This document shows positions 1 to 64,000 of a stretch of DNA of 64,000 bases, piece after piece. How positions within the stretch are numbered: position 1 is the stretch's first letter; every line of letters begins with the position of its first letter. The stretch is from the NCBI RefSeq assembly GCF_003984645.1, contig NZ_RWKI01000002.1:248001-312000 (forward strand). Reading direction: 5' to 3'. A model generated the notes under the pieces. It was not told the DNA's origin. It saw nothing but the letters and a program-made list of their open reading frames with translations, and made no database searches. Source of the DNA: Variovorax sp. MHTC-1. Its GTDB lineage: Bacteria; Pseudomonadota; Gammaproteobacteria; Burkholderiales; Burkholderiaceae_C. The position numbers and the translations under genes were made by a program.

Positions 1-857
1 GGGCCTTCGATCACGTTGTGATTGAGCCGGTTGGCGCGGATGTAGGCCAGTGCGGCGTACCACTTGTAGTGCATGAGCCGCGCCTCCTGCTCCAGCGCAT
101 GGTCGGGCCAGCGGATGTGCAGGCCGCCGGGCGGCATCTGGAAGTCGGTGGGCATCACGATCTCGACGCGCTCGGGGTCGATCATCGCGGTGGCGCTCGA
201 TTCGACGATCTCCTGGATCGTCTTCATGCCCGACCAGATGCCGGCGAAGCGGCTCATCGCGAAGGCATGGATGCCGAGATCCAGGATCTCCTGCACGTTG
301 GTCGGGAAGAACACCGGCGTGCCGCAGGCCTTGAAGATGTGGTCGCTCTGGTGCGCCGCGGTCGAGCTCTTGGAGATGTGGTCGTCGCCGGCCACTGCGA
401 TCACGCCGCCCCAGGGTGTGGTCCCGGCCATGTTGGCGTGCTTGAAGACGTCGGAGCAGCGGTCTACACCAGGGCCCTTGCCGTACCAGATGCCGAACAC
501 GCCGTCGTACTTGTTGGTGCCCGCGGGCGAGAAGCCCAACTGCTGGGTGCCCCAGAGCGCGGTGGCCGCGAGCTCCTCGTTCACGCCCGGCTGGAACACG
601 ATGTGCTGTTCCTTCAGGTACTTGCTGGCCTTCCAGAGCGCCTGGTCGTAGCCGCCGAGCGGCGAGCCGCGGTAGCCGCTGACGAAGCCGGCCGTGTTCT
701 TGCCGGCCTGCTTGTCGCGCAGGCGCTGCAGCATCGGCAGCTTGACCAGGGCCTGCACGCCGGACATGAAGGCGCGGCCGTAGTCGAGTGAATATTTGTC
801 GTCGAGCGTGACGGTTTCCAGGGCCTTGCGGATGTGTTCCGGCAGCGGTGCGTTCAT
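1..857 (-). CDS. Indolepyruvate ferredoxin oxidoreductase family protein, N-terminal part (runs off the window)
   Basis: The minus-strand frame is open from an ATG at 857 to the left window edge, giving 285 codons without a stop. The translation begins MNAPLPEHIRKALE and contains SGYRGSPLGGYD, GVNEELAATALWGTQ and AGDDHISKSSTAAHQSD. These are typical of the fused, roughly 1,150-residue proteobacterial indolepyruvate:ferredoxin oxidoreductases, whose N-terminal region is the pyruvate-ferredoxin-oxidoreductase-like pyrimidine-binding domain. The family oxidatively decarboxylates aryl-pyruvates from aromatic amino acid transamination to aryl-acetyl-CoA in the cytoplasm. It lies divergent from an Lrp-type regulator, an arrangement common for this gene in betaproteobacteria, so control by that regulator is likely but inferred. 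Only the first quarter is visible; the ThDP and iron-sulfur regions are outside the window. Confidence 0.85.
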   Translation of the reverse strand, partial: MNAPLPEHIRKALETVTLDDKYSLDYGRAFMSGVQALVKLPMLQRLRDKQAGKNTAGFVSGYRGSPLGGYDQALWKASKYLKEQHIVFQPGVNEELAATALWGTQQLGFSPAGTNKYDGVFGIWYGKGPGVDRCSDVFKHANMAGTTPWGGVIAVAGDDHISKSSTAAHQSDHIFKACGTPVFFPTNVQEILDLGIHAFAMSRFAGIWSGMKTIQEIVESSATAMIDPERVEIVMPTDFQMPPGGLHIRWPDHALEQEARLMHYKWYAALAYIRANRLNHNVIEG

Positions 858-1037
858 CGAGTTTGTCTCCGTGGCTGTGCCTTGTGGGCTTGGCGGTTGG
901 CGGCGAGGCGTCCGGGTAGGAACACACCCCGCAGCCATCATGCTCGCAAAGTGTATGCCTGCTGCCTTGATAGGTGTTTGCGTTCTTTGCCCATTCAAGA
1001 CCGTGTTTTGAAAGGATCTTGCTTAAACTAGGCCTCC

Positions 1038-1550
1038 ATGGAAAGCATTGACAAATTCGACCTCGCGATCCTGCAAGAACTGCAGGCCGATGCCCGGCTC
1101 ACCAACGCCGAGCTGGCCCAGCGCGTGGGGCTCTCGGCCGCGCCCTGCTGGCGCCGCGTGCGGGCGCTCGAGACCGCCGGCTACATCCGCGGCTACCACG
1201 CCGAGATCGACCGCCACAAGATCGGCCTGGGCGTGCTCGCCTTCGTGCGCCTGGACACCGACCGCGCCACCGGCGAAGTCACGCGCAAGATCGAGGAAGC
1301 GATCCGCAAGCTGCCCGAAGTGGTGGCCTGCCACTACATCAGCGGCACCGGCATGTTCGAGCTGCAGGTGGTCGCCGAAGACCTGGACGGCTTCTCGCGC
1401 TTCGCGCTCAACAGCCTGATGCACCTGCCCAATGTGAAAGACCTGCACACCAGCTTCTCGCTCGGCGAGGTCAAGGCCAGCCGAGCGCTGCCGCTGGGCC
1501 ACCTGGCGAAGAAGCCGGCCAAGTCCGGCAAGCCGGGCGCGGGACAATAG
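1038..1550 (+). CDS. Lrp/AsnC family transcriptional regulator
   Basis: This is a 170-residue regulator with an N-terminal winged-helix HTH (roughly residues 5-60, LTNAELAQRVGLSAAPCWRR) and a C-terminal RAM/AsnC ligand-binding domain (roughly 65-150, VVACHYISGTGMFELQVVAEDL). The length and order of domains are normal for the family. The ATG at 1038 starts right at the HTH helix. It is transcribed away from the indolepyruvate oxidoreductase gene across a 180-bp gap and is followed after 6 bp by an MFS exporter gene, so it may regulate both and sense an aromatic amino acid. The ligand is inferred from context only. The last 20 residues are a basic, Pro/Lys-rich tail beyond the domain. Confidence 0.9.
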   Translation: MESIDKFDLAILQELQADARLTNAELAQRVGLSAAPCWRRVRALETAGYIRGYHAEIDRHKIGLGVLAFVRLDTDRATGEVTRKIEEAIRKLPEVVACHYISGTGMFELQVVAEDLDGFSRFALNSLMHLPNVKDLHTSFSLGEVKASRALPLGHLAKKPAKSGKPGAGQ

Positions 1551-1556
1551 CGGCCG

Positions 1557-3185
1557 ATGCCACCGATCTCGACCGAGGAAACCCCCGTCGCCCCCTTGCG
1601 CGCGCAGCCGCCGCGCATCGGCCCCTTCGAACCGCTCAGGCAGCCGGTGTTCCGCATGCTGTGGAGCACCTGGCTGGTCGCCAACGTCTGCATGTGGATG
1701 AACGACGTGGCGGCGGCCTGGATGATGACCTCGCTGACCACCTCGCCGATCTGGGTCGCGCTGGTGCAGTCGGCCTCCACGCTGCCGGTGTTCCTGCTCG
1801 GGCTGCCCAGCGGCGCGCTGGCCGACATCCTGGACCGGCGCCGCTGGCTGGTCGCCACCCAGTTCTGGCTCGCCGGCACAGCGATCGTGCTGTGCGGCGC
1901 CGTGGTGCTGGACCTCATGACCGCGCCGCTCCTGCTGGCGCTGACCTTCGCCAACGGCATCGGCCTGGCGCTGCGCTGGCCGGTGTTCTCGGCCATCGTG
2001 CCCGAGCTGGTGCCGCGCACCCACCTGCCGGCTGCGCTCGGCCTCAACGGCTTGGCGATGAACGCCTCGCGCATCGTCGGCCCGCTCCTGGCCGGCTCGC
2101 TGATCGCGAGCGCGGGCACCGTCTGGGTGTTCGGCCTCAACGCGGTGCTGTCCATCGCCTCGGGCTTCATCGTGCTGCGCTGGCGGCGCGAGCACAAGCC
2201 CAATCCGCTGGGCCGCGAAAAGCTCGTCAGCGCGATGCGCGTCGGCGTGCAGTTCGTGCGCCAGTCGCAGCGCATGCGCGCAGTGCTCACGCGCATCTCG
2301 ATCTTCTTCCTTCATTCCACCGCGCTGCTCGCGCTGTTGCCGCTGCTGGCGCGCAACCTGCAAGGCGGCGGGGCCGGCACCTTCACGCTGCTGCTGGCGG
2401 CGATGGGATCGGGCGCCATCGTGGCGGTGCTGTTCCTGCCGCGTCTGCGCCAGGCGCTCGCGCGCGACCAGCTGGTGATCCGCGGCGCCATGCTGCAGTC
2501 CGCCGCCACGGCCGTGATGGTGGTGGCGCCCAACGCCTGGGTCGCGGTGCCGGCGATGTTCCTCGGCGGCATGGCCTGGATCACGGTGGCCAATTCGCTC
2601 TCGGTCTCGGCCCAGCTCGCGCTGCCCGACTGGGTGCGCGCGCGCGGCATGTCGATGTACCAGATGGCCATCATGGGCGCTAGCGCTTTCGGCGCCGCGC
2701 TCTGGGGCCAGGTGGCCGAGCTCTCCTCGCTCTACATCAGCCTCGGCATCGCGGCCGCGAGCGGCACCCTGTGCATGCTGGTCGCGCTGCGCTACGTGAC
2801 CGACGGCGTCGGCGAAGAGGACGACACCAGCCCCGCGCGCAAGGGCTGGGTCAAGGGCCCGCCGGCGGAAGCGCCGGGCGAGGAGGGGCGGGTGGTGATC
2901 ACCGTCGAATACATGATCGATCCTGCGCGCGCCGCCGCCTTCCACATCGTGATGCAGCAGACGCGCCGCGCGCGCTTGAGCCAGGGCGCGATCGGCTGGG
3001 AGCTGCTGCACGACATCGCCGAGCCGGGCCGCTATGTCGAGGAGATCGTCGACGAATCGTGGACCGAGCATCTGCGCCGCTTCCATCGCGCGACGGCGGC
3101 CGACATGGCGCTGCGCGAGCGGCGCCTGGCTTTCCACCAGGGCGAAACGGTCCCGGTGGTGACGCGCTACGTGGTGCGGCGCTGA
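1557..3185 (+). CDS. MFS transporter of the transmembrane secretion effector (MFS_3) type with a soluble C-terminal domain
   Basis: The product is a 542-residue inner-membrane protein. Residues about 20-415 carry around twelve hydrophobic segments and MFS-type loops (LPSGALADILDRRRW between the second and third helices), resembling the EntS-like branch of MFS exporters. Residues about 440-542 form a soluble domain (VVITVEYMIDPARAAAFHIVMQQ) resembling the ferredoxin-like fold of antibiotic-biosynthesis monooxygenases, a known appendage in the MFS_3 group. The gene begins 6 bp after the Lrp regulator and probably shares its transcript. The substrate cannot be deduced. It converges on the cytochrome oxidase operon with only 10 bp between stop codons. 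Confidence 0.8.
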   Translation: MPPISTEETPVAPLRAQPPRIGPFEPLRQPVFRMLWSTWLVANVCMWMNDVAAAWMMTSLTTSPIWVALVQSASTLPVFLLGLPSGALADILDRRRWLVATQFWLAGTAIVLCGAVVLDLMTAPLLLALTFANGIGLALRWPVFSAIVPELVPRTHLPAALGLNGLAMNASRIVGPLLAGSLIASAGTVWVFGLNAVLSIASGFIVLRWRREHKPNPLGREKLVSAMRVGVQFVRQSQRMRAVLTRISIFFLHSTALLALLPLLARNLQGGGAGTFTLLLAAMGSGAIVAVLFLPRLRQALARDQLVIRGAMLQSAATAVMVVAPNAWVAVPAMFLGGMAWITVANSLSVSAQLALPDWVRARGMSMYQMAIMGASAFGAALWGQVAELSSLYISLGIAAASGTLCMLVALRYVTDGVGEEDDTSPARKGWVKGPPAEAPGEEGRVVITVEYMIDPARAAAFHIVMQQTRRARLSQGAIGWELLHDIAEPGRYVEEIVDESWTEHLRRFHRATAADMALRERRLAFHQGETVPVVTRYVVRR

Positions 3186-3195
3186 ACGCGCGCCC

Positions 3196-3510
3196 TCAAT
3201 TGAAGAACAGCAGCCGCGTGAGGAGGGTGTGGCCGGCCTCCGCCGCCATCAGCCAGACCAGCACCAGCAGCGCCAGCGGCGGCAGCAAGATGGCATAGAC
3301 CAGCGACAGCCGCTCCCAGGCCATGTGCATGAAGACCGCGACGATGAGCCCGGCCTTCAGCAGCATGAAGGTGAGGATCAGGCCCCAGCGCAGATAGCCC
3401 TGCAGTTGCAGGTAGTCCACCAGGTAGGACATCGCGCTGAGCACGAACAGGAGCCCCCAGATCTTGAAATAGAGGCTGATCGGATGTTGCTGGCCGGTGC
3501 CGGGGTTCAT
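3196..3510 (-). CDS. Cytochrome c oxidase subunit IV family protein
   Basis: This 104-residue membrane protein has three hydrophobic helices (ISLYFKIWGLLFVLSAMSYL, a central one around LRWGLILTFMLLKAGLIVAV, and a C-terminal one around ILLPPLALLVLVWLMA). It matches prokaryotic cytochrome c oxidase subunit IV in size and in the HMAWE motif after helix two. It is the last gene of the oxidase operon, 11 bp after the subunit III gene. The ATG at 3510 is chosen because it begins the conserved domain; the frame is open upstream but overlaps the preceding gene. The subunit is accessory and probably assists assembly or stability of the oxidase. Confidence 0.8.
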   Translation of the reverse strand: MNPGTGQQHPISLYFKIWGLLFVLSAMSYLVDYLQLQGYLRWGLILTFMLLKAGLIVAVFMHMAWERLSLVYAILLPPLALLVLVWLMAAEAGHTLLTRLLFFN

Positions 3511-3521
3511 GGTCGAAGTCC

Positions 3522-4229
3522 TCACCAGAGATAGAAGAGCGCAAAGATGAACACCCACACCAGATCGACGAAGTGCCAGTACAGGCCGACGATCTCGACG
3601 ATCTGGTAGTTGCCTCCGCCGCGGTCGTAGTCGCCGCGCAGCAGCTTGAAGGCGACGATGAACAGGAAGATCACGCCGCCCGACACGTGCAGTCCGTGGA
3701 AGCCGGTGATCATGAAGAAGGCCGAGCCGAACTGCGCCGCGCCCATCGGGTTGCCCCAGGGCCGCACGCCCTCCATGATCAGCTTCGACCATTCGAAGGC
3801 CTGCATGCCGACGAAGATTTCGCCGCAGGTGGCGGTCACCAGCATGAGCGTGACGGCGTTCACCTTGTCGCCGCGGTAGGCGCAGTTGACGGCCATCGCC
3901 ATCGTGCCGCTGCTGCTGATGAGCACGAAGGTCATGATCGCGATCAGCAGCAGCGGCACGTCGGCACCGGCGACGTGGAGCGCGAACACCTCGCTCGGAT
4001 TCGGCCAGGGCACGGTGGTCGAGACGCGCACCGTCATGTAGCCGACGAGGAAGCAGCTGAAGACGAAGGTGTCGCTCAGCAAGAAGATCCACATCATCGC
4101 CTTGCCCCACGAGACGTGGAAGGCTTCGCGGTCGGAGGACCAGTCGGCGATCAGGCCGCGCAGGCCGTCGACTGTGGCGGCGGCAGCCGGAGCCACGGAC
4201 ACGGGGGCGATCGATGCGGCGGTGTTCAT
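3522..4229 (-). CDS. Heme-copper oxidase subunit III
   Basis: The product has 235 residues with several transmembrane helices and the conserved subunit III features FHGLHVSGGVIFLF and YWHFVDLVWVFIFALFYLW at the C-terminus. The start at 4229 has a clear GAGGAG ribosome binding site. Subunit III belongs to the core complex in the inner membrane and stabilises proton uptake by subunit I. It lies between a second, shorter subunit III-like gene and subunit IV. The operon therefore encodes two members of the subunit III superfamily, a layout seen in several betaproteobacterial caa3-like oxidases. Confidence 0.85.
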   Translation of the reverse strand: MNTAASIAPVSVAPAAAATVDGLRGLIADWSSDREAFHVSWGKAMMWIFLLSDTFVFSCFLVGYMTVRVSTTVPWPNPSEVFALHVAGADVPLLLIAIMTFVLISSSGTMAMAVNCAYRGDKVNAVTLMLVTATCGEIFVGMQAFEWSKLIMEGVRPWGNPMGAAQFGSAFFMITGFHGLHVSGGVIFLFIVAFKLLRGDYDRGGGNYQIVEIVGLYWHFVDLVWVFIFALFYLW

Positions 4230-4248
4230 GGCGGAGCTCCTCGATCGA

Positions 4249-4863
4249 TCAGGCGGTGCCGCAGATGACGCGCGCCACCTCCGGCGTCAGCCATCCCAGC
4301 ATGGCGAACAGCAGCAGCCACACCACGAGCATGAAGTGCCAGTAGCGAGCGATGAGCCCGATGCGCCACGCGAGGTCGGCCAGGCGCGCGCCCGGCCGCC
4401 AGGCGGCGCGCGCCATCCATGCCCAGCCGGCGAGGCCACCCGCCACGTGCAGTCCGTGCATGGCGGTCAGCAGGTAGAAGAAGCTGCCGCCAGGATTGCC
4501 GGCCGGCATCACTTGCGCGGCCAGCAGCGACTGCCAGGCCCACAGCTGCACCGCCAGGAAGGCCAGCGCGCAGAGCCCGCCGGCCAGCAGCAGCCGGCGC
4601 GCCGGCGCCAGGCCGCGACTGCCGCGCGCCGCCGCGCCGGCCTTCGAAAGCGCCGCGCCGCCAGCCAGCAACAGCGCGGTGCTGAGCCACAGCTGCCAGG
4701 GCAGCGCGAGCGCGACGGCATCGTCGCCGCTCATGCGCATCACGTAGGCCGTGGCGAAGAGCGAGAACAACGCCGTGGCCACGCCCATGAACACCCACAG
4801 GCCGATGCTGGCGGAGGTCGCGCGGGCGCGGACGTCGAAGGGCAGCGTGGCGGCGGTGTTCAT
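4249..4863 (-). CDS. Second cytochrome c oxidase subunit III-like membrane protein
   Basis: This 204-residue protein has five to six predicted membrane helices. It contains LLTAMHGLHVAGGLAGWAWM and ARYWHFMLVVWLLLFAMLGW, which are the subunit III signatures seen also in the next gene. Its ATG overlaps the stop codon of the subunit I gene (ATGA, 4863-4860), so translation is probably coupled. It is shorter and more Ala/Leu-rich than the other subunit III (3522-4229), and the two begin with a similar MNTAA stretch, which may reflect an old duplication or convergent low complexity. It probably completes the oxidase with an extra III-type module; its exact role is not known. Confidence 0.75.
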   Translation of the reverse strand: MNTAATLPFDVRARATSASIGLWVFMGVATALFSLFATAYVMRMSGDDAVALALPWQLWLSTALLLAGGAALSKAGAAARGSRGLAPARRLLLAGGLCALAFLAVQLWAWQSLLAAQVMPAGNPGGSFFYLLTAMHGLHVAGGLAGWAWMARAAWRPGARLADLAWRIGLIARYWHFMLVVWLLLFAMLGWLTPEVARVICGTA

Positions 4864-6656
4864 GTCGGCGTCCCCCGAACCTTGTCGTCCTTTTCGCCGT
4901 AAGCCTCCGGTTCCATGCCGCCCGCCTCGGGCGGCTCGTTCTGCGCCACGTAGTCCTTCGGCCCGTCCGGCACGCCGTAGCCGTAGGCCCAGCGGTACAC
5001 CACCGGCAGATCCGGCCCCCAGTTGCCGTGCACCGGCGGCGTCTGCGGCGTCTGCCATTCCAGCGAGGCGGCGCGCCACGGGTTGGCATCGGCGCGCCGG
5101 CCGTAGCGCAGGCTCCAGGCGAGATTGAAGATGAACAGCACCTGCGCCACGCCGACGACGAGCGCCACCACCGTGATGAAAGTGTTCAGGCTGTAAGCCG
5201 ACGGCGGAATGAACTGGTAGTTGTCGAAGTTGTAGTAGCGCCTCGGCATGCCCTGCACGCCGAGGTAGTGCATCGGGAAATAGATCAGGTAGGTGCCGAT
5301 GAAGGTGATCCAGAAATGCAGCTGGCCGAGCCGGTCGTCGAGCATGCGGCCGGTGACCTTGGGGTACCAGTGGTAGATACCGCCGAAGACCACCAAGAGC
5401 GGCGCCACGCCCATCACCATGTGGAAGTGCGCCACCACGAAGTAGGTGCCCGAGAGCGGGATGTCGACGCTCACGTTGCCGAGGAAGAGGCCGGTCAGCC
5501 CGCCGATCACGAAGGTGCAGATGAAGGCCAGCGAGAACAGCATCGGCACCGACAGGTGTATGTCGGCGCGCCACAGCGTGAGCAGCCAGTTGTAGACCTT
5601 GATGGCCGTCGGCACCGCGATGATCAGCGTGGTAGTGGCGAAGAAGAAGCCGAAGTACGGGTTCATGCCGGCGACGAACATGTGATGCGCCCACACCACC
5701 AGGCTCAGGCCGCCGATGGCGACGATGGCCCAGACCATCATGCGGTAGCCGAAGATGCTCTTGCGCGCATGCACGCTGATCAGGTCGGAGACGATGCCGA
5801 AGGCCGGCAGCGCCACGATGTAGACCTCGGGATGGCCGAAGAACCAGAACAGGTGCTGGAACAGGAGCGGACTGCCGCCCTTGTACTGCGTCGCCTGCCC
5901 CATCGAGAGCAGCGCCGGCATGAAGAAGCTGGTGCCCGCCACGCGGTCGAGCAGCAGCATCACGCCGCTGACGAACAGCGCCGGGAAGCCGAGCAGCGCG
6001 AGGATGGTGGCGACGAAGATGCCCCACACCGTCAGCGGCATGCGCAGCAGCGTCATGCCCCTGCAGCGCGCCTGCAGCACGGTGGTCACGTAGTTGAGGC
6101 CGCCCATCGTCGTGGCGACGATGAAGATCAGCAGCGACACCAGCATCAGGATGATGCCGGCGTCGTGGCCCGGCGTGCCGGGCAGGATCGACTGCGGCGG
6201 GTACAGCGTCCAGCCCGCGCCGGTGGGTCCGCCCGCCACGAAGAAGCTCGCCATCAACACGATCACCGACAGCAGGTAGACCCAGAAGCTCAGCATGTTG
6301 AGGTAGGGGAACACCATGTCGCGCGCGCCGACCATGAGCGGAATCATGTAGTTGCCGAAGCCGCCGAGAAACAGCGCGGTGAGCAGGTAGATCACCATGA
6401 TCATCCCGTGCATGGTGACGAACTGGTAGTAGCGCTCGGGCGTGATGAACTCGAACACGCCCGGATAGCCAAGCTGCAGCCGCATGAGGTTGGACAGCAC
6501 CACACCGATCACGCCGACGGCAATGGCCGTGCAGGCGTACTGGATCGCGATCACCTTGTGGTCCTGGCTCCAGACGTAGCGCGTCAGGAAGGTCTGCGGC
6601 GCGTGGTGCCCGGCAACGTCGGCGATCTCGCCGGGCGGGGGGGTTATGGCACTCAT
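4860..6656 (-). CDS. Cytochrome c oxidase subunit I
   Basis: The product is the 598-residue catalytic subunit of an A-type heme-copper oxidase that reduces O2 to water and pumps protons. Visible motifs are WFFGHPEVYIVALPAFGI (CuB histidine, cross-linked tyrosine and the Glu of the D-channel), AHHMFVAGMNP, and VVAHFHMVMG (heme a and a3 ligand histidines). About twelve transmembrane helices are present. The C-terminal roughly 80 residues form a hydrophilic tail. The start ATG overlaps the stop of the subunit II gene by four bases. The HPEVY motif places it in the A1 class. Confidence 0.95.
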   Translation of the reverse strand: MSAITPPPGEIADVAGHHAPQTFLTRYVWSQDHKVIAIQYACTAIAVGVIGVVLSNLMRLQLGYPGVFEFITPERYYQFVTMHGMIMVIYLLTALFLGGFGNYMIPLMVGARDMVFPYLNMLSFWVYLLSVIVLMASFFVAGGPTGAGWTLYPPQSILPGTPGHDAGIILMLVSLLIFIVATTMGGLNYVTTVLQARCRGMTLLRMPLTVWGIFVATILALLGFPALFVSGVMLLLDRVAGTSFFMPALLSMGQATQYKGGSPLLFQHLFWFFGHPEVYIVALPAFGIVSDLISVHARKSIFGYRMMVWAIVAIGGLSLVVWAHHMFVAGMNPYFGFFFATTTLIIAVPTAIKVYNWLLTLWRADIHLSVPMLFSLAFICTFVIGGLTGLFLGNVSVDIPLSGTYFVVAHFHMVMGVAPLLVVFGGIYHWYPKVTGRMLDDRLGQLHFWITFIGTYLIYFPMHYLGVQGMPRRYYNFDNYQFIPPSAYSLNTFITVVALVVGVAQVLFIFNLAWSLRYGRRADANPWRAASLEWQTPQTPPVHGNWGPDLPVVYRWAYGYGVPDGPKDYVAQNEPPEAGGMEPEAYGEKDDKVRGTPT

Positions 6657-7804
6657 TTCTGCGCCTTCTGTTCACCGGAAGCCTGCGCCGGCGGGCTGCC
6701 GAGGGTCTGGATGTAGGCCACCAGCGCGGCCAGTTCTTCGTCGCTCAGCTCGATCTTCGGCATCACCGGCGCGAAGCCCTTGATGCCGCGCGCCTGCGGA
6801 TCGCGGATGAAGTCGCGCAGGAATTTTTCGTCGACCTTCGCGGTGGAGCCGTCGCGCATGTTTTCGGTCTTGCCGTACAAGCCTTTCCATGTCGGCCCCA
6901 CGCGCTGGCTGCCGTCGATCGAGTGGCAAGCCACGCAGCCCTTGGCATCCGCCAGCGCCCGGCCGCGCTCGGGCAGCGGACCAGCGGCGCCCGCCGCGGC
7001 AGCGGCCCGCACGTTTTCCTGCATGGCGGCGAATGTCGGCAGCGCGTTGTGCCAGGCCTGGAAGCTCGCGGCGTCTTCCACCACCACGTGGGCACGCATG
7101 TTGGGATGGCCGACGCCGCACAGCTGCGAGCACAGGGCCTCGTAGCGGCCGGCCACGGTGGGCGTGAACCAGAAGGTGCTGATCTGGCCCGGCACCATGT
7201 TCATGCGGGCACGGAAGGGCGGCACGTAGAAGTCGTGCAGCACGTCGTGCGAACGCAGCAGCACGTTCACCGGCTTGCCCAGCGGCAGGTGCACCTCGTC
7301 GGCCGCGATCAGGATGTCGTCCTGCCCGGCCGCGTCGGCGGGATCGAGGCCGAAGGGGTTGGTCGCGCTGACGAAGCGCGTCTCGGTCAGCCCGAGCTTG
7401 CCGTCCGCGCCGGCGAAGCGGAAGCGCCACTGCCACTGCTGGCCCAGCACTTCCAGCGTGATGGCGTCAGGCGGTGTCTTGACATAGTTCGCATACACCA
7501 CGAGGCCGGGCGCCAGGAGCGCGATGATGCCCACGGTGGTGATGCCGATCAGCCAGCGCTCCAGCGACTTGCTCTCGGGCTGCCGAACCGCGCGCACGCC
7601 ATCGCGGTGCCGGAAGCGCACCAGCATGTAGACGAGGAAGAGGTTGATGACGACGAAGAACAGGCCTGTGATCACCAGCGTGATGGTCAGGGTGTCGTCC
7701 ATCGGCTTCCAGTTGGATGCCAGGGGAGTGAGCCACCACGGATTGACAATGTGAAACAGCACCGATGCGACGACGATGATTGCGAGCGCGATGGCCATGA
7801 TCAT
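6653..7804 (-). CDS. Cytochrome c oxidase subunit II with fused C-terminal cytochrome c domain
   Basis: This 383-residue protein has two N-terminal membrane helices, a periplasmic cupredoxin domain with the CuA motif CSQLCGVGHPNM and its upstream His (SHDVLHDFYVP), and a C-terminal class I cytochrome c domain with the heme site CVACH and a distal Met near PVMPKIEL. This is caa3-type architecture: the attached cytochrome c delivers electrons to CuA. A GTG at 7813 is also in frame, but the ATG at 7804 has a GAGG sequence at proper distance and is preferred. It is the first oxidase gene, only 45 bp after the upstream small membrane protein gene, so the two may share a promoter. Confidence 0.93.
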   Translation of the reverse strand: MIMAIALAIIVVASVLFHIVNPWWLTPLASNWKPMDDTLTITLVITGLFFVVINLFLVYMLVRFRHRDGVRAVRQPESKSLERWLIGITTVGIIALLAPGLVVYANYVKTPPDAITLEVLGQQWQWRFRFAGADGKLGLTETRFVSATNPFGLDPADAAGQDDILIAADEVHLPLGKPVNVLLRSHDVLHDFYVPPFRARMNMVPGQISTFWFTPTVAGRYEALCSQLCGVGHPNMRAHVVVEDAASFQAWHNALPTFAAMQENVRAAAAAGAAGPLPERGRALADAKGCVACHSIDGSQRVGPTWKGLYGKTENMRDGSTAKVDEKFLRDFIRDPQARGIKGFAPVMPKIELSDEELAALVAYIQTLGSPPAQASGEQKAQK

Positions 7805-7849
7805 GTGTGGCACCTCGACTCGTCATCGGCGATTCGCAGTCCACGCGCC

Positions 7850-8365
7850 TCAGGGCAGCGCGGGGACCAGCCGCTCCTCGCCCTCGAAGCGGGCCTCCGG
7901 ATGGGCGGTTCGCAACAGCGCCTCGATGGCCTGCACGCGCGCCGGCGGCAGGTCCACCATCAGGAGAATCTGCCCGCGCCCGATTGCGCCTTCGAAGCGC
8001 GCAAGCCGCGGGCTGGGAATGGAGATGCCGATCATGCTGGCCGACCAGGCGCCGATCAGGCCGCCGAGCACGGCCAGGAGCGCAGCCGTTCCCCATTCGG
8101 GCGCTTCCCCGGCGAGCGGGAACAGCAGCGCGGTCACCAGTCCGACCGCGGTGCCGACGCCGCCGCCGATCACCAGGCCGCTGCCGGCGGCATGGACGAC
8201 ATCCGAGGTTTGCCACGCGTTCGCCGCATGCAGCCCGGTCATGTCCATGCCTTCGGCCGCGGCGAAATGAATGTGCGCAGTGTCGACGCGCGCCTGCACG
8301 AGATCGTGCATCGCTCGCCTGGCACTCGCCGGATCCGGCAGCAGCCAGTAAATGCGTCTCTTCAT
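7850..8365 (-). CDS. Small membrane protein with a glycine-rich helical core (DUF1269-like)
   Basis: The 171-residue protein has a short N-terminal soluble domain (KRRIYWLLPDPASARRAMHD, an alpha/beta half), a central glycine-rich membrane stretch (residues about 65-115, with GLVIGGGVGTAVGLV), and a C-terminal segment ending in a basic/acidic tail. The layout resembles DUF1269-type proteins, whose function is unknown. The ATG at 8365 follows AAGGAGAGCACC and is clearly the start. It precedes the oxidase genes on the same strand with a 45-bp gap, so cotranscription is possible. No catalytic motif is visible. Confidence 0.6.
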   Translation of the reverse strand: MKRRIYWLLPDPASARRAMHDLVQARVDTAHIHFAAAEGMDMTGLHAANAWQTSDVVHAAGSGLVIGGGVGTAVGLVTALLFPLAGEAPEWGTAALLAVLGGLIGAWSASMIGISIPSPRLARFEGAIGRGQILLMVDLPPARVQAIEALLRTAHPEARFEGEERLVPALP

Positions 8366-8521
8366 GGTGCTCTCCTTCCTCGTCATACGACGAGACAAAG
8401 AAACCATGGGTGACTTATAGGCCAGGGGGAGGCGGTTAGCAAGCCCACGCCGCCTCTAAAGGCGCTGCCCGCGCGACGCCCACCACCAGCGTCGCGCACG
8501 AGGCAGGCACCGAGCGCGCGG

Positions 8522-9511
8522 TCATCGCAGGCTCCGCGCTCCTTCGACCTGCTCGCGCATCGACCGGCTCCGGCGCCAGGCCGCCGGCGGCGCGCCGTAC
8601 TCGCGCCGGAAGGCGCGGCTGAAGGCGGTGTCGGTCTGGTAGCCCACGTCCTCCGCGATGCTCGCCAGCGGGGCATTGCTGCGGCACAGCAGATTGGCGG
8701 CCAGGAGCATGCGCCACTGCGTCAGGTACTGCATCGGCGAGCTCCCCACCAGCTGCTGGAAGCGCTCGGCCAGCACCGACCTCGAACTGCCGGCCGTGCG
8801 GGCCAGTTCGTCCAGCGTCCAGGCATGGGCCGGGCTCTTGTGCAGCGCATTCAGCGCGGCGCCGACGATCCGGTCGCCCACCCCCGCCAGCCAGCCGGTG
8901 CGCCCCTCGCCCTGCTCGTTCATGTACAGGCGCAGGACTTCGATGAACAGCACCTCGGACAGCTTGGCCAGCACGCCGGCGCCGCCCGGCCGCGGCGAGC
9001 GCGCTTCGGCCAGCGCGTAGCGAACGGAGGCTTCCAGCCAGGTGCCGGCGTTCGATCCGCGCACATTGACGCGCACCAGCGCCGGCAGCCCGGCCAGCAG
9101 CATCCCCGCGAGGCGGGCATCGCAGGCGAGATAGCCGCACACCAGGCGCGTCGTCGCACCGCCGCCGCCATAGGCCAGCTGGCGCGGCCGGCGCGACAGC
9201 ACCTCGTCGAGCCGTCCGCCGGTGGCCGGCGGCAGCCCCGGCTGCGAAGTCATGCGATGGGCATCGCCCTGCGGAAAGATGATGGCGTCGCCCGCGATGA
9301 GATGCACCGGCGGCTCGCCCGCGAGCTCGACATAGCACTCGCCCTCGGTGATCAGGTGGAAGATCACCACGCGCTCGGCGCCGGGCTCCAGGATCGGCGC
9401 CACCGTATCGGCGCGCGGCGACTGGTAGCACCAGGGCGCGGTGAACCTGCCGTTGATGAAGATGGCACCGACCAGCCGCACGACGCGAAGGGTCTCGGAC
9501 AGCGCGTCCAT
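8522..9511 (-). CDS. AraC family regulator with N-terminal cupin domain
   Basis: This 329-residue regulator has an N-terminal cupin-6 type sensing domain (residues about 10-190, with VVIFHLITEGECYVELAG) and a C-terminal double HTH of the AraC class (residues about 220-315, including VLAERFQQLVGSSPMQYL and SIAEDVGYQTDTAFSRAFRR). Its start codon overlaps the stop of the upstream OsmC-family gene (shared TCA at 9511), so the two are translated as a pair. AraC/OsmC pairs are common in soil proteobacteria and probably respond to an electrophile or peroxide. The ligand cannot be read from the sequence. Confidence 0.88.
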   Translation of the reverse strand: MDALSETLRVVRLVGAIFINGRFTAPWCYQSPRADTVAPILEPGAERVVIFHLITEGECYVELAGEPPVHLIAGDAIIFPQGDAHRMTSQPGLPPATGGRLDEVLSRRPRQLAYGGGGATTRLVCGYLACDARLAGMLLAGLPALVRVNVRGSNAGTWLEASVRYALAEARSPRPGGAGVLAKLSEVLFIEVLRLYMNEQGEGRTGWLAGVGDRIVGAALNALHKSPAHAWTLDELARTAGSSRSVLAERFQQLVGSSPMQYLTQWRMLLAANLLCRSNAPLASIAEDVGYQTDTAFSRAFRREYGAPPAAWRRSRSMREQVEGARSLR

Positions 9512-10044
9512 CAGCTGTCACCCACCTCGATGCGCAGTGTCACCGGCACCGCGAGCTGGATCGCCGAGGACATCGGTGAACAGCGATGACTCTCCTCGAC
9601 CAGCGTTCGCAAGCGCTCCGGCGCCACGCCGGGCGCGGAGATCCGCACCCACAGCTGCATGTCCAGCGGCCCGGCGATCACCGGCGTGCCGTCGGCCTGC
9701 GCCACGTCCAGCATGCCGCGCGCATCCGAGTGGCTGTCGACCCGCACCTCGAGTTGCTCCAGTTCGATTCGCTCGGCGGCAGCGCCCATCGCGATGCGGG
9801 TAGCGACGCAGGATGCGAATCCGGCCCGCAGCAGCCAGCCCGGCGTGACCCGATCGCCGCCGCCGCCGAACTCGCCCGGCATGTCGGTCGCTACCTGGGT
9901 GCCGTTCGCGTGGCTTGCGACGACCGTCAAGCCGCCGGTCCAGCGCGCAACGGCCTGCGAGTCTTCGTGAAAGCCGGCCTCGGGCCGCCGTCGCAGCACC
10001 GCCTCCGCCCGCTGCAACGCCGCCGCAATGTGCTCTGCTGCCAT
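9511..10044 (-). CDS. OsmC/Ohr family protein
   Basis: The 177-residue protein matches OsmC-type thiol peroxidases: GGDRVTPGWLLRAGFASCVATRIAMGAA surrounds the second conserved cysteine (within FASC). The start at 10044 is chosen because GGAGG stands six bases upstream; longer in-frame starts exist but lack one. The N-terminal cysteine typical of true Ohr/OsmC enzymes is not obvious, because the first half (HEDSQAVARW) has no Cys. Peroxidase activity is therefore uncertain and a binding or divergent role is possible. It forms an operon with the AraC regulator that follows. Confidence 0.75.
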   Translation of the reverse strand: MAAEHIAAALQRAEAVLRRRPEAGFHEDSQAVARWTGGLTVVASHANGTQVATDMPGEFGGGGDRVTPGWLLRAGFASCVATRIAMGAAAERIELEQLEVRVDSHSDARGMLDVAQADGTPVIAGPLDMQLWVRISAPGVAPERLRTLVEESHRCSPMSSAIQLAVPVTLRIEVGDS

Positions 10045-10104
10045 GGCTGTCCTCCGCATCGACTTCGATGCAGGCCATTCTGGGCGCGTCGGCGCACGGC
10101 GCCA

Positions 10105-10118
10105 AGGGCCTAGGCCCT
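10105..10118. promoter_or_regulatory. 14-bp perfect palindrome in the divergent gap, possible operator
   Basis: AGGGCCTAGGCCCT is a perfect 14-bp palindrome between the divergently transcribed OsmC gene (start 10044) and methyltransferase gene (start 10298). It is placed where an operator would be expected. The remaining roughly 240 bp of this gap show no other clear signal apart from the AAGGAG site of the methyltransferase. Binding by the AraC regulator is not implied, since AraC sites are usually direct repeats. Confidence 0.3.
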
Positions 10119-10297
10119 GGAGATACGGACTATGCCGCTCGGCCGGATGAATGGGCAACCGGCCCGGACGCTCGGCATGCCCCGCGGCCACATGCGGACG
10201 ATCGGGCAGGCCGGGACGACGCGCAGGCAGGACGCCGCCGCGGCGCCGCGCGACAGTTCAGGCCTTCCCCCACATCAACCACAAGGAGACCAGCGCC

Positions 10298-11110
10298 ATG
10301 AATGCACCCGTCGATTTCAACGCCATCAAGAGCCGCCAGATGACCGCTTGGGCCAGCGGCGACTACGCCGTGATCGGCACCACGCTGCAGCTCGTCGGCG
10401 AGCAGTTGGCCGAGGCCTGCGACCTGCGCTGCGACGAGCGCGTGCTCGACGTCGCGGCCGGCAACGGCAATGCCACGCTGGCCGCAGCGCGCCGCGGCTG
10501 CCAGGTGACTTCGACCGACTACGTGGCCGCGCTGCTCGACCGCGGCGCCGAGCGCGCGCGCGCGGAACGCCTGAATGTGGAGTTCCAGACCGCCGACGCC
10601 GAGGCGCTGCCCTTCAAGGACGCCAGCTTCGACGCCGTGCTGTCGACCTTCGGCGTCATGTTCACGCCCGACCATGCGAAGGCGGCCTCCGAACTGGCGC
10701 GCGTGTGCCGCCCCGGCGGCCGAATCGGCCTCGCCAACTGGACGCCCGAGGGCTTCATCGGCCAGCTGTTCAAGGTGCTGGGGCGCCATCTGCCGCCGCC
10801 GGCGGGCGTGCAGCCGCCCTCGCTGTGGGGCACCGAGGCGCACCTGAAGGAACTCTTCGGCGAGCGCGCGGCATCGATCGCGACCACGCAGCGGCAATTC
10901 AACTTCCGCTACCGCTCGGCCGCGCATTTCATCGAGGTGTTCCGCACCTGGTACGGGCCGGTGCACAAGGCCTTCGCGGCCCTGCCGGCCGAGGGTTCCG
11001 CCGCGCTGGAACGCGATCTGACGGAGCTGCTGGACCGCAGCAACCGCGCCGGCCCGGCATCGCTGGTCGTGCCCAGCGACTACCTCGAAATCGTGGTCAC
11101 GCGGCGTTGA
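10298..11110 (+). CDS. Class I SAM-dependent methyltransferase
   Basis: This 270-residue protein has a Rossmann SAM-binding fold: motif I VLDVAAGNGNATLAAA (residues about 48-63), an acidic post-motif (STDYVAALLDRGAERA), motif II/III around FDAVLSTFGVMFTPDH, and a post-domain containing LARVCRPGGRIGLANW. It matches the Methyltransf_11/UbiE-like group. The start ATG follows AAGGAGACCAGCGCC. The substrate is unknown; neighbours on both sides are not biosynthetic. The stop codon abuts an inverted-repeat element at 11110. Confidence 0.85.
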   Translation: MNAPVDFNAIKSRQMTAWASGDYAVIGTTLQLVGEQLAEACDLRCDERVLDVAAGNGNATLAAARRGCQVTSTDYVAALLDRGAERARAERLNVEFQTADAEALPFKDASFDAVLSTFGVMFTPDHAKAASELARVCRPGGRIGLANWTPEGFIGQLFKVLGRHLPPPAGVQPPSLWGTEAHLKELFGERAASIATTQRQFNFRYRSAAHFIEVFRTWYGPVHKAFAALPAEGSAALERDLTELLDRSNRAGPASLVVPSDYLEIVVTRR

Positions 11111-11377
11111 GGGCCTGTCGTTCAATGAATCACCCCCGCGTGAGGCCCCACAGAGGGCCCAATCTAGGCGCCAAGCGGAACTGGGTTGCACACCCAGTGA
11201 GCATTGGCAACGACGAGTGGGCCCTCAGTGGGGCCTCACCCGAAGGGCCGGGGCGGCAAGCGGCGCATGGCGTCGTTGCGGTCCTTGCCCGGGGGATTAC
11301 CCCGGGCTGCGGCCCGCGCCTAGCCCTGCACCCCTTGCCACCCCGGCGCGGGGGTGTTTCATTGGATGACAGGCCCT
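11110..11377. mobile_element. 268-bp MITE-like element with terminal and nested inverted repeats
   Basis: The ends are imperfect inverted repeats of about 20 bp: left 11110-11129 (begins AGGGCCTGTC) and right 11358-11377 (ends GACAGGCCCT), with two mismatches by eye. Inside is a second 22-bp inverted repeat, near perfect, with arms 11140-11161 and 11218-11239, enclosing a small hairpin (ACTGGGT/ACCCAGT). A further hairpin (CCCGGGG/CCCCGGG) lies around 11290-11306. No ORF fits a transposase. It fills the whole gap between two methyltransferase genes. The tip GGGCCTGT and the length match a second element at 21427-21693. No target-site duplication is evident. Confidence 0.6.
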
Positions 11378-11381
11378 AACC

Positions 11382-12212
11382 ATGGACGCCAGGCTGCAGC
11401 GGCGTGTCCAGCGCTACGGCTGGGACCTGGCGGCCGAGGGCTACGAAGCGCTGTGGCAGGCGCAGCTCGCCGATGCGCGCGCCGGGCTGTTGGCGGTGGC
11501 GGTGCCGGCATCGGGCGAGCGCGTGCTCGACGTCGCATGCGGCACCGGGCTGGTCGCCTTCGAGGCGGCATACGCGGTCGGTCCGGCCGGCACCGTGCTC
11601 GGCGTCGACCTGTCCGGGCAGATGGTGGAGGCCGCCCGGCTCCGGGCCTCGAAGAAGGCGCTGGCCAGCGTGCGCTTCGCGCGCATGGATGCCGAAAACC
11701 TGGCGCTGCCGGACGCGAGCTTCGACCTTGCGCTGTGCGCGCTCGGCCTGATGTACGTGCCCGATCCCGAACGGGCCGTACGCGAGATGCGGCGCGTTCT
11801 GCGGCCGGGCGGGCGCATGGTTCTCGCCGTGTGGGGCGAGCGATCGCGCTGCGGCTGGGCGGACGTCTTCCCGATCGTCGACGCCGAGGTCGCCAGCGAG
11901 GTCTGCCCGCTGTTCTTCCGGCTCGGGCAGCGCGACACGCTGGCACGCCTGTGCGCCGGCGCCGGCTTCGAGGCCGTCGAAGAACGCCGCATCGCGACGA
12001 CGCTGCGCTATGCCGACGGCAACGAAGCCTGCAACGCGGCCTTCGTCGGCGGACCCGTGGCGCTGGCCTGGTCGCGCTTCGGCGCCGAGGTTCGCACGCG
12101 GGTCCGCGCGCGCTATCTCGAGGCCATCGATGCGTGGCGGCAGGGCCCGGGCTACCGGGTGCCGGGGGAGTTCGTGGTGGTCGGCGCCGTCGCGCCGGAG
12201 CGAGGGCTGTAG
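11382..12212 (+). CDS. Class I SAM-dependent methyltransferase (UbiE-like)
   Basis: The 276-residue protein has SAM motif I RVLDVACGTGLVAFEAA (residues about 43-59), motif II GVDLSGQMVEAARLRA and motif III FDLALCALGLMYVPDPERAV, followed by REMRRVLRPGGRMVLAVWGE. The family methylates small molecules or quinones; no substrate is evident. The ATG lies four bases after the inverted-repeat element, so its ribosome binding site, if any, lies within the element and no good AGGAGG sequence is seen. It is not closely similar to the methyltransferase upstream apart from the shared fold. Confidence 0.82.
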   Translation: MDARLQRRVQRYGWDLAAEGYEALWQAQLADARAGLLAVAVPASGERVLDVACGTGLVAFEAAYAVGPAGTVLGVDLSGQMVEAARLRASKKALASVRFARMDAENLALPDASFDLALCALGLMYVPDPERAVREMRRVLRPGGRMVLAVWGERSRCGWADVFPIVDAEVASEVCPLFFRLGQRDTLARLCAGAGFEAVEERRIATTLRYADGNEACNAAFVGGPVALAWSRFGAEVRTRVRARYLEAIDAWRQGPGYRVPGEFVVVGAVAPERGL

Positions 12213-12442
12213 CCGGGCGCCGTGCGCCGTGCATTCGCCGCCGATGCCGGCGCGGCAAACGGGTTGAAGATGGCGCCGCCGAGGCTCTCCGGCGGGGCTG
12301 GCGCTGCCGCCGGCGCGACGGCCGCGCCTGGCCTGACGGCCGCCGGCGAGCCCGGCAGGCCGCCTTCGGCATGCGCCGGCTGCGCGAGCGCCGCGGCCGC
12401 GGCAAGCGCACCCAGCCTCCGCGCGAGGCGCCGCTTAGTCAT
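12152..12442 (-). CDS. Possible small exported Ala/Pro-rich protein
   Basis: A 96-codon frame starts inside the last codons of the glycerophosphodiesterase gene (eight-base overlap ending ATGACTAA). It encodes a good Sec signal peptide ([23 protein letters not shown], cleavage after AHA around residue 25). The rest is low-complexity Ala/Pro with a [11 protein letters not shown] patch. The last 61 bp overlap the convergent methyltransferase gene. Coupled translation and the signal peptide support a real gene; low complexity and the overlap argue against it. No family is recognised. Confidence 0.4.
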
Positions 12443-13679
12443 TGTTTCTTTCGCACCGGCGTGCGTTGACCAGGCATGCGGCGTAGTCCGGATCGTGCTT
12501 GAGCAGGAACATCGCGCGCGCAGCGACGGCGGTGTCGGCGAAGTCGCTGAACAAGCCGTCGACGCCGGCCTCGTAAAACGCGAGGTACTCGTTGACCGGG
12601 TTGCCGCCGAAGCTGCCGGTCAGCCGCTTCTGCTCGTTGCGGAAGGTGTACGGATGGACCAGCAGGCCCAGCCGGTGCGCATTGGCGATCACGTCGGTGG
12701 GCGGCAGCAGCACGCGGTCGCGGTCGTCGACCGCGCCGTCGCCAGTCACGTCGGCGCAGGCGCCGTTCTGCACCGACTTGCAGGCGCTCGAGATCAGGTA
12801 GGGCTTCCAGGGGCCGATGCCGTCGGCGTAACCCTTCACCTCCTGCAGGCCGCGCGGCGTCACCAGGTCGCTGAACAGGCCGTCGCGGTTCGACACCACC
12901 CAGTCGTAGGGCTTGTCGTAGGGCTTGCTGAAGTCGAGCGAGCCGTCGGGCTTGACGTCGTTGGCATCGACCAGCTGGATCAGCCGCACGCTGGTCTTGC
13001 TGCGCAGGTAGCGCAGGTTGGCGGTCTCGAAGGACTGGATGAAGACCGGGGCGTTGCGATGGTTCCAGCCGGCCGCGCTCAGCACGCCCAGCAGCCGGTC
13101 TTCCAGCGGCAGGCCGATGCCCTGGTGGTAGGTCGGGTGCTTGGTTTCCGGATAGATGCCGATGCGGCGGCCTTCCTCGCGCGACTTGCGCTTGGCCAGT
13201 TCGATCACCTCCATCAGCGTCGGGATCTGGAACTTGCCGTTGAAGCTCTGGTCGCGCTCGGGAAAGGACTGCACCGCGCGCAGCTGCTTGATCTCGGCCA
13301 GGGTGAAGTCGCTGGCGAAAAAGCCTTCGGTCGCGACGCCGTCGACCATGACGGTCTTGCGGCGGCTGGCGAACTGCGGCAGGTCCTTGACGTTGGTCGT
13401 GTCGATCAGGTTGGGCTCGTGGCGCGCGATCAGCTGGCCGTCCTTGGTGGCGACCAGGTCCGGTTCGATGTAGTCGGCGCCGAGTGCGATGCCGAGGGCA
13501 TAGGCTTCCAGCGTGTGCTCGGGCAAATAGCCGTTGGCGCCGCCGCGGTGTCCGATCACCAGCGGCGCGTTATCGGCGCGCCGGCGTGCTTTTTCCTCGT
13601 GCGCGGCGGCCGGCGCGACGGCAGTGAACAGCATGCCCATGCCAAGCAGGGCGACGCAGACTCTCTTCAGACGGTTCAT
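12435..13679 (-). CDS. Periplasmic glycerophosphodiester phosphodiesterase
   Basis: The 414-residue exported enzyme hydrolyses glycerophosphodiesters to glycerol-3-phosphate and an alcohol. The signal peptide is about residues 1-26 ([20 protein letters not shown]). The GDPD domain begins with [20 protein letters not shown] (catalytic His and Arg), then [14 protein letters not shown] (metal-binding Glu and Asp) and LIARHEPNL (second His). An insertion with [14 protein letters not shown] looks like a calcium loop, common in GlpQ-type enzymes. The start ATG at 13679 follows GAGGAGAG. An upstream in-frame ATG adds ten residues before a basic n-region and is less likely. It appears monocistronic except for the overlapping small frame downstream. 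Confidence 0.9.
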
Positions 13680-13813
13680 GGACTCTCCTCGTTGATGCGG
13701 CGTCGACACTATGCGCCCTCCGTGACAGCCGAGTGAACCAGATCAGCGCGAGATGGGCGTCGCGATACGGCAGAGGTCTTGCGATGCTGGCCGCGTCCGG
13801 CACGTCGCCGTGC

Positions 13814-15004
13814 TCATTCGGTGTTCTCCAGGATTCGGCCCGCGCGGATGACGGTGCGCCGCCGTCCGTGCGGGTCCAGCAGTTCGTATTCATCGGTCGC
13901 GGCCAGCAGCACCAGGTCCGCAGGGCAGCCCGAGGCGATGCGGCCGTCCCAGCCCAGGCCCAGCGCCGCTGCCGGGCTGACGGTGATCGCATCGAGCCAA
14001 TCGGAAGCCGGCGCCAGGTGCGCCATCTGCACGCCGAGGCCGAAGGTTTCCAGCAGGTCGTAGCCGCCGTAGGGATAGAAGGCGTCCTGCACGTTGTCGG
14101 TGGCCAGGCTCGCGCGCAGGCCGAGCGCCGCCGCCTCGCGGATGCGCGTGATGCCGCGCGGCACCGGTGTGCGGTCCCAGCCGCCCTGCAGGTAGAGGTT
14201 GGTGGTGGGCAGCGCCACCAGATGCAGGCCGGCCTTCGCGCACAGGCCGAGCGTGTCCCTGGCGGCCGCGTCTTCCTGCACCGACAGCGAGCAGGCGTGG
14301 CCGCAAAGCACGCGGCCGTGCAGCCCGCGCGCGATTACGAGCTGGGCGATGGTGCGCAGGCCCGTCGCTTCCGGATCGAGCCCTTCGTCGACATGGAAAT
14401 CGAGCGCGAGCTGGTGGTCCTGCGCGAGGTCGAGCACGCGCCCCAGCTTCGACACAATGCCCTCGTTGCGATAGACGAAAGCGCCGAGCACGCCGCCCGC
14501 GCGCTGCACGGCGCGGGCGATGCGCTCGCCGGCTTCGCGATCGGCGAACACATCGAGCGGCACCAGCGCGACGAACTGCAGCTCGACGCGGCCGTGCCAC
14601 TGCGAGCGCAGCTCCTCGAAGACCGCGAGCGAGGCCGGCGCTTCGGCGCTGTTCCAGTCCAAGTGCGTGCGCAAGGCGCGCGTGCCGGCACGCCAGGCTT
14701 CCTGCAGTGCGCGTTCCATGCGGGCGCGCAGCGCGTCGGCAGTCCAGTGCGCGCGATGCGCGGCCATGCGCGCGATGGCCGCGAACAGGTTGCCCTCGGC
14801 GGCGCCCACTTCGCGCACGGTGTAGTTCTTGTCGATGTGCGCGTGCGCATCGACCATGGAGCTGAGCAGGGTGCCGCGCGCCGGCTGAGCGCTCGCTTCG
14901 ATGGCCGCGACCTGCGCGCCGGCCAGCGTGACGTCGAAGACCTCCGTATCGCGCGCCGCGAAGCCCCGCAGGCGCGGCGGGATGCGTACGGCTTCGATCC
15001 TCAT
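13814..15004 (-). CDS. Cytosine-deaminase-like metal-dependent amidohydrolase
   Basis: This 396-residue amidohydrolase carries the metal ligands of the cytosine deaminase group: [12 protein letters not shown] (HxH, about residue 50), LDFHVDEG (His plus catalytic Glu), LCGHACSL (His) and [10 protein letters not shown] (Asp). These enzymes deaminate cytosine or hydrolyse related heterocycles. Its ATG overlaps the stop of the otnI-type gene by four bases, so it is the last gene of the tetronate operon. That context suggests a substrate that feeds a four-carbon sugar acid or hydroxypyruvate pathway rather than pyrimidine salvage. This is inference; no pyrimidine genes are nearby. Confidence 0.8.
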
Positions 15005-15825
15005 GCGGTCTGTGTGTGCGGCAGCGCCCGAAGCCAGCCGAAGCCGTCCGATGTGCCGCTCGCCACGGCACCGCGCCGCGGCCGGTATTCGCAGCCGACC
15101 CAGCCTTCCCAACCGCACTGGGCCGATACCTCGTCGATCACGTCGAAGAGATAGGGATGGTTGAGCTCGCCGATGTCGGGCTCGTGCCGCTCGGGGACGC
15201 CCGCGATCTGGAAATGACCGACGCGGCCGGAGGGCAGGTACTTGCGGATCTTCATCGCCACATCGCCCTCGACGATCTGGCAGTGGTAGAGGTCCATCTG
15301 CACCTTGAGGTTGGGCGCGGCAACCATCTCGACGATCTCGTGCGCGTGGTCCTGCCGGTTCAAAAAGAAGCGCGGGATGTCGCGCGTGTTGATCGGCTCG
15401 ATCAGGAGATCGCGCCCGGCCTTGGCCGCCTCGGCCGCGGCCCAGCGCAGGTTCTCGGCATACACCGGCTGCACGGCCTCGCGCTCCGTGCCCTCGGGCA
15501 CCAGGCCGGCCATCACGTGCACGCGCGGGCAAGCGAGCGCGTCGGCATAGTCCAGCGCCTTCAGGACGCCCTCGCGGAACTCGGCCTCGCGCCCCGGCAG
15601 GCAGGCCAGCCCGCGCTCGCCGCGATCCCAGTCGCCGGGCGGGCCGTTGAACAGCACCTGCTGCAAGCCGTTGGCCGACAAGCGCGCCGCCAGCTCGCGG
15701 CGTTCGTAGGGGTAGGGGAAGAGATATTCGACGGCACGAAAGCCATCCTTGGCGGCGGCTTCGAAGCGATCGAGGAAATCGAGCTCCGGATAGAGCATCG
15801 AGAGGTTGGCGGCGAATCGGGGCAT
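15001..15825 (-). CDS. otnI: 2-oxo-tetronate isomerase / hydroxypyruvate isomerase family
   Basis: The 274-residue TIM-barrel protein belongs to the Hyi/OtnI group of the xylose isomerase-like superfamily. Visible motifs are [29 protein letters not shown] (metal-binding Glu), [14 protein letters not shown] and [18 protein letters not shown], all conserved in Hyi and OtnI. Neighbouring otnK, otnC and ltnD favour the 2-oxo-tetronate isomerase role, which converts 2-oxo- to 3-oxo-tetronate in four-carbon acid sugar catabolism. Hydroxypyruvate isomerase cannot be excluded. It is separated from otnC by a 97-bp gap holding a palindromic repeat. Confidence 0.82.
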
Positions 15826-15860
15826 GAGTCAGGCCTCCTGCAGGGCCGTCCCAAGGGAGG

Positions 15861-15916
15861 CCTCGGCCCCCTCGGGGGGCAGCGAATACACGTAGTGATG
15901 AGCGTGGGGGCGTTTC
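15861..15916 (-). repeat. Type A intercistronic hairpin repeat, copy 1
   Basis: Read on the minus strand, a CCCCCACGCTC block is followed by a CACTACGTG core and GCTGCCCCCCGAGGGGGC, a strong GC hairpin. It fills the gap between the otnC stop and the otnI start. An ATG just upstream of the block opens a 29-codon frame that ends at 15839-15837 (otnI starts at 15825). Related copies are at 16631-16678 and 43563-43653, and one in opposite orientation relative to the gene is at 41197-41283. Confidence 0.7.
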
Positions 15917-15922
15917 ATTCTC

Positions 15923-16597
15923 TTACCAGCGGGCGCCGAAGCTCCGGCGCAGTTCATCGATCTGGGCCGCGCCCAGGGCCTGCGGTCGGCGCTCCGCCGT
16001 CGGGCCGCTCCATAACCAGAGTTTCGCGGTCTCCTCGAGTTCCTCGAGCACGGCCATGGCGGCGGCGGGCGTTTCGTGCCACACGTTCGGACCCAGGCGC
16101 TCGAGCATCGCGGCGCGGATCGGCGTGCCCTGCGCGCCGTAGCGCTCGATGGCCTGTGCCACCAGCTCGGCCGCTTCCGGCGCGCCCGGGCGCTGGTACG
16201 GAATCACCGGCACATGGCCGACCTTCATCACGAAATAGGGCGTGAGCGCCGGCAGCAGTTCCTCGCCCGGCTCGCGCAGCGAGAGCGCGACGCAATGCGT
16301 GGAATGGGTGTGGATCACGCAGCGCGTGCCGGCGTCGAAACGCGTCGCCGCGCCGTAGATGCGCGCATGCAGCGCGATAGTCTTGCTGGCGCGATCGCCG
16401 GCCGTCTGGTTCAGCTCGGCATCGAGCCGCGCGAGCTTCGCCGGATCGAGAAAGCCGAGGCAGGCGTCGGTCGGCGTGATCAGGAAGCCGTCGTCGAGCC
16501 GCACGCTGATGTTGCCGGCGGTGGCATGCACATAGCCGCGCTCGAACAGGCTGCGGCCGATGCGGCAGATCTCTTCACGCGATTGGCTTTCGGTCAT
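15923..16597 (-). CDS. otnC: 3-oxo-tetronate 4-phosphate decarboxylase (class II aldolase family)
   Basis: This 224-residue class II aldolase/adducin-family enzyme has the zinc-ligand signature VIHTHSTHCVALS and the N-terminal GNISVRLDDGFLITPT substrate loop. In the tetronate pathway OtnC decarboxylates 3-oxo-tetronate 4-phosphate to dihydroxyacetone phosphate. The assignment rests on its place between otnK and otnI; sequence alone would also fit L-fuculose-phosphate aldolase relatives. The second metal His expected near residue 155 lies in the region around NVWHETPAAA. It lies within a same-strand operon, flanked on both sides by type A repeats. Confidence 0.85.
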   Translation of the reverse strand: MTESQSREEICRIGRSLFERGYVHATAGNISVRLDDGFLITPTDACLGFLDPAKLARLDAELNQTAGDRASKTIALHARIYGAATRFDAGTRCVIHTHSTHCVALSLREPGEELLPALTPYFVMKVGHVPVIPYQRPGAPEAAELVAQAIERYGAQGTPIRAAMLERLGPNVWHETPAAAMAVLEELEETAKLWLWSGPTAERRPQALGAAQIDELRRSFGARW

Positions 16598-16630
16598 CAG
16601 CGGCCGCCCGGCCGCCCGAAGGCCGCTGAG

Positions 16631-16678
16631 CGCCCCCTCGGGGGGCAGAGATTCACGAAGTGATGAGCGTGGCTAGTC
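16631..16678 (-). repeat. Type A intercistronic hairpin repeat, copy 2
   Basis: The minus-strand reading shows GCCACGCTC, CACTTCGTG, then a TGCCCCCCGAGGGGGC hairpin, directly after the otnK stop codon and before otnC. The conserved core CACTTCGTG and the orientation match copies 1 and 3. It follows the stop codon within two bases. Confidence 0.7.
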
Positions 16679-16679
16679 A

Positions 16680-17948
16680 TCATCGGGGGACTGTAAAGGC
16701 TTTGGTGAAGAAGTCGTCAGTGCCGAAGTTGCCCGACTTGAGCGCGATATGCAGGCCGACGCCCTCGGCCGCATCGGACATCGCATGGCACCACGGCACG
16801 CCGGGATCGATCTGCGGGCCGATCTGCATCTGCTCGATGCCCAGCGCCTGCACGCAGGCACCCGAGGTCTCGCCGCCGGCCACCACCAGTTGCCGCACGC
16901 CGAGGCCGACCAGCCCGCGCGCGATCGCGGCGATGGTGCGTTCCACCATCGCGCCGGCTTCCTCGATGCCGAGCCGGCCCTGCACCGATTTCACGGCGCC
17001 CGGCTCGGCCGTCGAATAGACCAGCACCGGGCCGGATTCGACGAGCGGCGCAGCCCAGTCCAGCGCCTCGCTCGCCACGTCGACGCCTGCCGCGATGCGC
17101 AAGGGATCGATCGCCAGCGCCGGCCGTCCCGATGCGACGAAGTGCTGAACCTGCCGGTTGGTGGCAAGCGAGCAGCTGCCCGACACCACGGCCCTGAGCC
17201 CCGAAGCCGCAGGCAGCGCGCTCGCTGCAAATGACGGCGCGATGCCGAAGTTGGCCGGAAGCCCGATCGCGACGCCCGAGCCGGCCGTGACCAGCGGCAT
17301 CTGCGCCAGCGCCGGGCCGAGGCGCAGCAGGTCGTCGTTCGAGACCGCATCGACGATCGCGATGCCCACGCCCTCGGCGCGCAGTTGCGCGATGCGCTCG
17401 CCGATCGCGTCCGGTCCCTGCGCGACGGCCACATGATCGATCAGCCCCACCTTGCGCCGCGTCTGCGCCTGCAGCACGCGCACGAGGTTGGCATCGGTCA
17501 TCGGCGTGAGCGGATGGTTCTGCATGCCGCTCTCGTTGAGCAGCACATCGCCGGCGAACAGGTAGCCCTTGAAGACGGTGCGCTTGTTGTCGGGGAAGGC
17601 CGGCGTGGCGATGGTGAAATCGGTGCCCAGCGCGTCCATCAGCGCCTCGGTCACCGGCCCGATGTTGCCCTCGGGCGTGCTGTCGAAGGTGGAGCAGTAC
17701 TTGAAGTAGATCTGCCGCGCGCCCTGCGACTGCAGCCAGCGCAGCGCTGCCAGCGATTGCGCCACCGCATCGGCCGGCGCGATGGTGCGCGACTTGAGCG
17801 CCACCACCACCGCATCGACTTCGGCGGCCAGCGGCTCTGCCGGCACGCCGATGGTCTGCACCACGCGCATGCCGGCGCGCACCAGGTTGTTGGCGAGATC
17901 GGTCGCGCCGGTGAAATCGTCGGCGATGCAGCCGAGCAGGACGGTCAT
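16680..17948 (-). CDS. otnK: 3-oxo-tetronate kinase (DUF1537 family)
   Basis: The product is a 422-residue kinase of the four-carbon acid sugar kinase family. The N-terminal signature CIADDFTGATDLANNLVRAG and the mid-region KYCSTFDSTPEGNIGPV are conserved. The C-terminal nucleotide-binding half includes VSGSCSLATNRQV and LVVAGGETSGACVQALG. It phosphorylates 3-oxo-tetronate to the 4-phosphate using ATP. The start ATG overlaps the ltnD stop (ATGA, 17948-17945), so the two are coupled. A longer open frame upstream is only the read-through of an overlapping frame in ltnD. Confidence 0.9.
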   Translation of the reverse strand: MTVLLGCIADDFTGATDLANNLVRAGMRVVQTIGVPAEPLAAEVDAVVVALKSRTIAPADAVAQSLAALRWLQSQGARQIYFKYCSTFDSTPEGNIGPVTEALMDALGTDFTIATPAFPDNKRTVFKGYLFAGDVLLNESGMQNHPLTPMTDANLVRVLQAQTRRKVGLIDHVAVAQGPDAIGERIAQLRAEGVGIAIVDAVSNDDLLRLGPALAQMPLVTAGSGVAIGLPANFGIAPSFAASALPAASGLRAVVSGSCSLATNRQVQHFVASGRPALAIDPLRIAAGVDVASEALDWAAPLVESGPVLVYSTAEPGAVKSVQGRLGIEEAGAMVERTIAAIARGLVGLGVRQLVVAGGETSGACVQALGIEQMQIGPQIDPGVPWCHAMSDAAEGVGLHIALKSGNFGTDDFFTKAFTVPR

Positions 17949-18847
17949 GGCTTGTCTTGGTGGGGAGTGGAAGGCAGTTCGATGCCCGGAAAGATCTTGA
18001 TCACCGCGCTGTCGTCCTCCTTCGCGAAGCCCGCGGTGGAGGCCTGCATGAACATCTGGTGCGCAGTGGACGCGAGCGGCAGCGGAAACTTGCTCGCGCG
18101 CGCGGTGTCGAGCACCAGGCCCAGGTCCTTGACGAAGATGTCGACCGCCGACAGCGGCGTGTAGTCGCCGGCCAGCACATGGGCCATGCGGTTCTCGAAC
18201 ATCCAGCTGTTGCCGGCGCTGTGCGTGATCACCTCGTACAGCGCCTCGGGCGCCACGCCTTCGCGCAGGCCCAGCGCCATGGCCTCGGCGGCGGCCGCGA
18301 TGTGCACGCCCGCCAGGAGTTGGTTGATGATCTTCACCTTGCTGCCCGCGCCGGCCCTGTCGCCCAGCCGGTAGACCTTGCCCGCCATGGCATCGAGCAG
18401 CGCATCGGCCCTGGCATAGGCCTCGGGCTTCGCCGAGCTCATCATCGTCATCTGCCCGCTCGCGGCCTTGGCCGCGCCGCCGGAGATCGGCGCATCGATG
18501 TAGTGGATGCCGGCGGCGCCGAGGCGTTCCTCGAGGGCGATCGACCAGTTGGGGTCCACCGTCGAGCACATCACGAACACGCTGCCGGGCTTCATCGCCG
18601 AGGCTGCGCCCGCTTCGCCGAACAGCACCGCCTCGGTCTGCTGGGCATTGACCACCACCGAGACGATGAGCTCGCATTCGGCCGCGATCTGCGCCGGCGT
18701 GGCCCAGGCGACGCCGCCCTGTTCGGCAAAGGCGAGCGCAGCGCCGGGACGCGCATCGCACACATGCATTTCGTAGCCCTTGCTGCGCAAGGTGGCCGCG
18801 ATGCCGGCGCCCATGGCGCCCAGGCCGACGAGTCCTGCTTTTTTCAT
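17945..18847 (-). CDS. ltnD: L-threonate dehydrogenase-type 3-hydroxyacid dehydrogenase
   Basis: The 300-residue NAD(P)-dependent dehydrogenase of the beta-hydroxyacid group has the Rossmann motif GLVGLGAMGAGIAATL (residues 4-19), the substrate motif DAPISGGAAKAASGQMTMM and the catalytic Lys region GSKVKIINQLLAGVHIAAAAEAM. It is the first gene of the tetronate operon, and genes in this position oxidise L-threonate (or a relative) to 2-oxo-tetronate. Tartronate semialdehyde reductase is a close relative. The start at 18847 follows AGGAATCTCC. A possible longer frame upstream lacks a ribosome binding site. Confidence 0.85.
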   Translation of the reverse strand: MKKAGLVGLGAMGAGIAATLRSKGYEMHVCDARPGAALAFAEQGGVAWATPAQIAAECELIVSVVVNAQQTEAVLFGEAGAASAMKPGSVFVMCSTVDPNWSIALEERLGAAGIHYIDAPISGGAAKAASGQMTMMSSAKPEAYARADALLDAMAGKVYRLGDRAGAGSKVKIINQLLAGVHIAAAAEAMALGLREGVAPEALYEVITHSAGNSWMFENRMAHVLAGDYTPLSAVDIFVKDLGLVLDTARASKFPLPLASTAHQMFMQASTAGFAKEDDSAVIKIFPGIELPSTPHQDKP

Positions 18848-18954
18848 GGAGATTCCTGAGAGTGGGATGGTGCAGCGCTCGCACTGCGGGACTTCAGCAT
18901 TGCCCCGGTCCGGGCCACATGATAAGAAGCGGCAGCGCCTCAACCAAGGAAAAC

Positions 18955-19257
18955 ATGGATCACGATGGAGACAAGGGCGACGACAGGAGCGAAGACTCCA
19001 GCCCGGAGCGCGAAGGCCACGACCGGCCCGGCTACCAGCGGGCTGCTTTCATGGGCCGTGCATTGAAGGCGGTGATCGCCATCATCGCCGTCGGCGCGGC
19101 CGCCGCATCGATTCCCTACTGGGGCAGCGCCGACTTTCCGGTGACGAGCCTGATCGTCTACGTCGCCGGCATGGTGTTCGTCGCCATGCCGCTGTGCATG
19201 TACTACGAGGTGTTGCTCAAGGTACACGAGGAGCGCGTGGCGAGCGCCATGTCCTAG
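18955..19257 (+). CDS. Small two-helix membrane protein of unknown function
   Basis: The 100-residue protein has a highly charged N-terminus (DHDGDKGDDRSEDSSPERE) followed by two membrane helices (residues about 36-53 and 62-85, LIVYVAGMVFVAMPLCMYYE). The start ATG follows AAGGA at five bases. It lies between the divergent tetronate operon and a LysR gene on the same strand as the latter, 46 bp upstream of it. No family is recognised; it is plausibly cotranscribed with the LysR regulator. Confidence 0.6.
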   Translation: MDHDGDKGDDRSEDSSPEREGHDRPGYQRAAFMGRALKAVIAIIAVGAAAASIPYWGSADFPVTSLIVYVAGMVFVAMPLCMYYEVLLKVHEERVASAMS

Positions 19258-19303
19258 CGTGCCGCCGGGCTCGCCGCGGAACTGCGCGGTACGATGCCCT
19301 TCG

Positions 19304-20227
19304 ATGAAGAACGCGACCCTGCGCCAGTTGAAAGTCTTCGAGGCGGTCGCCCGCCTGTTGAGCTTTTCACGCGCAGCCGAAGAGCTTCACCTGACCCAGC
19401 CGGCCGTCTCGACGCAGATCCGAAAGCTCGAGGAGCATGCCGGCAACGTGCTGTTCGAGCAGTTCGGCAAGAAGATCTACCTGACGCCTGCCGGGTCGGA
19501 GCTGCTGCAGATCAGCCGCGCCATCATCCAGCAGTTCGAAGCGGCCGAGAACGCGATGACGCAGTTCAAGGGCGTCTCCGGCGGCAAGCTCAACGTGGGC
19601 GTGATCAGCGCCGGCGACTACTTCTTTCCGCGCCTGCTGGTGGAGTTCGCGAGCCGCCACCGCGGCGTGACGCTGAACTTCACGGTCCACAACCGCGAAG
19701 GGCTTCTGACCCACATCGCCGATAACCTCACCGACCTGGCGATCATGGTGCGGCCGCCGACCGACATGGACACGGTCAACCAGCCCTTCGCGCCGCATCC
19801 CTACGTGATCGTCGCAGCGCCGACCCATCCGCTGGTCGGCGAGAAGAGGATCTCGCGGGCCCGGCTGATGCGCGAGCCCTTCGTCGTGCGCGAGAAAGGC
19901 ACCGACACCTGGAACTCCATGGAGGAAGGCTTCGGCGGCGACCTGCGCGACATCAACATCGCGATGGAGATCCCGAGCACCGAGACCATCAAGCAGGCGG
20001 TGATCGCGGGCATGGGGGTGAGCTTCGTGTCGGCACACACGATCAGCCAGGAGCTGAAAACCGGCAGCCTCTGCGTGCTCGACGTCGAGGCATTTCCGCT
20101 GATGCTGAATTGGTACGTCGTGCATCGGCGCACCAAGCGCCTGCCGCCGGTGGCGCAGGCCTTCAAGGACTTTCTGCTCAGCGACGGCGCGTCGCTGATT
20201 GCGCAGATCGTCCCCTTCGATTCTTAA
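19304..20227 (+). CDS. LysR family regulator, likely of the tetronate operon
   Basis: This 307-residue LysR-type regulator has an N-terminal winged HTH (ATLRQLKVFEAVARLLSFSR and LTQPAVSTQIRKLEEHAG) and a periplasmic-binding-like effector domain with HTISQELKTGSL near the C-terminus. It resembles CbbR-like regulators in its first 70 residues. It lies next to and divergent from ltnD-otnKCI, so it probably senses a four-carbon acid intermediate. The start at 19304 places the HTH at the N-terminus. Its stop codon overlaps the convergent small gene (TTAA). Confidence 0.88.
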   Translation: MKNATLRQLKVFEAVARLLSFSRAAEELHLTQPAVSTQIRKLEEHAGNVLFEQFGKKIYLTPAGSELLQISRAIIQQFEAAENAMTQFKGVSGGKLNVGVISAGDYFFPRLLVEFASRHRGVTLNFTVHNREGLLTHIADNLTDLAIMVRPPTDMDTVNQPFAPHPYVIVAAPTHPLVGEKRISRARLMREPFVVREKGTDTWNSMEEGFGGDLRDINIAMEIPSTETIKQAVIAGMGVSFVSAHTISQELKTGSLCVLDVEAFPLMLNWYVVHRRTKRLPPVAQAFKDFLLSDGASLIAQIVPFDS

Positions 20228-20460
20228 CGCACTCCGATATATGCCGCGCGGCGGCGCAGCACGGCGGCGCGCACCGGGTCGATGGCTTCAATGCGGTTCG
20301 CGTCGGCCTGCAAGGCACGCATCTGCTCGACTTCCCCGATGATCTTGTTCGGGTTCAGCAAGGCATGGACGAGCACGCCGGCTTCATCGGCCAAGGCCTT
20401 GAACGCGCCGGCCAGGCCGTCGAAGGCGTTCGCGCGGGATGATCGGGAAAGGGTGGACAT
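20224..20460 (-). CDS. Small conserved protein, paralogue of the one at 37466
   Basis: The 78-residue soluble protein contains SSRANAFDGLAGAFKALA and LVHALLNPNKIIGEVEQM. It has no cysteine, no signal peptide and an amphipathic helical look. It shares about 55 of 72 aligned residues (counted by eye) with the product of 37466-37705, without gaps. The start ATG follows CAGGAGCTGCAT. It converges on the tetronate LysR gene and is divergent from a second LysR gene. The function is unknown. The LNPNKIIxEVEQMRAL block is the best conserved part. Confidence 0.75.
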   Translation of the reverse strand: MSTLSRSSRANAFDGLAGAFKALADEAGVLVHALLNPNKIIGEVEQMRALQADANRIEAIDPVRAAVLRRRAAYIGVR

Positions 20461-20532
20461 ATGCAGCTCCTGGATGTGATGGCTTCATCTTCGTGCTGCC
20501 TTCGCAATAAGTAAAACGAGATTTATTGCCAG

Positions 20533-20557
20533 TTGAATGCAAAAATCATGCATTCAA
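20533..20557. promoter_or_regulatory. Palindromic LysR-type operator
   Basis: TTGAATGCA (20533-20541) and TGCATTCAA (20549-20557) form a perfect 9-bp inverted repeat with a 7-base AT-rich spacer. It lies 15 bp upstream of the LysR start at 20572 and 73 bp upstream of the divergent small gene start at 20460. The position and dyad fit an autoregulatory LysR site. Confidence 0.55.
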
Positions 20558-20571
20558 AAGAACAGGCAGCA

Positions 20572-21438
20572 ATGGACATCACCCTGGCCCGCACCTTCCT
20601 CGAGATCGTCGAGACCCGCAGCTTCCAGCGCGCCGCCGAGCGGCTGCATGTGACGCAGACCTCGGTCAGCGCGCGCGTGCGAACGCTCGAGGAGCTGCTC
20701 GGCCGCCGGCTCTTCGTGCGCAACAAGGCCGGCGCCGCGCTCACCGCGGCCGGCGAGCGCTTCCTGCCGCATGCCACCACGCTGGTGCAGGTCTGGGCGC
20801 GTGCGCGTGATCAGGTGGCGGTGCCGACCGGCAGCCGCGCCGTGCTCGCGGCCGGCTGCGAGATCAGCCTGTGGGATCCGCTGCTGCTGCGCTGGCTGCT
20901 GTGGATGCGCGCCAGGCACCCGCACCTGGCGCTGCGCACGGAAGTCGGCTATCCGCATGACCTGCTCGACAAGGTGGCCGCGGGCGTGCTCGATGTCGCC
21001 ATCGCCTACGCGCCGCAGCAGCGGCCCGGGCTGCGCGTGGAGCTCCTGATCGAGGAAAAGCTCGTCATGGTCACGACGGCTAAGCGTCCGCGCGTGCCGC
21101 GCCCGGCGGACTATGTGTATGTCGACTGGGGGCCCGAGTTCGCAGCGCAGCACGGCCTGGCCTTTCCCGAGCTTTCGAGTGCGGCGGTGATGGCCGGGCT
21201 CGGACCGCTCGGCCGCGAGTACCTGCTGGCCGCCGGCGGCACCGGCTATTTCCGGCTCGACGTGGTTCGCGGCCACCTGGAATCGGGGCACCTGCGCCGC
21301 GTGCCGCGCACGCCGGAGTTTCTCTACCCGGCCTACGCGGTCTACGCGGTGGGCGCCGATCCCGCCATCATCGATCCCGCGCTTGCCGGCCTGCGCCAGG
21401 CCGCGGGCACGGACGTGCGGAAAGCGGGGGCCTGTTGA
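20572..21438 (+). CDS. LysR family transcriptional regulator
   Basis: The 288-residue regulator has the HTH MDITLARTFLEIVETRSFQR with LHVTQTSVSARVRTLEELLG at the N-terminus. The effector domain contains VDWGPEFAAQHGLAFPELSS and LAAGGTGYFRLDVV. An in-frame ATG at 20533 lies inside the palindrome, so 20572 is preferred. The last residues (RKAGAC) and the stop codon are encoded by the left end of an inverted-repeat element at 21427. It is transcribed away from the small conserved gene; no other partner is nearby. The target is unknown. Confidence 0.85.
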   Translation: MDITLARTFLEIVETRSFQRAAERLHVTQTSVSARVRTLEELLGRRLFVRNKAGAALTAAGERFLPHATTLVQVWARARDQVAVPTGSRAVLAAGCEISLWDPLLLRWLLWMRARHPHLALRTEVGYPHDLLDKVAAGVLDVAIAYAPQQRPGLRVELLIEEKLVMVTTAKRPRVPRPADYVYVDWGPEFAAQHGLAFPELSSAAVMAGLGPLGREYLLAAGGTGYFRLDVVRGHLESGHLRRVPRTPEFLYPAYAVYAVGADPAIIDPALAGLRQAAGTDVRKAGAC

Positions 21439-21693
21439 CGCTATTTGCGGGATCGCGTTGCCCAGCCAAGGGGCTGGATGCAAGGCGCCCGCGCGCAGCA
21501 AGGCTTGCGCCTTGCAAGCGCGGGCAACGCCGCAGACGGCCCCTTGGCTGGGCAACCCGGAGGGAAGGCCTGCCAGGGCGCGCCACTCGGCGTTGCGCTC
21601 CTTGTGCGTGCCGACGCACGCACGGCGTCGCGCGCCTTGATTGGCCCGCCCTGGCAGGCCTTCGCGACCCCGCAAATAGCGTTAACAGGCCCC
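21427..21693. mobile_element. 267-bp MITE-like element with three nested inverted repeats
   Basis: The left end 21427-21451 (GGGGCCTGTTGACGC...) and the right end 21669-21693 form an inverted repeat with one mismatch by eye (GTTGACGC against GTTAACGC) that extends into CGCTATTTGCGGG. Inside are two further perfect inverted repeats: 21458-21474 with 21539-21555 (17 bp, TTGCCCAGCCAAGGGGC), and 21565-21580 with 21647-21662 (16 bp, AAGGCCTGCCAGGGCG). The fold would be cruciform. No transposase is present. The element supplies the stop codon of the LysR gene and touches that of the pyruvate kinase gene. It may also act as a bidirectional terminator. Confidence 0.65.
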
Positions 21694-23111
21694 TAGCGCG
21701 CGATGCGCGCGACGTGCAGCAGGTTCGTCGTTCCGGACTGTCCGAAAGGCAGGCCCGCGACGACGACCACGTCGTCGCCCGGCTTCGCGAATCCTTCGTC
21801 GCGCGCGCTGCGGCAGGCGCAGTCGATCATCTCGGCGACATCGTGAACGTCGTCGACGAGCACCGCGTGCACGCCCCAGACCATGGCCATGCGGCGCGCT
21901 GTGGCGATGGCGGGCGTCAGGCTCAGGACCGGCACCGCGGGCCGTTCGCGCGCGGCGCGCAGGCTGGTGAAGCCGGAGGAGGTGTAGGTCACGGTGGCGG
22001 CCGGAGAGAGCAGCCCGGCGACGTTGCGCAGCGACGCGCAGACCGCGTCGGCGGTGGTCGCCTCGGCCGCCGCGTGCGTGGCGTCGATGCCGCTGCGGTA
22101 GGAGGGGTCGGCTTCGACGCGGGCGACGATGCGGTCCATCATCGCGACCGCTTCCAGCGGGTATTTGCCCGAGGCGGATTCGGCGGACAGCATCACCGCA
22201 TCCACGCCGTCGTAGATCGCGGTCGCGACGTCGGAGACTTCGGCGCGCGTGGGCACCGGCGACGCGATCATCGATTCGAGCATCTGCGTTGCCACCACCA
22301 CCGGCTTGCCGCCCTTGCGGCAGGCGCGCACGATGAGGCGCTGCAGCTCCGGCACCTGCTCCGGCGGCAGCTCGACGCCGAGGTCGCCGCGCGCGACCAT
22401 GATGCCGTCGGACAAGGCGACGATGCCGTCCAGGTGTTCGATCGCGGCCGGCTTCTCGAGCTTGGCCATGATCCAGGCGCGCGTGCCGATGAGGGCGCGC
22501 GCCTCCTCGATGTCCTCGGGACGCTGCACGAAGGAGAGCGCGACCCAGTCCACGCCCAGCCCGAGGCCGAAGGCCAGGTCGTCACGGTCCTTCGCAGTCA
22601 ACGGCGAGATCGGCAGCAGCACGCTCGGCACGTTGACGCCCTTGCGGTCCGAGATCGGGCCGCCGACGAGCACCGTGGTTTCGGCGAAGTCGGGGCCGTG
22701 CTTCTCCACGCGCAGGCGCAGCTTGCCGTCGTCGAGCAGCAGCTCGGTGCCGATCTGCAGCGCGGCGAAGATCTCGGGGTGCAGCAGCGGCGCTCGGCGG
22801 CCATCGCCCGGGCGCTTGTCCATGTCGAGCCGCAATCGCGCGCCGGCATCGAGCTGCGTCCTGCCGCCTTCGAAAGTGCCGAGGCGCAGCTTCGGCCCTT
22901 GCAGATCGAGCAGCACCCCGATCGGCCGGCCGAATTCCTTCTCCAGTGCGCGGATCGTCGCGAGCCGCTGCGCATGGTCGGACTGCGTGCCGTGGCTGAA
23001 GTTGAGCCGGAACACGTCCACCCCGCGCTCGAACAGGGCGCGGATGGTCTGTTCGTCCGACGTGGACGGGCCGAGCGTGGCGACGATCTTGGCGCTGCGG
23101 GTGCGTCTCAC
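21693..23111 (-). CDS. pyk: Pyruvate kinase
   Basis: The 472-residue enzyme converts phosphoenolpyruvate and ADP to pyruvate and ATP. Motifs include SAKIVATLGPSTSDEQTIRA, VFRLNFSHG, LLDLQGPKLRLG, IMVARGDLGVELPPEQVP, GGKPVVVATQMLESMI and PTRAEVSDVATAIYDGVDAVMLSAESASG, all characteristic. The start is a GTG that overlaps the stop of the upstream PanE-like gene (GTGA), so it is translationally coupled. Pyruvate kinase genes often accompany glyoxylate carboligase/glycerate operons in proteobacteria; here it ends the oxalate block. The stop codon TAG abuts the inverted-repeat element. Confidence 0.93.
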   Translation of the reverse strand: MRRTRSAKIVATLGPSTSDEQTIRALFERGVDVFRLNFSHGTQSDHAQRLATIRALEKEFGRPIGVLLDLQGPKLRLGTFEGGRTQLDAGARLRLDMDKRPGDGRRAPLLHPEIFAALQIGTELLLDDGKLRLRVEKHGPDFAETTVLVGGPISDRKGVNVPSVLLPISPLTAKDRDDLAFGLGLGVDWVALSFVQRPEDIEEARALIGTRAWIMAKLEKPAAIEHLDGIVALSDGIMVARGDLGVELPPEQVPELQRLIVRACRKGGKPVVVATQMLESMIASPVPTRAEVSDVATAIYDGVDAVMLSAESASGKYPLEAVAMMDRIVARVEADPSYRSGIDATHAAAEATTADAVCASLRNVAGLLSPAATVTYTSSGFTSLRAARERPAVPVLSLTPAIATARRMAMVWGVHAVLVDDVHDVAEMIDCACRSARDEGFAKPGDDVVVVAGLPFGQSGTTNLLHVARIAR

Positions 23112-24124
23112 GGAACTGCCATTTCATGAAGCCGGACCCGGCCTCTTTGGTCCTCCATCGTGCGGGCCAGCAGCTTGACCAGCGAGTAGACCGTGTCGAT
23201 GTGCGGCGTCTGCGTGTCGGTGAGCCGTGCCAGCTCCACCACCGCACCCACCAGCGCATCGATCTCCGGCGCGCGCCCGGCTTCCACGTCCTGCAGCATC
23301 GAGGTCTTGTGCTTGCCCACTTTCTCGGCGCCGGCGATGCGCTTTTCCAGCGACACGCGGAACTCGATGCCCAGCTTGTGCGCGACGGCCTGGGCTTCGC
23401 GCATCATCGCGGCGGCGAGGTCGCGCGAGGGCGGGTACTGGCAGATGTCGACCAGCGTCGAGTGCGACAGGCTGCTGATCGGATTGAAGGTCAGGTTGCC
23501 CCACAGCTTGAGCCAGATCTCGGCGCGGATGTTGTCGAGCACCGGCGCCTTGAAGCCCGCCTCGGTGAAGCAGGCCGCGACGCGGTTCACGCGTTCGCTC
23601 GACGAGCCGTCCAGTTCGCCGACGGGAAAGCGGTCGCCCTCGATGTGCTTCACCACGCCCGGCGCCACCAGCTCGGACGCGGGGTAGACCACGCAGCCGA
23701 TCACGCGGTCCGCCGGGATCCTGGCGCCAACCACGCCGTTCGGGTCGACGCTCCTCACCGTCGTGCCTTCGAGCGGTCCGCCGTGCTTGTGGAAGTACCA
23801 GTACGGGATGCCGTTCTGCATCGTCACCACCACGGTCTCGGGGCCGAAGAGCTTCGGCACCTCGTTCGCCACCGCTTCGACCTGGTGCGCCTTCATCGCG
23901 AGGATGACGATGTCCTGCACGCCGGCCTGGTCGTAGCGGTCGGTGGCCTTGACGTTGCGGGCGACCTGCTCCTCGCCGTCGGCCGCGAGGAGCTTGAAGC
24001 CGTTGGTGGCGATGGCGTCGAGGTTGGCGCCGCGCACGATGAACGTCACGTCCTCGCCGGCCAATGCGAGCTTCGCTCCGACCAGGCCGCCGATGGCGCC
24101 TGCGCCGATGACTGCAATCTTCAT
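23108..24124 (-). CDS. PanE-like 2-oxoacid reductase, candidate oxalyl-CoA reductase
   Basis: The 338-residue protein belongs to the ketopantoate reductase family: NAD(P)-binding MKIAVIGAGAIGGLVGAKLA, VILAMKAHQVEAV, TMQNGIPYWYF, and the catalytic Lys region EIWLKLWGNLTFNPISSL. The start at 24124 follows AAGGATCGAC. In Methylobacterium extorquens the PanE2 homologue is the oxalyl-CoA reductase that makes glyoxylate during oxalate assimilation. The position downstream of oxc and frc genes suggests the same role here, but sequence alone would also fit ketopantoate reductase. It is coupled to pyk by a GTGA overlap and follows the FAH gene by 29 bp. Confidence 0.75.
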   Translation of the reverse strand: MKIAVIGAGAIGGLVGAKLALAGEDVTFIVRGANLDAIATNGFKLLAADGEEQVARNVKATDRYDQAGVQDIVILAMKAHQVEAVANEVPKLFGPETVVVTMQNGIPYWYFHKHGGPLEGTTVRSVDPNGVVGARIPADRVIGCVVYPASELVAPGVVKHIEGDRFPVGELDGSSSERVNRVAACFTEAGFKAPVLDNIRAEIWLKLWGNLTFNPISSLSHSTLVDICQYPPSRDLAAAMMREAQAVAHKLGIEFRVSLEKRIAGAEKVGKHKTSMLQDVEAGRAPEIDALVGAVVELARLTDTQTPHIDTVYSLVKLLARTMEDQRGRVRLHEMAVP

Positions 24125-24153
24125 GTCGATCCTTGAAGTTTTGAAAACCTTTG

Positions 24154-24927
24154 CTAGCCGAAGCGGTTGCTCAGCTTGCCGATGCCGTTGATCTCGACCT
24201 CGACCAGGCTGCCGGGCTTCATCGAGCCGACGCCGACGGAGGTGCCGCAGAGGATGACGTCGCCCGGATGCAGCGTCATGTCCAGCGAGATCAGGCTCAC
24301 CAGCTGCTGCACCGAGAAGCGCATGTCGCTGATCGGATAATTCTGGCGCGCCGCGCCGTCGAGCAGCGTGGTCACGGTGAGCGTCGCCGGGTCCAGGCCG
24401 GTGGCCACCACCGGGCCCATCGGGCAGAAGGTGTCGAAGCCCTTGGCGCGCGCCCATTGCGCGAAGGAGGCGTCGCGGTTGAGGATGTCGGCCACCGTCA
24501 CGTCGTTGGCGCAGGTGTAGCCGAACACGTGATCGAGTGCCGCTTCCTCGGTCACCGCCGTGCAGGTCTTGCCGATGACGATGCCGAGCTCGCCCTCGAA
24601 CACCACCTTGCCCTCGCACAAGGGCTTGCGGATCGGCTCGCCCGCCGCAAGAAAGGAATTGGGTGCCTTCAGCAGGTACAGCGGTTCGGCCGGCACCGGC
24701 AGCTTCAGCTTCTCGCCGAGCGCGTGGAAGTTGTTCCACAGGGCGATGACCTTGCTCGGCTGCGTCGGCGTGAGCAGCTTGAGCTCGTCCAGGTCGAACA
24801 CATGGCCGGTCGCTTCCGGGTAGTCGAACATGTCGCCCCGGTGCTCACGCACCTTGTGGCCATCGAGTGTCCCGAAGCCCGTCTTGCCGGCGCGTTCGAA
24901 ACGGATCCATCGTTGTGCTTGTTGCAT
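24154..24927 (-). CDS. Fumarylacetoacetate hydrolase family protein
   Basis: The 257-residue protein has the FAH fold metal-binding motifs FEGELGIVIGKTC (Glu-x-Glu) and YTCANDVTVAD, plus the C-terminal HPGDVILCGTSVGVGSMKPG. Relatives include acylpyruvases, oxaloacetate decarboxylase and 2-hydroxyhepta-2,4-diene-1,7-dioate isomerase. It lies in the oxalate block between the CoA ligase genes and the PanE-like gene, so a 2-oxoacid substrate such as oxaloacetate is a reasonable guess, not shown by sequence. A palindromic type B repeat separates it from sucD-like. Confidence 0.8.
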   Translation of the reverse strand: MQQAQRWIRFERAGKTGFGTLDGHKVREHRGDMFDYPEATGHVFDLDELKLLTPTQPSKVIALWNNFHALGEKLKLPVPAEPLYLLKAPNSFLAAGEPIRKPLCEGKVVFEGELGIVIGKTCTAVTEEAALDHVFGYTCANDVTVADILNRDASFAQWARAKGFDTFCPMGPVVATGLDPATLTVTTLLDGAARQNYPISDMRFSVQQLVSLISLDMTLHPGDVILCGTSVGVGSMKPGSLVEVEINGIGKLSNRFG

Positions 24928-24995
24928 GTGAAGTTCTCTGTCTCTCTTGATCTCAAAAGGGTGCGCAAACCTTGGCGCCGTCGGACTTCACGCGG

Positions 24996-25095
24996 GGAAC
25001 ACCGCGGAGCCGGCTTTGCCGGGCCGCAGGTGTTGCCCCCGGTGAGGGGGTTGGCGAAGCGACACGAAGTGCGCGCAGCCTGGGGGAGAGCGTCA
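24996..25095 (-). repeat. Type B intercistronic hairpin repeat, copy 1
   Basis: The minus-strand reading after the sucD-like stop is CTCTCCCCCAGGCT, CACTTCGTGTCGC, CCAACCCCCTCACCGGGGG and a longer hairpin AACACC...GGTGTT around GGCCCGGCAAAGCCGG. Copies with the same order are at 48180-48277 and 61913-62008. The core CACTTCGTG is shared with type A. Confidence 0.7.
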
Positions 25096-25097
25096 TG

Positions 25098-25997
25098 TCA
25101 GTCAAAAGGAAGGTAGTCGGGGGCGACCAGGGAAGCCAGCAGCCTTCCCATCTCGGCCGGGTTGCGCGTGACGTGAATGCCGCACGCTTCCATCACGGCC
25201 AGCTTTTCCTCCGCCGTGCCCTGGCCGTCGGAAACGATGGCGCCCGCGTGGCCCATGCGCCGGTCCGGCGGCGCGGTGGCGCCGGCGATGAAGCCGACCA
25301 CGGGCTTGCGCATGTGCTCCTTGATCCAGCGCGCGCAGGTCTCTTCGGCGTCGCCGCCGATCTCGCCGACCATGATGACGGCGTCGGTGAGCGGGTCGTC
25401 GTTGAACATCCGAAGCACGTCGAGGTAGCGCAGCCCGCCGATCGGATCGCCGCCGATGCCGACCACCGTCGACTGGCCGATGCCGAATGGATGGAGCTGG
25501 TTCACGGCCTCGTAGCCCAGCGCGCCGGAGCGCGACACCACGCCGATGCGGCCGCGCTGGTGGATGTCGCCCGGCATGATGCCGATCTTGATCTCCTCGG
25601 GCGTGATGAGGCCGGGACAGTTGGGGCCGAGCAGCACCGTCCCGCTGCCCTCCATGCGGCGGCGGGTGCGGATCATGTCGCGCACCGGGATGCCTTCGGT
25701 GATGCAGACGACCAGCTCGAGCCCGGCATCGACCGCCTCGTCGATGGCGGCGGCCGCGGAGGCCGGCGGCACGTAGATCACGGAGACGGTCGCGCCGGTC
25801 TCGGCCCTGGCTTCCCTTACCGTGGCGAAGACCGGGATGCCGTCGACGGACGCGCCCGGCTTGTTCGGGTTCACGCCGGCGACGAAGCACTGGCGGCCGT
25901 TGCCGTAGGCGCGGCAGGCCGCGGTGTGGATGCGGCCGGCCCTGCCGGTGATGCCCTGCGTGATCACGCGCGTGTGCTTGTTGACGAGGATCGACAT
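25098..25997 (-). CDS. Succinate-CoA ligase-like alpha subunit (acid-CoA ligase)
   Basis: The 299-residue protein matches SucD throughout: CoA-binding [50 protein letters not shown] and the phospho-histidine loop [17 protein letters not shown]. Residues needed for catalysis are kept. It starts one base after the beta subunit stop. The genome must have a housekeeping sucCD elsewhere, so this pair probably serves another acid (malate, oxalate or formate are candidates from context). The length is near normal (about 290). Confidence 0.82.
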
Positions 25998-25998
25998 C

Positions 25999-27090
25999 TC
26001 AGTGGCCCCGTGCGGCGGCGACCGCCTTCGCGGCCGCGTCCGCCATGTCGTCCGCGCCGATGACGGCCAGGCCCGATGCGGCCAGGATGCTTCTGCCGAG
26101 CGCCTCGTTGAGACCCTTCATGCGCACCACCAGCGGCACGCGCAGGTCGAGCTCGCGCGCGGCATCGACCACGCTCTGCGCAACCAGGTCGCAGCGCATG
26201 ATGCCGCCGAAGACGTTGACGAGGATGGCGCGCAGCTTCCGGTTGCGCAGCATCAGCTTGAAGGCCTCGGTCACCCGTTCGGCCGTCGCGCCGCCGCCCA
26301 CGTCGAGGAAGTTGGCAGGCGATCCGCCGTAGAGCCGGATCGCGTCCATCGTCGCCATCGCGAGGCCGGCGCCGTTCACCAGGGTGCCGATGTCGCCGCC
26401 GAGCGTGACGTAGCAGAGGCCGAACTTCGCGGCCTCGATCTCGACCGCATCCTCCTCCTCGAGGTCGCGCAGCGCGGCGATCTCGGGCTGGCGGTAGAGC
26501 GCATTCGGATCGAAGCCGAACCTGGCGTCGAGCGCGATCACTCGGCCGTCGCCGGTCAGCACCAGCGGGTCGATCTCGGCGCGCGACGCGTCGCATTCGT
26601 CGAATGCGCGGTACAGGTTCTGCATCAGCGTGCGCGCCTGCGGGATCGACTTGCCGGGAATGCCGATGCGGCGTGCGATGCCATCCGCCTGGCCTGCCGT
26701 CAGGCCGGAGACCGGGTCGACGAACACCGTGTGGGCGCCGCCGCCTTCGTCCGAGGCCATCAGGACGACCCGCTGCGTGTCACGGTCTATCGCCATGTGG
26801 ATGGAGAAGGCCTGCCGGATCTCGGTGCGCTCCTCGACCAGCAGCCGCCGCACGCCGAGGTCGGCCAGCAGCGCGCCGGCGTGCTTGCGGACCTCGGGAA
26901 CGGTCCAGGCCTGCCGCACGCCGTCGCCGCGTCGCGCGGCGTGGACCTGCGCCTTGACCATCCATGTCCTGCCGCCCAGTCGCAGCGCGGCCTCCTCGGC
27001 CTCCTGCGGCGAATGGCAGAGAAATCCACGCGGCGACGCCACGCCATAGCGGCGCAATACGTCCTTGCCCTGGTATTCGTGGATGTTCAT
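25999..27090 (-). CDS. Divergent succinate-CoA ligase-like beta subunit
   Basis: The 363-residue protein aligns with SucC along its length: it begins MNIHEYQGKDVLRRYG, and contains AQVHAARRGDGV, EIDPLVLTGDGRVIALDARFG, NGAGLAMATMDAIRLYGGSP, ANFLDVGGGATAERV and NVFGGIMRCDLVA. It is about 25 residues shorter than typical SucC. The nucleotide-binding glycine loop (normally HAGGRGKAGG) reads HAARRGDGV, and NPL is replaced by DPL. The ATP-grasp site is therefore altered, and the specificity or nucleotide use may differ. It is paired with the alpha subunit downstream. Confidence 0.78.
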   Translation of the reverse strand: MNIHEYQGKDVLRRYGVASPRGFLCHSPQEAEEAALRLGGRTWMVKAQVHAARRGDGVRQAWTVPEVRKHAGALLADLGVRRLLVEERTEIRQAFSIHMAIDRDTQRVVLMASDEGGGAHTVFVDPVSGLTAGQADGIARRIGIPGKSIPQARTLMQNLYRAFDECDASRAEIDPLVLTGDGRVIALDARFGFDPNALYRQPEIAALRDLEEEDAVEIEAAKFGLCYVTLGGDIGTLVNGAGLAMATMDAIRLYGGSPANFLDVGGGATAERVTEAFKLMLRNRKLRAILVNVFGGIMRCDLVAQSVVDAARELDLRVPLVVRMKGLNEALGRSILAASGLAVIGADDMADAAAKAVAAARGH

Positions 27091-27105
27091 GGTAAGCAGA
27101 CCGAA

Positions 27106-27432
27106 TTACGCGCCGAGGTCGGCGCCGGCCAGGGTCGCCCAATCGAAGTGTCCGGAAGCGGCGCCGGGCGCGGGGCCGCGCTTGCGGTGCTCGGCCTGTT
27201 TCTGCTGGATGACTTCGACCAGGAATTTCTCGTCGTACGCGCGCAGCAAATGGGGCTGGCGGGTCTTCAGGTAGTGGCAGATCCGGTCGGCGGCATCCGG
27301 AATCCTGGCCAGCAATTCGTAATAGGTAGGGCTGTCCCAATACCACCGGAAACCCAATTCGTAGAACGCTGCGTTGTATGCATTGCGCTCGACTTCGTCG
27401 TTCCAGTATTGAATTGGCAAATCATTGACCAT
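27106..27432 (-). CDS. Small protein of unknown function upstream of the CoA ligase genes
   Basis: The 108-residue soluble protein contains IQYWNDEVERNAYNAAFYEL and FRWYWDSPTYYELLARIPDA, rich in Tyr/Trp, and a basic tail. The start at 27432 is chosen because GGAGAAGCTC precedes it; an ATG at 27444 is also in frame. It lies 16 bp before the beta subunit gene, so it is the first gene of that transcript. The roughly 160 bp upstream are AT-rich and probably hold the promoter, including a half match to the FNR-type site (CATGGTCAA, 27485-27493). No family is recognised. Confidence 0.6.
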   Translation of the reverse strand: MVNDLPIQYWNDEVERNAYNAAFYELGFRWYWDSPTYYELLARIPDAADRICHYLKTRQPHLLRAYDEKFLVEVIQQKQAEHRKRGPAPGAASGHFDWATLAGADLGA

Positions 27433-27606
27433 GAGCTTCTCCATGAATTTGAATGCCGCAGCGGATGAATTGGATTTCGCTCGGCATGGTCAAAATGTAG
27501 GATGGCTGATCGATAATTAATAGTGAAAGTATTTTATTGAATGCATTCTCTATGAGTTATGGATCGAGGGTGGCAAATTTCCTTGTCCGTCCCGTCCACG
27601 CCCAGT

Positions 27607-28854
27607 TCAGATCACGCGCTCTTCGCGCAGCATCGCCACGTCGTCCGCGCTGTAGCCGAGCTGGCGCAGCACTTCCTCGGTGTGTTCGCCGAGCAGCGGC
27701 GAACGCGTCACCTCGGTCGGGCTGTCGGACATCTTGATGGGATTGCCCACGGTCAGGTACTTGCCCCGCGTCGGATGGTCGACCTCGACGATGGTGCCGG
27801 TCTGGCGCAGCGACTCGTCGGCGGCGATTTCCTTCATCGACAGGATCGGCCCGCAGGGAATGTCGTACTTGTTGAGGATCTCCATGGCCTCGAACTTGTC
27901 CTTGGTCATGGTCCACTGCTCGATGCGCGCGAAGATCGGCTTCAGGTGCAAGAGGCGGGCGGCCGGCGTGGCGTAGGCCTCGTCGTCGATCCAGCCCTCT
28001 TCGCCGATGACCTTGCACACAGCGGGCCAGACTGCACCCTGCGTGATGAAGTAGATGTAGGCGTTGGGGTCGGTCTCCCAGCCCTTGCAGCGCAGGATCG
28101 AGCCCGGCTGGCCGCCGCCTGAGGCGTTGCCGGCGCGCGGCACCGCGTCGCCGAACTTGCCGTCGGGGTATTGCGGGTACTCGTGCATGGTGCCGGTACG
28201 CTCCAGGCGCTGCTGGTCGCGCATCTTCACGCGGCACAGGTTGAGCACCGCGTCCTGCATCGGCGCCAGCACCTGCTGCCCGCGCCCGGTGCTGTTGCGC
28301 TGGTAGAGCGCGGCGACGATGCCGAGCGCCAGGTGCAGGCCGGTGCCGCTGTCGCCGATCTGCGCGCCGGTGACGACCGGCGGGCCGTCCTCGAAGCCGG
28401 TTGTCGACGCGGCGCCGCCGGCGCACTGCGCGACGTTCTCGTAGACCTTGCAGTGCTCGTATTTGCCGGGGCCGAAGCCCTTGACCGAGGCCACGATCAT
28501 GCGCGGGTTCAAGTCCTGGATGTGGCTCCAGGTGATGCCCATGCGGTCCAGCGCGCCGGGCGCGAAGTTCTCGACCAGCACGTCGCAGGTCTTGATCAGC
28601 GTGTCCAGCACCTGCTTGCCTTTCGGCTTCTTGGTGTCCAGCGTGATCGAGCGCTTGTTGTGGTTCAGCATCGTGAAATAGAGGCTGTCCACGCCGGGAA
28701 TGTCGCGCAGCTGGCCGCGCGTCGCGTCGCCTTCGCCGGCGCGCTCGACCTTGATCACGTCGGCGCCGAACCAGGCCAGCAGCTGGGTGCAGGTGGGGCC
28801 CGACTGCACATGGGTGAAATCGAGAATCCGAACGCCCTCGAGTGCCTTGCTCAT
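27607..28854 (-). CDS. Formyl-CoA:oxalate CoA-transferase-like protein (CaiB/BaiF family), first paralogue
   Basis: The 415-residue class III CoA-transferase has [42 protein letters not shown], the catalytic Asp in [35 protein letters not shown] and a glycine loop [15 protein letters not shown]. All are typical of Frc. It is roughly 60 percent identical by eye to the second paralogue at 29317. Its ATG overlaps the stop of the PAS gene (ATGA). One paralogue may use a different donor, such as acetyl-CoA or succinyl-CoA, as the E. coli Frc/YfdE pair does; this is inference. Confidence 0.85.
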
Positions 28855-29294
28855 CGACTGTCTCCTTCTTGGATCTTGGCCTCGACTTCTACCAGACGAG
28901 CGCGCAGTTTGCGCTCCTCGGCGAAGCGGGCGGTCTCGTCGCGCACCATGGCGACGATGCCCGTGACCTTTCGATCTTCGGAGAACAGCATCGATACCGT
29001 GAAGGCGATCGACAGCGTGTGCCCGTCCTTGTGCAGGGCGGGCACGCGCAGCAGGTCGGCGCCGTACTTGGTGATGCCCGTGTCCATGGTCTTCTGAAAG
29101 CCGTCCCAGTGCCGGCCGCGCTGGCGTTCCGGGATGATCAGATCGAGCGACTTGCCCAGCGCCTCGGCTTCGGTGAAGCCGAAGATGCGCTCGGCGGCCT
29201 GGTTCCAGAGCGTGATCGCCCCTTGCGCATCCGCGACCATGATGGCGTCGCCGGCGCCGGCGACGAGCTGAGCAAGATCCACGTCCGAGTGCAA
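28851..29294 (-). CDS. PAS-domain protein without an output domain
   Basis: The roughly 147-residue protein consists of one PAS domain (residues about 8-125: [34 protein letters not shown]) and a short C-terminal coiled coil. There is no kinase, cyclase or HTH output. PAS domains bind small ligands or cofactors; here it may sense a metabolite for the oxalate block or interact with a partner encoded elsewhere. The start is uncertain: a TTG at 29294 or a GTG at 29282, both behind GGGAGG. It lies between the two frc genes and overlaps the downstream one by four bases. Confidence 0.65.
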
Positions 29295-29316
29295 ACCAAA
29301 CCTCCCTTTCGCGACC

Positions 29317-30594
29317 TCAAACTACCTTGGCTTCGCGCAGATTGACGATCTGGTCCTTGGTGTAGCCCAGCTCCGCCAGCACCTCGTCGGTGTGCTCGCC
29401 CAGGAGCGGCGAGGCCGTCACCTCGGGTTTGAGGTCCGAGAACTTGATCGGGCTGCCGATGGTCCAGTAGGTGCCGCGCTCCTTGTGCGGCACTTCGACG
29501 ATGGAGCCGCTCTTGCGCAGCGACTCGTCGCGCAGAAGTTCCTTCATCGACAGCACGGGCGCGCAGGGAATGTCGAACTTGCGGAAGATGTCGACTGCCT
29601 CGAACTTGGTCTTGTCCTTGATGAAGTCCTCGATGGTCGCGAAGATCTGCTCGATGTGCGGCTGACGAGCCTTGGCGGTGGTGTAGTCGGGGTCGGTCTT
29701 CCACTCCGGCTTGCCCAGCGCATCGCAGATCGGCTCCCAGGCGTGGCCCTGTACCGTGAAGTAGATGTAGGCGTTGGGGTCGGTCTGCCAGCCCTTGCAC
29801 TTGAGGATCCAGCCCGGCTGGCCTCCGCCGCCGGCGTTACCACCGCGCGGCGTCACCTTGTCCGCGAACGCTTCCATCTCGTGCGGGTACTGGGGGTACT
29901 CCTCCAGATAGCCCACGCTTTCCAGGCGCTGTTGATCGCGCATTTTCACGCGGCACAGGTTGAGCACGGCGTCCTGCATCGAGCAGGCCACCTTCTGACC
30001 CTTGCCGGTCTTCTCGCGGCCGATGATGGCCGTCAGGATGCCGATAGCCAGGTGCATGCCGGTGTTGGAGTCGCCGAGCGCGGCCGACGAGATGGTGGGC
30101 TGCGAGTTCTCGCCCTTCCACCAGCCGGTGGTCGAGGCGGCGCCGCCGGCGCACTGCGCCACGTTCTCGTAGACCTTCAGGTCCTCGTAGTGGTGGCCTT
30201 CGCTGAAGCCCTTGACCGACGCGTGGATCAGCTTGGGGTTGAGTTCCTGGATGCGTTCCCAGGTGAAGCCCATACGGTCGAGCGCGCCGGGGCCGAAGTT
30301 TTCGACCAGCACGTCGGATTCGCGCACCAGCTGCTCGAGCACTGCCTTGCCTTCCGGCTTCTTGGTGTCCAGCGTGATCGAGCGCTTGTTGCTGTTGAGC
30401 ATTGTGAAGTACAGCGCGTCCACGTTCGGGATGTCGCGCAGCTGGCTGCGCGTGACGTCGCCGGCGCCCGGACGCTCGACTTTGATGACGTCGGCGCCGA
30501 ACCAGGCCAGCATCTGCGTGCAGGCGGGACCGGCCTGGACATGGGTGAAGTCGATGATCTTGATGCCGTTGAGTGGTTTGTTGCTGCTGCTCAT
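29317..30594 (-). CDS. frc: Formyl-CoA:oxalate CoA-transferase, second paralogue
   Basis: The 425-residue class III CoA-transferase is nearest in length and motifs to characterised Frc: [20 protein letters not shown] (catalytic-site Gln), [13 protein letters not shown], catalytic Asp in [15 protein letters not shown], glycine-rich loop [16 protein letters not shown] and [16 protein letters not shown]. It moves CoA from formyl-CoA to oxalate, giving oxalyl-CoA and formate. It directly follows oxc (25-bp gap) with a strong AGGAG site. The linked oxc supports the assignment. Confidence 0.9.
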
Positions 30595-30619
30595 GGGATA
30601 TCTCCTGTATTGCCTGGGA

Positions 30620-32407
30620 TTACTTCTTCTTCGCCGTTGCCGGGTTCAGACTGGTGATGCGGCCGCTTTCGGTGCCGGCGGTCTCGTCGATCACGGCGTT
30701 GATCAGGGTCGGCCGGCCGGAGGCGACGGCCTCGGCCAGGGCCTTCTCCAGCTCGTCCGCGGTGGTGGCGTTGACGCCGACGCCGCCGAAGGCCTCGATG
30801 AGCTTGTCGTAACGCGCGTTCTTGACGAACACGGTCGGCGCCACGTCGGGCGTGCCGCTCGGGTTCACGTCGGTGCCGCGGTAAACGCCGTTGTTGTTGA
30901 AGACGACGATGCAGACCGGCAGGTTGTAGCGGCAGATGGTTTCGACTTCCATGCCGCTGAAGCCGAAGGCGCTGTCGCCCTCGATGGCGATCACAGGCTT
31001 GCCGGTGACCACGGCCGCGGCGACGGCGAAGCCCATGCCGATGCCCATGATCCCCCAGGTGCCGACGTCGAGGCGCTTGCGCGGCTCGTACATGTCGACG
31101 ATGCTGCGCGCGAAATCGAGCGTGTTGGCGCCTTCGTTGACGACGATGGCATCGGGCCGCGCCTTCACCTGGTCGCGGATCACGCTGAGCGCGCTGTGGA
31201 AGTTCATCGGCGAGGGCCGGGCGGCCAGCGTGGCGGCCATCTTCGACAGGTTCTTGTCCTTGCGCTCGGCGATGGCGCCGGTCCAGTCGGCCGGCGGCTT
31301 GGCCCACTTGGCATCGATGCCCGCCACGAGTGCCGCGACGCAGGAGCCGATGTCGCCGATCACCGGCGCGGCGATCGCGACGTTGCTGTCGATCTCGGTC
31401 GGCGCGATGTCGATCTGGATGAACTGCTTGGCGCCCTTCTCCTGCGCCCAGGTCTTGCCCTTGCCGTGCGACAGCAGCCAGTTGAGGCGCGCGCCGACCA
31501 GCATCACGACGTCGGCTTCCTGCAGCACATAGGAACGCGCGGCCGCGGCCGATTGCGCATGGGTGTCGGGCAGCAGGCCCTTGGCCATCGACATCGGCAG
31601 GTAGGGAATGCCGGTCTTCTCGATCAGCGCGCGAATGTCGGCATCGGCCTGCGCATAGGCCGCGCCCTTGCCCAGCAGGATCAGCGGCTTCTTGGCACTC
31701 TTGAGCAGGTCGAGCGCGCGCTTCACCGCGTCGGGCGCCGGGATCTGGCGCGGCGCCGGGTCGATCACCTTGATCAGCGATTTCTTGCCGGCTGCCGCGT
31801 CCATGGTCTGCGCGAACAGCTTGGCCGGCAGGTCGAGATACACGCCGCCCGGGCGGCCCGACACGGCCGAGCGGATCGCCCGGGCAATGCCGACGCCGAT
31901 GTCCTCGGCATGCAGCACGCGGAAGGCCGCCTTGCACAGCGGCTTGGCGATCGCGAGCTGGTCCATCTCCTCGTAATCGCCCTGCTGCAGGTCGACGATC
32001 TCGCGCTCGCTCGAGCCGCTGATCAGGATCATCGGGAAGCAGTTGGTGGTCGCGTTGGCCAGCGCGGTCAGGCCGTTGAGGAAGCCGGGCGCCGATACCG
32101 TCAGGCAGATGCCGGGCTTTTGCGTCAGGAAGCCGGCGGCCGCGGCGGCGTTGCCGGCGTGCTGCTCGTGGCGAAACGAGATGACGCGCATGCCTTCGGC
32201 CTGCGCCATGCGCGTGAGGTCGGTGATCGGGATGCCGGGAAGACCGAAAATGGTGTCGATGTCGTTCAGCTTCAGCGCGTCGATCACGAGGTGGAAGCCA
32301 TCGGTCGTTTCGCGGTCCGGCGCGTCATCGGTCATGTTCTTGAGGGCACGCGCGACCAGGTCGTCGGCTGTGGTGGCTCCCTGCTGGGCTGTGCTAACTG
32401 AAGACAT
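30620..32407 (-). CDS. oxc: Oxalyl-CoA decarboxylase
   Basis: This 595-residue thiamine diphosphate enzyme converts oxalyl-CoA to formyl-CoA and CO2. The N-terminal pyrimidine-binding domain ([34 protein letters not shown]) contains the activating Glu region. The ThDP motif near residue 475 reads [20 protein letters not shown] followed by FNNNGVYRG. The length (about 570-600) is normal. The start at 32407 follows AAGGAGAGAC. It is divergent from a Crp/Fnr regulator and upstream of both frc genes. The formyl-CoA made is recycled by Frc. Confidence 0.93.
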
Positions 32408-32481
32408 GTCTCTCCTTCTGCTTCGTGGTGAATGGCCGGGGGCCGAGCCACGACTATGATTCGGGCCCAGGCTTTCAGCTG

Positions 32482-32495
32482 TTGACCTCGGTCAA
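32482..32495. promoter_or_regulatory. FNR-type operator in the oxc/crp divergent region
   Basis: TTGACCTCGGTCAA is a perfect palindrome whose half-site TTGAC and four-base spacer (TTGAC-N4-GTCAA) match the Crp/Fnr family pattern. It lies 75 bp upstream of the oxc ATG and 68 bp upstream of the Crp/Fnr ATG. The palindrome and its right flank (ACTTTCCGGA) recur, with one flank change and a different spacer, upstream of tctC at 37316-37329. Confidence 0.65.
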
Positions 32496-32562
32496 CTTTC
32501 CGGAAAACGGGCGCTCTCCCGGTGAACCGGCGGTTGTTGCGAAATCGAGCAAGACGGGAACC

Positions 32563-33171
32563 ATGACGTTGTTGGAAAACCACCCGGAGAAAAACATCAT
32601 CCGCGCCCAGCTCCGGCAGAACATCCTTCTCAAGGACCTGAGCGAGAGCGATCGCGCCGAACTGGAAACCCATCTCGCCGTCGTGGACGGCAACAAGGGC
32701 GACTTTTTGCTGCACCAGGGCGTGCGCGAGATGGCGCAGTACTTCATCCTCGACGGCATCCTCAAGCGGGTGGTGAGCAACCCGGAGGGCAAGGAAATGA
32801 TCCTGCGCTTCGCCGACGAGAACGACATGGAGACCAGCTACGCCGCGCTGCGGCTCGGCACGCCCACGCCGTACGGCATCGTCTGCGTGACCAAGGCGCG
32901 CGTGGCCAGCCTGCCGCTGAAGGAATGGATCGCGTTCCTGAACCGCCATCCGGAAAGCAAGGAGCTGTTCGAGTTCAGCGTCATGCGCGGGATGAGCGAG
33001 ATCATGGCGCACACCATCACGCTGCACCTGCTGGACGCCCCCGGTCGCGTGCACCGCTTCATGCGCAAGCATCCGGAACTAGTGGATCGCATTCCGAGCA
33101 AGGAACTGGCCTCCTATCTCAACCTCTCCGCGGAAACCCTGAGCCGGCTGAAGAAGCGCGGAAAAATCTAG
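32563..33171 (+). CDS. Crp/Fnr family regulator, likely controller of the oxalate block
   Basis: The 202-residue protein has an N-terminal cyclic-nucleotide-like sensing domain (GDFLLHQGVREMAQYFILDG) and a C-terminal winged helix, IPSKELASYLNLSAETLSRL. The recognition helix keeps the E-x-x-S-R pattern of FNR, which reads TTGA half-sites. It lacks the N-terminal cysteine cluster of true FNR. An earlier in-frame ATG at 32425 would overlap the operator; the ATG at 32563 begins the conserved domain. It is divergent from oxc, with the palindrome between them. Effector unknown (perhaps oxalyl-CoA, formyl-CoA or oxalate). Confidence 0.85.
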   Translation: MTLLENHPEKNIIRAQLRQNILLKDLSESDRAELETHLAVVDGNKGDFLLHQGVREMAQYFILDGILKRVVSNPEGKEMILRFADENDMETSYAALRLGTPTPYGIVCVTKARVASLPLKEWIAFLNRHPESKELFEFSVMRGMSEIMAHTITLHLLDAPGRVHRFMRKHPELVDRIPSKELASYLNLSAETLSRLKKRGKI

Positions 33172-34004
33172 GTCTGCTTGGAGGAGGCGAACAGCCGCGA
33201 GCTGGTCATCAGCCTCAGCTGGTTGTCGACGCTCTGCACGCCGGCCACCGCCGCCGCAACGTCCTCGGTCTGGCTTCGCTCTTCCGCGTCGAGCACGATC
33301 CCGCGCAGCGCGACCTGACCTTGCCTGGCGTTGATCGTGATGTTGATGTCGCGCGTCGCCGGATGCTCCTTCAGCGCCGCGCGAACGCGCGCCTCCAGTG
33401 CCATGTCGGCGAGCATGGCGCGCGATTCGGGCGTCTCGGCGAATTCCGGGCGGCTCGCCAGCAGGCTGATCTGCTCCACGCAGCTCTCGACCGACAAGCG
33501 ATCGGTGTTGAGCACCAGGTCGTAGAGCACCGGGTCGCCCCAGGTGACGCCGAACTGGTCGTTCATGCGCGACGCGTGCGCCTGGTCGCTGCGGCGCAGC
33601 TCGGCTTCCGCGAATTCGACATCGTCGGTGCCCAGATGGCCCATCAGCCACTCGACCCGCTTCTTGAACGAGCGCGTGACGCGCACGCACACCACGTGCG
33701 GCACCGGACGCAGCAGGCAGGTGGCGCCCCAGCCGCGCAGCACGACGTTGCCGCGGTCGGCCAGCGCGAACAGTTCTTCCGCTGTGTAGAGGGCGACGCT
33801 GCGCTTGTCGGTTGTCAAGCGCTCTACGAGCCCGGCCTTGCCGTCGCGCAGACGGCCGATCAGGCTGGTGGACACCTGCGCGCGGTCGGCCACGCGCTCG
33901 ATGGCCTCGTGGCGCATGACGGCCAGCCCGAGCGACTCGGCGAGCCGCAGCGACACGTCCTTGGCGAGGGAACCCATTTCCTGGGTCATTGCGATGACGG
34001 GCAT
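33168..34004 (-). CDS. Cytidylate-kinase-like domain fused to a BON domain
   Basis: The 278-residue protein has an N-terminal domain resembling the cytidylate kinase-like family 2 (ITQEMGS-type start with SLAKDVSLRLAESLGLAVMR, RVTRSFKKRVEWLM, EAELRRSDQAHASRMNDQF) and a C-terminal BON domain (residues about 200-270, AALKEHPATRDINITI and RQGQVALRGIVLDAEERSQ). BON domains normally bind lipids in the envelope, yet no signal peptide is seen, so the protein is probably cytosolic. It follows tctA by 16 bp with a GAGGAG site, so it belongs to the transporter operon. Its TAG stop shares CTAG with the convergent regulator. Substrate unknown. Confidence 0.7.
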   Translation of the reverse strand: MPVIAMTQEMGSLAKDVSLRLAESLGLAVMRHEAIERVADRAQVSTSLIGRLRDGKAGLVERLTTDKRSVALYTAEELFALADRGNVVLRGWGATCLLRPVPHVVCVRVTRSFKKRVEWLMGHLGTDDVEFAEAELRRSDQAHASRMNDQFGVTWGDPVLYDLVLNTDRLSVESCVEQISLLASRPEFAETPESRAMLADMALEARVRAALKEHPATRDINITINARQGQVALRGIVLDAEERSQTEDVAAAVAGVQSVDNQLRLMTSSRLFASSKQT

Positions 34005-34020
34005 GGTGTCGGCTCCTCGT

Positions 34021-35550
34021 TCAGTCCACCGGCCGCTCGACGGCGAACTCGTCAGGCTTTTTTGGCTTGATCATTGCCATCACCTTCGAGATCACCGGCC
34101 AGAACAGCAGCACCAGGGCCAGCGTGGTGATGCTGCCCACCAGCGGATTCGCCCACATGATCATGACGTCGCCTTGCGAGACCAGCATGGCCTGGCGGAA
34201 CGAGTCTTCGGCCTTGTCGCCGAGCACCAGCGCCAGCACCAGCGGCGCCAGCGGGAAGTCGAGCTTCTTGAAGAGGTAGCCCACCACGCCGAAGCCGAGC
34301 ATGAACCAGATGTCGAGCATCGCGTTGTGCACGGTGTAGGCGCCGATCGCACAGATCACGATGATCACCGGCGCGATGATCGAGAACGGAATGCGCAGGA
34401 TCGAGGCAAAGAGCGGCACGGTGCTCAGCACGACGATGAGGCCGACGATGTTGCCCAGGTACATGCTGGCGATCAGGCCCCAGACGAAGTCCTTCTGCTC
34501 GACGAAGAGCAGCGGCCCCGGCTGCAGACCCCAGATCAGCAGGCCGCCCAGCAGCACAGCAGCGGTCGGCGAGCCGGGGATGCCCAGCGCCAGCATCGGC
34601 AGCAGCGCGCTGGTGCCGGCGGCGTGCGCGGCGGTCTCGGGCGCCACGACGCCTTCCATTTCGCCGGTGCCGAACTTGGTGCCGTTCTTCGACATCTTCT
34701 TGGCCAGGCCGTAGCTCATGAACGAAGCCGGCGTCGCGCCGCCCGGCGTGATGCCCATCCAGATGCCGATCAGCGAGCTGCGCAGCGAGGTCACCCAGTA
34801 TTGCGGCAGCTGCTTCCAGGTCTGCAGCACCACCTTGGGATCGATCTTCGCGCTCTTGCCGGAGAACTTGAGGCCCTCCTCCATCGACAGCAGGATCTCG
34901 CCGATGCCGAACAGGCCGATGACCGCGATCAGGAAGTCGAAGCCGCGCATCAGCTCGGGCTGCCCGAAGGTGAGGCGCAGCTGGCCGGTCACGGTGTCCA
35001 TGCCGACGCTGGCCAGCGCGAAGCCGAGCGCCATCGACCCCAGGATCTTGAAGGGCGAGCCCTTGCCCATGCCGACGAAGCTGCAGAAGGTCAGCAGGTA
35101 CACCGCGAAGAATTCGGGCGAGCCGAACTTGAGCGCGAACTTGGCCACCAGCGGCGCCAGGAAGGTGATCATCACCACGGCGAGGAAGGCGCCCACGAAG
35201 GACGAGGTGAACGCCGTGGTCAGCGCCGCGCCGGCCTTGCCCTGCTGGGCCATCGGATAGCCGTCGAAGGTGGTGGCCACCGACCACGGCTCGCCCGGGA
35301 TGTTGAACAGCACGGAGGTGATGGCCCCGCCGAACAAGGCGCCCCAGTAGATGCACGACAGCATGATGATGGCCGAGGTCGGCGACATCGTGAACGTGAG
35401 GGGCAGCAGGATGGCCACCCCGTTCGCCCCGCCCAGGCCCGGCAGCACGCCGATCAGCACGCCGAGGATGATGCCGACGAACATCAGGCCGATGTTCATC
35501 GGCGTCAGGATCACTGCAAAGCCCTGCATCAGGGCACTGATTTCTTCCAT
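34021..35550 (-). CDS. tctA: Tripartite tricarboxylate transporter, large membrane subunit
   Basis: The 509-residue membrane protein has about twelve helices and the TctA signature GVLPGLGGANGVAILLPLTF at the N-terminus, repeated as IWMGITPGGATPASFMSYG in the second half, plus LGIPGSPTAAVLLGGLLIWG. It forms the channel for a solute delivered by the periplasmic TctC. The family usually carries di- and tricarboxylates; context in an oxalate block suggests oxalate or a relative as the solute. Its neighbours tctB and tctC are in the normal order. Confidence 0.92.
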   Translation of the reverse strand: MEEISALMQGFAVILTPMNIGLMFVGIILGVLIGVLPGLGGANGVAILLPLTFTMSPTSAIIMLSCIYWGALFGGAITSVLFNIPGEPWSVATTFDGYPMAQQGKAGAALTTAFTSSFVGAFLAVVMITFLAPLVAKFALKFGSPEFFAVYLLTFCSFVGMGKGSPFKILGSMALGFALASVGMDTVTGQLRLTFGQPELMRGFDFLIAVIGLFGIGEILLSMEEGLKFSGKSAKIDPKVVLQTWKQLPQYWVTSLRSSLIGIWMGITPGGATPASFMSYGLAKKMSKNGTKFGTGEMEGVVAPETAAHAAGTSALLPMLALGIPGSPTAAVLLGGLLIWGLQPGPLLFVEQKDFVWGLIASMYLGNIVGLIVVLSTVPLFASILRIPFSIIAPVIIVICAIGAYTVHNAMLDIWFMLGFGVVGYLFKKLDFPLAPLVLALVLGDKAEDSFRQAMLVSQGDVMIMWANPLVGSITTLALVLLFWPVISKVMAMIKPKKPDEFAVERPVD

Positions 35551-35571
35551 TTCGCGTTCGCTCCGTGAGAT

Positions 35572-36093
35572 TCAGTAGCCGAGAAAGCGAAGGGGGTCGA
35601 GCGAACCTTTGAAAAGGGGCACCTTGAACCACACTTCGAACATGAAGAAGAAGAGCGTGTTGACGGCCAGCGCGATGAGCACGCTCTTGACCCACGAGTA
35701 CTTGCCAAGAACGATCATGAACAGCGCGATGTAGAGCGCCGATGCGATGTACAGCCCCAGGAAGGAAACGGCCAGCACGTACACCGTCGCCGGAATCAGC
35801 ACGGACATCACGCGCTTCAATTGCTCCGAATCGACGAAAACCTCGGTCTTCTTGTGCTTTCCGAGCAGGGCTTGATACAGGATGCCGGCGCCCGAGATGG
35901 TGATGATCAGGCCGATGTAGAAGGGAAAGTAACCCGCCCCGGGGCCGTCGGTGGTCCAGCCGGCGCCCAGCCTGCGGCTTTCGTAGATCACTACCAGGCC
36001 GATGATCAACAGGACCGCCGCAACCACCGCCTCCACCAGATTGGTGGCAACGCCCACGCGCGCCGGGCTGTCGGAATTCTCTTCGTGCTCCAT
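35572..36093 (-). CDS. tctB: Tripartite tricarboxylate transporter, small membrane subunit
   Basis: The 173-residue protein has four transmembrane helices (starting LVEAVVAAVLLIIGLVVIYE) and the family loop TDGPGAGYFPFYIGLIITIS. It pairs with TctA in the inner membrane. Start and stop fit tightly between tctC and tctA (98-bp and 21-bp gaps). The poorly conserved sequence is normal for this subunit; placement gives most of the support. Confidence 0.85.
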   Translation of the reverse strand: MEHEENSDSPARVGVATNLVEAVVAAVLLIIGLVVIYESRRLGAGWTTDGPGAGYFPFYIGLIITISGAGILYQALLGKHKKTEVFVDSEQLKRVMSVLIPATVYVLAVSFLGLYIASALYIALFMIVLGKYSWVKSVLIALAVNTLFFFMFEVWFKVPLFKGSLDPLRFLGY

Positions 36094-36191
36094 GGAGCCC
36101 CCATCGTGTATTTGTGATGAAAACGGAATGCGGCGCCCCCGCCATGCACCGCTCGGGGTGATGGCTGCTGCGTGCGCCGCTCGGCGCGCTG

Positions 36192-37223
36192 TTACTTGCC
36201 GCTTGCGGCCATGAAGCCGGCTTCAGTCATCAGGGTGCGATGGGTAGCCTCTGCGTCTGCGAGCCACTTCTTGAACGCGTCGCCGGTCATGAAGGTCGAG
36301 TTGAAGGCACCCTTCTCCATGTATTCCTTCCACTCGGGCGTGGCCGCGACCTTGGTCAGCAGGTCCACATAGAACGCGAGCTGGTCGGGCGTCACGCCCG
36401 CGGGCATGAAGATGCCGCGCAGCATGGTGTAGTTGGTCGGCACGCCGGCTTCCTTGCAGGTCGGGATGTCGTTCCACGACTGCGTGTCGGTGACCTTGGC
36501 CTTGAAGGGCATGCGCTCGTCGTCGAACACGCACAGGGCGCGCAGCTTGCCGGCGCGCCACTGGGCGACCGCCTCGATGGGGTTGTTCACGGTGGAATGC
36601 ACGTGGCCGCCCACCAGCTGCACCGCGACTTCGCCGCCGCCCTTGAAGGGCACGTAGATGAACTTCGTGCCGGTGGCCTTCTCGAGAGCCACCGTGATGA
36701 TCTGGTCTTCCTGCTTCGAGCCGGTGCCGGCCATCTTGAACTTGCTCGGCCCCGCCGCTTTCGCCGCGGCGATGTACTCGGCGGCACTCTTGTAGGGCTG
36801 CTCGGCGTTCGTCCACAGCACGAACTGGTCGAGCGCGAGCATGGCGACCGGCGTCATGTCCTTCCAGTTGAAGGGCACGCCGGTGGCCATCGGCGTCGTG
36901 AACAGGTTCGACAGCGAGATCACGATCTTGTGCGGATCGCCCTTCGCTTCCTTGACCGCAAGGAAGCCCTCGGCGCCGGCGCCGCCCGACTTGTTGACGA
37001 CGATGAGCGGCTCCTTCATCAGCTTGTGCTTGATGATGATGCCCTGCATCAGTCGCGCCATCTGGTCGGCGCCCCCGCCGGTGCCGGCAGGGATGACGAA
37101 TTCCACCGGCTTGGTGGGCTCCCACGCGGCGAAGGCAGGTGTCGTGACCGCCAGCGCCATGACGGCCGCGGTGGACAGGCTGGCTGTGCAGGCCTGGGTA
37201 CGCGAAATGAGATTCCGAATCAT
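36192..37223 (-). CDS. tctC: Tripartite tricarboxylate transporter substrate-binding protein
   Basis: The 343-residue periplasmic receptor has a signal peptide (residues about 1-32, ending VTTPAFA), the TctC-family mature start WEPTKPVEFVIPAGTGGGAD, and internal motifs GTGSKQEDQIITVALEKATG and GGHVHSTVNNPIEAV. It captures an anionic solute for TctAB. The start follows AGGAGACAAC. It is first in the operon, and the FNR-type palindrome lies 93 bp upstream, so the transporter probably shares control with oxc. Confidence 0.9.
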   Translation of the reverse strand: MIRNLISRTQACTASLSTAAVMALAVTTPAFAAWEPTKPVEFVIPAGTGGGADQMARLMQGIIIKHKLMKEPLIVVNKSGGAGAEGFLAVKEAKGDPHKIVISLSNLFTTPMATGVPFNWKDMTPVAMLALDQFVLWTNAEQPYKSAAEYIAAAKAAGPSKFKMAGTGSKQEDQIITVALEKATGTKFIYVPFKGGGEVAVQLVGGHVHSTVNNPIEAVAQWRAGKLRALCVFDDERMPFKAKVTDTQSWNDIPTCKEAGVPTNYTMLRGIFMPAGVTPDQLAFYVDLLTKVAATPEWKEYMEKGAFNSTFMTGDAFKKWLADAEATHRTLMTEAGFMAASGK

Positions 37224-37315
37224 GTTGTCTCCTATGTGGGCTGTGCTCTTCTTGCATGGAATCTCAGTCGAAATCCCAGTGAAGCGAATGCTGCGCGCCG
37301 CCGCCCAAAGCCGGC

Positions 37316-37329
37316 TTGACCATGGTCAA
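37316..37329. promoter_or_regulatory. FNR-type operator upstream of tctC
   Basis: TTGACCATGGTCAA is a perfect palindrome with TTGAC-N4-GTCAA spacing. The right flank (CTTTTCGGA) matches the flank of the oxc/crp site (CTTTCCGGA) at all but one base. The distance to the tctC ATG is about 93 bp. The twin sites are the main evidence for one regulon. Confidence 0.65.
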
Positions 37330-37392
37330 CTTTTCGGAGATTCCGTATGCGGGTAAGCCCGTGCCGCGCCGGCAACCCAGGAGGATGGAATC

Positions 37393-37428
37393 AAGGGTTT
37401 ACCCTTTAATCGGGTAAACCCTATAAGA
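37393..37428 (+). promoter_or_regulatory. Palindromic operator overlapping a sigma-70-like promoter
   Basis: AGGGTTTACCC (37393-37403) and GGGTAAACCCT (37411-37421) form a perfect 11-bp inverted repeat. The -35-like TTTACC (37397-37402) lies in the left arm and a -10-like TATAAG (37421-37426) begins at the end of the right arm, with an 18-base spacer. It lies 38 bp upstream of the small gene at 37466. A repressor binding the palindrome would block the promoter. Confidence 0.55.
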
Positions 37429-37465
37429 TGCACGGAACTCGACTTTGCAATCCAGGAGTTCCCTA

Positions 37466-37705
37466 ATGTCTACCACCCTCGACCCATCGTCCCGCGCGAA
37501 TGCATTCGGCGGCCTGGCCGGCGCGTTCAAGGCCTTGGCCGATGAAGCCAGCATGCTCGTTCATGCCTTGCTGAATCCGAACAAGATCATCGAGGAAGTC
37601 GAACAGATGCGCGCCCTACACCAGGACGCGAACAAGATCGAAGCCAGCAACCCGGCGCGCGCCGCCGCGTTGCGCTCGCAGGCCTCTCGCGTCGGCCTGC
37701 GCTGA
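37466..37705 (+). CDS. Small conserved protein, paralogue of the one at 20224
   Basis: The 79-residue protein contains SSRANAFGGLAGAFKALA and LVHALLNPNKIIEEVEQM and aligns without gaps with the 78-residue protein at 20224-20460 at about three quarters identity (by eye). It has no signal peptide or cysteines. The ATG follows AGGAG at seven bases; an upstream ATG at 37445 lacks such a site. It has its own palindromic promoter and is followed by a hairpin. It is next to a toxin-antitoxin-like pair on the opposite strand. The function is unknown. Confidence 0.75.
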   Translation: MSTTLDPSSRANAFGGLAGAFKALADEASMLVHALLNPNKIIEEVEQMRALHQDANKIEASNPARAAALRSQASRVGLR

Positions 37706-37714
37706 GCGCGCATT

Positions 37715-37731
37715 CGCCGGCCAAGCCGGCG
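37715..37731. terminator. GC-rich hairpin between convergent genes
   Basis: CGCCGGC-CAA-GCCGGCG is a perfect 7-bp stem with a three-base loop, between the stop of the small gene (37705) and the stop of the convergent nucleotidyltransferase gene (37742). No T-run follows, so it is only a terminator candidate. Confidence 0.4.
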
Positions 37732-37741
37732 AGGATTCAGC

Positions 37742-38446
37742 TCAGGTCAATACCCTCCTCAATGCGCGAATGCGCTGCCATACCTGCGCCTGCGTACCGG
37801 CCATGCCCATGACATGCATGCACCGCTCCAGCCAGCCGGTGCGCTCGCGCATGCGTTCGATGGCGCGCTGCAAGTCGCGGCGCACGGCCACCCCGTAGGC
37901 ACCTTCGGCCTTTGCGACGGCATCGCGCAGCAGCGCCAAGGTCGGCTTCATCATCGCCAGGTCGATCAGGTCGCGGCTGAACACGCCGTCATCGGGCCAG
38001 CGGTCGGAGTTGGCGAGCAGCTTGCTTGCGGCCATGTCCAAAAGCGTGAGCGTCGGAACGCCGCACAGTTCATCGGCTTTGCCAGGTGCCCGCAACGCCA
38101 TGCGGGCCTCGAACACGATCTCGAACTTGATCGGCTGGTCATCGACCTGCACGCGCGTGCGGATGCCGTACTGGTCGGCACGCAGTTCTCCAGCCTGCGC
38201 CAGCGGTGTGGCATCCGCCCGCGTGACAGCCGCGAGCCCGTCGATGCCCGTCATTGCCTGCCGAAGCTGACGGTATGCCGCAAGGTCCGACACGAGGAAA
38301 TCGATGTCCACCGATTCGCGGTACTCGCCGAAGCGCAGCGCGATCGCGGTCCCGCCGCCGAACAGGCAACCCAGCTCGCGCAGCCGCGACCCGTCGAGCG
38401 CCTGGAGTACCCGAGCGACGCGGCGGTGATGCGGCCGTTCAAACAA
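37742..38446 (-). CDS. Nucleotidyltransferase of the AbiEii/AbiGii toxin type
   Basis: The 234-residue protein has the nucleotidyltransferase motif CLFGGGTAIALRFGEYRESVDIDFLVSD (GGTA and ESxDID with the metal-binding Asp pair), shared with AbiEii-type toxins and with MNT-like enzymes. The C-terminal helical domain is Arg-rich. The ATG overlaps the stop of the upstream HTH gene by eight bases, the common order of antitoxin then toxin. It lies in a small accessory patch. The pairing with an XRE-type HTH protein rather than an AbiEi-type one is unusual. Confidence 0.7.
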   Translation of the reverse strand: MFERPHHRRVARVLQALDGSRLRELGCLFGGGTAIALRFGEYRESVDIDFLVSDLAAYRQLRQAMTGIDGLAAVTRADATPLAQAGELRADQYGIRTRVQVDDQPIKFEIVFEARMALRAPGKADELCGVPTLTLLDMAASKLLANSDRWPDDGVFSRDLIDLAMMKPTLALLRDAVAKAEGAYGVAVRRDLQRAIERMRERTGWLERCMHVMGMAGTQAQVWQRIRALRRVLT

Positions 38447-38924
38447 CGGGATCGTTCCCTAGAGCCAGCCGCAAGGCATCGACGAGGTCACGCTCGGCCG
38501 CGGACAGCGTCGCAGGATCGAGGTGCCGCCAGTTGCGCTCGTAGATGCCCAGTGCTTCGCGCGGCGTCAGTTCCTGCGGGCCATGGACCTGCCACGCGAG
38601 TTCCTTGAGCCCGGGGTAGTCGGCGATGCGGATGCGCGCGGGAAGCCAGCCTTGGCGGTGCGCTTCGGCGGGCGCAGCAGCTTCTTCCTGCGGCTTGACA
38701 TCGACGGCCAGACCCAGAGCCGCCAGCACCCGCAGGTATGCACCCATGGTGACCGCCGGCTCGCCCTTCTCGATTCGATGCAAGGTCACACGCGAGATGC
38801 CGGCCGCTTCGGCCGCGGCGACAGCGCTGATGCCCAGGTCCTTGCGGCGCCAGCGCGCCGCGGCGCCAATGCTAGCCAGGATTTCGGCAGATTGGCGGGT
38901 CAGTTCAGGGGCAGAAGAAGGCAT
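38439..38924 (-). CDS. XRE-family HTH protein, probable antitoxin
   Basis: The 161-residue protein has an XRE helix-turn-helix in its N-terminal third (SAVAAAEAAGISRVTLHRIEKGEPAVTMGAYLRVLAALG) and a C-terminal domain rich in Leu/Arg. The linked nucleotidyltransferase and the operator upstream support an antitoxin role. The start at 38924 stands just downstream of the 38929-38974 inverted repeat. With the putative -35 TTGACA within that repeat, the transcript would have a very short leader. Confidence 0.7.
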   Translation of the reverse strand: MPSSAPELTRQSAEILASIGAAARWRRKDLGISAVAAAEAAGISRVTLHRIEKGEPAVTMGAYLRVLAALGLAVDVKPQEEAAAPAEAHRQGWLPARIRIADYPGLKELAWQVHGPQELTPREALGIYERNWRHLDPATLSAAERDLVDALRLALGNDPVV

Positions 38925-38928
38925 AAGT

Positions 38929-38974
38929 GTTTCTCATTTTGAACAAATAGCCTAATTTGTCAATAATGAGAAAC
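38929..38974 (-). promoter_or_regulatory. Nested inverted repeat and promoter of the HTH/nucleotidyltransferase pair
   Basis: GTTTCTCATT (38929-38938) and AATGAGAAAC (38965-38974) are perfect inverted repeats that enclose a second pair, CAAAT (38944-38948) and ATTTG (38955-38959). On the minus strand a perfect TTGACA lies at 38963-38958, with a plausible -10 (CAAAAT) 16 bases on. The region is AT-rich compared with its surroundings. Autorepression by the HTH protein is likely. Confidence 0.6.
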
Positions 38975-38985
38975 ATATTTCGGCC

Positions 38986-41703
<2,718 letters not shown>

Positions 41704-41809
41704 GGACCGCACTTTAGGCCGCCGCCAATGAAATGGGCTGCCGTTCCAGCGGCTCTCTCAAGGTTACTGCAGCATAGAATGCCGCGATTCATCGAATTCA
41801 AAGCATTTC

Positions 41810-42274
41810 ATGCATCTGGACACGATCGACCTGCGCATCCTCGACGAGCTGCAGCGCGACGGCGCGCTCTCGAACGTCGAGCTCGCGCGGCGCGTGCACC
41901 TGTCGCCCTCGCCCTGCCTCGCGCGCGTGAAGGCGCTCGAAACCGCGGGCGTGATCCAGCGCTACGTGGCGCTGGCCAATGCGGCCGTGCTGGGGCTGGG
42001 GCTCAACGTGTTCATCTCGATCAGCCTCAAGACGCAGAGCAAGAAGTCGCTGGCCGACTTCGAGCAGCGCATCGCCGAGCACGACGAGGTGATGGAGTGC
42101 TACCTGATGACCGGCGACAGCGACTACCTGATCCGGGTCGCGCTGCCCGACATCGGCGCGCTCGAGAAGTTCATCCTCGAGCAGCTGACGCCCATCGCGG
42201 GCATCGAGAAGATCCGCTCGAGCTTTGCGCTCAAGCAGGTGCGCTACAAGACGGCGCTGCCGTTGCCGAAGTAG
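41810..42274 (+). CDS. Lrp/AsnC family regulator next to aceE
   Basis: The 154-residue regulator has an HTH ([40 protein letters not shown]) and an AsnC effector domain ([20 protein letters not shown]). It is divergent from aceE across about 105 bp. In Pseudomonas the related MdeR controls mdeAB (methionine gamma-lyase and an AceE-like E1), so it probably controls this E1 gene in response to an amino acid. No mdeA-like gene is in the window. Confidence 0.88.
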
Positions 42275-42306
42275 CGCGTCATTCCCGCCGTTCGCGCCGA
42301 GCCTGC

Positions 42307-42328
42307 CTGTCCTGAGCTTGTCGAAAGG
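42307..42328. repeat. Widespread short intergenic repeat
   Basis: CCTGTCCTGAGCTTGTCGAA followed by AGG is a short sequence found, to my knowledge, in many proteobacterial intergenic regions (the reverse complement contains CGACAAGCTCAGGAC). It stands between the Lrp stop (42274) and the convergent membrane protein stop (42345). No other gene fits this gap. Confidence 0.5.
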
Positions 42329-42344
42329 CGAAGCGCTCGTCCCC

Positions 42345-43556
42345 TCAGCGCGTGTGCTGCAGCAGGCGCGCCGCCGTCTCGTACATCGCGACGTTGTTGA
42401 AGGCCGCGAGCCCGGCTGTCAGCAGCGCGATGCACGCGGCGACCGGGCCAGGCAGCGAACGCGCGGCAAACACCGCGAGCGCCATCAGGAGCGGCAGGAA
42501 GTGCGCGGCATAGAGAAAGGTCTCCTCGCCGTAGACCAGATGCAGCACGACTTGCGCCGCCAGCGTGAGTCCGAGCACCTTGCCGAAGACATGCCACTGC
42601 GGCGAACGCAGGAGCCCGTGGGTGCCGGCCGCCAGCAGCAGGGTCCACAGGCCGAGCGCGAGCATGCCCGCCCAGCTGCCCGAGCCGGGCGCGCTCAGTT
42701 GCACCGTGAGCCAGTTCAGTTTCGGCGCTTCGGATGCCTGGGCCAGCAGCACTTCGGGCAGGCTGATCGGATGCCAGAACATGCCGGCGAGCTGGTTCAG
42801 CACGGTGCCGGACTCCTGGAGGCCCATGTAGTCCACCTCTTCGCGGCTGCCGAGAAAGAAGAACTTGGCGAAGCTGTAGAGAAAGCGCTGCGGCACAGTG
42901 AGGAGGGCGACGATCGCGAACGCGATCGCGCTGATGGCGAGCGCGCGCCGCCAGGGCCGCTGTACCACGGCCAGCGCCAGCCCCGCGACCCAGTTGGTGA
43001 CCGTGATGCTGAGGCTCGCGATGCTGGCGGCGATCAGCAGCCGGTCGCTCACCGGCCGATGCGCCGCCAGCGCCGCGACCAGCAGCACCCACAGCAGGGT
43101 CAGCGATCCGACGCCGAAGGTCTCCGGCACCGAGAACCAGAACTGGAAGCCGGCGCTCGAAATGGCCAACAGCGAGAAGCTGGCCGCAACGAAGCGGCCG
43201 GTGCCGAGCAGCCGGCACAGCGCGTAGAAAGAGACCACCCACAGCACCGCCACCAGGACCGTGAAGCGCATGGCCGCCTGCAGATCGCTGCCCGGCCACA
43301 GCGCGCGCAGTGCGGCGACCAGCGGATGGATGAGGATCGAGGCGATCGGATGGACCTTGGTGCGGTAGTGGTTGCTCTGCGAGTCCACCATGTTGGCCAG
43401 CACGCGCGGCAGGTCGGCCTGGAACCAAGCGTCCAGGCCCTCGGGCCGAAAGAGCTGCGGCGGCAATTGGCGCGACAAGGTCAGCAGCAGCCACAGCGCC
43501 AGCGCCGCGAGCAAGGCGGCGAGCAGCGCATCCCAGGCGAGGCTGCGCTTCGTCAT
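42345..43556 (-). CDS. Multispanning membrane protein, glycosyltransferase-like
   Basis: The 403-residue protein has about ten membrane helices, an aromatic-rich loop early on (SNHYRTKVHPIASILIHPL) and no known soluble domain. The arrangement resembles membrane glycosyltransferases of the C superfamily, but the expected DD or DE motif in the first loop is not clear. It directly follows a HAD-UbiA gene and a small transporter, so a lipid-linked sugar pathway is suggested by context only. The ATG lies a few bases after a type A repeat, and its ribosome binding site is not evident. Function unknown. Confidence 0.55.
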   Translation of the reverse strand: MTKRSLAWDALLAALLAALALWLLLTLSRQLPPQLFRPEGLDAWFQADLPRVLANMVDSQSNHYRTKVHPIASILIHPLVAALRALWPGSDLQAAMRFTVLVAVLWVVSFYALCRLLGTGRFVAASFSLLAISSAGFQFWFSVPETFGVGSLTLLWVLLVAALAAHRPVSDRLLIAASIASLSITVTNWVAGLALAVVQRPWRRALAISAIAFAIVALLTVPQRFLYSFAKFFFLGSREEVDYMGLQESGTVLNQLAGMFWHPISLPEVLLAQASEAPKLNWLTVQLSAPGSGSWAGMLALGLWTLLLAAGTHGLLRSPQWHVFGKVLGLTLAAQVVLHLVYGEETFLYAAHFLPLLMALAVFAARSLPGPVAACIALLTAGLAAFNNVAMYETAARLLQHTR

Positions 43557-43562
43557 GGGTGC

Positions 43563-43653
43563 GTGGGGGCCCACGCCGGCGCCGGGCCGCCCCCAACGCG
43601 GCGTGCGGCCCCCTCGGGGGGCAGCGACGACACGAAGTGCGGGAGCGTGGGGG
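43563..43653 (-). repeat. Type A intercistronic hairpin repeat, copy 3
   Basis: Read on the minus strand after the HAD-UbiA stop: GGCCCCCACGCTCCCGCACT, TCGTGTCGTCGCTG, CCCCCCGAGGGGGCC and a second GC palindrome (GGCGGCCCGGCGCCGG). An ATG seven bases after the stop opens a 34-codon frame that ends beside the next gene start. Orientation and position match copies 1 and 2. Confidence 0.7.
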
Positions 43654-43659
43654 CCATCC

Positions 43660-45075
43660 TCACCCTGCCATCCATATCGCGACGGCCCCGATCGCCACGG
43701 CCAGCCGGCTGACCCAGTCGCGCGCGGCAAAGACCACCGGATCGTCGTGCAGCACGCCGCGGATCGCCTTGAGCCAGATGCGCATGGTCCAGAACAGGAA
43801 AACCGGGATCAGGATCCAGAGATATTCGGGGTCTTCGTAGCGCGCCAACATCTCCTGGTCGTGCAGGTAGAGGCCGAGCAGCAGGGCCGCCATCTGCCCG
43901 GCAGCGACGCCGGTGCACAGCACGAAGGGCGCATCGGTAGCCACGTAGCCGCGATTGCGCTTCATCTGGCGCACCTCGGCGGGCGGGCCGGTCAGCTCGA
44001 CGTAGCGCTTGGCCAGCGCCAGGCTCAGGAAGATGAAGAGCGAAAACGAGAGGATCCAGAAGGACAGCGGCTGGCCCGTGGCCGCCGTTCCGGCCGCCAC
44101 CCGGATCGTGTAGAGGCCGGCCAGCGAGAACACGTCGACCACCGCGCGGCGCTTGAGATGCAGCGAGTAGGCCGTGGTCAGCGCCATGTAGAGCAGCAGC
44201 ACGCCCACGAAGGCATCCGGCAGCAGCGCGAGCGACAGCGCCAGCGAAGCGGCGCACAGCACGCCCGCCATGACCAGGCCCGCGGGCACCGAGATCTCGC
44301 CGGCGGCGAAGGGCCGCGTGCGCTTGCGGTGATGCCGCCGGTCCGTTTCGAGGTCGAGCAGGTCGTTAAGCACGTAGATCCCCGAGGCCATCAGGCCGAA
44401 GGCCAGGAAGGCGAGCGCCGCGTTGACGACCAGCGGCTGCGTGAGCTCGTGCAGCACCGGCATCAGCGGCAGGAAGATCAGCACGTTCTTGAGCCACTGG
44501 TGCAGCCGGGCGCCGTACAGATAGCGCCTCCAGGACGTGCGCGGCGGCACGATGTGCGCCACGACCGTGCTCGCACCGGCCGCGCGCCGGGCCAGCGCTT
44601 CGGAGCGGCTGACGACCACCGCGGCTTCGGCGCCGCGCCAGACCGCGAGGTCCACGCTGTGATCGCCGGCATAGCAGAAGGCGCGGCCGCCTGCGTCGGC
44701 CTCGATCGCCGCCAGCTTGCCCGCTCCGCGCAGGTTGCGCTCGCCATCGGAGGCGAGCACCGCATCGAAAAGGCCCAGGTGCCGGGCCACCGCATGCGCG
44801 AGCCTGGCGTCGCTCGCCGTGACCAGAACCGTGCGCCGGCCGGCGGCGCGCGCATTGCGCACCAGCTCGATCACCTCGGGCCGGTAGGGCAGCGTCGTCA
44901 CATCGATGGTGATGCGCTGCGCCACCTCGTCCTTGAACGCCGCCTTGCCGCGCAGCAGCCAGAGCGGCAGGGAGAGCAGCGACAGCGGCGAAGCGCGCAC
45001 CAGCTGCAGCAGGGATTCGTGCAGCAAGTCGGTCGCGACCAGCGTGCCATCGAGGTCGACGTACAAGGGCAACAA
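43660..45075 (-). CDS. HAD-UbiA fusion prenyltransferase
   Basis: The 471-residue protein has an N-terminal HAD phosphatase domain (YVDLDGTLVATD with DxD, VTASDARLAHAVARHLGLF, AGDHSVDLAVW) to about residue 180 and a C-terminal UbiA-type membrane prenyltransferase (NDLLDLETDRRHHRKRTRPF, the Asp-rich motif; second Asp region near VVDVFSLAGLYTIRVAAG). It resembles decaprenyl-phosphate phosphoribosyltransferase relatives. The start is a TTG; no ATG precedes the domain. It is likely cotranscribed with the small transporter upstream and the membrane protein downstream. Substrate unknown. Confidence 0.8.
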   Translation of the reverse strand: MLPLYVDLDGTLVATDLLHESLLQLVRASPLSLLSLPLWLLRGKAAFKDEVAQRITIDVTTLPYRPEVIELVRNARAAGRRTVLVTASDARLAHAVARHLGLFDAVLASDGERNLRGAGKLAAIEADAGGRAFCYAGDHSVDLAVWRGAEAAVVVSRSEALARRAAGASTVVAHIVPPRTSWRRYLYGARLHQWLKNVLIFLPLMPVLHELTQPLVVNAALAFLAFGLMASGIYVLNDLLDLETDRRHHRKRTRPFAAGEISVPAGLVMAGVLCAASLALSLALLPDAFVGVLLLYMALTTAYSLHLKRRAVVDVFSLAGLYTIRVAAGTAATGQPLSFWILSFSLFIFLSLALAKRYVELTGPPAEVRQMKRNRGYVATDAPFVLCTGVAAGQMAALLLGLYLHDQEMLARYEDPEYLWILIPVFLFWTMRIWLKAIRGVLHDDPVVFAARDWVSRLAVAIGAVAIWMAG

Positions 45076-45079
45076 AGCC

Positions 45080-45454
45080 TCAGCTCCTGCTCAAGACCAC
45101 GACCCCGGCCAGGATGATGGCGATGCCCAGCACCCGGCCGGAGGTCAACGGCTCTCCGAACAACTGCCATGCCAGCAGCGCTGCGATCACATAGCCCATC
45201 GACAGCATCGGATAGGCGATGGTCACATCGACGCGCGTCAGCGCGATGATCCACAGCCCTGCGCTCACGAAATAGCAGACCAGGCCGAGAACGATCCAGG
45301 GCTGGGTGGCCGCGTTGCACGCCGCCGCCATCAGCGATTGCCCGCTGCCCATGGTCACCGTGCCGAGCGTCTTGGCGCCGGCCTTGAGCATCAGCTGCGC
45401 CGCCGAGTTGAGCAGCACGCCCGCGAAGATGATCGAAAAGGTCTGCAGATTCAT
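45080..45454 (-). CDS. Small four-helix transporter of the SMR/DMT type
   Basis: The 124-residue protein has four helices (NLQTFSIIFAGVLLNSAAQL, then a mid helix and GEPLTSGRVLGIAIILAGVV). The features AQLMLKAGAK and TIAYPMLSMGYVIAALL resemble EmrE/ArnE-like subunits. ArnE/F relatives flip lipid-linked aminoarabinose, consistent with the neighbouring prenyltransferase-like gene. The start ATG at 45454 begins the first helix; a longer frame adds a non-helical stretch. Confidence 0.7.
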   Translation of the reverse strand: MNLQTFSIIFAGVLLNSAAQLMLKAGAKTLGTVTMGSGQSLMAAACNAATQPWIVLGLVCYFVSAGLWIIALTRVDVTIAYPMLSMGYVIAALLAWQLFGEPLTSGRVLGIAIILAGVVVLSRS

Positions 45455-45499
45455 GAAGATCCATGCCCGTCGAAGGCAAGGATCATGCCCTGGCACCCT

Positions 45500-46642
45500 C
45501 TACTTCGGCCACAAGACCCACAAACGCAGAGGCTGATTCATGCGCGCGGCCAGGCGCCCTGCTTCGGCGCCGGTACCGGCGAAATAGTCGGCGCGCACGG
45601 CGCCGACGATCGCGCTGCCCGTGTCCTGCGCCACCACCAGCTTCGCGAGCGGCACCACCGGCCCGGGCGAGGCCAGCCAGACCGGCGTGCCGTAGGGAAT
45701 GCTCTCGCGGTCGACCGCGATCGAGCGCCCGGCCGTGAGCGGCACGCCCTGCGCACCGACGGGGCCGGAGGCGGCATCGGTTTCGGACAGCGGCTCTTCG
45801 CGGAAGAACACGTAGCGCGGATTGCTCCACAGGAGCTGCGACAGGCGCTGCGGGTTCTGCGCGGCCCAGAGCTTGGTGTCCTCGGGCCACAGACTGACCT
45901 TGGTCGCGCCCTGGCTCACAAGCCATTGCTGCACGCTCTTGTAGGGCTGCTCGTTGGTGGCCGCAAAAGCCACGCGCACGGTGCGCTGCGAGCCGTCGGC
46001 TTCGGTGATGCGCAGGCGCCCCGAGCCCTGGATATGCAGCATCAGCACGTCGATCGGATCGGCCAGCCAGGCGATCTCGCGGCCGCGCAGCGCGGCCTGG
46101 GCCTGCGGCAGGGTGTCGATCTCCTGCCGCGTGTACCAGGGGCGGCGCGCCACCAGGCCGGCCGGCGCCTGGTAGAGCGGCACGGTGTGGGTCGCGGTCG
46201 GCCGCCGCGAAGCGTCGAACACCGGCTCGTAGTAGCTCGTGAGCTTGCCCTCGCTTTGGCCGCCCGCGAGCGATTCGACGCGGTAGGGCTGCAGCCTCTG
46301 CTGCATCCATTCGCGCTGTTCCTCGGTCTCGGCGAGCGCGAGCTGGCGTACCTCGCGGCACAGCGGCGCGAAGGCCGCGTTGGGGCGCGCGCAGTTGGCG
46401 ACCATCGCGACCCAGCCCTCGTGCAGCGCGTCCTCGCTGAAGCCCGGCAGTTCGGACCAGGGCACGGGCACCCACTTGCTCTTGGGATGGGAGAGCGACC
46501 CGGTGAGCGGCCCCAGCTCGCGCTGCGGGCTCGCGCCCGGCACGGCCGCGGGTGCTGCGTCGGGCTGCAGGGTGCCGACCGAACAACCGGCGAGCGTTGC
46601 TACGATCGCGAGCCCGACCAGCCACTGGAGTCCTTTTGTCAT
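45500..46642 (-). CDS. mltA: Membrane-bound lytic murein transglycosylase A
   Basis: The 380-residue lipoprotein has a signal with lipobox (LAIVATLAGC, Cys about residue 20), the MltA domain GKLTSYYEPVFDASRRPT and the C-terminal 3D domain with VAQDTGSAIVGAVRADYFAG, including the catalytic Asp. It cleaves peptidoglycan at the outer membrane. The ATG overlaps the divergent start of a small membrane protein (shared CATG, 46640-46643). No ribosome binding site is seen; another in-frame ATG lies at 46708. Confidence 0.9.
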   Translation of the reverse strand: MTKGLQWLVGLAIVATLAGCSVGTLQPDAAPAAVPGASPQRELGPLTGSLSHPKSKWVPVPWSELPGFSEDALHEGWVAMVANCARPNAAFAPLCREVRQLALAETEEQREWMQQRLQPYRVESLAGGQSEGKLTSYYEPVFDASRRPTATHTVPLYQAPAGLVARRPWYTRQEIDTLPQAQAALRGREIAWLADPIDVLMLHIQGSGRLRITEADGSQRTVRVAFAATNEQPYKSVQQWLVSQGATKVSLWPEDTKLWAAQNPQRLSQLLWSNPRYVFFREEPLSETDAASGPVGAQGVPLTAGRSIAVDRESIPYGTPVWLASPGPVVPLAKLVVAQDTGSAIVGAVRADYFAGTGAEAGRLAARMNQPLRLWVLWPK

Positions 46643-46802
46643 GGGTTTGATTTTGCTTGAAGCGCTGGGTGCCGGAATCGTGCTGGTGCTGATCGTCTGG
46701 TGGACCATGTTCTCGGGCCGCAAGCGCGGCGAGATGCACGATGCGGGCGATTCTGAAAAAGAGTCTTCGTCCGACGAGCCGCCGCCGGGAGGCTCCACAT
46801 AA
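46641..46802 (+). CDS. Small single-helix membrane protein
   Basis: The 53-residue protein has one N-terminal helix (GLILLEALGAGIVLVLIVWW) and a hydrophilic acidic tail (DSEKESSSDEPPPGGST). GGAG stands ten bases before the ATG. Its start shares CATG with the divergent mltA start, an unusually tight arrangement. It lies upstream of the OmpA-family lipoprotein gene. The family is not recognised by name. Confidence 0.6.
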   Translation: MGLILLEALGAGIVLVLIVWWTMFSGRKRGEMHDAGDSEKESSSDEPPPGGST

Positions 46803-46840
46803 TTCCTCTTCGCTGAATTAGGCGTCAAAAAGGAATGCAT

Positions 46841-47494
46841 ATGAAAAAACTCGTACTCGCCACCACGGCAACTGCCCTCGTTCTCTCGGGCTGCGCCGGC
46901 ATGAGCGACACCCAGCGCAACACCGGCATCGGCGCCGGCATCGGCGCCCTCGGCGGCGCAGCCATCGGCTCGGCAACCGGCGGCAACAGCCGCGCCATCG
47001 GCACGGGCGCTGCGGTCGGCGCGGCCGCAGGCGCGCTGGGCGGCTATCTCTGGTCGCAACGCATGGAAGCGCAAAAGCGCGAGATGCAGGCCGCCACGCA
47101 GGGCACCGGCATCGCCGTCACCCAGACTCCCAACAACGAGCTCAAGCTCGCGATCCCCAGCGATGTCTCCTTCGACACCGGCCGCTCGGCCATCAAGCCC
47201 AACTTTGCGCCGATTCTCAACCAGTTCGCCAACGGCCTGCGCAACAACCCGAACGCCGAGGTGCGCATCATCGGCCACACCGACAGCACCGGCACCGATG
47301 CGATCAACAACCCGCTGTCGGTCGACCGCGCGGCCAGCACGCGCGACTACCTGATCGCCCGGGGCGTGCCGCAGCAGGCCTTCCGCATCGAAGGCCGCGG
47401 TTCGCGCGAGCCGGTTGCCGACAATAATTCGGACGCGGGCCGGGCACAGAATCGCAGGGTCGAAATCTACGTCGGCGAACGCACGCAAGGCTAG
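46841..47494 (+). CDS. OmpA-family lipoprotein with glycine-zipper and peptidoglycan-binding domain
   Basis: The 217-residue lipoprotein has a lipobox (ATALVLSGC), a glycine-rich zipper (residues about 30-70, TGIGAGIGALGGAAIGSATG) and an OmpA C-terminal domain (VRIIGHTDSTGTDAINNPLS, SVDRAASTRDYL, GSREPVADN and QNRRVEIYV) that binds peptidoglycan. It probably anchors the outer membrane. The ATG at 46841 has AAAGGA at proper distance; an earlier ATG (46835) is less well placed. Its TAG stop shares CTAG with the convergent response regulator. Confidence 0.9.
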   Translation: MKKLVLATTATALVLSGCAGMSDTQRNTGIGAGIGALGGAAIGSATGGNSRAIGTGAAVGAAAGALGGYLWSQRMEAQKREMQAATQGTGIAVTQTPNNELKLAIPSDVSFDTGRSAIKPNFAPILNQFANGLRNNPNAEVRIIGHTDSTGTDAINNPLSVDRAASTRDYLIARGVPQQAFRIEGRGSREPVADNNSDAGRAQNRRVEIYVGERTQG

Positions 47495-48114
47495 GGCCGC
47501 AACAAGTTGGCCAGTTCCACGGCCGACTTGACTTCCATCTTCTCGAACACGCGCGCACGGTGAACCTCCACCGTGCGCACGCTGATGGAGAGCTGCTCGG
47601 CGATCAGCTTGTTGGGCAAGCCCTCGACCACGCGCCGCATCACCTCGCGCTCGCGCTCGGTCAGCTCCTCGATGCGGCGCACCAGGAGGCGCCGCGCGCG
47701 CTGCGCCTCGATGGCGCGCAGCGATGCGCCGAGCGCATGCTCGATGCGGTCGACCAGCGCGTTGTCGGAAAAAGGCTTCTCGCAGAAATCGAAGGCGCCG
47801 CGCTTCACCGCGTCCACTGCCGTGGGCACATCGGCGTGGCCGGTCAGGAAGATGACCGGCATGACCTCCAGCAGCCCGCGCTCGGCCAGCCGGTCGAACA
47901 GCACCAGCCCGCTGGTGCCGGGCATGCGCACGTCCAGCAGCAGGCAGTGCGGCTGATCGGCCAGCGGCTCCTCGGTCAAACGCAGCTCGAAGGCTTCGGC
48001 GCTTGCGAAATGTTCGCTCACCAGCCGGCGCGAACGCAGCAGCCAGGCCAGCGCCTCGCGCACGCTGGCGTCGTCGTCGACGATGAAGATCAGGGCATCG
48101 ATCAAGGGCTGCAT
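47491..48114 (-). CDS. Response regulator of the FixJ/TtrR type
   Basis: The 207-residue protein has a receiver domain (IVDDDASVREALAWLLRS, phosphoacceptor Asp61 in LLLDVRMPGTSG, Lys in FCEKPF) and a LuxR-type HTH (LTEREREVMRRVVEGLPNKL and SVRTVEVHRARVFEKM). The kinase gene lies immediately upstream on the same strand, split from it by a type B repeat. The target genes are not evident. The start at 48114 has an AAGGA site ten bases upstream. Confidence 0.9.
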   Translation of the reverse strand: MQPLIDALIFIVDDDASVREALAWLLRSRRLVSEHFASAEAFELRLTEEPLADQPHCLLLDVRMPGTSGLVLFDRLAERGLLEVMPVIFLTGHADVPTAVDAVKRGAFDFCEKPFSDNALVDRIEHALGASLRAIEAQRARRLLVRRIEELTEREREVMRRVVEGLPNKLIAEQLSISVRTVEVHRARVFEKMEVKSAVELANLLRP

Positions 48115-48179
48115 GCTTTGATTTTCCTTGCAATGGCACACAGAGCCTGCAATGCACGATACCGCCGCAGCCCCTTCGG

Positions 48180-48277
48180 GAAACACCGCGGAACCGGCTT
48201 CGCCGGGCCGCTGGTGTTGCCCCCGGCGAGGGGGTTGGCGTAGCGACACGAAGTGCACAAAGCCTGGGGGAGAGCCA
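48180..48277 (-). repeat. Type B intercistronic hairpin repeat, copy 2
   Basis: The minus-strand reading after the kinase stop is TGGCTCTCCCCCAGGCTTTG, GCACTTCGTGTCGC, CCAACCCCCTCGCCGGGGG and the AACACC...GGTGTT hairpin around GGCCCGGCGAAGCCGG. It fills the gap between the kinase and regulator genes in the same orientation as the other copies. Confidence 0.7.
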
Positions 48278-50344
48278 TTACGCCGCGGGGAGGGTGAAGC
48301 GGAAAACGGTGCCGCGCGGGCGCTGCGGCTCGAACACCAGCGCGCCGCCATGCTGCTCGACCACCGTGCGGCATAGGCTCAGGCCCAGGCCCATGCCGTC
48401 GGGCCGCGTGGTGAAGAAGGGCGTGAAGAGGCGCTGCGCCACCTCTTCGCCGATGCCGCAGCCGAGGTCGGCCACCGAGAATTCGATCCAGCGGCGCGTG
48501 TCGAGCTTGTCGGCGGCATCGCTGGCTTCGCCGACCGCACGGGCGCGCGCCGCGCGCAGGCGCAGCACGCGTTCGCTGAGCTCCGGCAGATCCATCGCCT
48601 GCATGCCGTTGCGAGCCAGGTTCAGGAGCACCTGCTCGACCAGCGTGCGGTCGCAGAGCACCCGCGGCAGGCGCTCCTCGAAGCTGACCTCGATGCGCAC
48701 CGCGAGCTTGCGCGCCTGCAGTCGCACCAGCGGCAGCACCGCATCGAGCAAGGCCTGCGGTGCGACGGCCTCGCGCGTGCGGTCGCGCCGGCGCACGAAG
48801 TCGTGCACGCTGCGGATCACCTTGCCGGCGCGGTCGGCCTGCTCGGCGATGCGGCGCACCGCCATCGCGACCTCGCCATGGTCGCTGCCCTGCGGCGCCT
48901 GGCCCGCGCCGTGCAGCAGGTTGAGCGAGCCGCTGGCATAGCTGGCGATCGCAGCCAGCGGCTGCGTGAGTTCATGGCTCAGCAGCGAAGCCATCTCGCC
49001 GACGGTCGCCAGCCGCGCGCTGGCCTGCAGGCGCTCCTGGCTGGCGCGCGAGAGCTCCTCGATGCGGCGCTGCTCGCTGAGGTCGATGGAGGCGCTCATC
49101 CAGCCGGTCTGGGCGCCCTGCGCGTTGATCAGCGGCGCTTCGAAGATCAGCACCGGGAAGCGGGTGCCATCCTTGCGCATGAAGACCGATTCGAAGCCCT
49201 CGCGCGGCGGTGGGCCGCCAGCGAGCCGCACGGCCTGGCGCCGGCGGTACTCGTGCGCCAGCTCGGTCGGCCAGTACGGCGCCTCGCCGGCATGGTCGAG
49301 GAGTTCCTCGGCGCTGAAGCCCACCATCTCGCAGAAGGCCGGATTCACATAGGTGATGTGGCCCTGCAGGTCGCGCGCGCGCAGGCCGGTGATGACCGAG
49401 TCTTCCATCGCCTTGCGGAAGGCGAGCGCGTCGGCGAGGTCGCGTTCGGCGCGCTGGCGCCGCCGCGTGTCGCGCGCCAGCAGCACCAGCACCGACACCA
49501 GCGCGATCGAGATCGCCGTCACCAGCGCGGTCAGCAGATTGGGAAAGAGATCGGGCGCGGCGCGCCAGCCATCGACGCGCAGCATCAGGGTGGTGCCGGG
49601 CAGATCGATGAGCTGCTGCGAGGTGAACACGCGGGTGCCCAGGCGGCGCGCCGCACCGACGGCCACGAGGCGGGTGCCGTCGGCCTCGGTGAAGGCGACC
49701 TCCTGGCCGCGCGTCAGCGTCGGCGCGACCAGTTCGATCAGCGTGTCGCGCAGCGAATAGGTGGCCACCAGGTAGCCCCCGCCGTCGACCGGCAGGCACA
49801 GCTCCATCACCTCGAGGCCGCCGCTCGGGACGAAGGGCACGTAGTGGCTCGGCGAGTAGGCCGCCGCGCCGAGCTTGCGCGCCGCGGCGCAGGCGAGCGC
49901 GACGTCGGACTGGTCCACGCTGCGGCTCGACTCCTCGAACACGCGCCTGCGGTAGGGCGTGTCGGCGGCGGCCAGCGGCCGCAGCGCGGCATCGCGCCAT
50001 TCGAGCCTGAGCCATTCGCGGTGCTCGCGCAGCAGCGCGGCGGCTTCCATGGGCCAGTGCTCGCGGTCCAGGCCGTCGGCCTGGGAGGCACGCAGGCTCT
50101 GCGCGTTGCGCTGCAGGCCGCTGCGCAGGTCGGACACCGCATCGGCGGTGTCTCGGTCGAGCGCGGTCTGGACCTGCTCGATCTCGTGCAGCCCCGCCAG
50201 CCACACCACGGTGACCAGCAGCGCCAGCACCAGCACGGCCAGCAACACCCAGAGGAACCAGCGCCGCCAGACGGAGCGCAGGAAGCGCAGCCACGCGAAG
50301 GCGTGGCGAAGGGTGCGGGCGGCGGGCGGCGTGGTCGACGACAC
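48278..50344 (-). CDS. PAS sensor histidine kinase
   Basis: The 688-residue membrane kinase has a first helix (residues about 29-51), a periplasmic sensing domain (about 55-260, containing SRSVDQSDVALACAAARKLG), a second helix (about 267-291), a PAS domain (about 305-420) and a DctB/FixL-like HisKA (catalytic His457 in SLLSHELTQPLAAIASYAS) with ATPase (DLGCGIGEEVAQRLFTPFFT, GMGLGLSLC). The ligand is unknown. The start is uncertain: a GTG at 50344, with no strong ribosome binding site. It follows the nitrilase-family gene by 11 bp. Confidence 0.88.
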   Translation of the reverse strand: MSSTTPPAARTLRHAFAWLRFLRSVWRRWFLWVLLAVLVLALLVTVVWLAGLHEIEQVQTALDRDTADAVSDLRSGLQRNAQSLRASQADGLDREHWPMEAAALLREHREWLRLEWRDAALRPLAAADTPYRRRVFEESSRSVDQSDVALACAAARKLGAAAYSPSHYVPFVPSGGLEVMELCLPVDGGGYLVATYSLRDTLIELVAPTLTRGQEVAFTEADGTRLVAVGAARRLGTRVFTSQQLIDLPGTTLMLRVDGWRAAPDLFPNLLTALVTAISIALVSVLVLLARDTRRRQRAERDLADALAFRKAMEDSVITGLRARDLQGHITYVNPAFCEMVGFSAEELLDHAGEAPYWPTELAHEYRRRQAVRLAGGPPPREGFESVFMRKDGTRFPVLIFEAPLINAQGAQTGWMSASIDLSEQRRIEELSRASQERLQASARLATVGEMASLLSHELTQPLAAIASYASGSLNLLHGAGQAPQGSDHGEVAMAVRRIAEQADRAGKVIRSVHDFVRRRDRTREAVAPQALLDAVLPLVRLQARKLAVRIEVSFEERLPRVLCDRTLVEQVLLNLARNGMQAMDLPELSERVLRLRAARARAVGEASDAADKLDTRRWIEFSVADLGCGIGEEVAQRLFTPFFTTRPDGMGLGLSLCRTVVEQHGGALVFEPQRPRGTVFRFTLPAA

Positions 50345-50355
50345 CGTTAGGAAGC

Positions 50356-51171
50356 TCAAAGCACGCAGTGCGAAAGCGCCGGCAGCTGCGCGCGGGCACG
50401 CGTCACCTGCTCCGCATCGAGATCGAAGAGCACCACGCCTTCGTCCACCGCGCGCTCGGCTACCACCGTGCCCCAGGGGTCCACCACCATCGACTGGCCC
50501 CAGGTCTGGCGTCCGTTCTCGTGGATGCCGCCCTGCGCCGGCGCGACGACCCAGGCCAGGTTCTCGATCGCGCGGGCGCGCAGCAGCACTTCCCAGTGCG
50601 CGGCGCCGGTGGTGCGCGTGAAGGCGCTGGGCACCAGCAGCAGCTCGGCGCCCTGGCGCGCGAGTGCGCGGTAGAGCTCGGGAAAGCGCAGGTCGTAGCA
50701 GACGCTCATGCCGATGCGCCAACGGTGGCCGTCGCGCGAAGGCAGATCGAAGCAGACGGGTTCGCAGCCGGGCGCGATCACGCGGCGCTCGTCGTAGCGC
50801 TCGCGGCCGTTGTCGAAGAAGAACAGATGGATCTTGTCGTAGCGAGCCACGCGCTGGCTGTCCGGCGCGTAGGCCAGCGAGCTGTTGAACACGTGGGTTT
50901 CGTCGCCGGTCTCGAGCGGCAGCGTGCCGCCGACGATCCACAGGCCGAACTCGCGCGCCGCGTCCGCCAGGAAGCCCTGCACCGTGCCGGCGCCGGCGGT
51001 CTCGCGCAGCGCCAGCTTGTCGGTATCGCGCGCGCCCATCATGCAGAAGTACTCGGGCAGCACGGCGAGCTCGGCGCCCGCGGCGGCGGCTTCGCCCAGC
51101 AGCGCATGGGCGCGCGACAGGTTGGCTTCGCGCGCGACTGCCGACACCATCTGGATGGCTGCGACTTTCAT
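50356..51171 (-). CDS. Carbon-nitrogen hydrolase (nitrilase family amidase)
   Basis: The 271-residue enzyme shows the catalytic triad: Glu40 in VLPEYFC, Lys113 in RYDKIHLF and Cys158 in [14 protein letters not shown]. It matches the Nit1/Nit2 group (deaminated glutathione amidase or omega-amidase). Length is normal. It is encoded between yhdP and the sensor kinase, with the latter 11 bp away; a metabolic repair role is likely. Confidence 0.88.
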
Positions 51172-51199
51172 CTCTCGATCTCCGTTGGTTCTTTCTCTT

Positions 51200-54100
51200 T
51201 CAGCGCGGCGTGGCCGGCGCCGGCGCGCTCACGGCTTCGGGCAGCAAACGGCGCGGCACCTTGACGATTTTCGGGTCGGTCCACGTCCCCTCGATCTGGA
51301 ACTCCTGCGTGGCAGCCGCGATCAGCGGCCTGCTCAGCACCATTTGCGCAAGGAAGGTTCCCAGGCCGATCGCGGGGTTGATGGCGGTGGCCACCAGCGC
51401 CGCAGTGCCGGCATTGATCTCGGGCACTACCACCACGCGCAGCTTCTGCGTTTCGCGCGCGATGTCGGCCGAGCCGTCCATCAGCACGGCGGCGTTGACG
51501 CCCTTCATCTGCAGGTTGTTGGTGCTGGCCACGCCTTGGCTGATCGTGGCGTCGCCGCGCACGAAATCGAAGGTGAAGCCCTGGCTGAACACATCGCGGA
51601 AGTCGAGCGTGAGGCGCCGCGGCAATGCCTGCAGGCTCAGCACGCCGAGCAGCTTGGCGATGCCCGGCTCGGCCTTGAGGAACTGGCCCTGCCCGACATC
51701 GATCTGCAGCTGTCCGCCCAGGCTCGGATAGTCGAGCGAGAAGGGCGAGCCGCTCCAATGGACCTCGCCCTCGAGCCGGCCGCGGCCGCGCCGCACCACG
51801 TCCTTCATGCCGAAGCGCGCGAGCAGCTCGCCGGCGTCGGCGATCTCGAGCTTGAAGTCCATGGTGGTGCGGCGCTGCTCGCGTCCGCGCGCGGCCGCGC
51901 CGCCCGGCACCGCGGCCCAGCTGCCCTGTGCCGTGAAGGTGGCTTCGGGGGTGCTGAAGGCCAGCTTGTTGAGCCGCCATTCGCGCCCCGCGCCGCCCCG
52001 GTTCACGGCGTCGATCTCGGCGCGGCCGAGGCGCCGGCCCAGGAGCTCGAAATCATCGACCACGATGTCGAGCGCCGGCAGCGTGCCGGGCTGCTCGTCG
52101 AGCAGCGACTCCACCGCGCTGGCCTCGCTGGGCGCGATCTTGAGGCGCGCGAGCCGCGCATGCAGGCGCCCGTCCTGCGCGCTGCGGTACTCGGCGTAGC
52201 CGCTCAACTCCGTGGCGTCGATGTTGGCGCGCCACAGGCCGCCGTCGCGCGTGCCGCCCATCACCACGTTGTGCAGCGTTCGGCCGCCGACCGCGAGCTC
52301 CTTCGCGCGCACGGCGAGGACGGTGGGCAGGTAGGCGGAGGCGCTGTCGGCAGCGCCATCGCCGGCCGCTGTCGACTCGGCGGGCTTGCCGGCGGCCTCG
52401 CTGAAGAGCGCCTGCCAAGCCCGCACGTCGATGCGCGCGAGCTGGATGTTGGCGAGCACGCCGCGCTCCGGCGCCGCCGCGGATTCGCCCGCCGCCAGGC
52501 CGATGCCGATGCCGCCGCGCAGCACGCGCGGTTCGCCGCCGGAGATGTCGCGCACGTAGGAGGCCGATCCGACGCGGCCCAGCTCGATCGACAGCCGGTC
52601 GTGCAGCAGTGGCGTTGCGCCGGGCCGCGCCTCGCGCAGAACGATCTTCTTCTCGATCGACAGCGGCATCGGCTCCTCGGCCGGCTTGGCCAGCGGCGCG
52701 GGCAGCTGCAGCGCGAGGCCCTGCAGATTGCTGACGAAGGAGAACTCGGAGGCGCCCTCGCGCACCGCGAAAGAGGCGGTGTAAGGCGTGCTGCCGCTGG
52801 TGTTCTTCGCCAGGCGCGCGAGCCAGTCGACTTCGCGCGCCGCGCGCAGGCCGTCGGCGGTGGCCGTGCCCTGGGCGCGAATGCTCAGCTCGTTGGCGGT
52901 GCCGGCATAGCGGCCGGCGCCCTCGATGCGCAGCGCGCCGCCCAGCGCGCGGGCTTGCACGCCGGCCAGCGAGAAGCCGTTTTCGGTGAAGCTCAGCGTG
53001 CCGCGCGCCTGGGTGAGCGGCGGTATTTCGGGGGCGATCTGGATCTCGTTGTCGGCCAGGGCGACGCTGGCCTGCAGCTTGGTTTTTTCCATCGCGTCGA
53101 GCGGCAGTTCCAGGCGCAGCCGGTAGTCGGCGTTGCCGGTGGCGCGCGCCTGCGCCAGCGTCGGCGCGGCCTCGCCCGCGAGCGGCGATCCGGCGCGCAG
53201 CAGTTCGGCCAGCGGACCCTTGGCCTGGGCATCGACCTTGAGCACCGGCGCATGGTGCGCCATGTCGGCGATCTGGGCTTCGGCCTTGGCGATCTCGATG
53301 CCGGGCGCGCCGGCAATGCGCCCGCGCGCATTGCGCACCAGCATGCCGGAGCGCTCGAAGACCAGCTCGCCGGAGAGGCCATTGAGCGCGGGCCAGGTTT
53401 TCGCGTCGCCCGCGACGGGCGGCACATAGGCGTAGGTGACGTCCGCCACGCGCGCGGCGATGCGGAAGTCGCCGTGCCGCGGATCGTCGAAGGGCATGTC
53501 GTGCAGATCGCCCTTGACCTTGAAGTCGACCACGCTGGCGCTGCCCTTGACGACCGCGTCGCGCACGTAGTCGCGCGTGTGCTTGGGGATGTGCAGCGGC
53601 AGGTAGCGGAACACGCGCGTGCCGTCGGCGCGGCTGAGCTTGCCCTGCAGATCGAGCACGCCCGGAAAGCGCGAGCGGCCGCGCGAAGTGGCCGGATCGC
53701 TGGTGCGCCAGCTGGCCTGCGCCTCGCCCTTGGCGTCGGCGTTGGCGAATTCCAGGTTGGCGAGCTGCAGCTGGGACTTCTCGCCGTCGATCTTCCATGT
53801 GAGCTGGGTGGACAGCTGGTCGATCGAGATCATCGGGTCCTCGAACACGCCCGGAAACTCCAGCGCGCCGTTCGCGATCGAGACCGAGGCGTTGCCGCCG
53901 GCCTGGGTGGCGTCGAAGTCGATGGTCGCGCCGCGCAGGCCGGGCGCGCCGACCGGCGGCTGCGGCTGCGGCGCGGCAGCGGCCGATGCAGCCGAACGCG
54001 GCGCCGGCGAGGCGGGCACGGTGGCCGTCGGGGTGCCGGGCTGCGAGGCGATGCCGAATCCGCTGACCCGGCCGCGTGCCTGGTACTTGTCGGGCGCGCC

Positions 54101-55324
54101 GAGCGAGCCCTGCCAGCTGGCGTCGATGCGCTCGACCAGGCCGCGCGGCTCCAGGCCGCCGATGAGCTTGTGCGTCGCCTCACCGAGCGGCAGGCGATCG
54201 GCGATCAGCGCCAGCGCCGCGAGATCGAGCCGGTCGGCGCGCAAGGTGCCGCGTTCGGAGCCGCGGCCCTTCGCGGGCGTGTGCTGGAACCACAGGTTGC
54301 CGCCCGGCCAGCGCATGCCGTCGGCGGTGTCGAACTGCAGATCGGTGGTGGCGAACTCCAGGGTTTCATCGGTCATGCGGCCGGCGAGGCGCCCGGTGAC
54401 GGCGCGCAGCACCAGCGGCTGGAGCGCCTTGCCGAGCGAGGTGTCGACGCGCAGCAGCGCCAGGTCGACGGCACCGCCGATGACCTTGCCCTCGTTGACA
54501 TCGGCCCAGACGCGCAGCGCGCCGTCGCCCTCGCGGATGCGGGCGTCGAGCGCCACGTACTGGCCGAGCCGCGTGACGTCGATGCGCGGCAGATCGGCAT
54601 AGGCCTGGCCGTCCCAGCTTTGCCACTTGCCGGTGCGCACGGACAGCAGCGGCTGGCGGAACTGGCCGCGCAAGGTGAAGCGCTCGCCCCAGCCGGCCGG
54701 CGGCGTGGCGTCGAGCCGCATCGCATGGCGGCGGCCACCGTTGCGGGCGACGAACTGCACGTCGGTCAACAGCAGCGGGGCCGCGCCGCGGCGCTCGTCG
54801 GTCCAGCGCACGGTGCCGCCCTTGATCACGAACTCGCGCTGGGCGAAGAACCAGTCGGCGCCGCGGCCTTCGCCGGTGGTGTCGGTCGACATGTCGAGGC
54901 CGGCCACGTGCAGCTTGCCGAGCGCGTCCAACCGCACCTCCAGCTGCGGCTGCTCGATATAGAGCTGCTCGAAGCTCAGGCGCCAGATGGAGCGCGGCGA
55001 GACGCTGGCCACCACGCGCGCGAGGCGCAGCGCCTCGCGCTGGCGCTCGTCGTGCAGCACCACGTCACGCAGCTCGAAGCTCGGAAACAGGCTGCCGGAA
55101 CGGGCGGTGATCGAACCGATGCGCACCGGCACGCCCATGGCCTTGCTGGCCTGCGCTTCCAGCGCGGCACGGTAGTCGCCGATTCGCGGCACAATCCAGA
55201 CGTGTAGGACTACGACTGACAGCGCAAGCAGCAGCCATGCACCGATCAGCAAACCCAACAACCAGTGCGCCGTCACAGCGGTGATCTTGAGCAGACGTGA
55301 AGGGGAAGACGTCGTGTCGTTCAT
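51200..55324 (-). CDS. yhdP: YhdP family envelope protein (AsmA-like)
   Basis: The 1,374-residue inner-membrane-anchored protein begins with one helix (residues about 20-42, LLGLLIGAWLLLALSVVVLH) and then has a long periplasmic beta-rich region, typical of YhdP/AsmA-like proteins that transport phospholipids to the outer membrane. Conserved spots are GVLDLQGKLSRADGTRVFRY and LRVVVVPEINAGTAALVATA near the end, followed by NPAIGLGTFLAQ. The ATG is 25 bp from the divergent glnE ATG. The length is near normal (about 1,270-1,400). Confidence 0.88.
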   Translation of the reverse strand: MNDTTSSPSRLLKITAVTAHWLLGLLIGAWLLLALSVVVLHVWIVPRIGDYRAALEAQASKAMGVPVRIGSITARSGSLFPSFELRDVVLHDERQREALRLARVVASVSPRSIWRLSFEQLYIEQPQLEVRLDALGKLHVAGLDMSTDTTGEGRGADWFFAQREFVIKGGTVRWTDERRGAAPLLLTDVQFVARNGGRRHAMRLDATPPAGWGERFTLRGQFRQPLLSVRTGKWQSWDGQAYADLPRIDVTRLGQYVALDARIREGDGALRVWADVNEGKVIGGAVDLALLRVDTSLGKALQPLVLRAVTGRLAGRMTDETLEFATTDLQFDTADGMRWPGGNLWFQHTPAKGRGSERGTLRADRLDLAALALIADRLPLGEATHKLIGGLEPRGLVERIDASWQGSLGAPDKYQARGRVSGFGIASQPGTPTATVPASPAPRSAASAAAAPQPQPPVGAPGLRGATIDFDATQAGGNASVSIANGALEFPGVFEDPMISIDQLSTQLTWKIDGEKSQLQLANLEFANADAKGEAQASWRTSDPATSRGRSRFPGVLDLQGKLSRADGTRVFRYLPLHIPKHTRDYVRDAVVKGSASVVDFKVKGDLHDMPFDDPRHGDFRIAARVADVTYAYVPPVAGDAKTWPALNGLSGELVFERSGMLVRNARGRIAGAPGIEIAKAEAQIADMAHHAPVLKVDAQAKGPLAELLRAGSPLAGEAAPTLAQARATGNADYRLRLELPLDAMEKTKLQASVALADNEIQIAPEIPPLTQARGTLSFTENGFSLAGVQARALGGALRIEGAGRYAGTANELSIRAQGTATADGLRAAREVDWLARLAKNTSGSTPYTASFAVREGASEFSFVSNLQGLALQLPAPLAKPAEEPMPLSIEKKIVLREARPGATPLLHDRLSIELGRVGSASYVRDISGGEPRVLRGGIGIGLAAGESAAAPERGVLANIQLARIDVRAWQALFSEAAGKPAESTAAGDGAADSASAYLPTVLAVRAKELAVGGRTLHNVVMGGTRDGGLWRANIDATELSGYAEYRSAQDGRLHARLARLKIAPSEASAVESLLDEQPGTLPALDIVVDDFELLGRRLGRAEIDAVNRGGAGREWRLNKLAFSTPEATFTAQGSWAAVPGGAAARGREQRRTTMDFKLEIADAGELLARFGMKDVVRRGRGRLEGEVHWSGSPFSLDYPSLGGQLQIDVGQGQFLKAEPGIAKLLGVLSLQALPRRLTLDFRDVFSQGFTFDFVRGDATISQGVASTNNLQMKGVNAAVLMDGSADIARETQKLRVVVVPEINAGTAALVATAINPAIGLGTFLAQMVLSRPLIAAATQEFQIEGTWTDPKIVKVPRRLLPEAVSAPAPATPR

Positions 55325-55349
55325 TGAGGATCGCGCTGTGTCAGGAATT

Positions 55350-58109
55350 ATGACCGCCAGCTCCCACCCGGGTTCCGTCGAAGCCGAAGTCGTCGCGGCT
55401 CCATCCTTGTCCGACTACTCGCGCTTCGTGCAGCGCCTGCGCCGCCGCTACGCCGCAGAACTCGCGCTGCTGCCGCCCGGCGAGCCGTTGCGCGAGCACA
55501 TGGCGCAGGCTTTCGGCGCGCTGCGCGAGCGCGGCGACAACGTGGCCGATGCGCTGCGAACCGTGCGGCAGCTGGTGATGGAGCGGCTCATCACGCTGGA
55601 CTGCGACCATCACGCGCCGCTGGCCGTGGTCACCACCGCCGTGACCCAGCTGGCCGAATTCGCGCTCGACGTCGCCTGCCGCGAAGCCTGCGCCGAACTC
55701 GACGCCCAGCACGGCGCACCCCTCGGCCCCGAAGGCCAGCGCGCCCAGCTCTGGGTGGTGGGCATGGGCAAGCTCGGCGCCCGCGAGCTCAACGTGTCGA
55801 GCGACATCGACCTGATCTATCTCTACGACCAGGACGGCGAAACCGCGGGCGATGCCGACGGCCGCTCGCGCCTCTCGAACCAGGAGTACTTCGCGCGCGC
55901 CGTGAAGCGCATCTTTGCCCTGGTGGGCGACACCACCGCGCACGGCTTCGTGTTTCGCGTCGACCTGGCGCTGCGCCCTAACGGCAATTCGGGGCCCAGC
56001 GCGGTCTCGCTCGATGCGCTCGAAGAGTATTTCCAGGTGCAGGGCCGCGAGTGGGAGCGCTTTGCCTGGCTCAAGAGCCGCGTGGTGGCGCCGCAGTCGG
56101 TGGTGGACGACCGCTCGGCCCGCGCGCTGCGCAGCGTGGTGCTGCCCTTCGTGTTCCGGCGCTATCTGGACTACAACGTGTTCGACTCGCTGCGCACGCT
56201 GCACCGGCAGATCCGCGAGCAGGCCGCGCGCCGCAGCGCCGGACGGCCCGAGCGCGCCAACGACGTCAAGCTCTCGCGCGGCGGCATCCGCGAGATCGAG
56301 TTCACGGTGCAGCTGCTGCAGGTGGTGCGCGGCGGCCAGTTCCCCGAGCTGCGCACCCGGCCCACGCTCGATGCGCTGCAGCGCCTGGCGCGCGCCAACC
56401 TGATGCCGCAACAAACGGCCGATGCGCTGGCCGCGGCCTACGAATTCCTGCGCCGGGTCGAGCACCGCATCCAATATCTGGACGACCAGCAGACCCATGT
56501 GCTGCCGGTGCACGACGAAGACTTGCGCTGGATCGCGCGCACGCTCGGCTATGCCGACTGCTGCCCCTTCCTGGCGCAGCTCGATGCCCACCGCGAATTC
56601 GTCGCGCAGGAGTTCGACAAGCTGCTGGGCGGCAAGAAGCCTTGCTCACGCTGCAACGGCAGCAGCGGCAACCCGGCGCCGGCCGACCTGAGCGACCTGG
56701 TCGACGAGCTGCCGCCGGCCTTTGCCGAACGCATCCGGGAGTGGTGCGAAAACCCGCGCGTGACCGCCTTGCGCGACGAAACGCGCGCGCGGCTGCGCCA
56801 GCTCGTGCAGCGCACCGGCCAGTGGCTGCGGGAACCCGACAGCGAAGCCCCGGGGCAGATCAGCCACCATGTGGACGCCGCGCTGCGCTGGGCCGACTGG
56901 ATCGAGCCCTTGCTCCGGCGCGAGAACTACATCGCGCTGCTGGTCGAGCGGCCGGCGGTGCAGGAGCGGCTGCTGCGCCTGCTGGGCTCGGCCAAGTGGC
57001 CGGCACGCTACCTGATGCAGCATCCCGGCGTGATCGACGAACTGGCCAGCAACGAGATGCTGGCCGGGCGCTTCTCGGCCACCGAGTTCGAGCGCGAGCT
57101 GGAAGACCGCCATCGCTCGCTGCGCCAGACCGGCGAGGCCGACGAGGAGCGCCTCCTGAACCTGCTGCGCCATGCGCACCACGCGGAGGTGTTTCGCACG
57201 CTGGCACGCGACGTCGACGGCCGCATCACGGTCGAGCAGGTGGCCGACGATCTCAGCGCCCTGGCCGATGCGGTGCTGCGCGTGACGGCGCGCTGGTGCT
57301 GGCCCCATGTGCGCAATCCGCACCGCGAAGCGCCGCAGTTCGCGATCATCGGCTACGGAAAACTCGGCGGCAAGGAGCTCGGCTACGGCAGCGACCTCGA
57401 CATCGTGTTCGTCTACGACGACGACGACGAGCGCGCCAGCGAGGTCTATGCGTCCTTCGTGCGCAAGCTGATCAACTGGCTCACGGTCAAGACGCGCGAA
57501 GGCGACCTGTTCGAGATCGACACCGCGCTCAGGCCCAACGGCAACTCCGGCCTGCTCACGACCAGCTTCGAGGCCTACGAGAAATACCAGCTCGGCCGAG
57601 GCAGCAACACCGCCTGGACCTGGGAACACCAGGCCATGACGCGCGCACGTTTTGTCCTGGGTGATTCATCGCTGGGCGAGCGCTTCGACCGCATCCGCGA
57701 AGCCGTGATCACCTCACCGCGCAACCGCGACGCGCTCAAGGCCGAGATCGTCGCGATGCGCGCCAAGGTCAGTGCGGCTCGGCCAGTGAGGCCCGAGCGC
57801 TTCGACGTCAAGCACAGCCCCGGCGGCATGGTCGATGCCGAGTTCGCGGTGCAGTTCCTCGTGCTGTCGGAAGCGAAGGCGCATCCAGAGCTGATTCCCA
57901 ACGTGGGCAACATCGCGCTGCTGCTGCGCGCCGAGAAAGCCGGCCTGCTGCCTGAGGGCATCGGACGCAATGCGGCCGCCGCCTATCGCGAGCTGCGCCG
58001 CGTGCAGCACCGGGCGCGGCTCAACGAAGAGCCGACGCAGGTACCGATGAGTTCGCTCGCGGCCGAGCGCGAGGCGATGCTGGCCTTGTGGAAGGTAGTG
58101 TTTGGATAA
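55350..58109 (+). CDS. glnE: Bifunctional glutamine synthetase adenylyltransferase/deadenylase
   Basis: The 919-residue enzyme has two nucleotidyltransferase domains: VGMGKLGARELNVSSDIDLI (about residue 137, deadenylylation) and IGYGKLGGKELGYGSDLDIV (about residue 667, adenylylation). Each is followed by a conserved helical GlnD-like domain. It controls glutamine synthetase by nitrogen status. The ATG at 55350 follows AGGAATT; a longer open frame to 55281 overlaps yhdP. The rlpA start overlaps the stop by eight bases. Confidence 0.93.
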   Translation: MTASSHPGSVEAEVVAAPSLSDYSRFVQRLRRRYAAELALLPPGEPLREHMAQAFGALRERGDNVADALRTVRQLVMERLITLDCDHHAPLAVVTTAVTQLAEFALDVACREACAELDAQHGAPLGPEGQRAQLWVVGMGKLGARELNVSSDIDLIYLYDQDGETAGDADGRSRLSNQEYFARAVKRIFALVGDTTAHGFVFRVDLALRPNGNSGPSAVSLDALEEYFQVQGREWERFAWLKSRVVAPQSVVDDRSARALRSVVLPFVFRRYLDYNVFDSLRTLHRQIREQAARRSAGRPERANDVKLSRGGIREIEFTVQLLQVVRGGQFPELRTRPTLDALQRLARANLMPQQTADALAAAYEFLRRVEHRIQYLDDQQTHVLPVHDEDLRWIARTLGYADCCPFLAQLDAHREFVAQEFDKLLGGKKPCSRCNGSSGNPAPADLSDLVDELPPAFAERIREWCENPRVTALRDETRARLRQLVQRTGQWLREPDSEAPGQISHHVDAALRWADWIEPLLRRENYIALLVERPAVQERLLRLLGSAKWPARYLMQHPGVIDELASNEMLAGRFSATEFERELEDRHRSLRQTGEADEERLLNLLRHAHHAEVFRTLARDVDGRITVEQVADDLSALADAVLRVTARWCWPHVRNPHREAPQFAIIGYGKLGGKELGYGSDLDIVFVYDDDDERASEVYASFVRKLINWLTVKTREGDLFEIDTALRPNGNSGLLTTSFEAYEKYQLGRGSNTAWTWEHQAMTRARFVLGDSSLGERFDRIREAVITSPRNRDALKAEIVAMRAKVSAARPVRPERFDVKHSPGGMVDAEFAVQFLVLSEAKAHPELIPNVGNIALLLRAEKAGLLPEGIGRNAAAAYRELRRVQHRARLNEEPTQVPMSSLAAEREAMLALWKVVFG

Positions 58110-59136
58110 GTCGCACCTCCCTGCCCTGATCGCGGGCGCGGCGCTCGCGCTGCTGGCCGGTTGCGCCAGCGGACCGCGCGGCAGCGCCGGCATCGGCCGC
58201 GACGGCCCGGACGCCAATCCGCCTGCTGGACTCAGCCAGGTTCCCGATGCGCAGCCGCGCATCGAAGCGATCCGCAGCAGCGGCGGCACCAGCAAGCCCT
58301 ACGTGGTGCTGGGCCGCTCCTATGTGCCGATCACCGACGACCGGCCGTGGCGCGAGACCGGCCTCGCCTCCTGGTATGGCCGCAAATTCCACAGCCAGTC
58401 CACCGCCAGCGGCGAGCCCTACGACATGTACGCGATGACGGCGGCGCACAAGACGCTGCCGCTGCCGAGCTATGTGCGCGTGCGCAACCCGGCCAACGGA
58501 CGCGAGGCGATCGTGCGCGTGAACGACCGCGGCCCCTTCCATGACGACCGAATCATCGACTTGAGCTACACCGCGGCGCTCAAGCTCGACCTGCTGCGCG
58601 GGGTGGCGCCGGTGGAGATCGAGCGCATCACGAACGAGGACATCCGCGCGGGTACCTGGCGTCGCGGCGACGCGGGCGCGACAGCGCTGGCGTTCGCGGC
58701 GCCGGCGGCATCAGCGCCAGCAGCGCCGCGCGCCTTGGCTGCGCCAGCCTCCGACAGCGTCGCCGTCCCTGCGGCCCTCACCCGCCCGGTGGTCGCCATG
58801 CCGAGCGCAGAGGTGCGCGAGCTCGCGGCGCTGCCGCCGCTCACGCCCGAGGCAGCGCCGTCCGCGCCCGAAGCCCCAACGGCCTCCATGAAATTGCCCG
58901 CCTCCGGCTTCTGGGTGCAGCTGGGCGCCTTCAGCCAGCGCGACGGCGTCGATCGCTTCCAGCAGCAGGTGGCACGCAGCCTGCCCGTGCTGGCGCCGGC
59001 GCTCAACGTGTTCGCGGAGCGCGGCACCTACCGGCTGCAAGCCGGGCCCTATGCCTCGCGCGAGCTGGCGCGGGACATGGCCGAACAGGTGCGCAATGGA
59101 CTTCAGCTTGCGCCGATGATCGTCGAGCGCCGCTGA
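58102..59136 (+). CDS. rlpA: RlpA-like septal ring lytic transglycosylase
   Basis: The 344-residue lipoprotein has a lipobox (ALALLAGC), the double-psi beta-barrel domain (residues about 85-185: ETGLASWYGRKFHSQSTASG, VRVNDRGPFHDDRIIDLSY), a Pro/Ala-rich linker and a SPOR domain (about 265-340) that binds septal peptidoglycan. It removes naked glycan strands at division. Translation starts at a TTG, coupled to the end of glnE. Confidence 0.9.
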   Translation: MDKSHLPALIAGAALALLAGCASGPRGSAGIGRDGPDANPPAGLSQVPDAQPRIEAIRSSGGTSKPYVVLGRSYVPITDDRPWRETGLASWYGRKFHSQSTASGEPYDMYAMTAAHKTLPLPSYVRVRNPANGREAIVRVNDRGPFHDDRIIDLSYTAALKLDLLRGVAPVEIERITNEDIRAGTWRRGDAGATALAFAAPAASAPAAPRALAAPASDSVAVPAALTRPVVAMPSAEVRELAALPPLTPEAAPSAPEAPTASMKLPASGFWVQLGAFSQRDGVDRFQQQVARSLPVLAPALNVFAERGTYRLQAGPYASRELARDMAEQVRNGLQLAPMIVERR

Positions 59137-59140
59137 GCAT

Positions 59141-60067
59141 TCAGGGCGCGGGCGTCCGGAGCCCCAGCAGCTCCTCGCGCGTGATGGCCCGCGACGCGAA
59201 CTGCGCGGCAATGCGTTGCAGCTTCTCGGGATTGCGCTGCGTGCGGATGCGCAGGATGCGCTCGCCGTCGGTCTCGATGGTCTGCACCGACTCCAGCGCG
59301 CCGTTGAAGAAGCGCAGCAGGCCCGGCTCGCCATTGACTTCCACGACCTGCAGGCGCAGGCCGATCCCAAGCAGCCGCACGACCGCGTAGTAGTACTGCG
59401 CAATGCGCTGCGCGCCGCGCAGCATCGCGCGGAAGGCAGGCACCTTGCCGCCGCTGTCGCCGATCAGCTCGACGTCTTCGGCCAGCAGCGCCTTCAGCCG
59501 CTGCATGTCGCCGCTGGCCGCCGCTTGCGCGAAGCCCTCCAGCAGGCGCCGGTGGGCCTCGCGCTCCACCGCGAAGCGCGGGCGTTCGTCCTGGATCTGG
59601 GTCTTGGCGCGATGCACCAGCTGGCGGCAGGCCGCCTCGCTCTTGCCGAGGGTGCGGGCCACGTCTTCGTAGTCGGCATCGAACACCTCGCGCAGCAGGT
59701 AGGCGGCGCGCGCTTCGGGCGCCAGCCGCTCGAGCACGGCGAGGAAAGCCATCGAGACGTCGTCGGCGCGCTCCAGCATCTGCTCCGGCGAAGCCGGCGC
59801 ATCGGTCACGAGCGGCTCGGGCAGCCAGGTGCCGACGTAATGATCGCGCTGCTGCTTGGCGGCGCGCAGCCGGTCGATCGACAGGCGCGTGACCACCGTG
59901 ACCAGCCAGGCCTCGGGGTTGTTCAGCGCATCGACCGTGGCATCGTTCCAGCGCAGCCAGGCGTCCTGCACGACGTCTTCGGCATCGGCCGTCGAGCCGA
60001 GCATGCGGTAGGCGATGCCCAGCAGCCGCCGGCGATGGCGGTCGAAAGTTTGGGTGGAAGCGTCCAT
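59141..60067 (-). CDS. ECF41-type sigma factor
   Basis: The 308-residue sigma factor has region 2 (DAEDVVQDAWLRWNDA), region 4 (LLREVFDADYEDVARTLGKS) and a C-terminal SnoaL-like extension (GKVPAFRAMLRGAQRIAQYY). The linker motif WLPEPL and the DSGGK segment are marks of group ECF41, where the extension replaces an anti-sigma factor. The ATG at 60067 is preferred over a TTG at 60073. Usual ECF41 partners (AhpD-like carboxymuconolactone decarboxylase genes) are not seen next to it. Confidence 0.88.
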   Translation of the reverse strand: MDASTQTFDRHRRRLLGIAYRMLGSTADAEDVVQDAWLRWNDATVDALNNPEAWLVTVVTRLSIDRLRAAKQQRDHYVGTWLPEPLVTDAPASPEQMLERADDVSMAFLAVLERLAPEARAAYLLREVFDADYEDVARTLGKSEAACRQLVHRAKTQIQDERPRFAVEREAHRRLLEGFAQAAASGDMQRLKALLAEDVELIGDSGGKVPAFRAMLRGAQRIAQYYYAVVRLLGIGLRLQVVEVNGEPGLLRFFNGALESVQTIETDGERILRIRTQRNPEKLQRIAAQFASRAITREELLGLRTPAP

Positions 60068-60125
60068 ATGCAAGCAAGACGGACGAGACGCACGTTTTGT
60101 GACGCGCGCCGAAGGAAACGCGGGC

Positions 60126-60983
60126 TCAGGCGCCCTGGTAGGCCGGCTGGGGGCCCAGCGTCGCCGCCAGTTCCTTGCGGTAGCGGTTCAGCTCCTGCAC
60201 GGTCTTGAAGCTGCGGTTCATCAACAGGCTCAGGTTGTGCAGGATGCGCTCGCCGACCTTGTTCTCCCAGACGGCATCGAACTTGATCTGCTTGTCCAGC
60301 CAGTGCTCGAGCCAGTCCGGATCGGGCACGCGGCTCTGGATCGTGTCGCGCGGGAACAGCGCCTTGTTGACGTGCAGGTTGGTCGGATGCAGCGCCTGGG
60401 CGGTGCGCCGGGCGCTGGCCATCAGCACGCCGACCTTGGTGAAGGCGGCGCGCGCCTCGTCGCCGAATTTTTCCATCGCGCGCTTCATGTAGCGCAGGTA
60501 GGCGCCGCCGTGGCGGGCCTCGTCCTGGCTCAGCGTGGTGTAGATGTGCTTGATGACCGGCTCGGTGTGCCACTCGGCCGCGCGGCGGTACCAGTGGTTG
60601 AGGCGGATCTCGCCGCAGAAATGCAGCATCAGGGTTTCGAGCGGCGGCGCGGGGTCGAAGTCGAAGCGCACGTCGTGCAGCTCCTGCTCGGTGGGGGCAT
60701 GCTGGGGGCTGAAGCGCTTCAGGTACTCCATCAGCACCAGCGAGTGCTTCTGCTCCTCGAAGAACCAAATCGACATGAAAGCCGAGAAATCACTGTCATG
60801 CCGGTTGTCGCGCAGGAACATCTCGGTGGCCGGCAGCGCCGCCCACTCCGTGATCGCGTTCATCTTGATGGTCTGGGCCTGCTCTTCGGACAGGCGGCTT
60901 GCGTCGAAAGACTGCCACGGAATATCCTTGTCCATGTCCCAGCGGACGGATTCGAGCTGTCTGAAGAGTTCCGGATAAAGCAT
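60126..60983 (-). CDS. Ferritin-like diiron protein (acyl-ACP desaturase-like)
   Basis: The 285-residue protein has a four-helix-bundle diiron pattern with two ExxH motifs (FFEEQKHSLVLMEYL and LSQDEARHGGAYLRYM) and partner Glu residues (LPATEMFLRD, CGEIRLNHWY). It resembles stearoyl-ACP desaturase-like or AurF-like oxygenases. The substrate is not predictable. It is transcribed divergently from a periplasmic glutathione peroxidase with a short inverted repeat between. Confidence 0.75.
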   Translation of the reverse strand: MLYPELFRQLESVRWDMDKDIPWQSFDASRLSEEQAQTIKMNAITEWAALPATEMFLRDNRHDSDFSAFMSIWFFEEQKHSLVLMEYLKRFSPQHAPTEQELHDVRFDFDPAPPLETLMLHFCGEIRLNHWYRRAAEWHTEPVIKHIYTTLSQDEARHGGAYLRYMKRAMEKFGDEARAAFTKVGVLMASARRTAQALHPTNLHVNKALFPRDTIQSRVPDPDWLEHWLDKQIKFDAVWENKVGERILHNLSLLMNRSFKTVQELNRYRKELAATLGPQPAYQGA

Positions 60984-60997
60984 CAAAGTCTTTCTTA

Positions 60998-61019
60998 AGC
61001 CGACGGATTTTAGTCGGCT
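60998..61019. promoter_or_regulatory. Inverted repeat in the divergent ferritin-like/peroxidase region
   Basis: AGCCGAC (60998-61004) and GTCGGCT (61013-61019) form a perfect 7-bp inverted repeat with an 8-base AT-rich spacer, 15 bp upstream of the ferritin-like start. An operator is plausible. It could also act as a weak hairpin. Confidence 0.35.
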
Positions 61020-61110
61020 GTCTTGGCGCGCTCGTGACAAGCGCGCGATGATGGCGGTTGCGCGCGCCGCCGTGGTGCGGATGCAACCCATTTCACACCG
61101 GAAAATCGCC

Positions 61111-61698
61111 ATGCGAACCTCGATCCGACGGCCAGTGCTTCTTCTTCCGGCGATCGCGGCTGCCGCCCTGCTTCTGCCTGTCAGCGCCAGCGCCCAGGCC
61201 GCGAGCGCCCCGGCCGGCTGCCCGCCCATCCTGCAACACACCTTCCCACGGCTGCAAGACGAAAAACCCCAGTCGCTGTGCCAGTACGCGGGCAAGGTGG
61301 TGCTGGTGGTCAATACGGCGAGCTTTTGCGGCTTCACGCCGCAGTACAAGGGCCTGGAGGCGCTGGACAGCAAATACCGCTCGCGCGGACTGGTGGTGCT
61401 TGGCTTCCCCTCCAACGACTTCTCGCAGGAGACCGGCACGAACAAGGAGATTGCCGAGTTCTGCGAAAGCACCTTCGGCGTGAAATTCCCGATGTTCGCC
61501 AAGTCCTCAGTTCGCGGCCCGGGCGCCAATCCGCTGTTCAAGGAGCTGGCGCAAGTCTCGGGCACCACGCCGAAGTGGAACTTCTACAAGTACCTGATCG
61601 GCCGCGACGGCAAGGTGGTCGAGTCCTATTCGAGCATGACCTCGCCGGACGATCGCGGCTTCGTGCGCGACCTGGAAAAGCAGCTCGATCCCCGCTGA
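61111..61698 (+). CDS. Periplasmic glutathione peroxidase
   Basis: The 195-residue exported peroxidase has a signal peptide (residues about 1-30, ending SASAQA) and the GPx motifs VNTASFCGFTPQYKGLE (peroxidatic Cys73), FPSNDFSQE (the Gln-containing loop, usually FPCNQF) and WNFYKYLI. It probably removes hydroperoxides in the periplasm using a thioredoxin-like donor. The start at 61111 begins the signal; an upstream in-frame ATG (61048) is unlikely. It is followed by a terminator region at 61.7-62.0 kb. Confidence 0.88.
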   Translation: MRTSIRRPVLLLPAIAAAALLLPVSASAQAASAPAGCPPILQHTFPRLQDEKPQSLCQYAGKVVLVVNTASFCGFTPQYKGLEALDSKYRSRGLVVLGFPSNDFSQETGTNKEIAEFCESTFGVKFPMFAKSSVRGPGANPLFKELAQVSGTTPKWNFYKYLIGRDGKVVESYSSMTSPDDRGFVRDLEKQLDPR

Positions 61699-61912
61699 GA
61701 CGCATCCTTCGCAGCTCGTCACAAATGCTTACCACTGCCCCGGGAACCGGCTCCGGCTGGCTGGGCTCATACCGGTCTCGGGCGCAGAAAGCCCGGCCAT
61801 TTTTCATGTTGCGAGGTCTTCCAGGCGCTTGCCGTCTGGTCGAAATCCCGAGGCGATTCTTCTCCTCCTCCCTCCCTCCCTCCTTCGTTTCGGGGCGCCT
61901 CGCAGCATTTTT

Positions 61913-62008
61913 GTCTCTCCCCCAGGCTTCCCCACTTCGTGTGGTCCGCCAACCCCCTTCCGGGGGCAACACCAGCGGCCCGGCAAAGCCGGTTCCGTGG
62001 TGTTCACC
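61913..62008 (+). repeat. Type B hairpin repeat, copy 3
   Basis: On the plus strand CTCTCCCCCAGGCT, CCACTTCGTGTGG, CCAACCCCCTTCCGGGGGC and the AACACC...GGTGTT hairpin around GGCCCGGCAAAGCCGG follow the peroxidase gene, the same order and orientation relative to the upstream gene as copies 1 and 2. The rest of the 359-bp gap (61699-62057) holds a CT-rich tract near 61860 (CTCCCTCCCTCCCTCC) and the terminator. Confidence 0.7.
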
Positions 62009-62012
62009 AACA

Positions 62013-62037
62013 AAAAGCCCCGCAATGCGGGGCTTTT
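62013..62037. terminator. Strong bidirectional rho-independent terminator
   Basis: AAAAGCCCCGC (62013-62023), loop AAT, and GCGGGGCTTTT (62027-62037) form a perfect stem with T-runs on both strands. It lies between the convergent peroxidase and GST genes, so it can end both transcripts. Confidence 0.85.
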
Positions 62038-62057
62038 GTTTGGGGCGCTGGATGGCT

Positions 62058-62669
62058 CTAAGGCGCCGTGTCGGCGAAGCTGGGACGCAGCATCAGCTTG
62101 TCGTAGAGCTTGCTCAGGTTCGAATGCTCGCTGCGCCAGTCGATCTCGGGAAAGCGATAGCCGACCCAGCCGAGCGCGCAGCCGACCGCGATGTCCGACA
62201 GGCTCAGGTGGATGCCGCTGCAAAAAGGCTTGTCGCCCAGGCCCTTGGCCATCGCGCGGATGCCGCCCTCGACTTTGGCGCGCTGGCGGTCGATCCAGGC
62301 CTGGCTGCGCTCGCCATCGGCGCGGCGGGCCCAACTCGCCTCGAGGCGCCAAAGCACGCCTGCATCCATGACGCCGTCGGCCAGAGCTTCCCAGGTCTTC
62401 ACCTCGGCGCGCTCGCGGCTTTGCTGCGGGATCAGCTTGCCGACCGGCGAGAGGGTGTCGAGGTACTCGACGATCACGCGCGAGTCGAACATGGCCTCGC
62501 TGCCGTCCATGATCAGGCAGGGAACCTTGCCGAGGGGATTGGAACTGGCGATGGTCGTGTCTTCGGACCAGACGTCTTCGATCACGAACTGGTAGTCGAG
62601 CCGCTTTTCGGCCATGACCACGCGCACCTTGCGCACATAGGGGCTGGCAGCGGATCCGATCAGTTTCAT
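62058..62669 (-). CDS. Glutathione S-transferase family protein
   Basis: The 203-residue protein has an N-terminal thioredoxin-like domain (MKLIGSAASPYVRKVRVVMA; SASPYVRKV resembles the catalytic Ser/Cys loop) and a C-terminal helical domain, with NPLGKVPCLIMDGSEAMFDS in between. It is of the common short bacterial GST type. The ATG at 62669 follows GGGAGAG. The substrate is unknown. Confidence 0.85.
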   Translation of the reverse strand: MKLIGSAASPYVRKVRVVMAEKRLDYQFVIEDVWSEDTTIASSNPLGKVPCLIMDGSEAMFDSRVIVEYLDTLSPVGKLIPQQSRERAEVKTWEALADGVMDAGVLWRLEASWARRADGERSQAWIDRQRAKVEGGIRAMAKGLGDKPFCSGIHLSLSDIAVGCALGWVGYRFPEIDWRSEHSNLSKLYDKLMLRPSFADTAP

Positions 62670-62775
62670 GCAGGCTCTCTCCCTTCCGGGGTCGTCGTTG
62701 TAGCGTTTTGATTCTAGGTGAACGCACGCAGTGCAGAATCCGGCTCCATACCAACGAGGGAGAAGGTAGGAAAGC

Positions 62776-63936
62776 ATGGACATCGAAGCGCCCATCGACG
62801 CGACTGCGGAACGCCATCCGATCGAGTTCACGGCCAGCGGCAGCGAGTACTTCCGCATCTGGATCGTGAACCTGCTGCTGATCGTGGTCACGCTGGGCAT
62901 CTACCTGCCCTGGGCCAAGGTCCGCAAGCTCAAGTACTTCTACAGCAACACCTGGGTCGGCGGCGACGCGCTGGACTTTCATGGCGAGCCGGTCAAGATG
63001 CTGCGCGGCACGCTGATCGCCGCCGGCTTCCTGATCGCCTATTCGGTGGGCAGCAACTTCTCCGGCTGGGCCGCCCTGGTGGCGGCGCTGGCCTTCGTCG
63101 TGCTGTGGCCCGCCCTGTTCCGCGCCGCGATGCGCTTCCGGCTCGCCAACACCAGCTGGCGCGGCCTGCGCTTCCGTTTCGCCGGCGATACGGCCGGTGC
63201 CTATGCCTGCATGCTGCCGCCGCTCGCGCTGGCGCTGCTGCCGGTGGCGATCGCCGGCGCGATGGCGGGCGCGCCGGGCGACGAGGAGGTCCAGCAGGCG
63301 CTGCCGGCCGTTGCGGCCGGCGTGATCGGCCTCGGCATGCTGATCTTCGTGGTGGGCCTGCCCTACTTCCTCTGGCGCGTGAAGCGCTACCAGCACGACA
63401 ACTACGCCATCGGCGGACTGCAGACCCGGCTCAAGGCCGACGTGGGCGTGCTCTACGGCATCTTCATCAAGCTGATCGCGCTGAGCTTCGTCGCCTTCCT
63501 GATCGCCATCGTCGTGTTCGGCGGCCTGGCCTTCGCCGGCCGCAAGAGCGGCATGGGCGCGGCCTTCGTGCTGCTGGCCGTGGTGCTGGGCTTCGGCGGC
63601 ATCCTGCTGTTCAACATCCTGCCCAAGTCCTATCTGCAGGTGCGGCTGCAGAACCTGCTGTGGTCGACCACCGGCAACGAGCTGATGCGTTTCGACAGCC
63701 GCCTGCTGTTCAAGGGCTACCTGGGCCTGCAGTGCAAGAACTACCTGCTGATCTTCCTGACCCTCGGCCTCTACTGGCCCTTCGCCGTGGTGAACACGCG
63801 GCGCGCGCAGATCGAGGCGATCGAACTGCAGACCCGCATCGGGCTGGACAGGATCAGCCAGGTGGCGGGGCGCGAGGACCCGGGCGCGGCGGGCGACATG
63901 GCGGCCGACCTGTTCGGCCTGGACATCGGGATGTGA
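62776..63936 (+). CDS. YjgN family (DUF898) membrane protein
   Basis: The 386-residue protein has six to eight helices and the repeated DUF898 pattern: an early block VTLGIYLPWAKVRKLKYFYS and a late block FLTLGLYWPFAVVNTRRAQI. The AGGAAAGC site precedes the ATG. It overlaps the start of an M48 metallopeptidase by a GTGA, and such YjgN-M48 pairs are common in Burkholderiales. Function unknown. Confidence 0.85.
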   Translation: MDIEAPIDATAERHPIEFTASGSEYFRIWIVNLLLIVVTLGIYLPWAKVRKLKYFYSNTWVGGDALDFHGEPVKMLRGTLIAAGFLIAYSVGSNFSGWAALVAALAFVVLWPALFRAAMRFRLANTSWRGLRFRFAGDTAGAYACMLPPLALALLPVAIAGAMAGAPGDEEVQQALPAVAAGVIGLGMLIFVVGLPYFLWRVKRYQHDNYAIGGLQTRLKADVGVLYGIFIKLIALSFVAFLIAIVVFGGLAFAGRKSGMGAAFVLLAVVLGFGGILLFNILPKSYLQVRLQNLLWSTTGNELMRFDSRLLFKGYLGLQCKNYLLIFLTLGLYWPFAVVNTRRAQIEAIELQTRIGLDRISQVAGREDPGAAGDMAADLFGLDIGM

Positions 63937-64000
63937 GCACGGCCCTCGACGCCCGTTTCTTCGACGGTCGCAGCAGCCGGCCGCACGCGGCGCGCCTGCA
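63933..64000 (+). CDS. Start of a probable M48 family metallopeptidase (runs off the window)
   Basis: A GTG at 63933 overlaps the yjgN stop (GTGA) and the frame is open to the window edge: STALDARFFDGRSSRPHAAR. The FFDGRSS start and the position match M48 metallopeptidases that follow yjgN. Only 22 codons are visible, so the zinc motif is not seen. Confidence 0.55.
   Translation, partial: MSTALDARFFDGRSSRPHAARL

Follow-up and report, generated by a model that had tools for sequence, protein, structure and literature searches.

The regulators closest to the one described here belong to the Crp/Fnr superfamily. FNR proper holds a [4Fe-4S] cluster by means of four essential cysteines, and its consensus half-site is TTGAT. 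The FNR, Anr and DNR regulators have an E-x-x-S-R recognition helix, a TTGA-type palindrome with an N4 spacer and a site near -41.5, the position around which class II activator sites are centred; the system reported below would share these features. Both FNR and DNR sites resemble the motif TTGAC-N4-GTCAA, and the E-x-x-S-R residues are common to such paralogues. In CRP, the residues that contact cAMP are E72, R82 and S83.

On the transport side, tripartite tricarboxylate transporters (TctABC, a group that takes in Bug proteins, AdpC and MatC) have the same three subunits as the transporter considered here, whose regulon context, unlike theirs, is oxalate breakdown. TctC proteins bind varied acids: in a study of V. 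paradoxus TBEA6, thiodipropionate or gluconate caused a shift in two of the eight TctC proteins, and one TctC was needed for growth on thiodipropionate (PMC8102459). No oxalate-specific member appeared among the literature matches listed. Two surveys, from 2023 and 2026, treat OxlT as the pathway transporter, and the word "regulator" is absent from the main text of both (PMC10192776, PMC12927642); according to one of them, OxlT had been identified in two aerobic strains only (PMC10192776 / PMC12927642). By title, none of the literature matches listed described an oxalate operator or regulator system, a search whose scope excluded subscription papers and which does not imply absence from print.

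The DNA analyzed here, referred to as the window, is a stretch of 64,000 nucleotides from Variovorax sp. MHTC-1 (GCF_003984645.1, contig NZ_RWKI01000002.1, forward-strand positions 248,001-312,000). It contains a close-packed run, oxc-frc-PAS-frc, which the second frc paralogue closes, together with a divergent gene for a Crp/Fnr-family regulator and a tctCBA cluster (Table 1). In Variovorax and its relatives, a shared operator before oxalate-breakdown genes and before probable import genes, accompanied by one particular regulator, suggests a control circuit dedicated to oxalate and an oxalate importer that had gone unrecognised.

Table 1. Features of the oxalate locus, in positions of the window.
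Feature	Position	Strand	Details
Second frc paralogue	27607..28854	-	TIGR03253, 721.6 bits; 4-bp overlap with PAS gene
Small PAS-domain protein	28851..29294	-	PF00989, 54.7 bits; 22 bp after frc
frc, formyl-CoA transferase	29317..30594	-	TIGR03253, 714.2 bits, cut-off 504.2; 25 bp after oxc
oxc, oxalyl-CoA decarboxylase	30620..32407	-	TIGR03254, 1002.8 bits, cut-off 739.4
-10-like hexamer CATAGT, presumed oxc promoter	32453..32458	-	23 nt after operator 1
Operator 1	32482..32495		TTGACCTCGGTCAA; 74 bp from oxc (-) and 67 bp from crp (+), between the two
crp, Crp/Fnr-family regulator, 202 aa	32563..33171	+	PF00027; alignment of 36; recognition helix E191-T-L-S194-R195
Cytidylate-kinase-like and BON protein, after tctA	33168..34004	-	PF13189, PF04972
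tctA, large membrane subunit	34021..35550	-	PF01970
tctB, small membrane subunit	35572..36093	-	PF07331
tctC, periplasmic binding protein of tripartite tricarboxylate transporter	36192..37223	-	PF03401
-10-like hexamer CAGCAT, presumed tctC promoter	37288..37293	-	22 nt after operator 2
Operator 2	37316..37329		TTGACCATGGTCAA; tctC 92 bp downstream

Operator palindromes and promoter geometry

The initial annotation had described two perfect TTGACC-NN-GGTCAA palindromes with near-identical right flanks, and both observations held. The hexamer palindrome TTGACCNNGGTCAA occurs at two places in the 5.88-Mb genome, which are operators 1 and 2, and since both run directly into CTTT(C/T)CGGA on the 3' side, their right flanks differ in one base only. 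They lie 4.8 kb apart, a closeness with a chance of about 0.0016 for two random places. The shorter core, TTGACNNNNGTCAA, was found in exact form at four places, as opposed to one for a backwards-read control pattern; the third lies inside a cox11-like gene and the fourth has no evident oxalate gene adjoining it among the open reading frames scanned, and both were set aside. With one mismatch allowed, the genome-wide total barely exceeded the control (82 versus 62 places), and weak matches therefore count for little. Within the window, TTGACNNNNGTCAA with at most one mismatch was present at three places where 0.72 were expected, a count of at least three being reached in 7 of 100 shuffles. The window-only shuffle test is thus weak, while the whole-genome test of the palindromes is strong.

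A third control site had been proposed before the CoA ligase transcript. The half match CATGGTCAA is indeed present at 27485-27493, but read as a full site it has four mismatches, as does the best site in the whole 516-bp gap. In the comparable gap of 29 relatives, neither a site with at most one mismatch (0/29) nor TTGACCATG (0/29) was found, which rules this half-site out as an operator. The single regulon suggested for uptake, CoA activation and decarboxylation consequently retains oxc-frc and tctABC, linked by the association of operator and regulator, and loses the CoA ligase transcript as its third member.

Downstream of the operators, the spacing to a -10-like hexamer is 22-23 nt. Across 58 non-redundant oxc promoters, offset 23 gave a mean of 3.19 of six matches to TATAAT, as compared with 0.7-1.7 at offsets outside 20-26. 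Of 44 non-redundant tctC promoters, 43% had NANNNT at offset 22 and 43% had it at offset 23, where the mean was only about two of six matches to TATAAT. This spacing suggests a class II activator position, clearly for oxc and more weakly for tctC.

A Crp/Fnr protein with an FNR-type recognition helix

The regulator matched PF00027, a cyclic-nucleotide-binding-type beta barrel, in its N-terminal part (37.8 bits, cut-off 27.5), and no Pfam helix-turn-helix model was returned at E 0.001. Its predicted structure (pLDDT 81.4, pTM 0.68) has helices at 179-185 and 190-198. The model was of use for family placement but not for an effector pocket; with it, Foldseek matched GlxR, MtbCRP and DNR at TM values of about 0.5, the best E being 2e-7. 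Residues 26-199 align to 3dn7 with E 5e-12. An N-terminal barrel followed by a C-terminal helix-turn-helix places the protein in the Crp/Fnr superfamily.

The recognition residues E191, S194 and R195 are invariant in all 36 aligned regulators, as had been noted for the window protein. Together with the TTGA-type N4 palindrome, this helix predicts DNA recognition of the FNR type. The label "FNR-type" applies to the helix and does not extend to the FNR cysteines: no cysteine is invariant across the 36 orthologues, and the window protein has one cysteine, so that an iron-sulphur sensor of the FNR type is not expected. The PF00027 domain and the structural matches are shared with CRP; its recognition helix, unlike that of CRP, follows the FNR pattern, and a phmmer alignment sets S92, T102 and P103 opposite E72, R82 and S83, a replacement that by sequence alignment would leave the cAMP contacts missing. 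The protein thus appears to be neither FNR proper nor a cAMP-dependent CRP. It also differs from the FNR/Anr/DNR regulators in its half-site, TTGAC(C) instead of TTGAT, and in having few perfect sites per genome and no global regulon.

Conservation of the operator and of the transporters behind it

We examined 80 named loci, with upstream windows of 200 and 250 bp for crp and tctC and 400 bp for oxlT, and a sample of 300 genomes of the order, with windows of 300 bp. Gene starts were extrapolated from tblastn, and distances may be some codons off. At the named loci, all 79 usable crp genes had a site with at most one mismatch upstream (71 exact; shuffle mean 0.67 of 80), L029 having been left out as a contig-edge artefact. 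So did 58 of the 59 tctC genes, 37 of them with an exact site (shuffle mean 0.41 of 59). The shuffle controls cover these two counts, and because 38 of the 80 loci are titled Variovorax the named-locus counts are not independent. Loci with too little upstream DNA were omitted (L050 for oxlT; L048, L080, L174 and L203 for tctC; L200 for oxc). Additional weak sites were seen close to a histone-deacetylase-like gene in L030, L031 and L036, and a one-mismatch site precedes a NuoE/NuoF-like gene in L056.

In the order sample, 41 of the 44 oxc windows taken from regulator-bearing genomes (16 of 17 genera) had the site upstream, versus 0 of 5 from regulator-free genomes (Fisher 3e-5). The tctC branch varied more. 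Linked tctC genes of regulator-bearing genomes had the site in 18 of 34 cases and lacked it in 16; in regulator-free genomes it preceded 1 of 16 tctC genes, as a one-mismatch site in L194. TctA was matched in 16 regulator-free genomes, of which 15 were covered (all but G123). For tct clusters distant from crp, the site was present in 4 of 6 regulator-bearing genomes versus 0 of 15 regulator-free ones (p = 0.0025), and where oxc lies on another contig an exact site was kept in three of five tested. When 11,264 palindromes of the form X-N(0-10)-X' were enumerated, TTGAC-N4-GTCAA came out on top for the upstream DNA of oxc, of crp and of tctC; for oxlT it did not rank first. Of the 300 genomes, 54 have the regulator, 51 have Oxc and 46 have both (p = 5e-40, uncorrected for phylogeny); the regulator occurs without canonical Oxc in eight and Oxc without the regulator in five. 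In a genus sample of 26 genomes, a perfect site lies 43-72 bp upstream of the regulator gene in all 15 regulator-bearing ones. Autoregulation is not general, however, since 10 of 53 regulator genes across the order had no site within 300 bp. These data support an operator that tracks its regulator across genera and rearrangements and that also stands before certain oxc and tct genes lying on separate contigs.

TctA, TctB and TctC are encoded together and would form a complete tripartite tricarboxylate transporter; the best PDB sequence matches of TctC were 4x9t and 25hk. At the named loci the same operator stands before 14 of 15 genes for an OxlT-type antiporter, an MFS exchanger made of one protein and without kinship to the tripartite TctABC, which depends on a binding protein; 13 of these are among the 14 at loci without tctABC nearby, and one of the 15 shares its locus with tctABC. 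Across the fetched stretches, 60 loci had tct only, 12 oxlT only, one both and seven neither. All eight MFS proteins scanned at named loci passed the OxlT model TIGR04259 (371-659 bits, cut-off 335), as did all four found behind the operator in congeners. Several OxlT-type proteins also exceed the cut-off of the lactate transporter model NF049980, at lower scores. In the order sample, the operator preceded 3 of 11 oxlT-type genes and was absent from 8. The genomic context thus supports TctABC as a predicted oxalate carrier. It had been proposed to stand in place of OxlT, which agrees with the interchange of the two transporter genes behind one operator at mostly tctABC-free loci but not with the OxlT homologue, lacking the site, elsewhere in the genome of Variovorax sp. 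MHTC-1. Because of that homologue, and because four congeners have the operator before an oxlT-type gene of their own genome as well, TctABC is better described as a putative alternative or additional carrier.

A model for oxalate control and its alternatives

We consider it about 85% probable that the 202-aa protein controls oxalate use as a regulator specific to this pathway, acting as a class II activator of oxc-frc-PAS-frc and tctCBA, and that TctABC imports oxalate. A dimer would bind TTGACC-N2-GGTCAA (core TTGAC-N4-GTCAA) through its E-x-x-S-R helix at about -41.5, and the RNA polymerase alpha subunit would probably contact the A/T-rich flank immediately upstream. The predicted effector is a pathway metabolite (oxalate, oxalyl-CoA or formyl-CoA) and neither O2 nor cAMP. 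Oxalate entering by TctABC would be loaded onto CoA by Frc and decarboxylated by Oxc; other genomes may use an OxlT-type antiporter under the same operator, instead of or besides TctABC.

The regulon could be real and the cargo of TctABC another small carboxylate metabolised alongside oxalate, for example glyoxylate, glycolate, tartronate, malonate or formate. Variation in the ligands of TctC proteins (PMC8102459) would allow this, as would the resident OxlT homologue, the operator-preceded oxlT-type genes of the four congeners and the presence of a TctA 71-80% identical in 16 regulator-free genomes. We regard it as unlikely, although worth serious attention, because tctABC and oxlT-type genes seldom share a named locus and nearly all oxlT-type genes there carry the operator. 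Repression relieved by an inducer is less probable still: one site between divergent genes could permit autorepression, and the activator mode is itself predicted from sequence, but the spacing to the -10-like hexamer, seen in many genera for oxc and more weakly for tctC, is that of a class II activator.

There is a slim chance that the protein binding the palindromes is a different Crp/Fnr paralogue, of the Fnr, Anr or Dnr type and responsive to oxygen or nitric oxide, and that the neighbouring crp is incidental. The motif and the helix would suit such a protein; against it, perfect sites are scarce genome-wide, one lies near the regulator gene in every regulator-bearing congener, and regulator-free genomes, where other paralogues are expected, lack the site before all five oxc and 15 of 16 tctC genes. 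That the palindromes arose by chance, or persist as a functionless remnant of shared descent, is scarcely credible: the weak window shuffles and the small excess of one-mismatch sites would fit, but the site is conserved across genera despite changing gene order, its presence and absence follow the regulator, and the named-locus crp and tctC counts and order-wide oxc counts already contradict it.

Beyond pathway-specific activation at this locus, a wider reading is tentative, and we hold it at less than even odds. In seven of the eight sampled regulator-bearing genomes without canonical Oxc, a ThDP enzyme resembling 2-hydroxyacyl-CoA lyase, 24-27% identical to Oxc, replaces oxc behind the operator; one such gene is at L144:7997-9718 on the minus strand. 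The operator might then trace a Burkholderiales-wide oxalate regulon and expose two unrecognised oxalate proteins. One would be TctABC, importing oxalate into aerobic oxalotrophs with the help of its binding protein; the other would be the lyase-like enzyme, either as another kind of oxalyl-CoA decarboxylase or as a lyase with the same CoA esters as substrates. The regulator would sense an oxalate metabolite.

Oxalate degradation supplies the oxalate-carbonate pathway of soils and is also relevant to gut oxalate. A regulator with a clear operator offers a route to the genes of the pathway through their control sites, and the question of import in aerobic oxalotrophs becomes testable by a binding assay. 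Regulator and operator may also serve as parts for an oxalate sensor.

Predicted operators of the oxc-crp-tctCBA locus

The initial annotation had described two palindromes in the window, and both are present in the sequence at the positions given in the table. The exact core TTGAC-N4-GTCAA occurs at four places in the whole genome (5.88 Mb), and only the two window palindromes among them fit TTGACC-N2-GGTCAA, which constitutes a strong test against chance. Counting up to one mismatch inside the window is a weak test (three sites versus 0.72 expected, a number reached in 7 of 100 shuffles), and one-mismatch sites are barely in excess genome-wide (82 versus 62 in the control).

Features of the oxalate locus in the window
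Feature	Position	Strand	Remark
oxc	30620-32407	minus	
frc	29317-30594	minus	25-bp gap to oxc
small PAS gene	28851-29294	minus	22-bp gap to frc
second frc	27607-28854	minus	4-bp overlap with PAS gene
crp (Crp/Fnr-family gene, 202 aa)	32563-33171		divergent from oxc
tctCBA	37223 down to 34021	minus	beyond crp; cytidylate-kinase/BON gene next
palindrome TTGACCTCGGTCAA	32482-32495		74 bp upstream of oxc
palindrome TTGACCATGGTCAA	37316-37329		92 bp upstream of tctC

Elsewhere, three Variovorax loci have an extra exact core (L030:16057, L031:15479 and L036:17206) close to a histone-deacetylase-like gene, and a one-mismatch site stands 18 bp ahead of a NuoE/NuoF-like gene (L056:4321) that may be part of a formate dehydrogenase. 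A half match before the CoA-ligase transcript had also been described, and the ligase counted among the genes of the regulon. Since it is not conserved and its second half is absent, we left the CoA-ligase transcript out of the regulon. The beta subunit of this ligase (window 25098-27090) shares 96% identity with that of V. paradoxus ISL-79 (L002, the nearest named locus, with a 99% identical regulator), 87% with that of L035, and only 52-67% with those of the other 27 relatives compared, whose oxc genes remain at about 90% or more; these identities suggest that the subunit may be of different origin.

Conservation of the site with the regulator and oxc

We scanned 80 named loci carrying the regulator (identity 64-99%), 38 of them labelled Variovorax in their titles and the remainder either labelled as other Betaproteobacteria or unclassified MAGs. 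A site with at most one mismatch was found in the 200 bp ahead of crp at all 79 usable loci (71 exact) and in the 250 bp ahead of tctC at 58 of 59 (37 exact, 21 one-mismatch), compared with dinucleotide-shuffle means of 0.67/80 and 0.41/59, respectively. The sole locus lacking it before tctC was L081, in which tct and crp are not neighbours. The surrounding sequence diverges among these relatives while the sites persist. Within the genus (26 genomes, the window's own counted), a perfect TTGACCNNGGTCAA lies 43-72 bp upstream of the regulator in 15/15 regulator-bearing congeners and occurs anywhere in the genome in 4/11 congeners without it; in 11 of the genomes another perfect site follows at a distance of 4.8-5.0 kb, the arrangement seen in the window.

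Across the order, the regulator was present in 54 of 300 genomes (E <= 1e-40) and Oxc above the TIGR03254 cut-off in 51; both occurred together in 46, with 8 genomes having the regulator only and 5 Oxc only (p = 5e-40, not corrected for phylogeny). A further 53 neighbourhoods and 11 more oxc regions were fetched and searched 300 bp upstream. The site preceded 41/44 oxc genes (16/17 genera) in regulator-bearing genomes, 0/5 in genomes without the regulator, and 43/53 crp genes (17/22 genera). When 11,264 palindromes were enumerated, TTGAC-N4-GTCAA ranked top before oxc (exact in 13/17 genera), crp (13/22) and tctC (7/14), and was not top-ranked before oxlT.

The site stays with oxc when the genes are rearranged. 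Where crp and oxc run in the same direction (L145, L147, L148), it lies between the two and precedes oxc, not crp; where they are convergent (L184, L185, L187), oxc is again preceded by it. Five oxc genes on a contig other than that of crp had upstream DNA, and three carried an exact site (L195-L197), the best site in the remaining two (L198, L199) having two mismatches. One family-level genome (G389:C155) has the regulator twice, with about 5 kb between the copies, which share 77% and 45% identity with the regulator of the window.

Eight genomes of the order-wide sample have the regulator and no canonical Oxc. In seven of them (L135, L136, L137, L144, L146, L150, L155), a 2-hydroxyacyl-CoA-lyase-like ThDP enzyme occupies the place of oxc, as it does at the named loci L041 and L081. 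It is 24-27% identical to Oxc and ends in QTMY; five examples reached no equivalog cut-off among the best 25 NCBIfam matches listed for each. The site stands ahead of the lyase-like gene in 7/7 order-wide cases, 5 of them exact.

Promoter geometry and the regulator

In the oxc direction, a -10-like hexamer follows the site by 22-23 nt: in 58 non-redundant promoters, offset 23 gave a mean of 3.19/6 TATAAT matches, as compared with 0.7-1.7 at offsets outside 20-26. The tctC promoters gave a weaker signal, with NANNNT most frequent at offsets 22 and 23 (in 43% of 44 promoters at either one) and a TATAAT mean of about 2. This spacing puts the centre of the site near -41.5 to -42.5, the position of a class II activator, where the regulator would bind. 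The conserved flank described initially is an A-rich stretch immediately upstream of the site, read towards oxc and tctC, which the alpha subunit might contact. The E-x-x-S-R recognition residues noted in this regulator proved invariant (E191, S194 and R195 in 36/36 orthologues). The same 36 orthologues share no invariant cysteine, and in alignment the cAMP-contacting residues of CRP are replaced, from which we infer that the effector would be a pathway metabolite.

TctABC and OxlT behind the predicted operator

OxlT is named as the transporter in PMC10192776 (2023), PMC12927642 (2026) and PMC9476978, and the word "regulator" is absent from the main texts of these and of PMC3886118. Among the openly available papers listed as matches, none was found that describes this regulator or links TctABC to the import of oxalate.

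Because the site precedes only 18/34 linked tctC genes order-wide (11/14 genera; 300 bp), the tctC branch is less constant. Tct clusters away from crp carried it in 4/6 cases in regulator-bearing genomes (L201, L202, L204, L206; those of L204 and L206 are on short contigs and could in fact neighbour crp) and in 0/15 in genomes without the regulator; one more regulator-free genome, the sixteenth, in which oxc and tctC are neighbours (L194), has a one-mismatch site. The interval separating tctC from the following gene on the plus strand contains an inverted repeat, GGGTTTACCC-N7-GGGTAAACCC (window 37395-37421). As GGGTTTACCC recurs beside the operator of oxlT in L241-L244, tctABC and the oxlT-type genes may share a second regulator.

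TctABC had been proposed as an oxalate carrier in place of OxlT. The named loci would fit such a replacement: tct occurs alone at 60, an oxlT-type MFS gene alone at 12, the two together at one (L058) and neither at seven, several of the last being clipped by contig ends. Of the named-locus MFS genes with upstream DNA, 14/15 have a site within 400 bp (6 exact, 8 one-mismatch), L074 being the sole exception; order-wide (300 bp), only 3/11 such genes carry one. All eight named-locus MFS proteins scanned exceed the TIGR04259 (oxalate/formate antiporter) cut-off; several of them score above the cut-off of a lactate-transporter model as well, though lower than for TIGR04259. Against strict replacement, the window's own genome encodes an OxlT homologue on another contig (G000:C50:18626-19834, L134; 589.7 bits, cut-off 335), with no operator upstream; it adjoins a response-regulator gene, with a glycerate kinase gene about 5 kb off. 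Moreover, four congeners (G308, G310, G315, G319) carry an additional perfect site, separated from the one at crp by 12.3-12.7 kb, and an oxlT-type gene (664-672 bits to TIGR04259 in 4/4) begins about 360-540 bp downstream of it. TctABC can therefore accompany OxlT or replace it.
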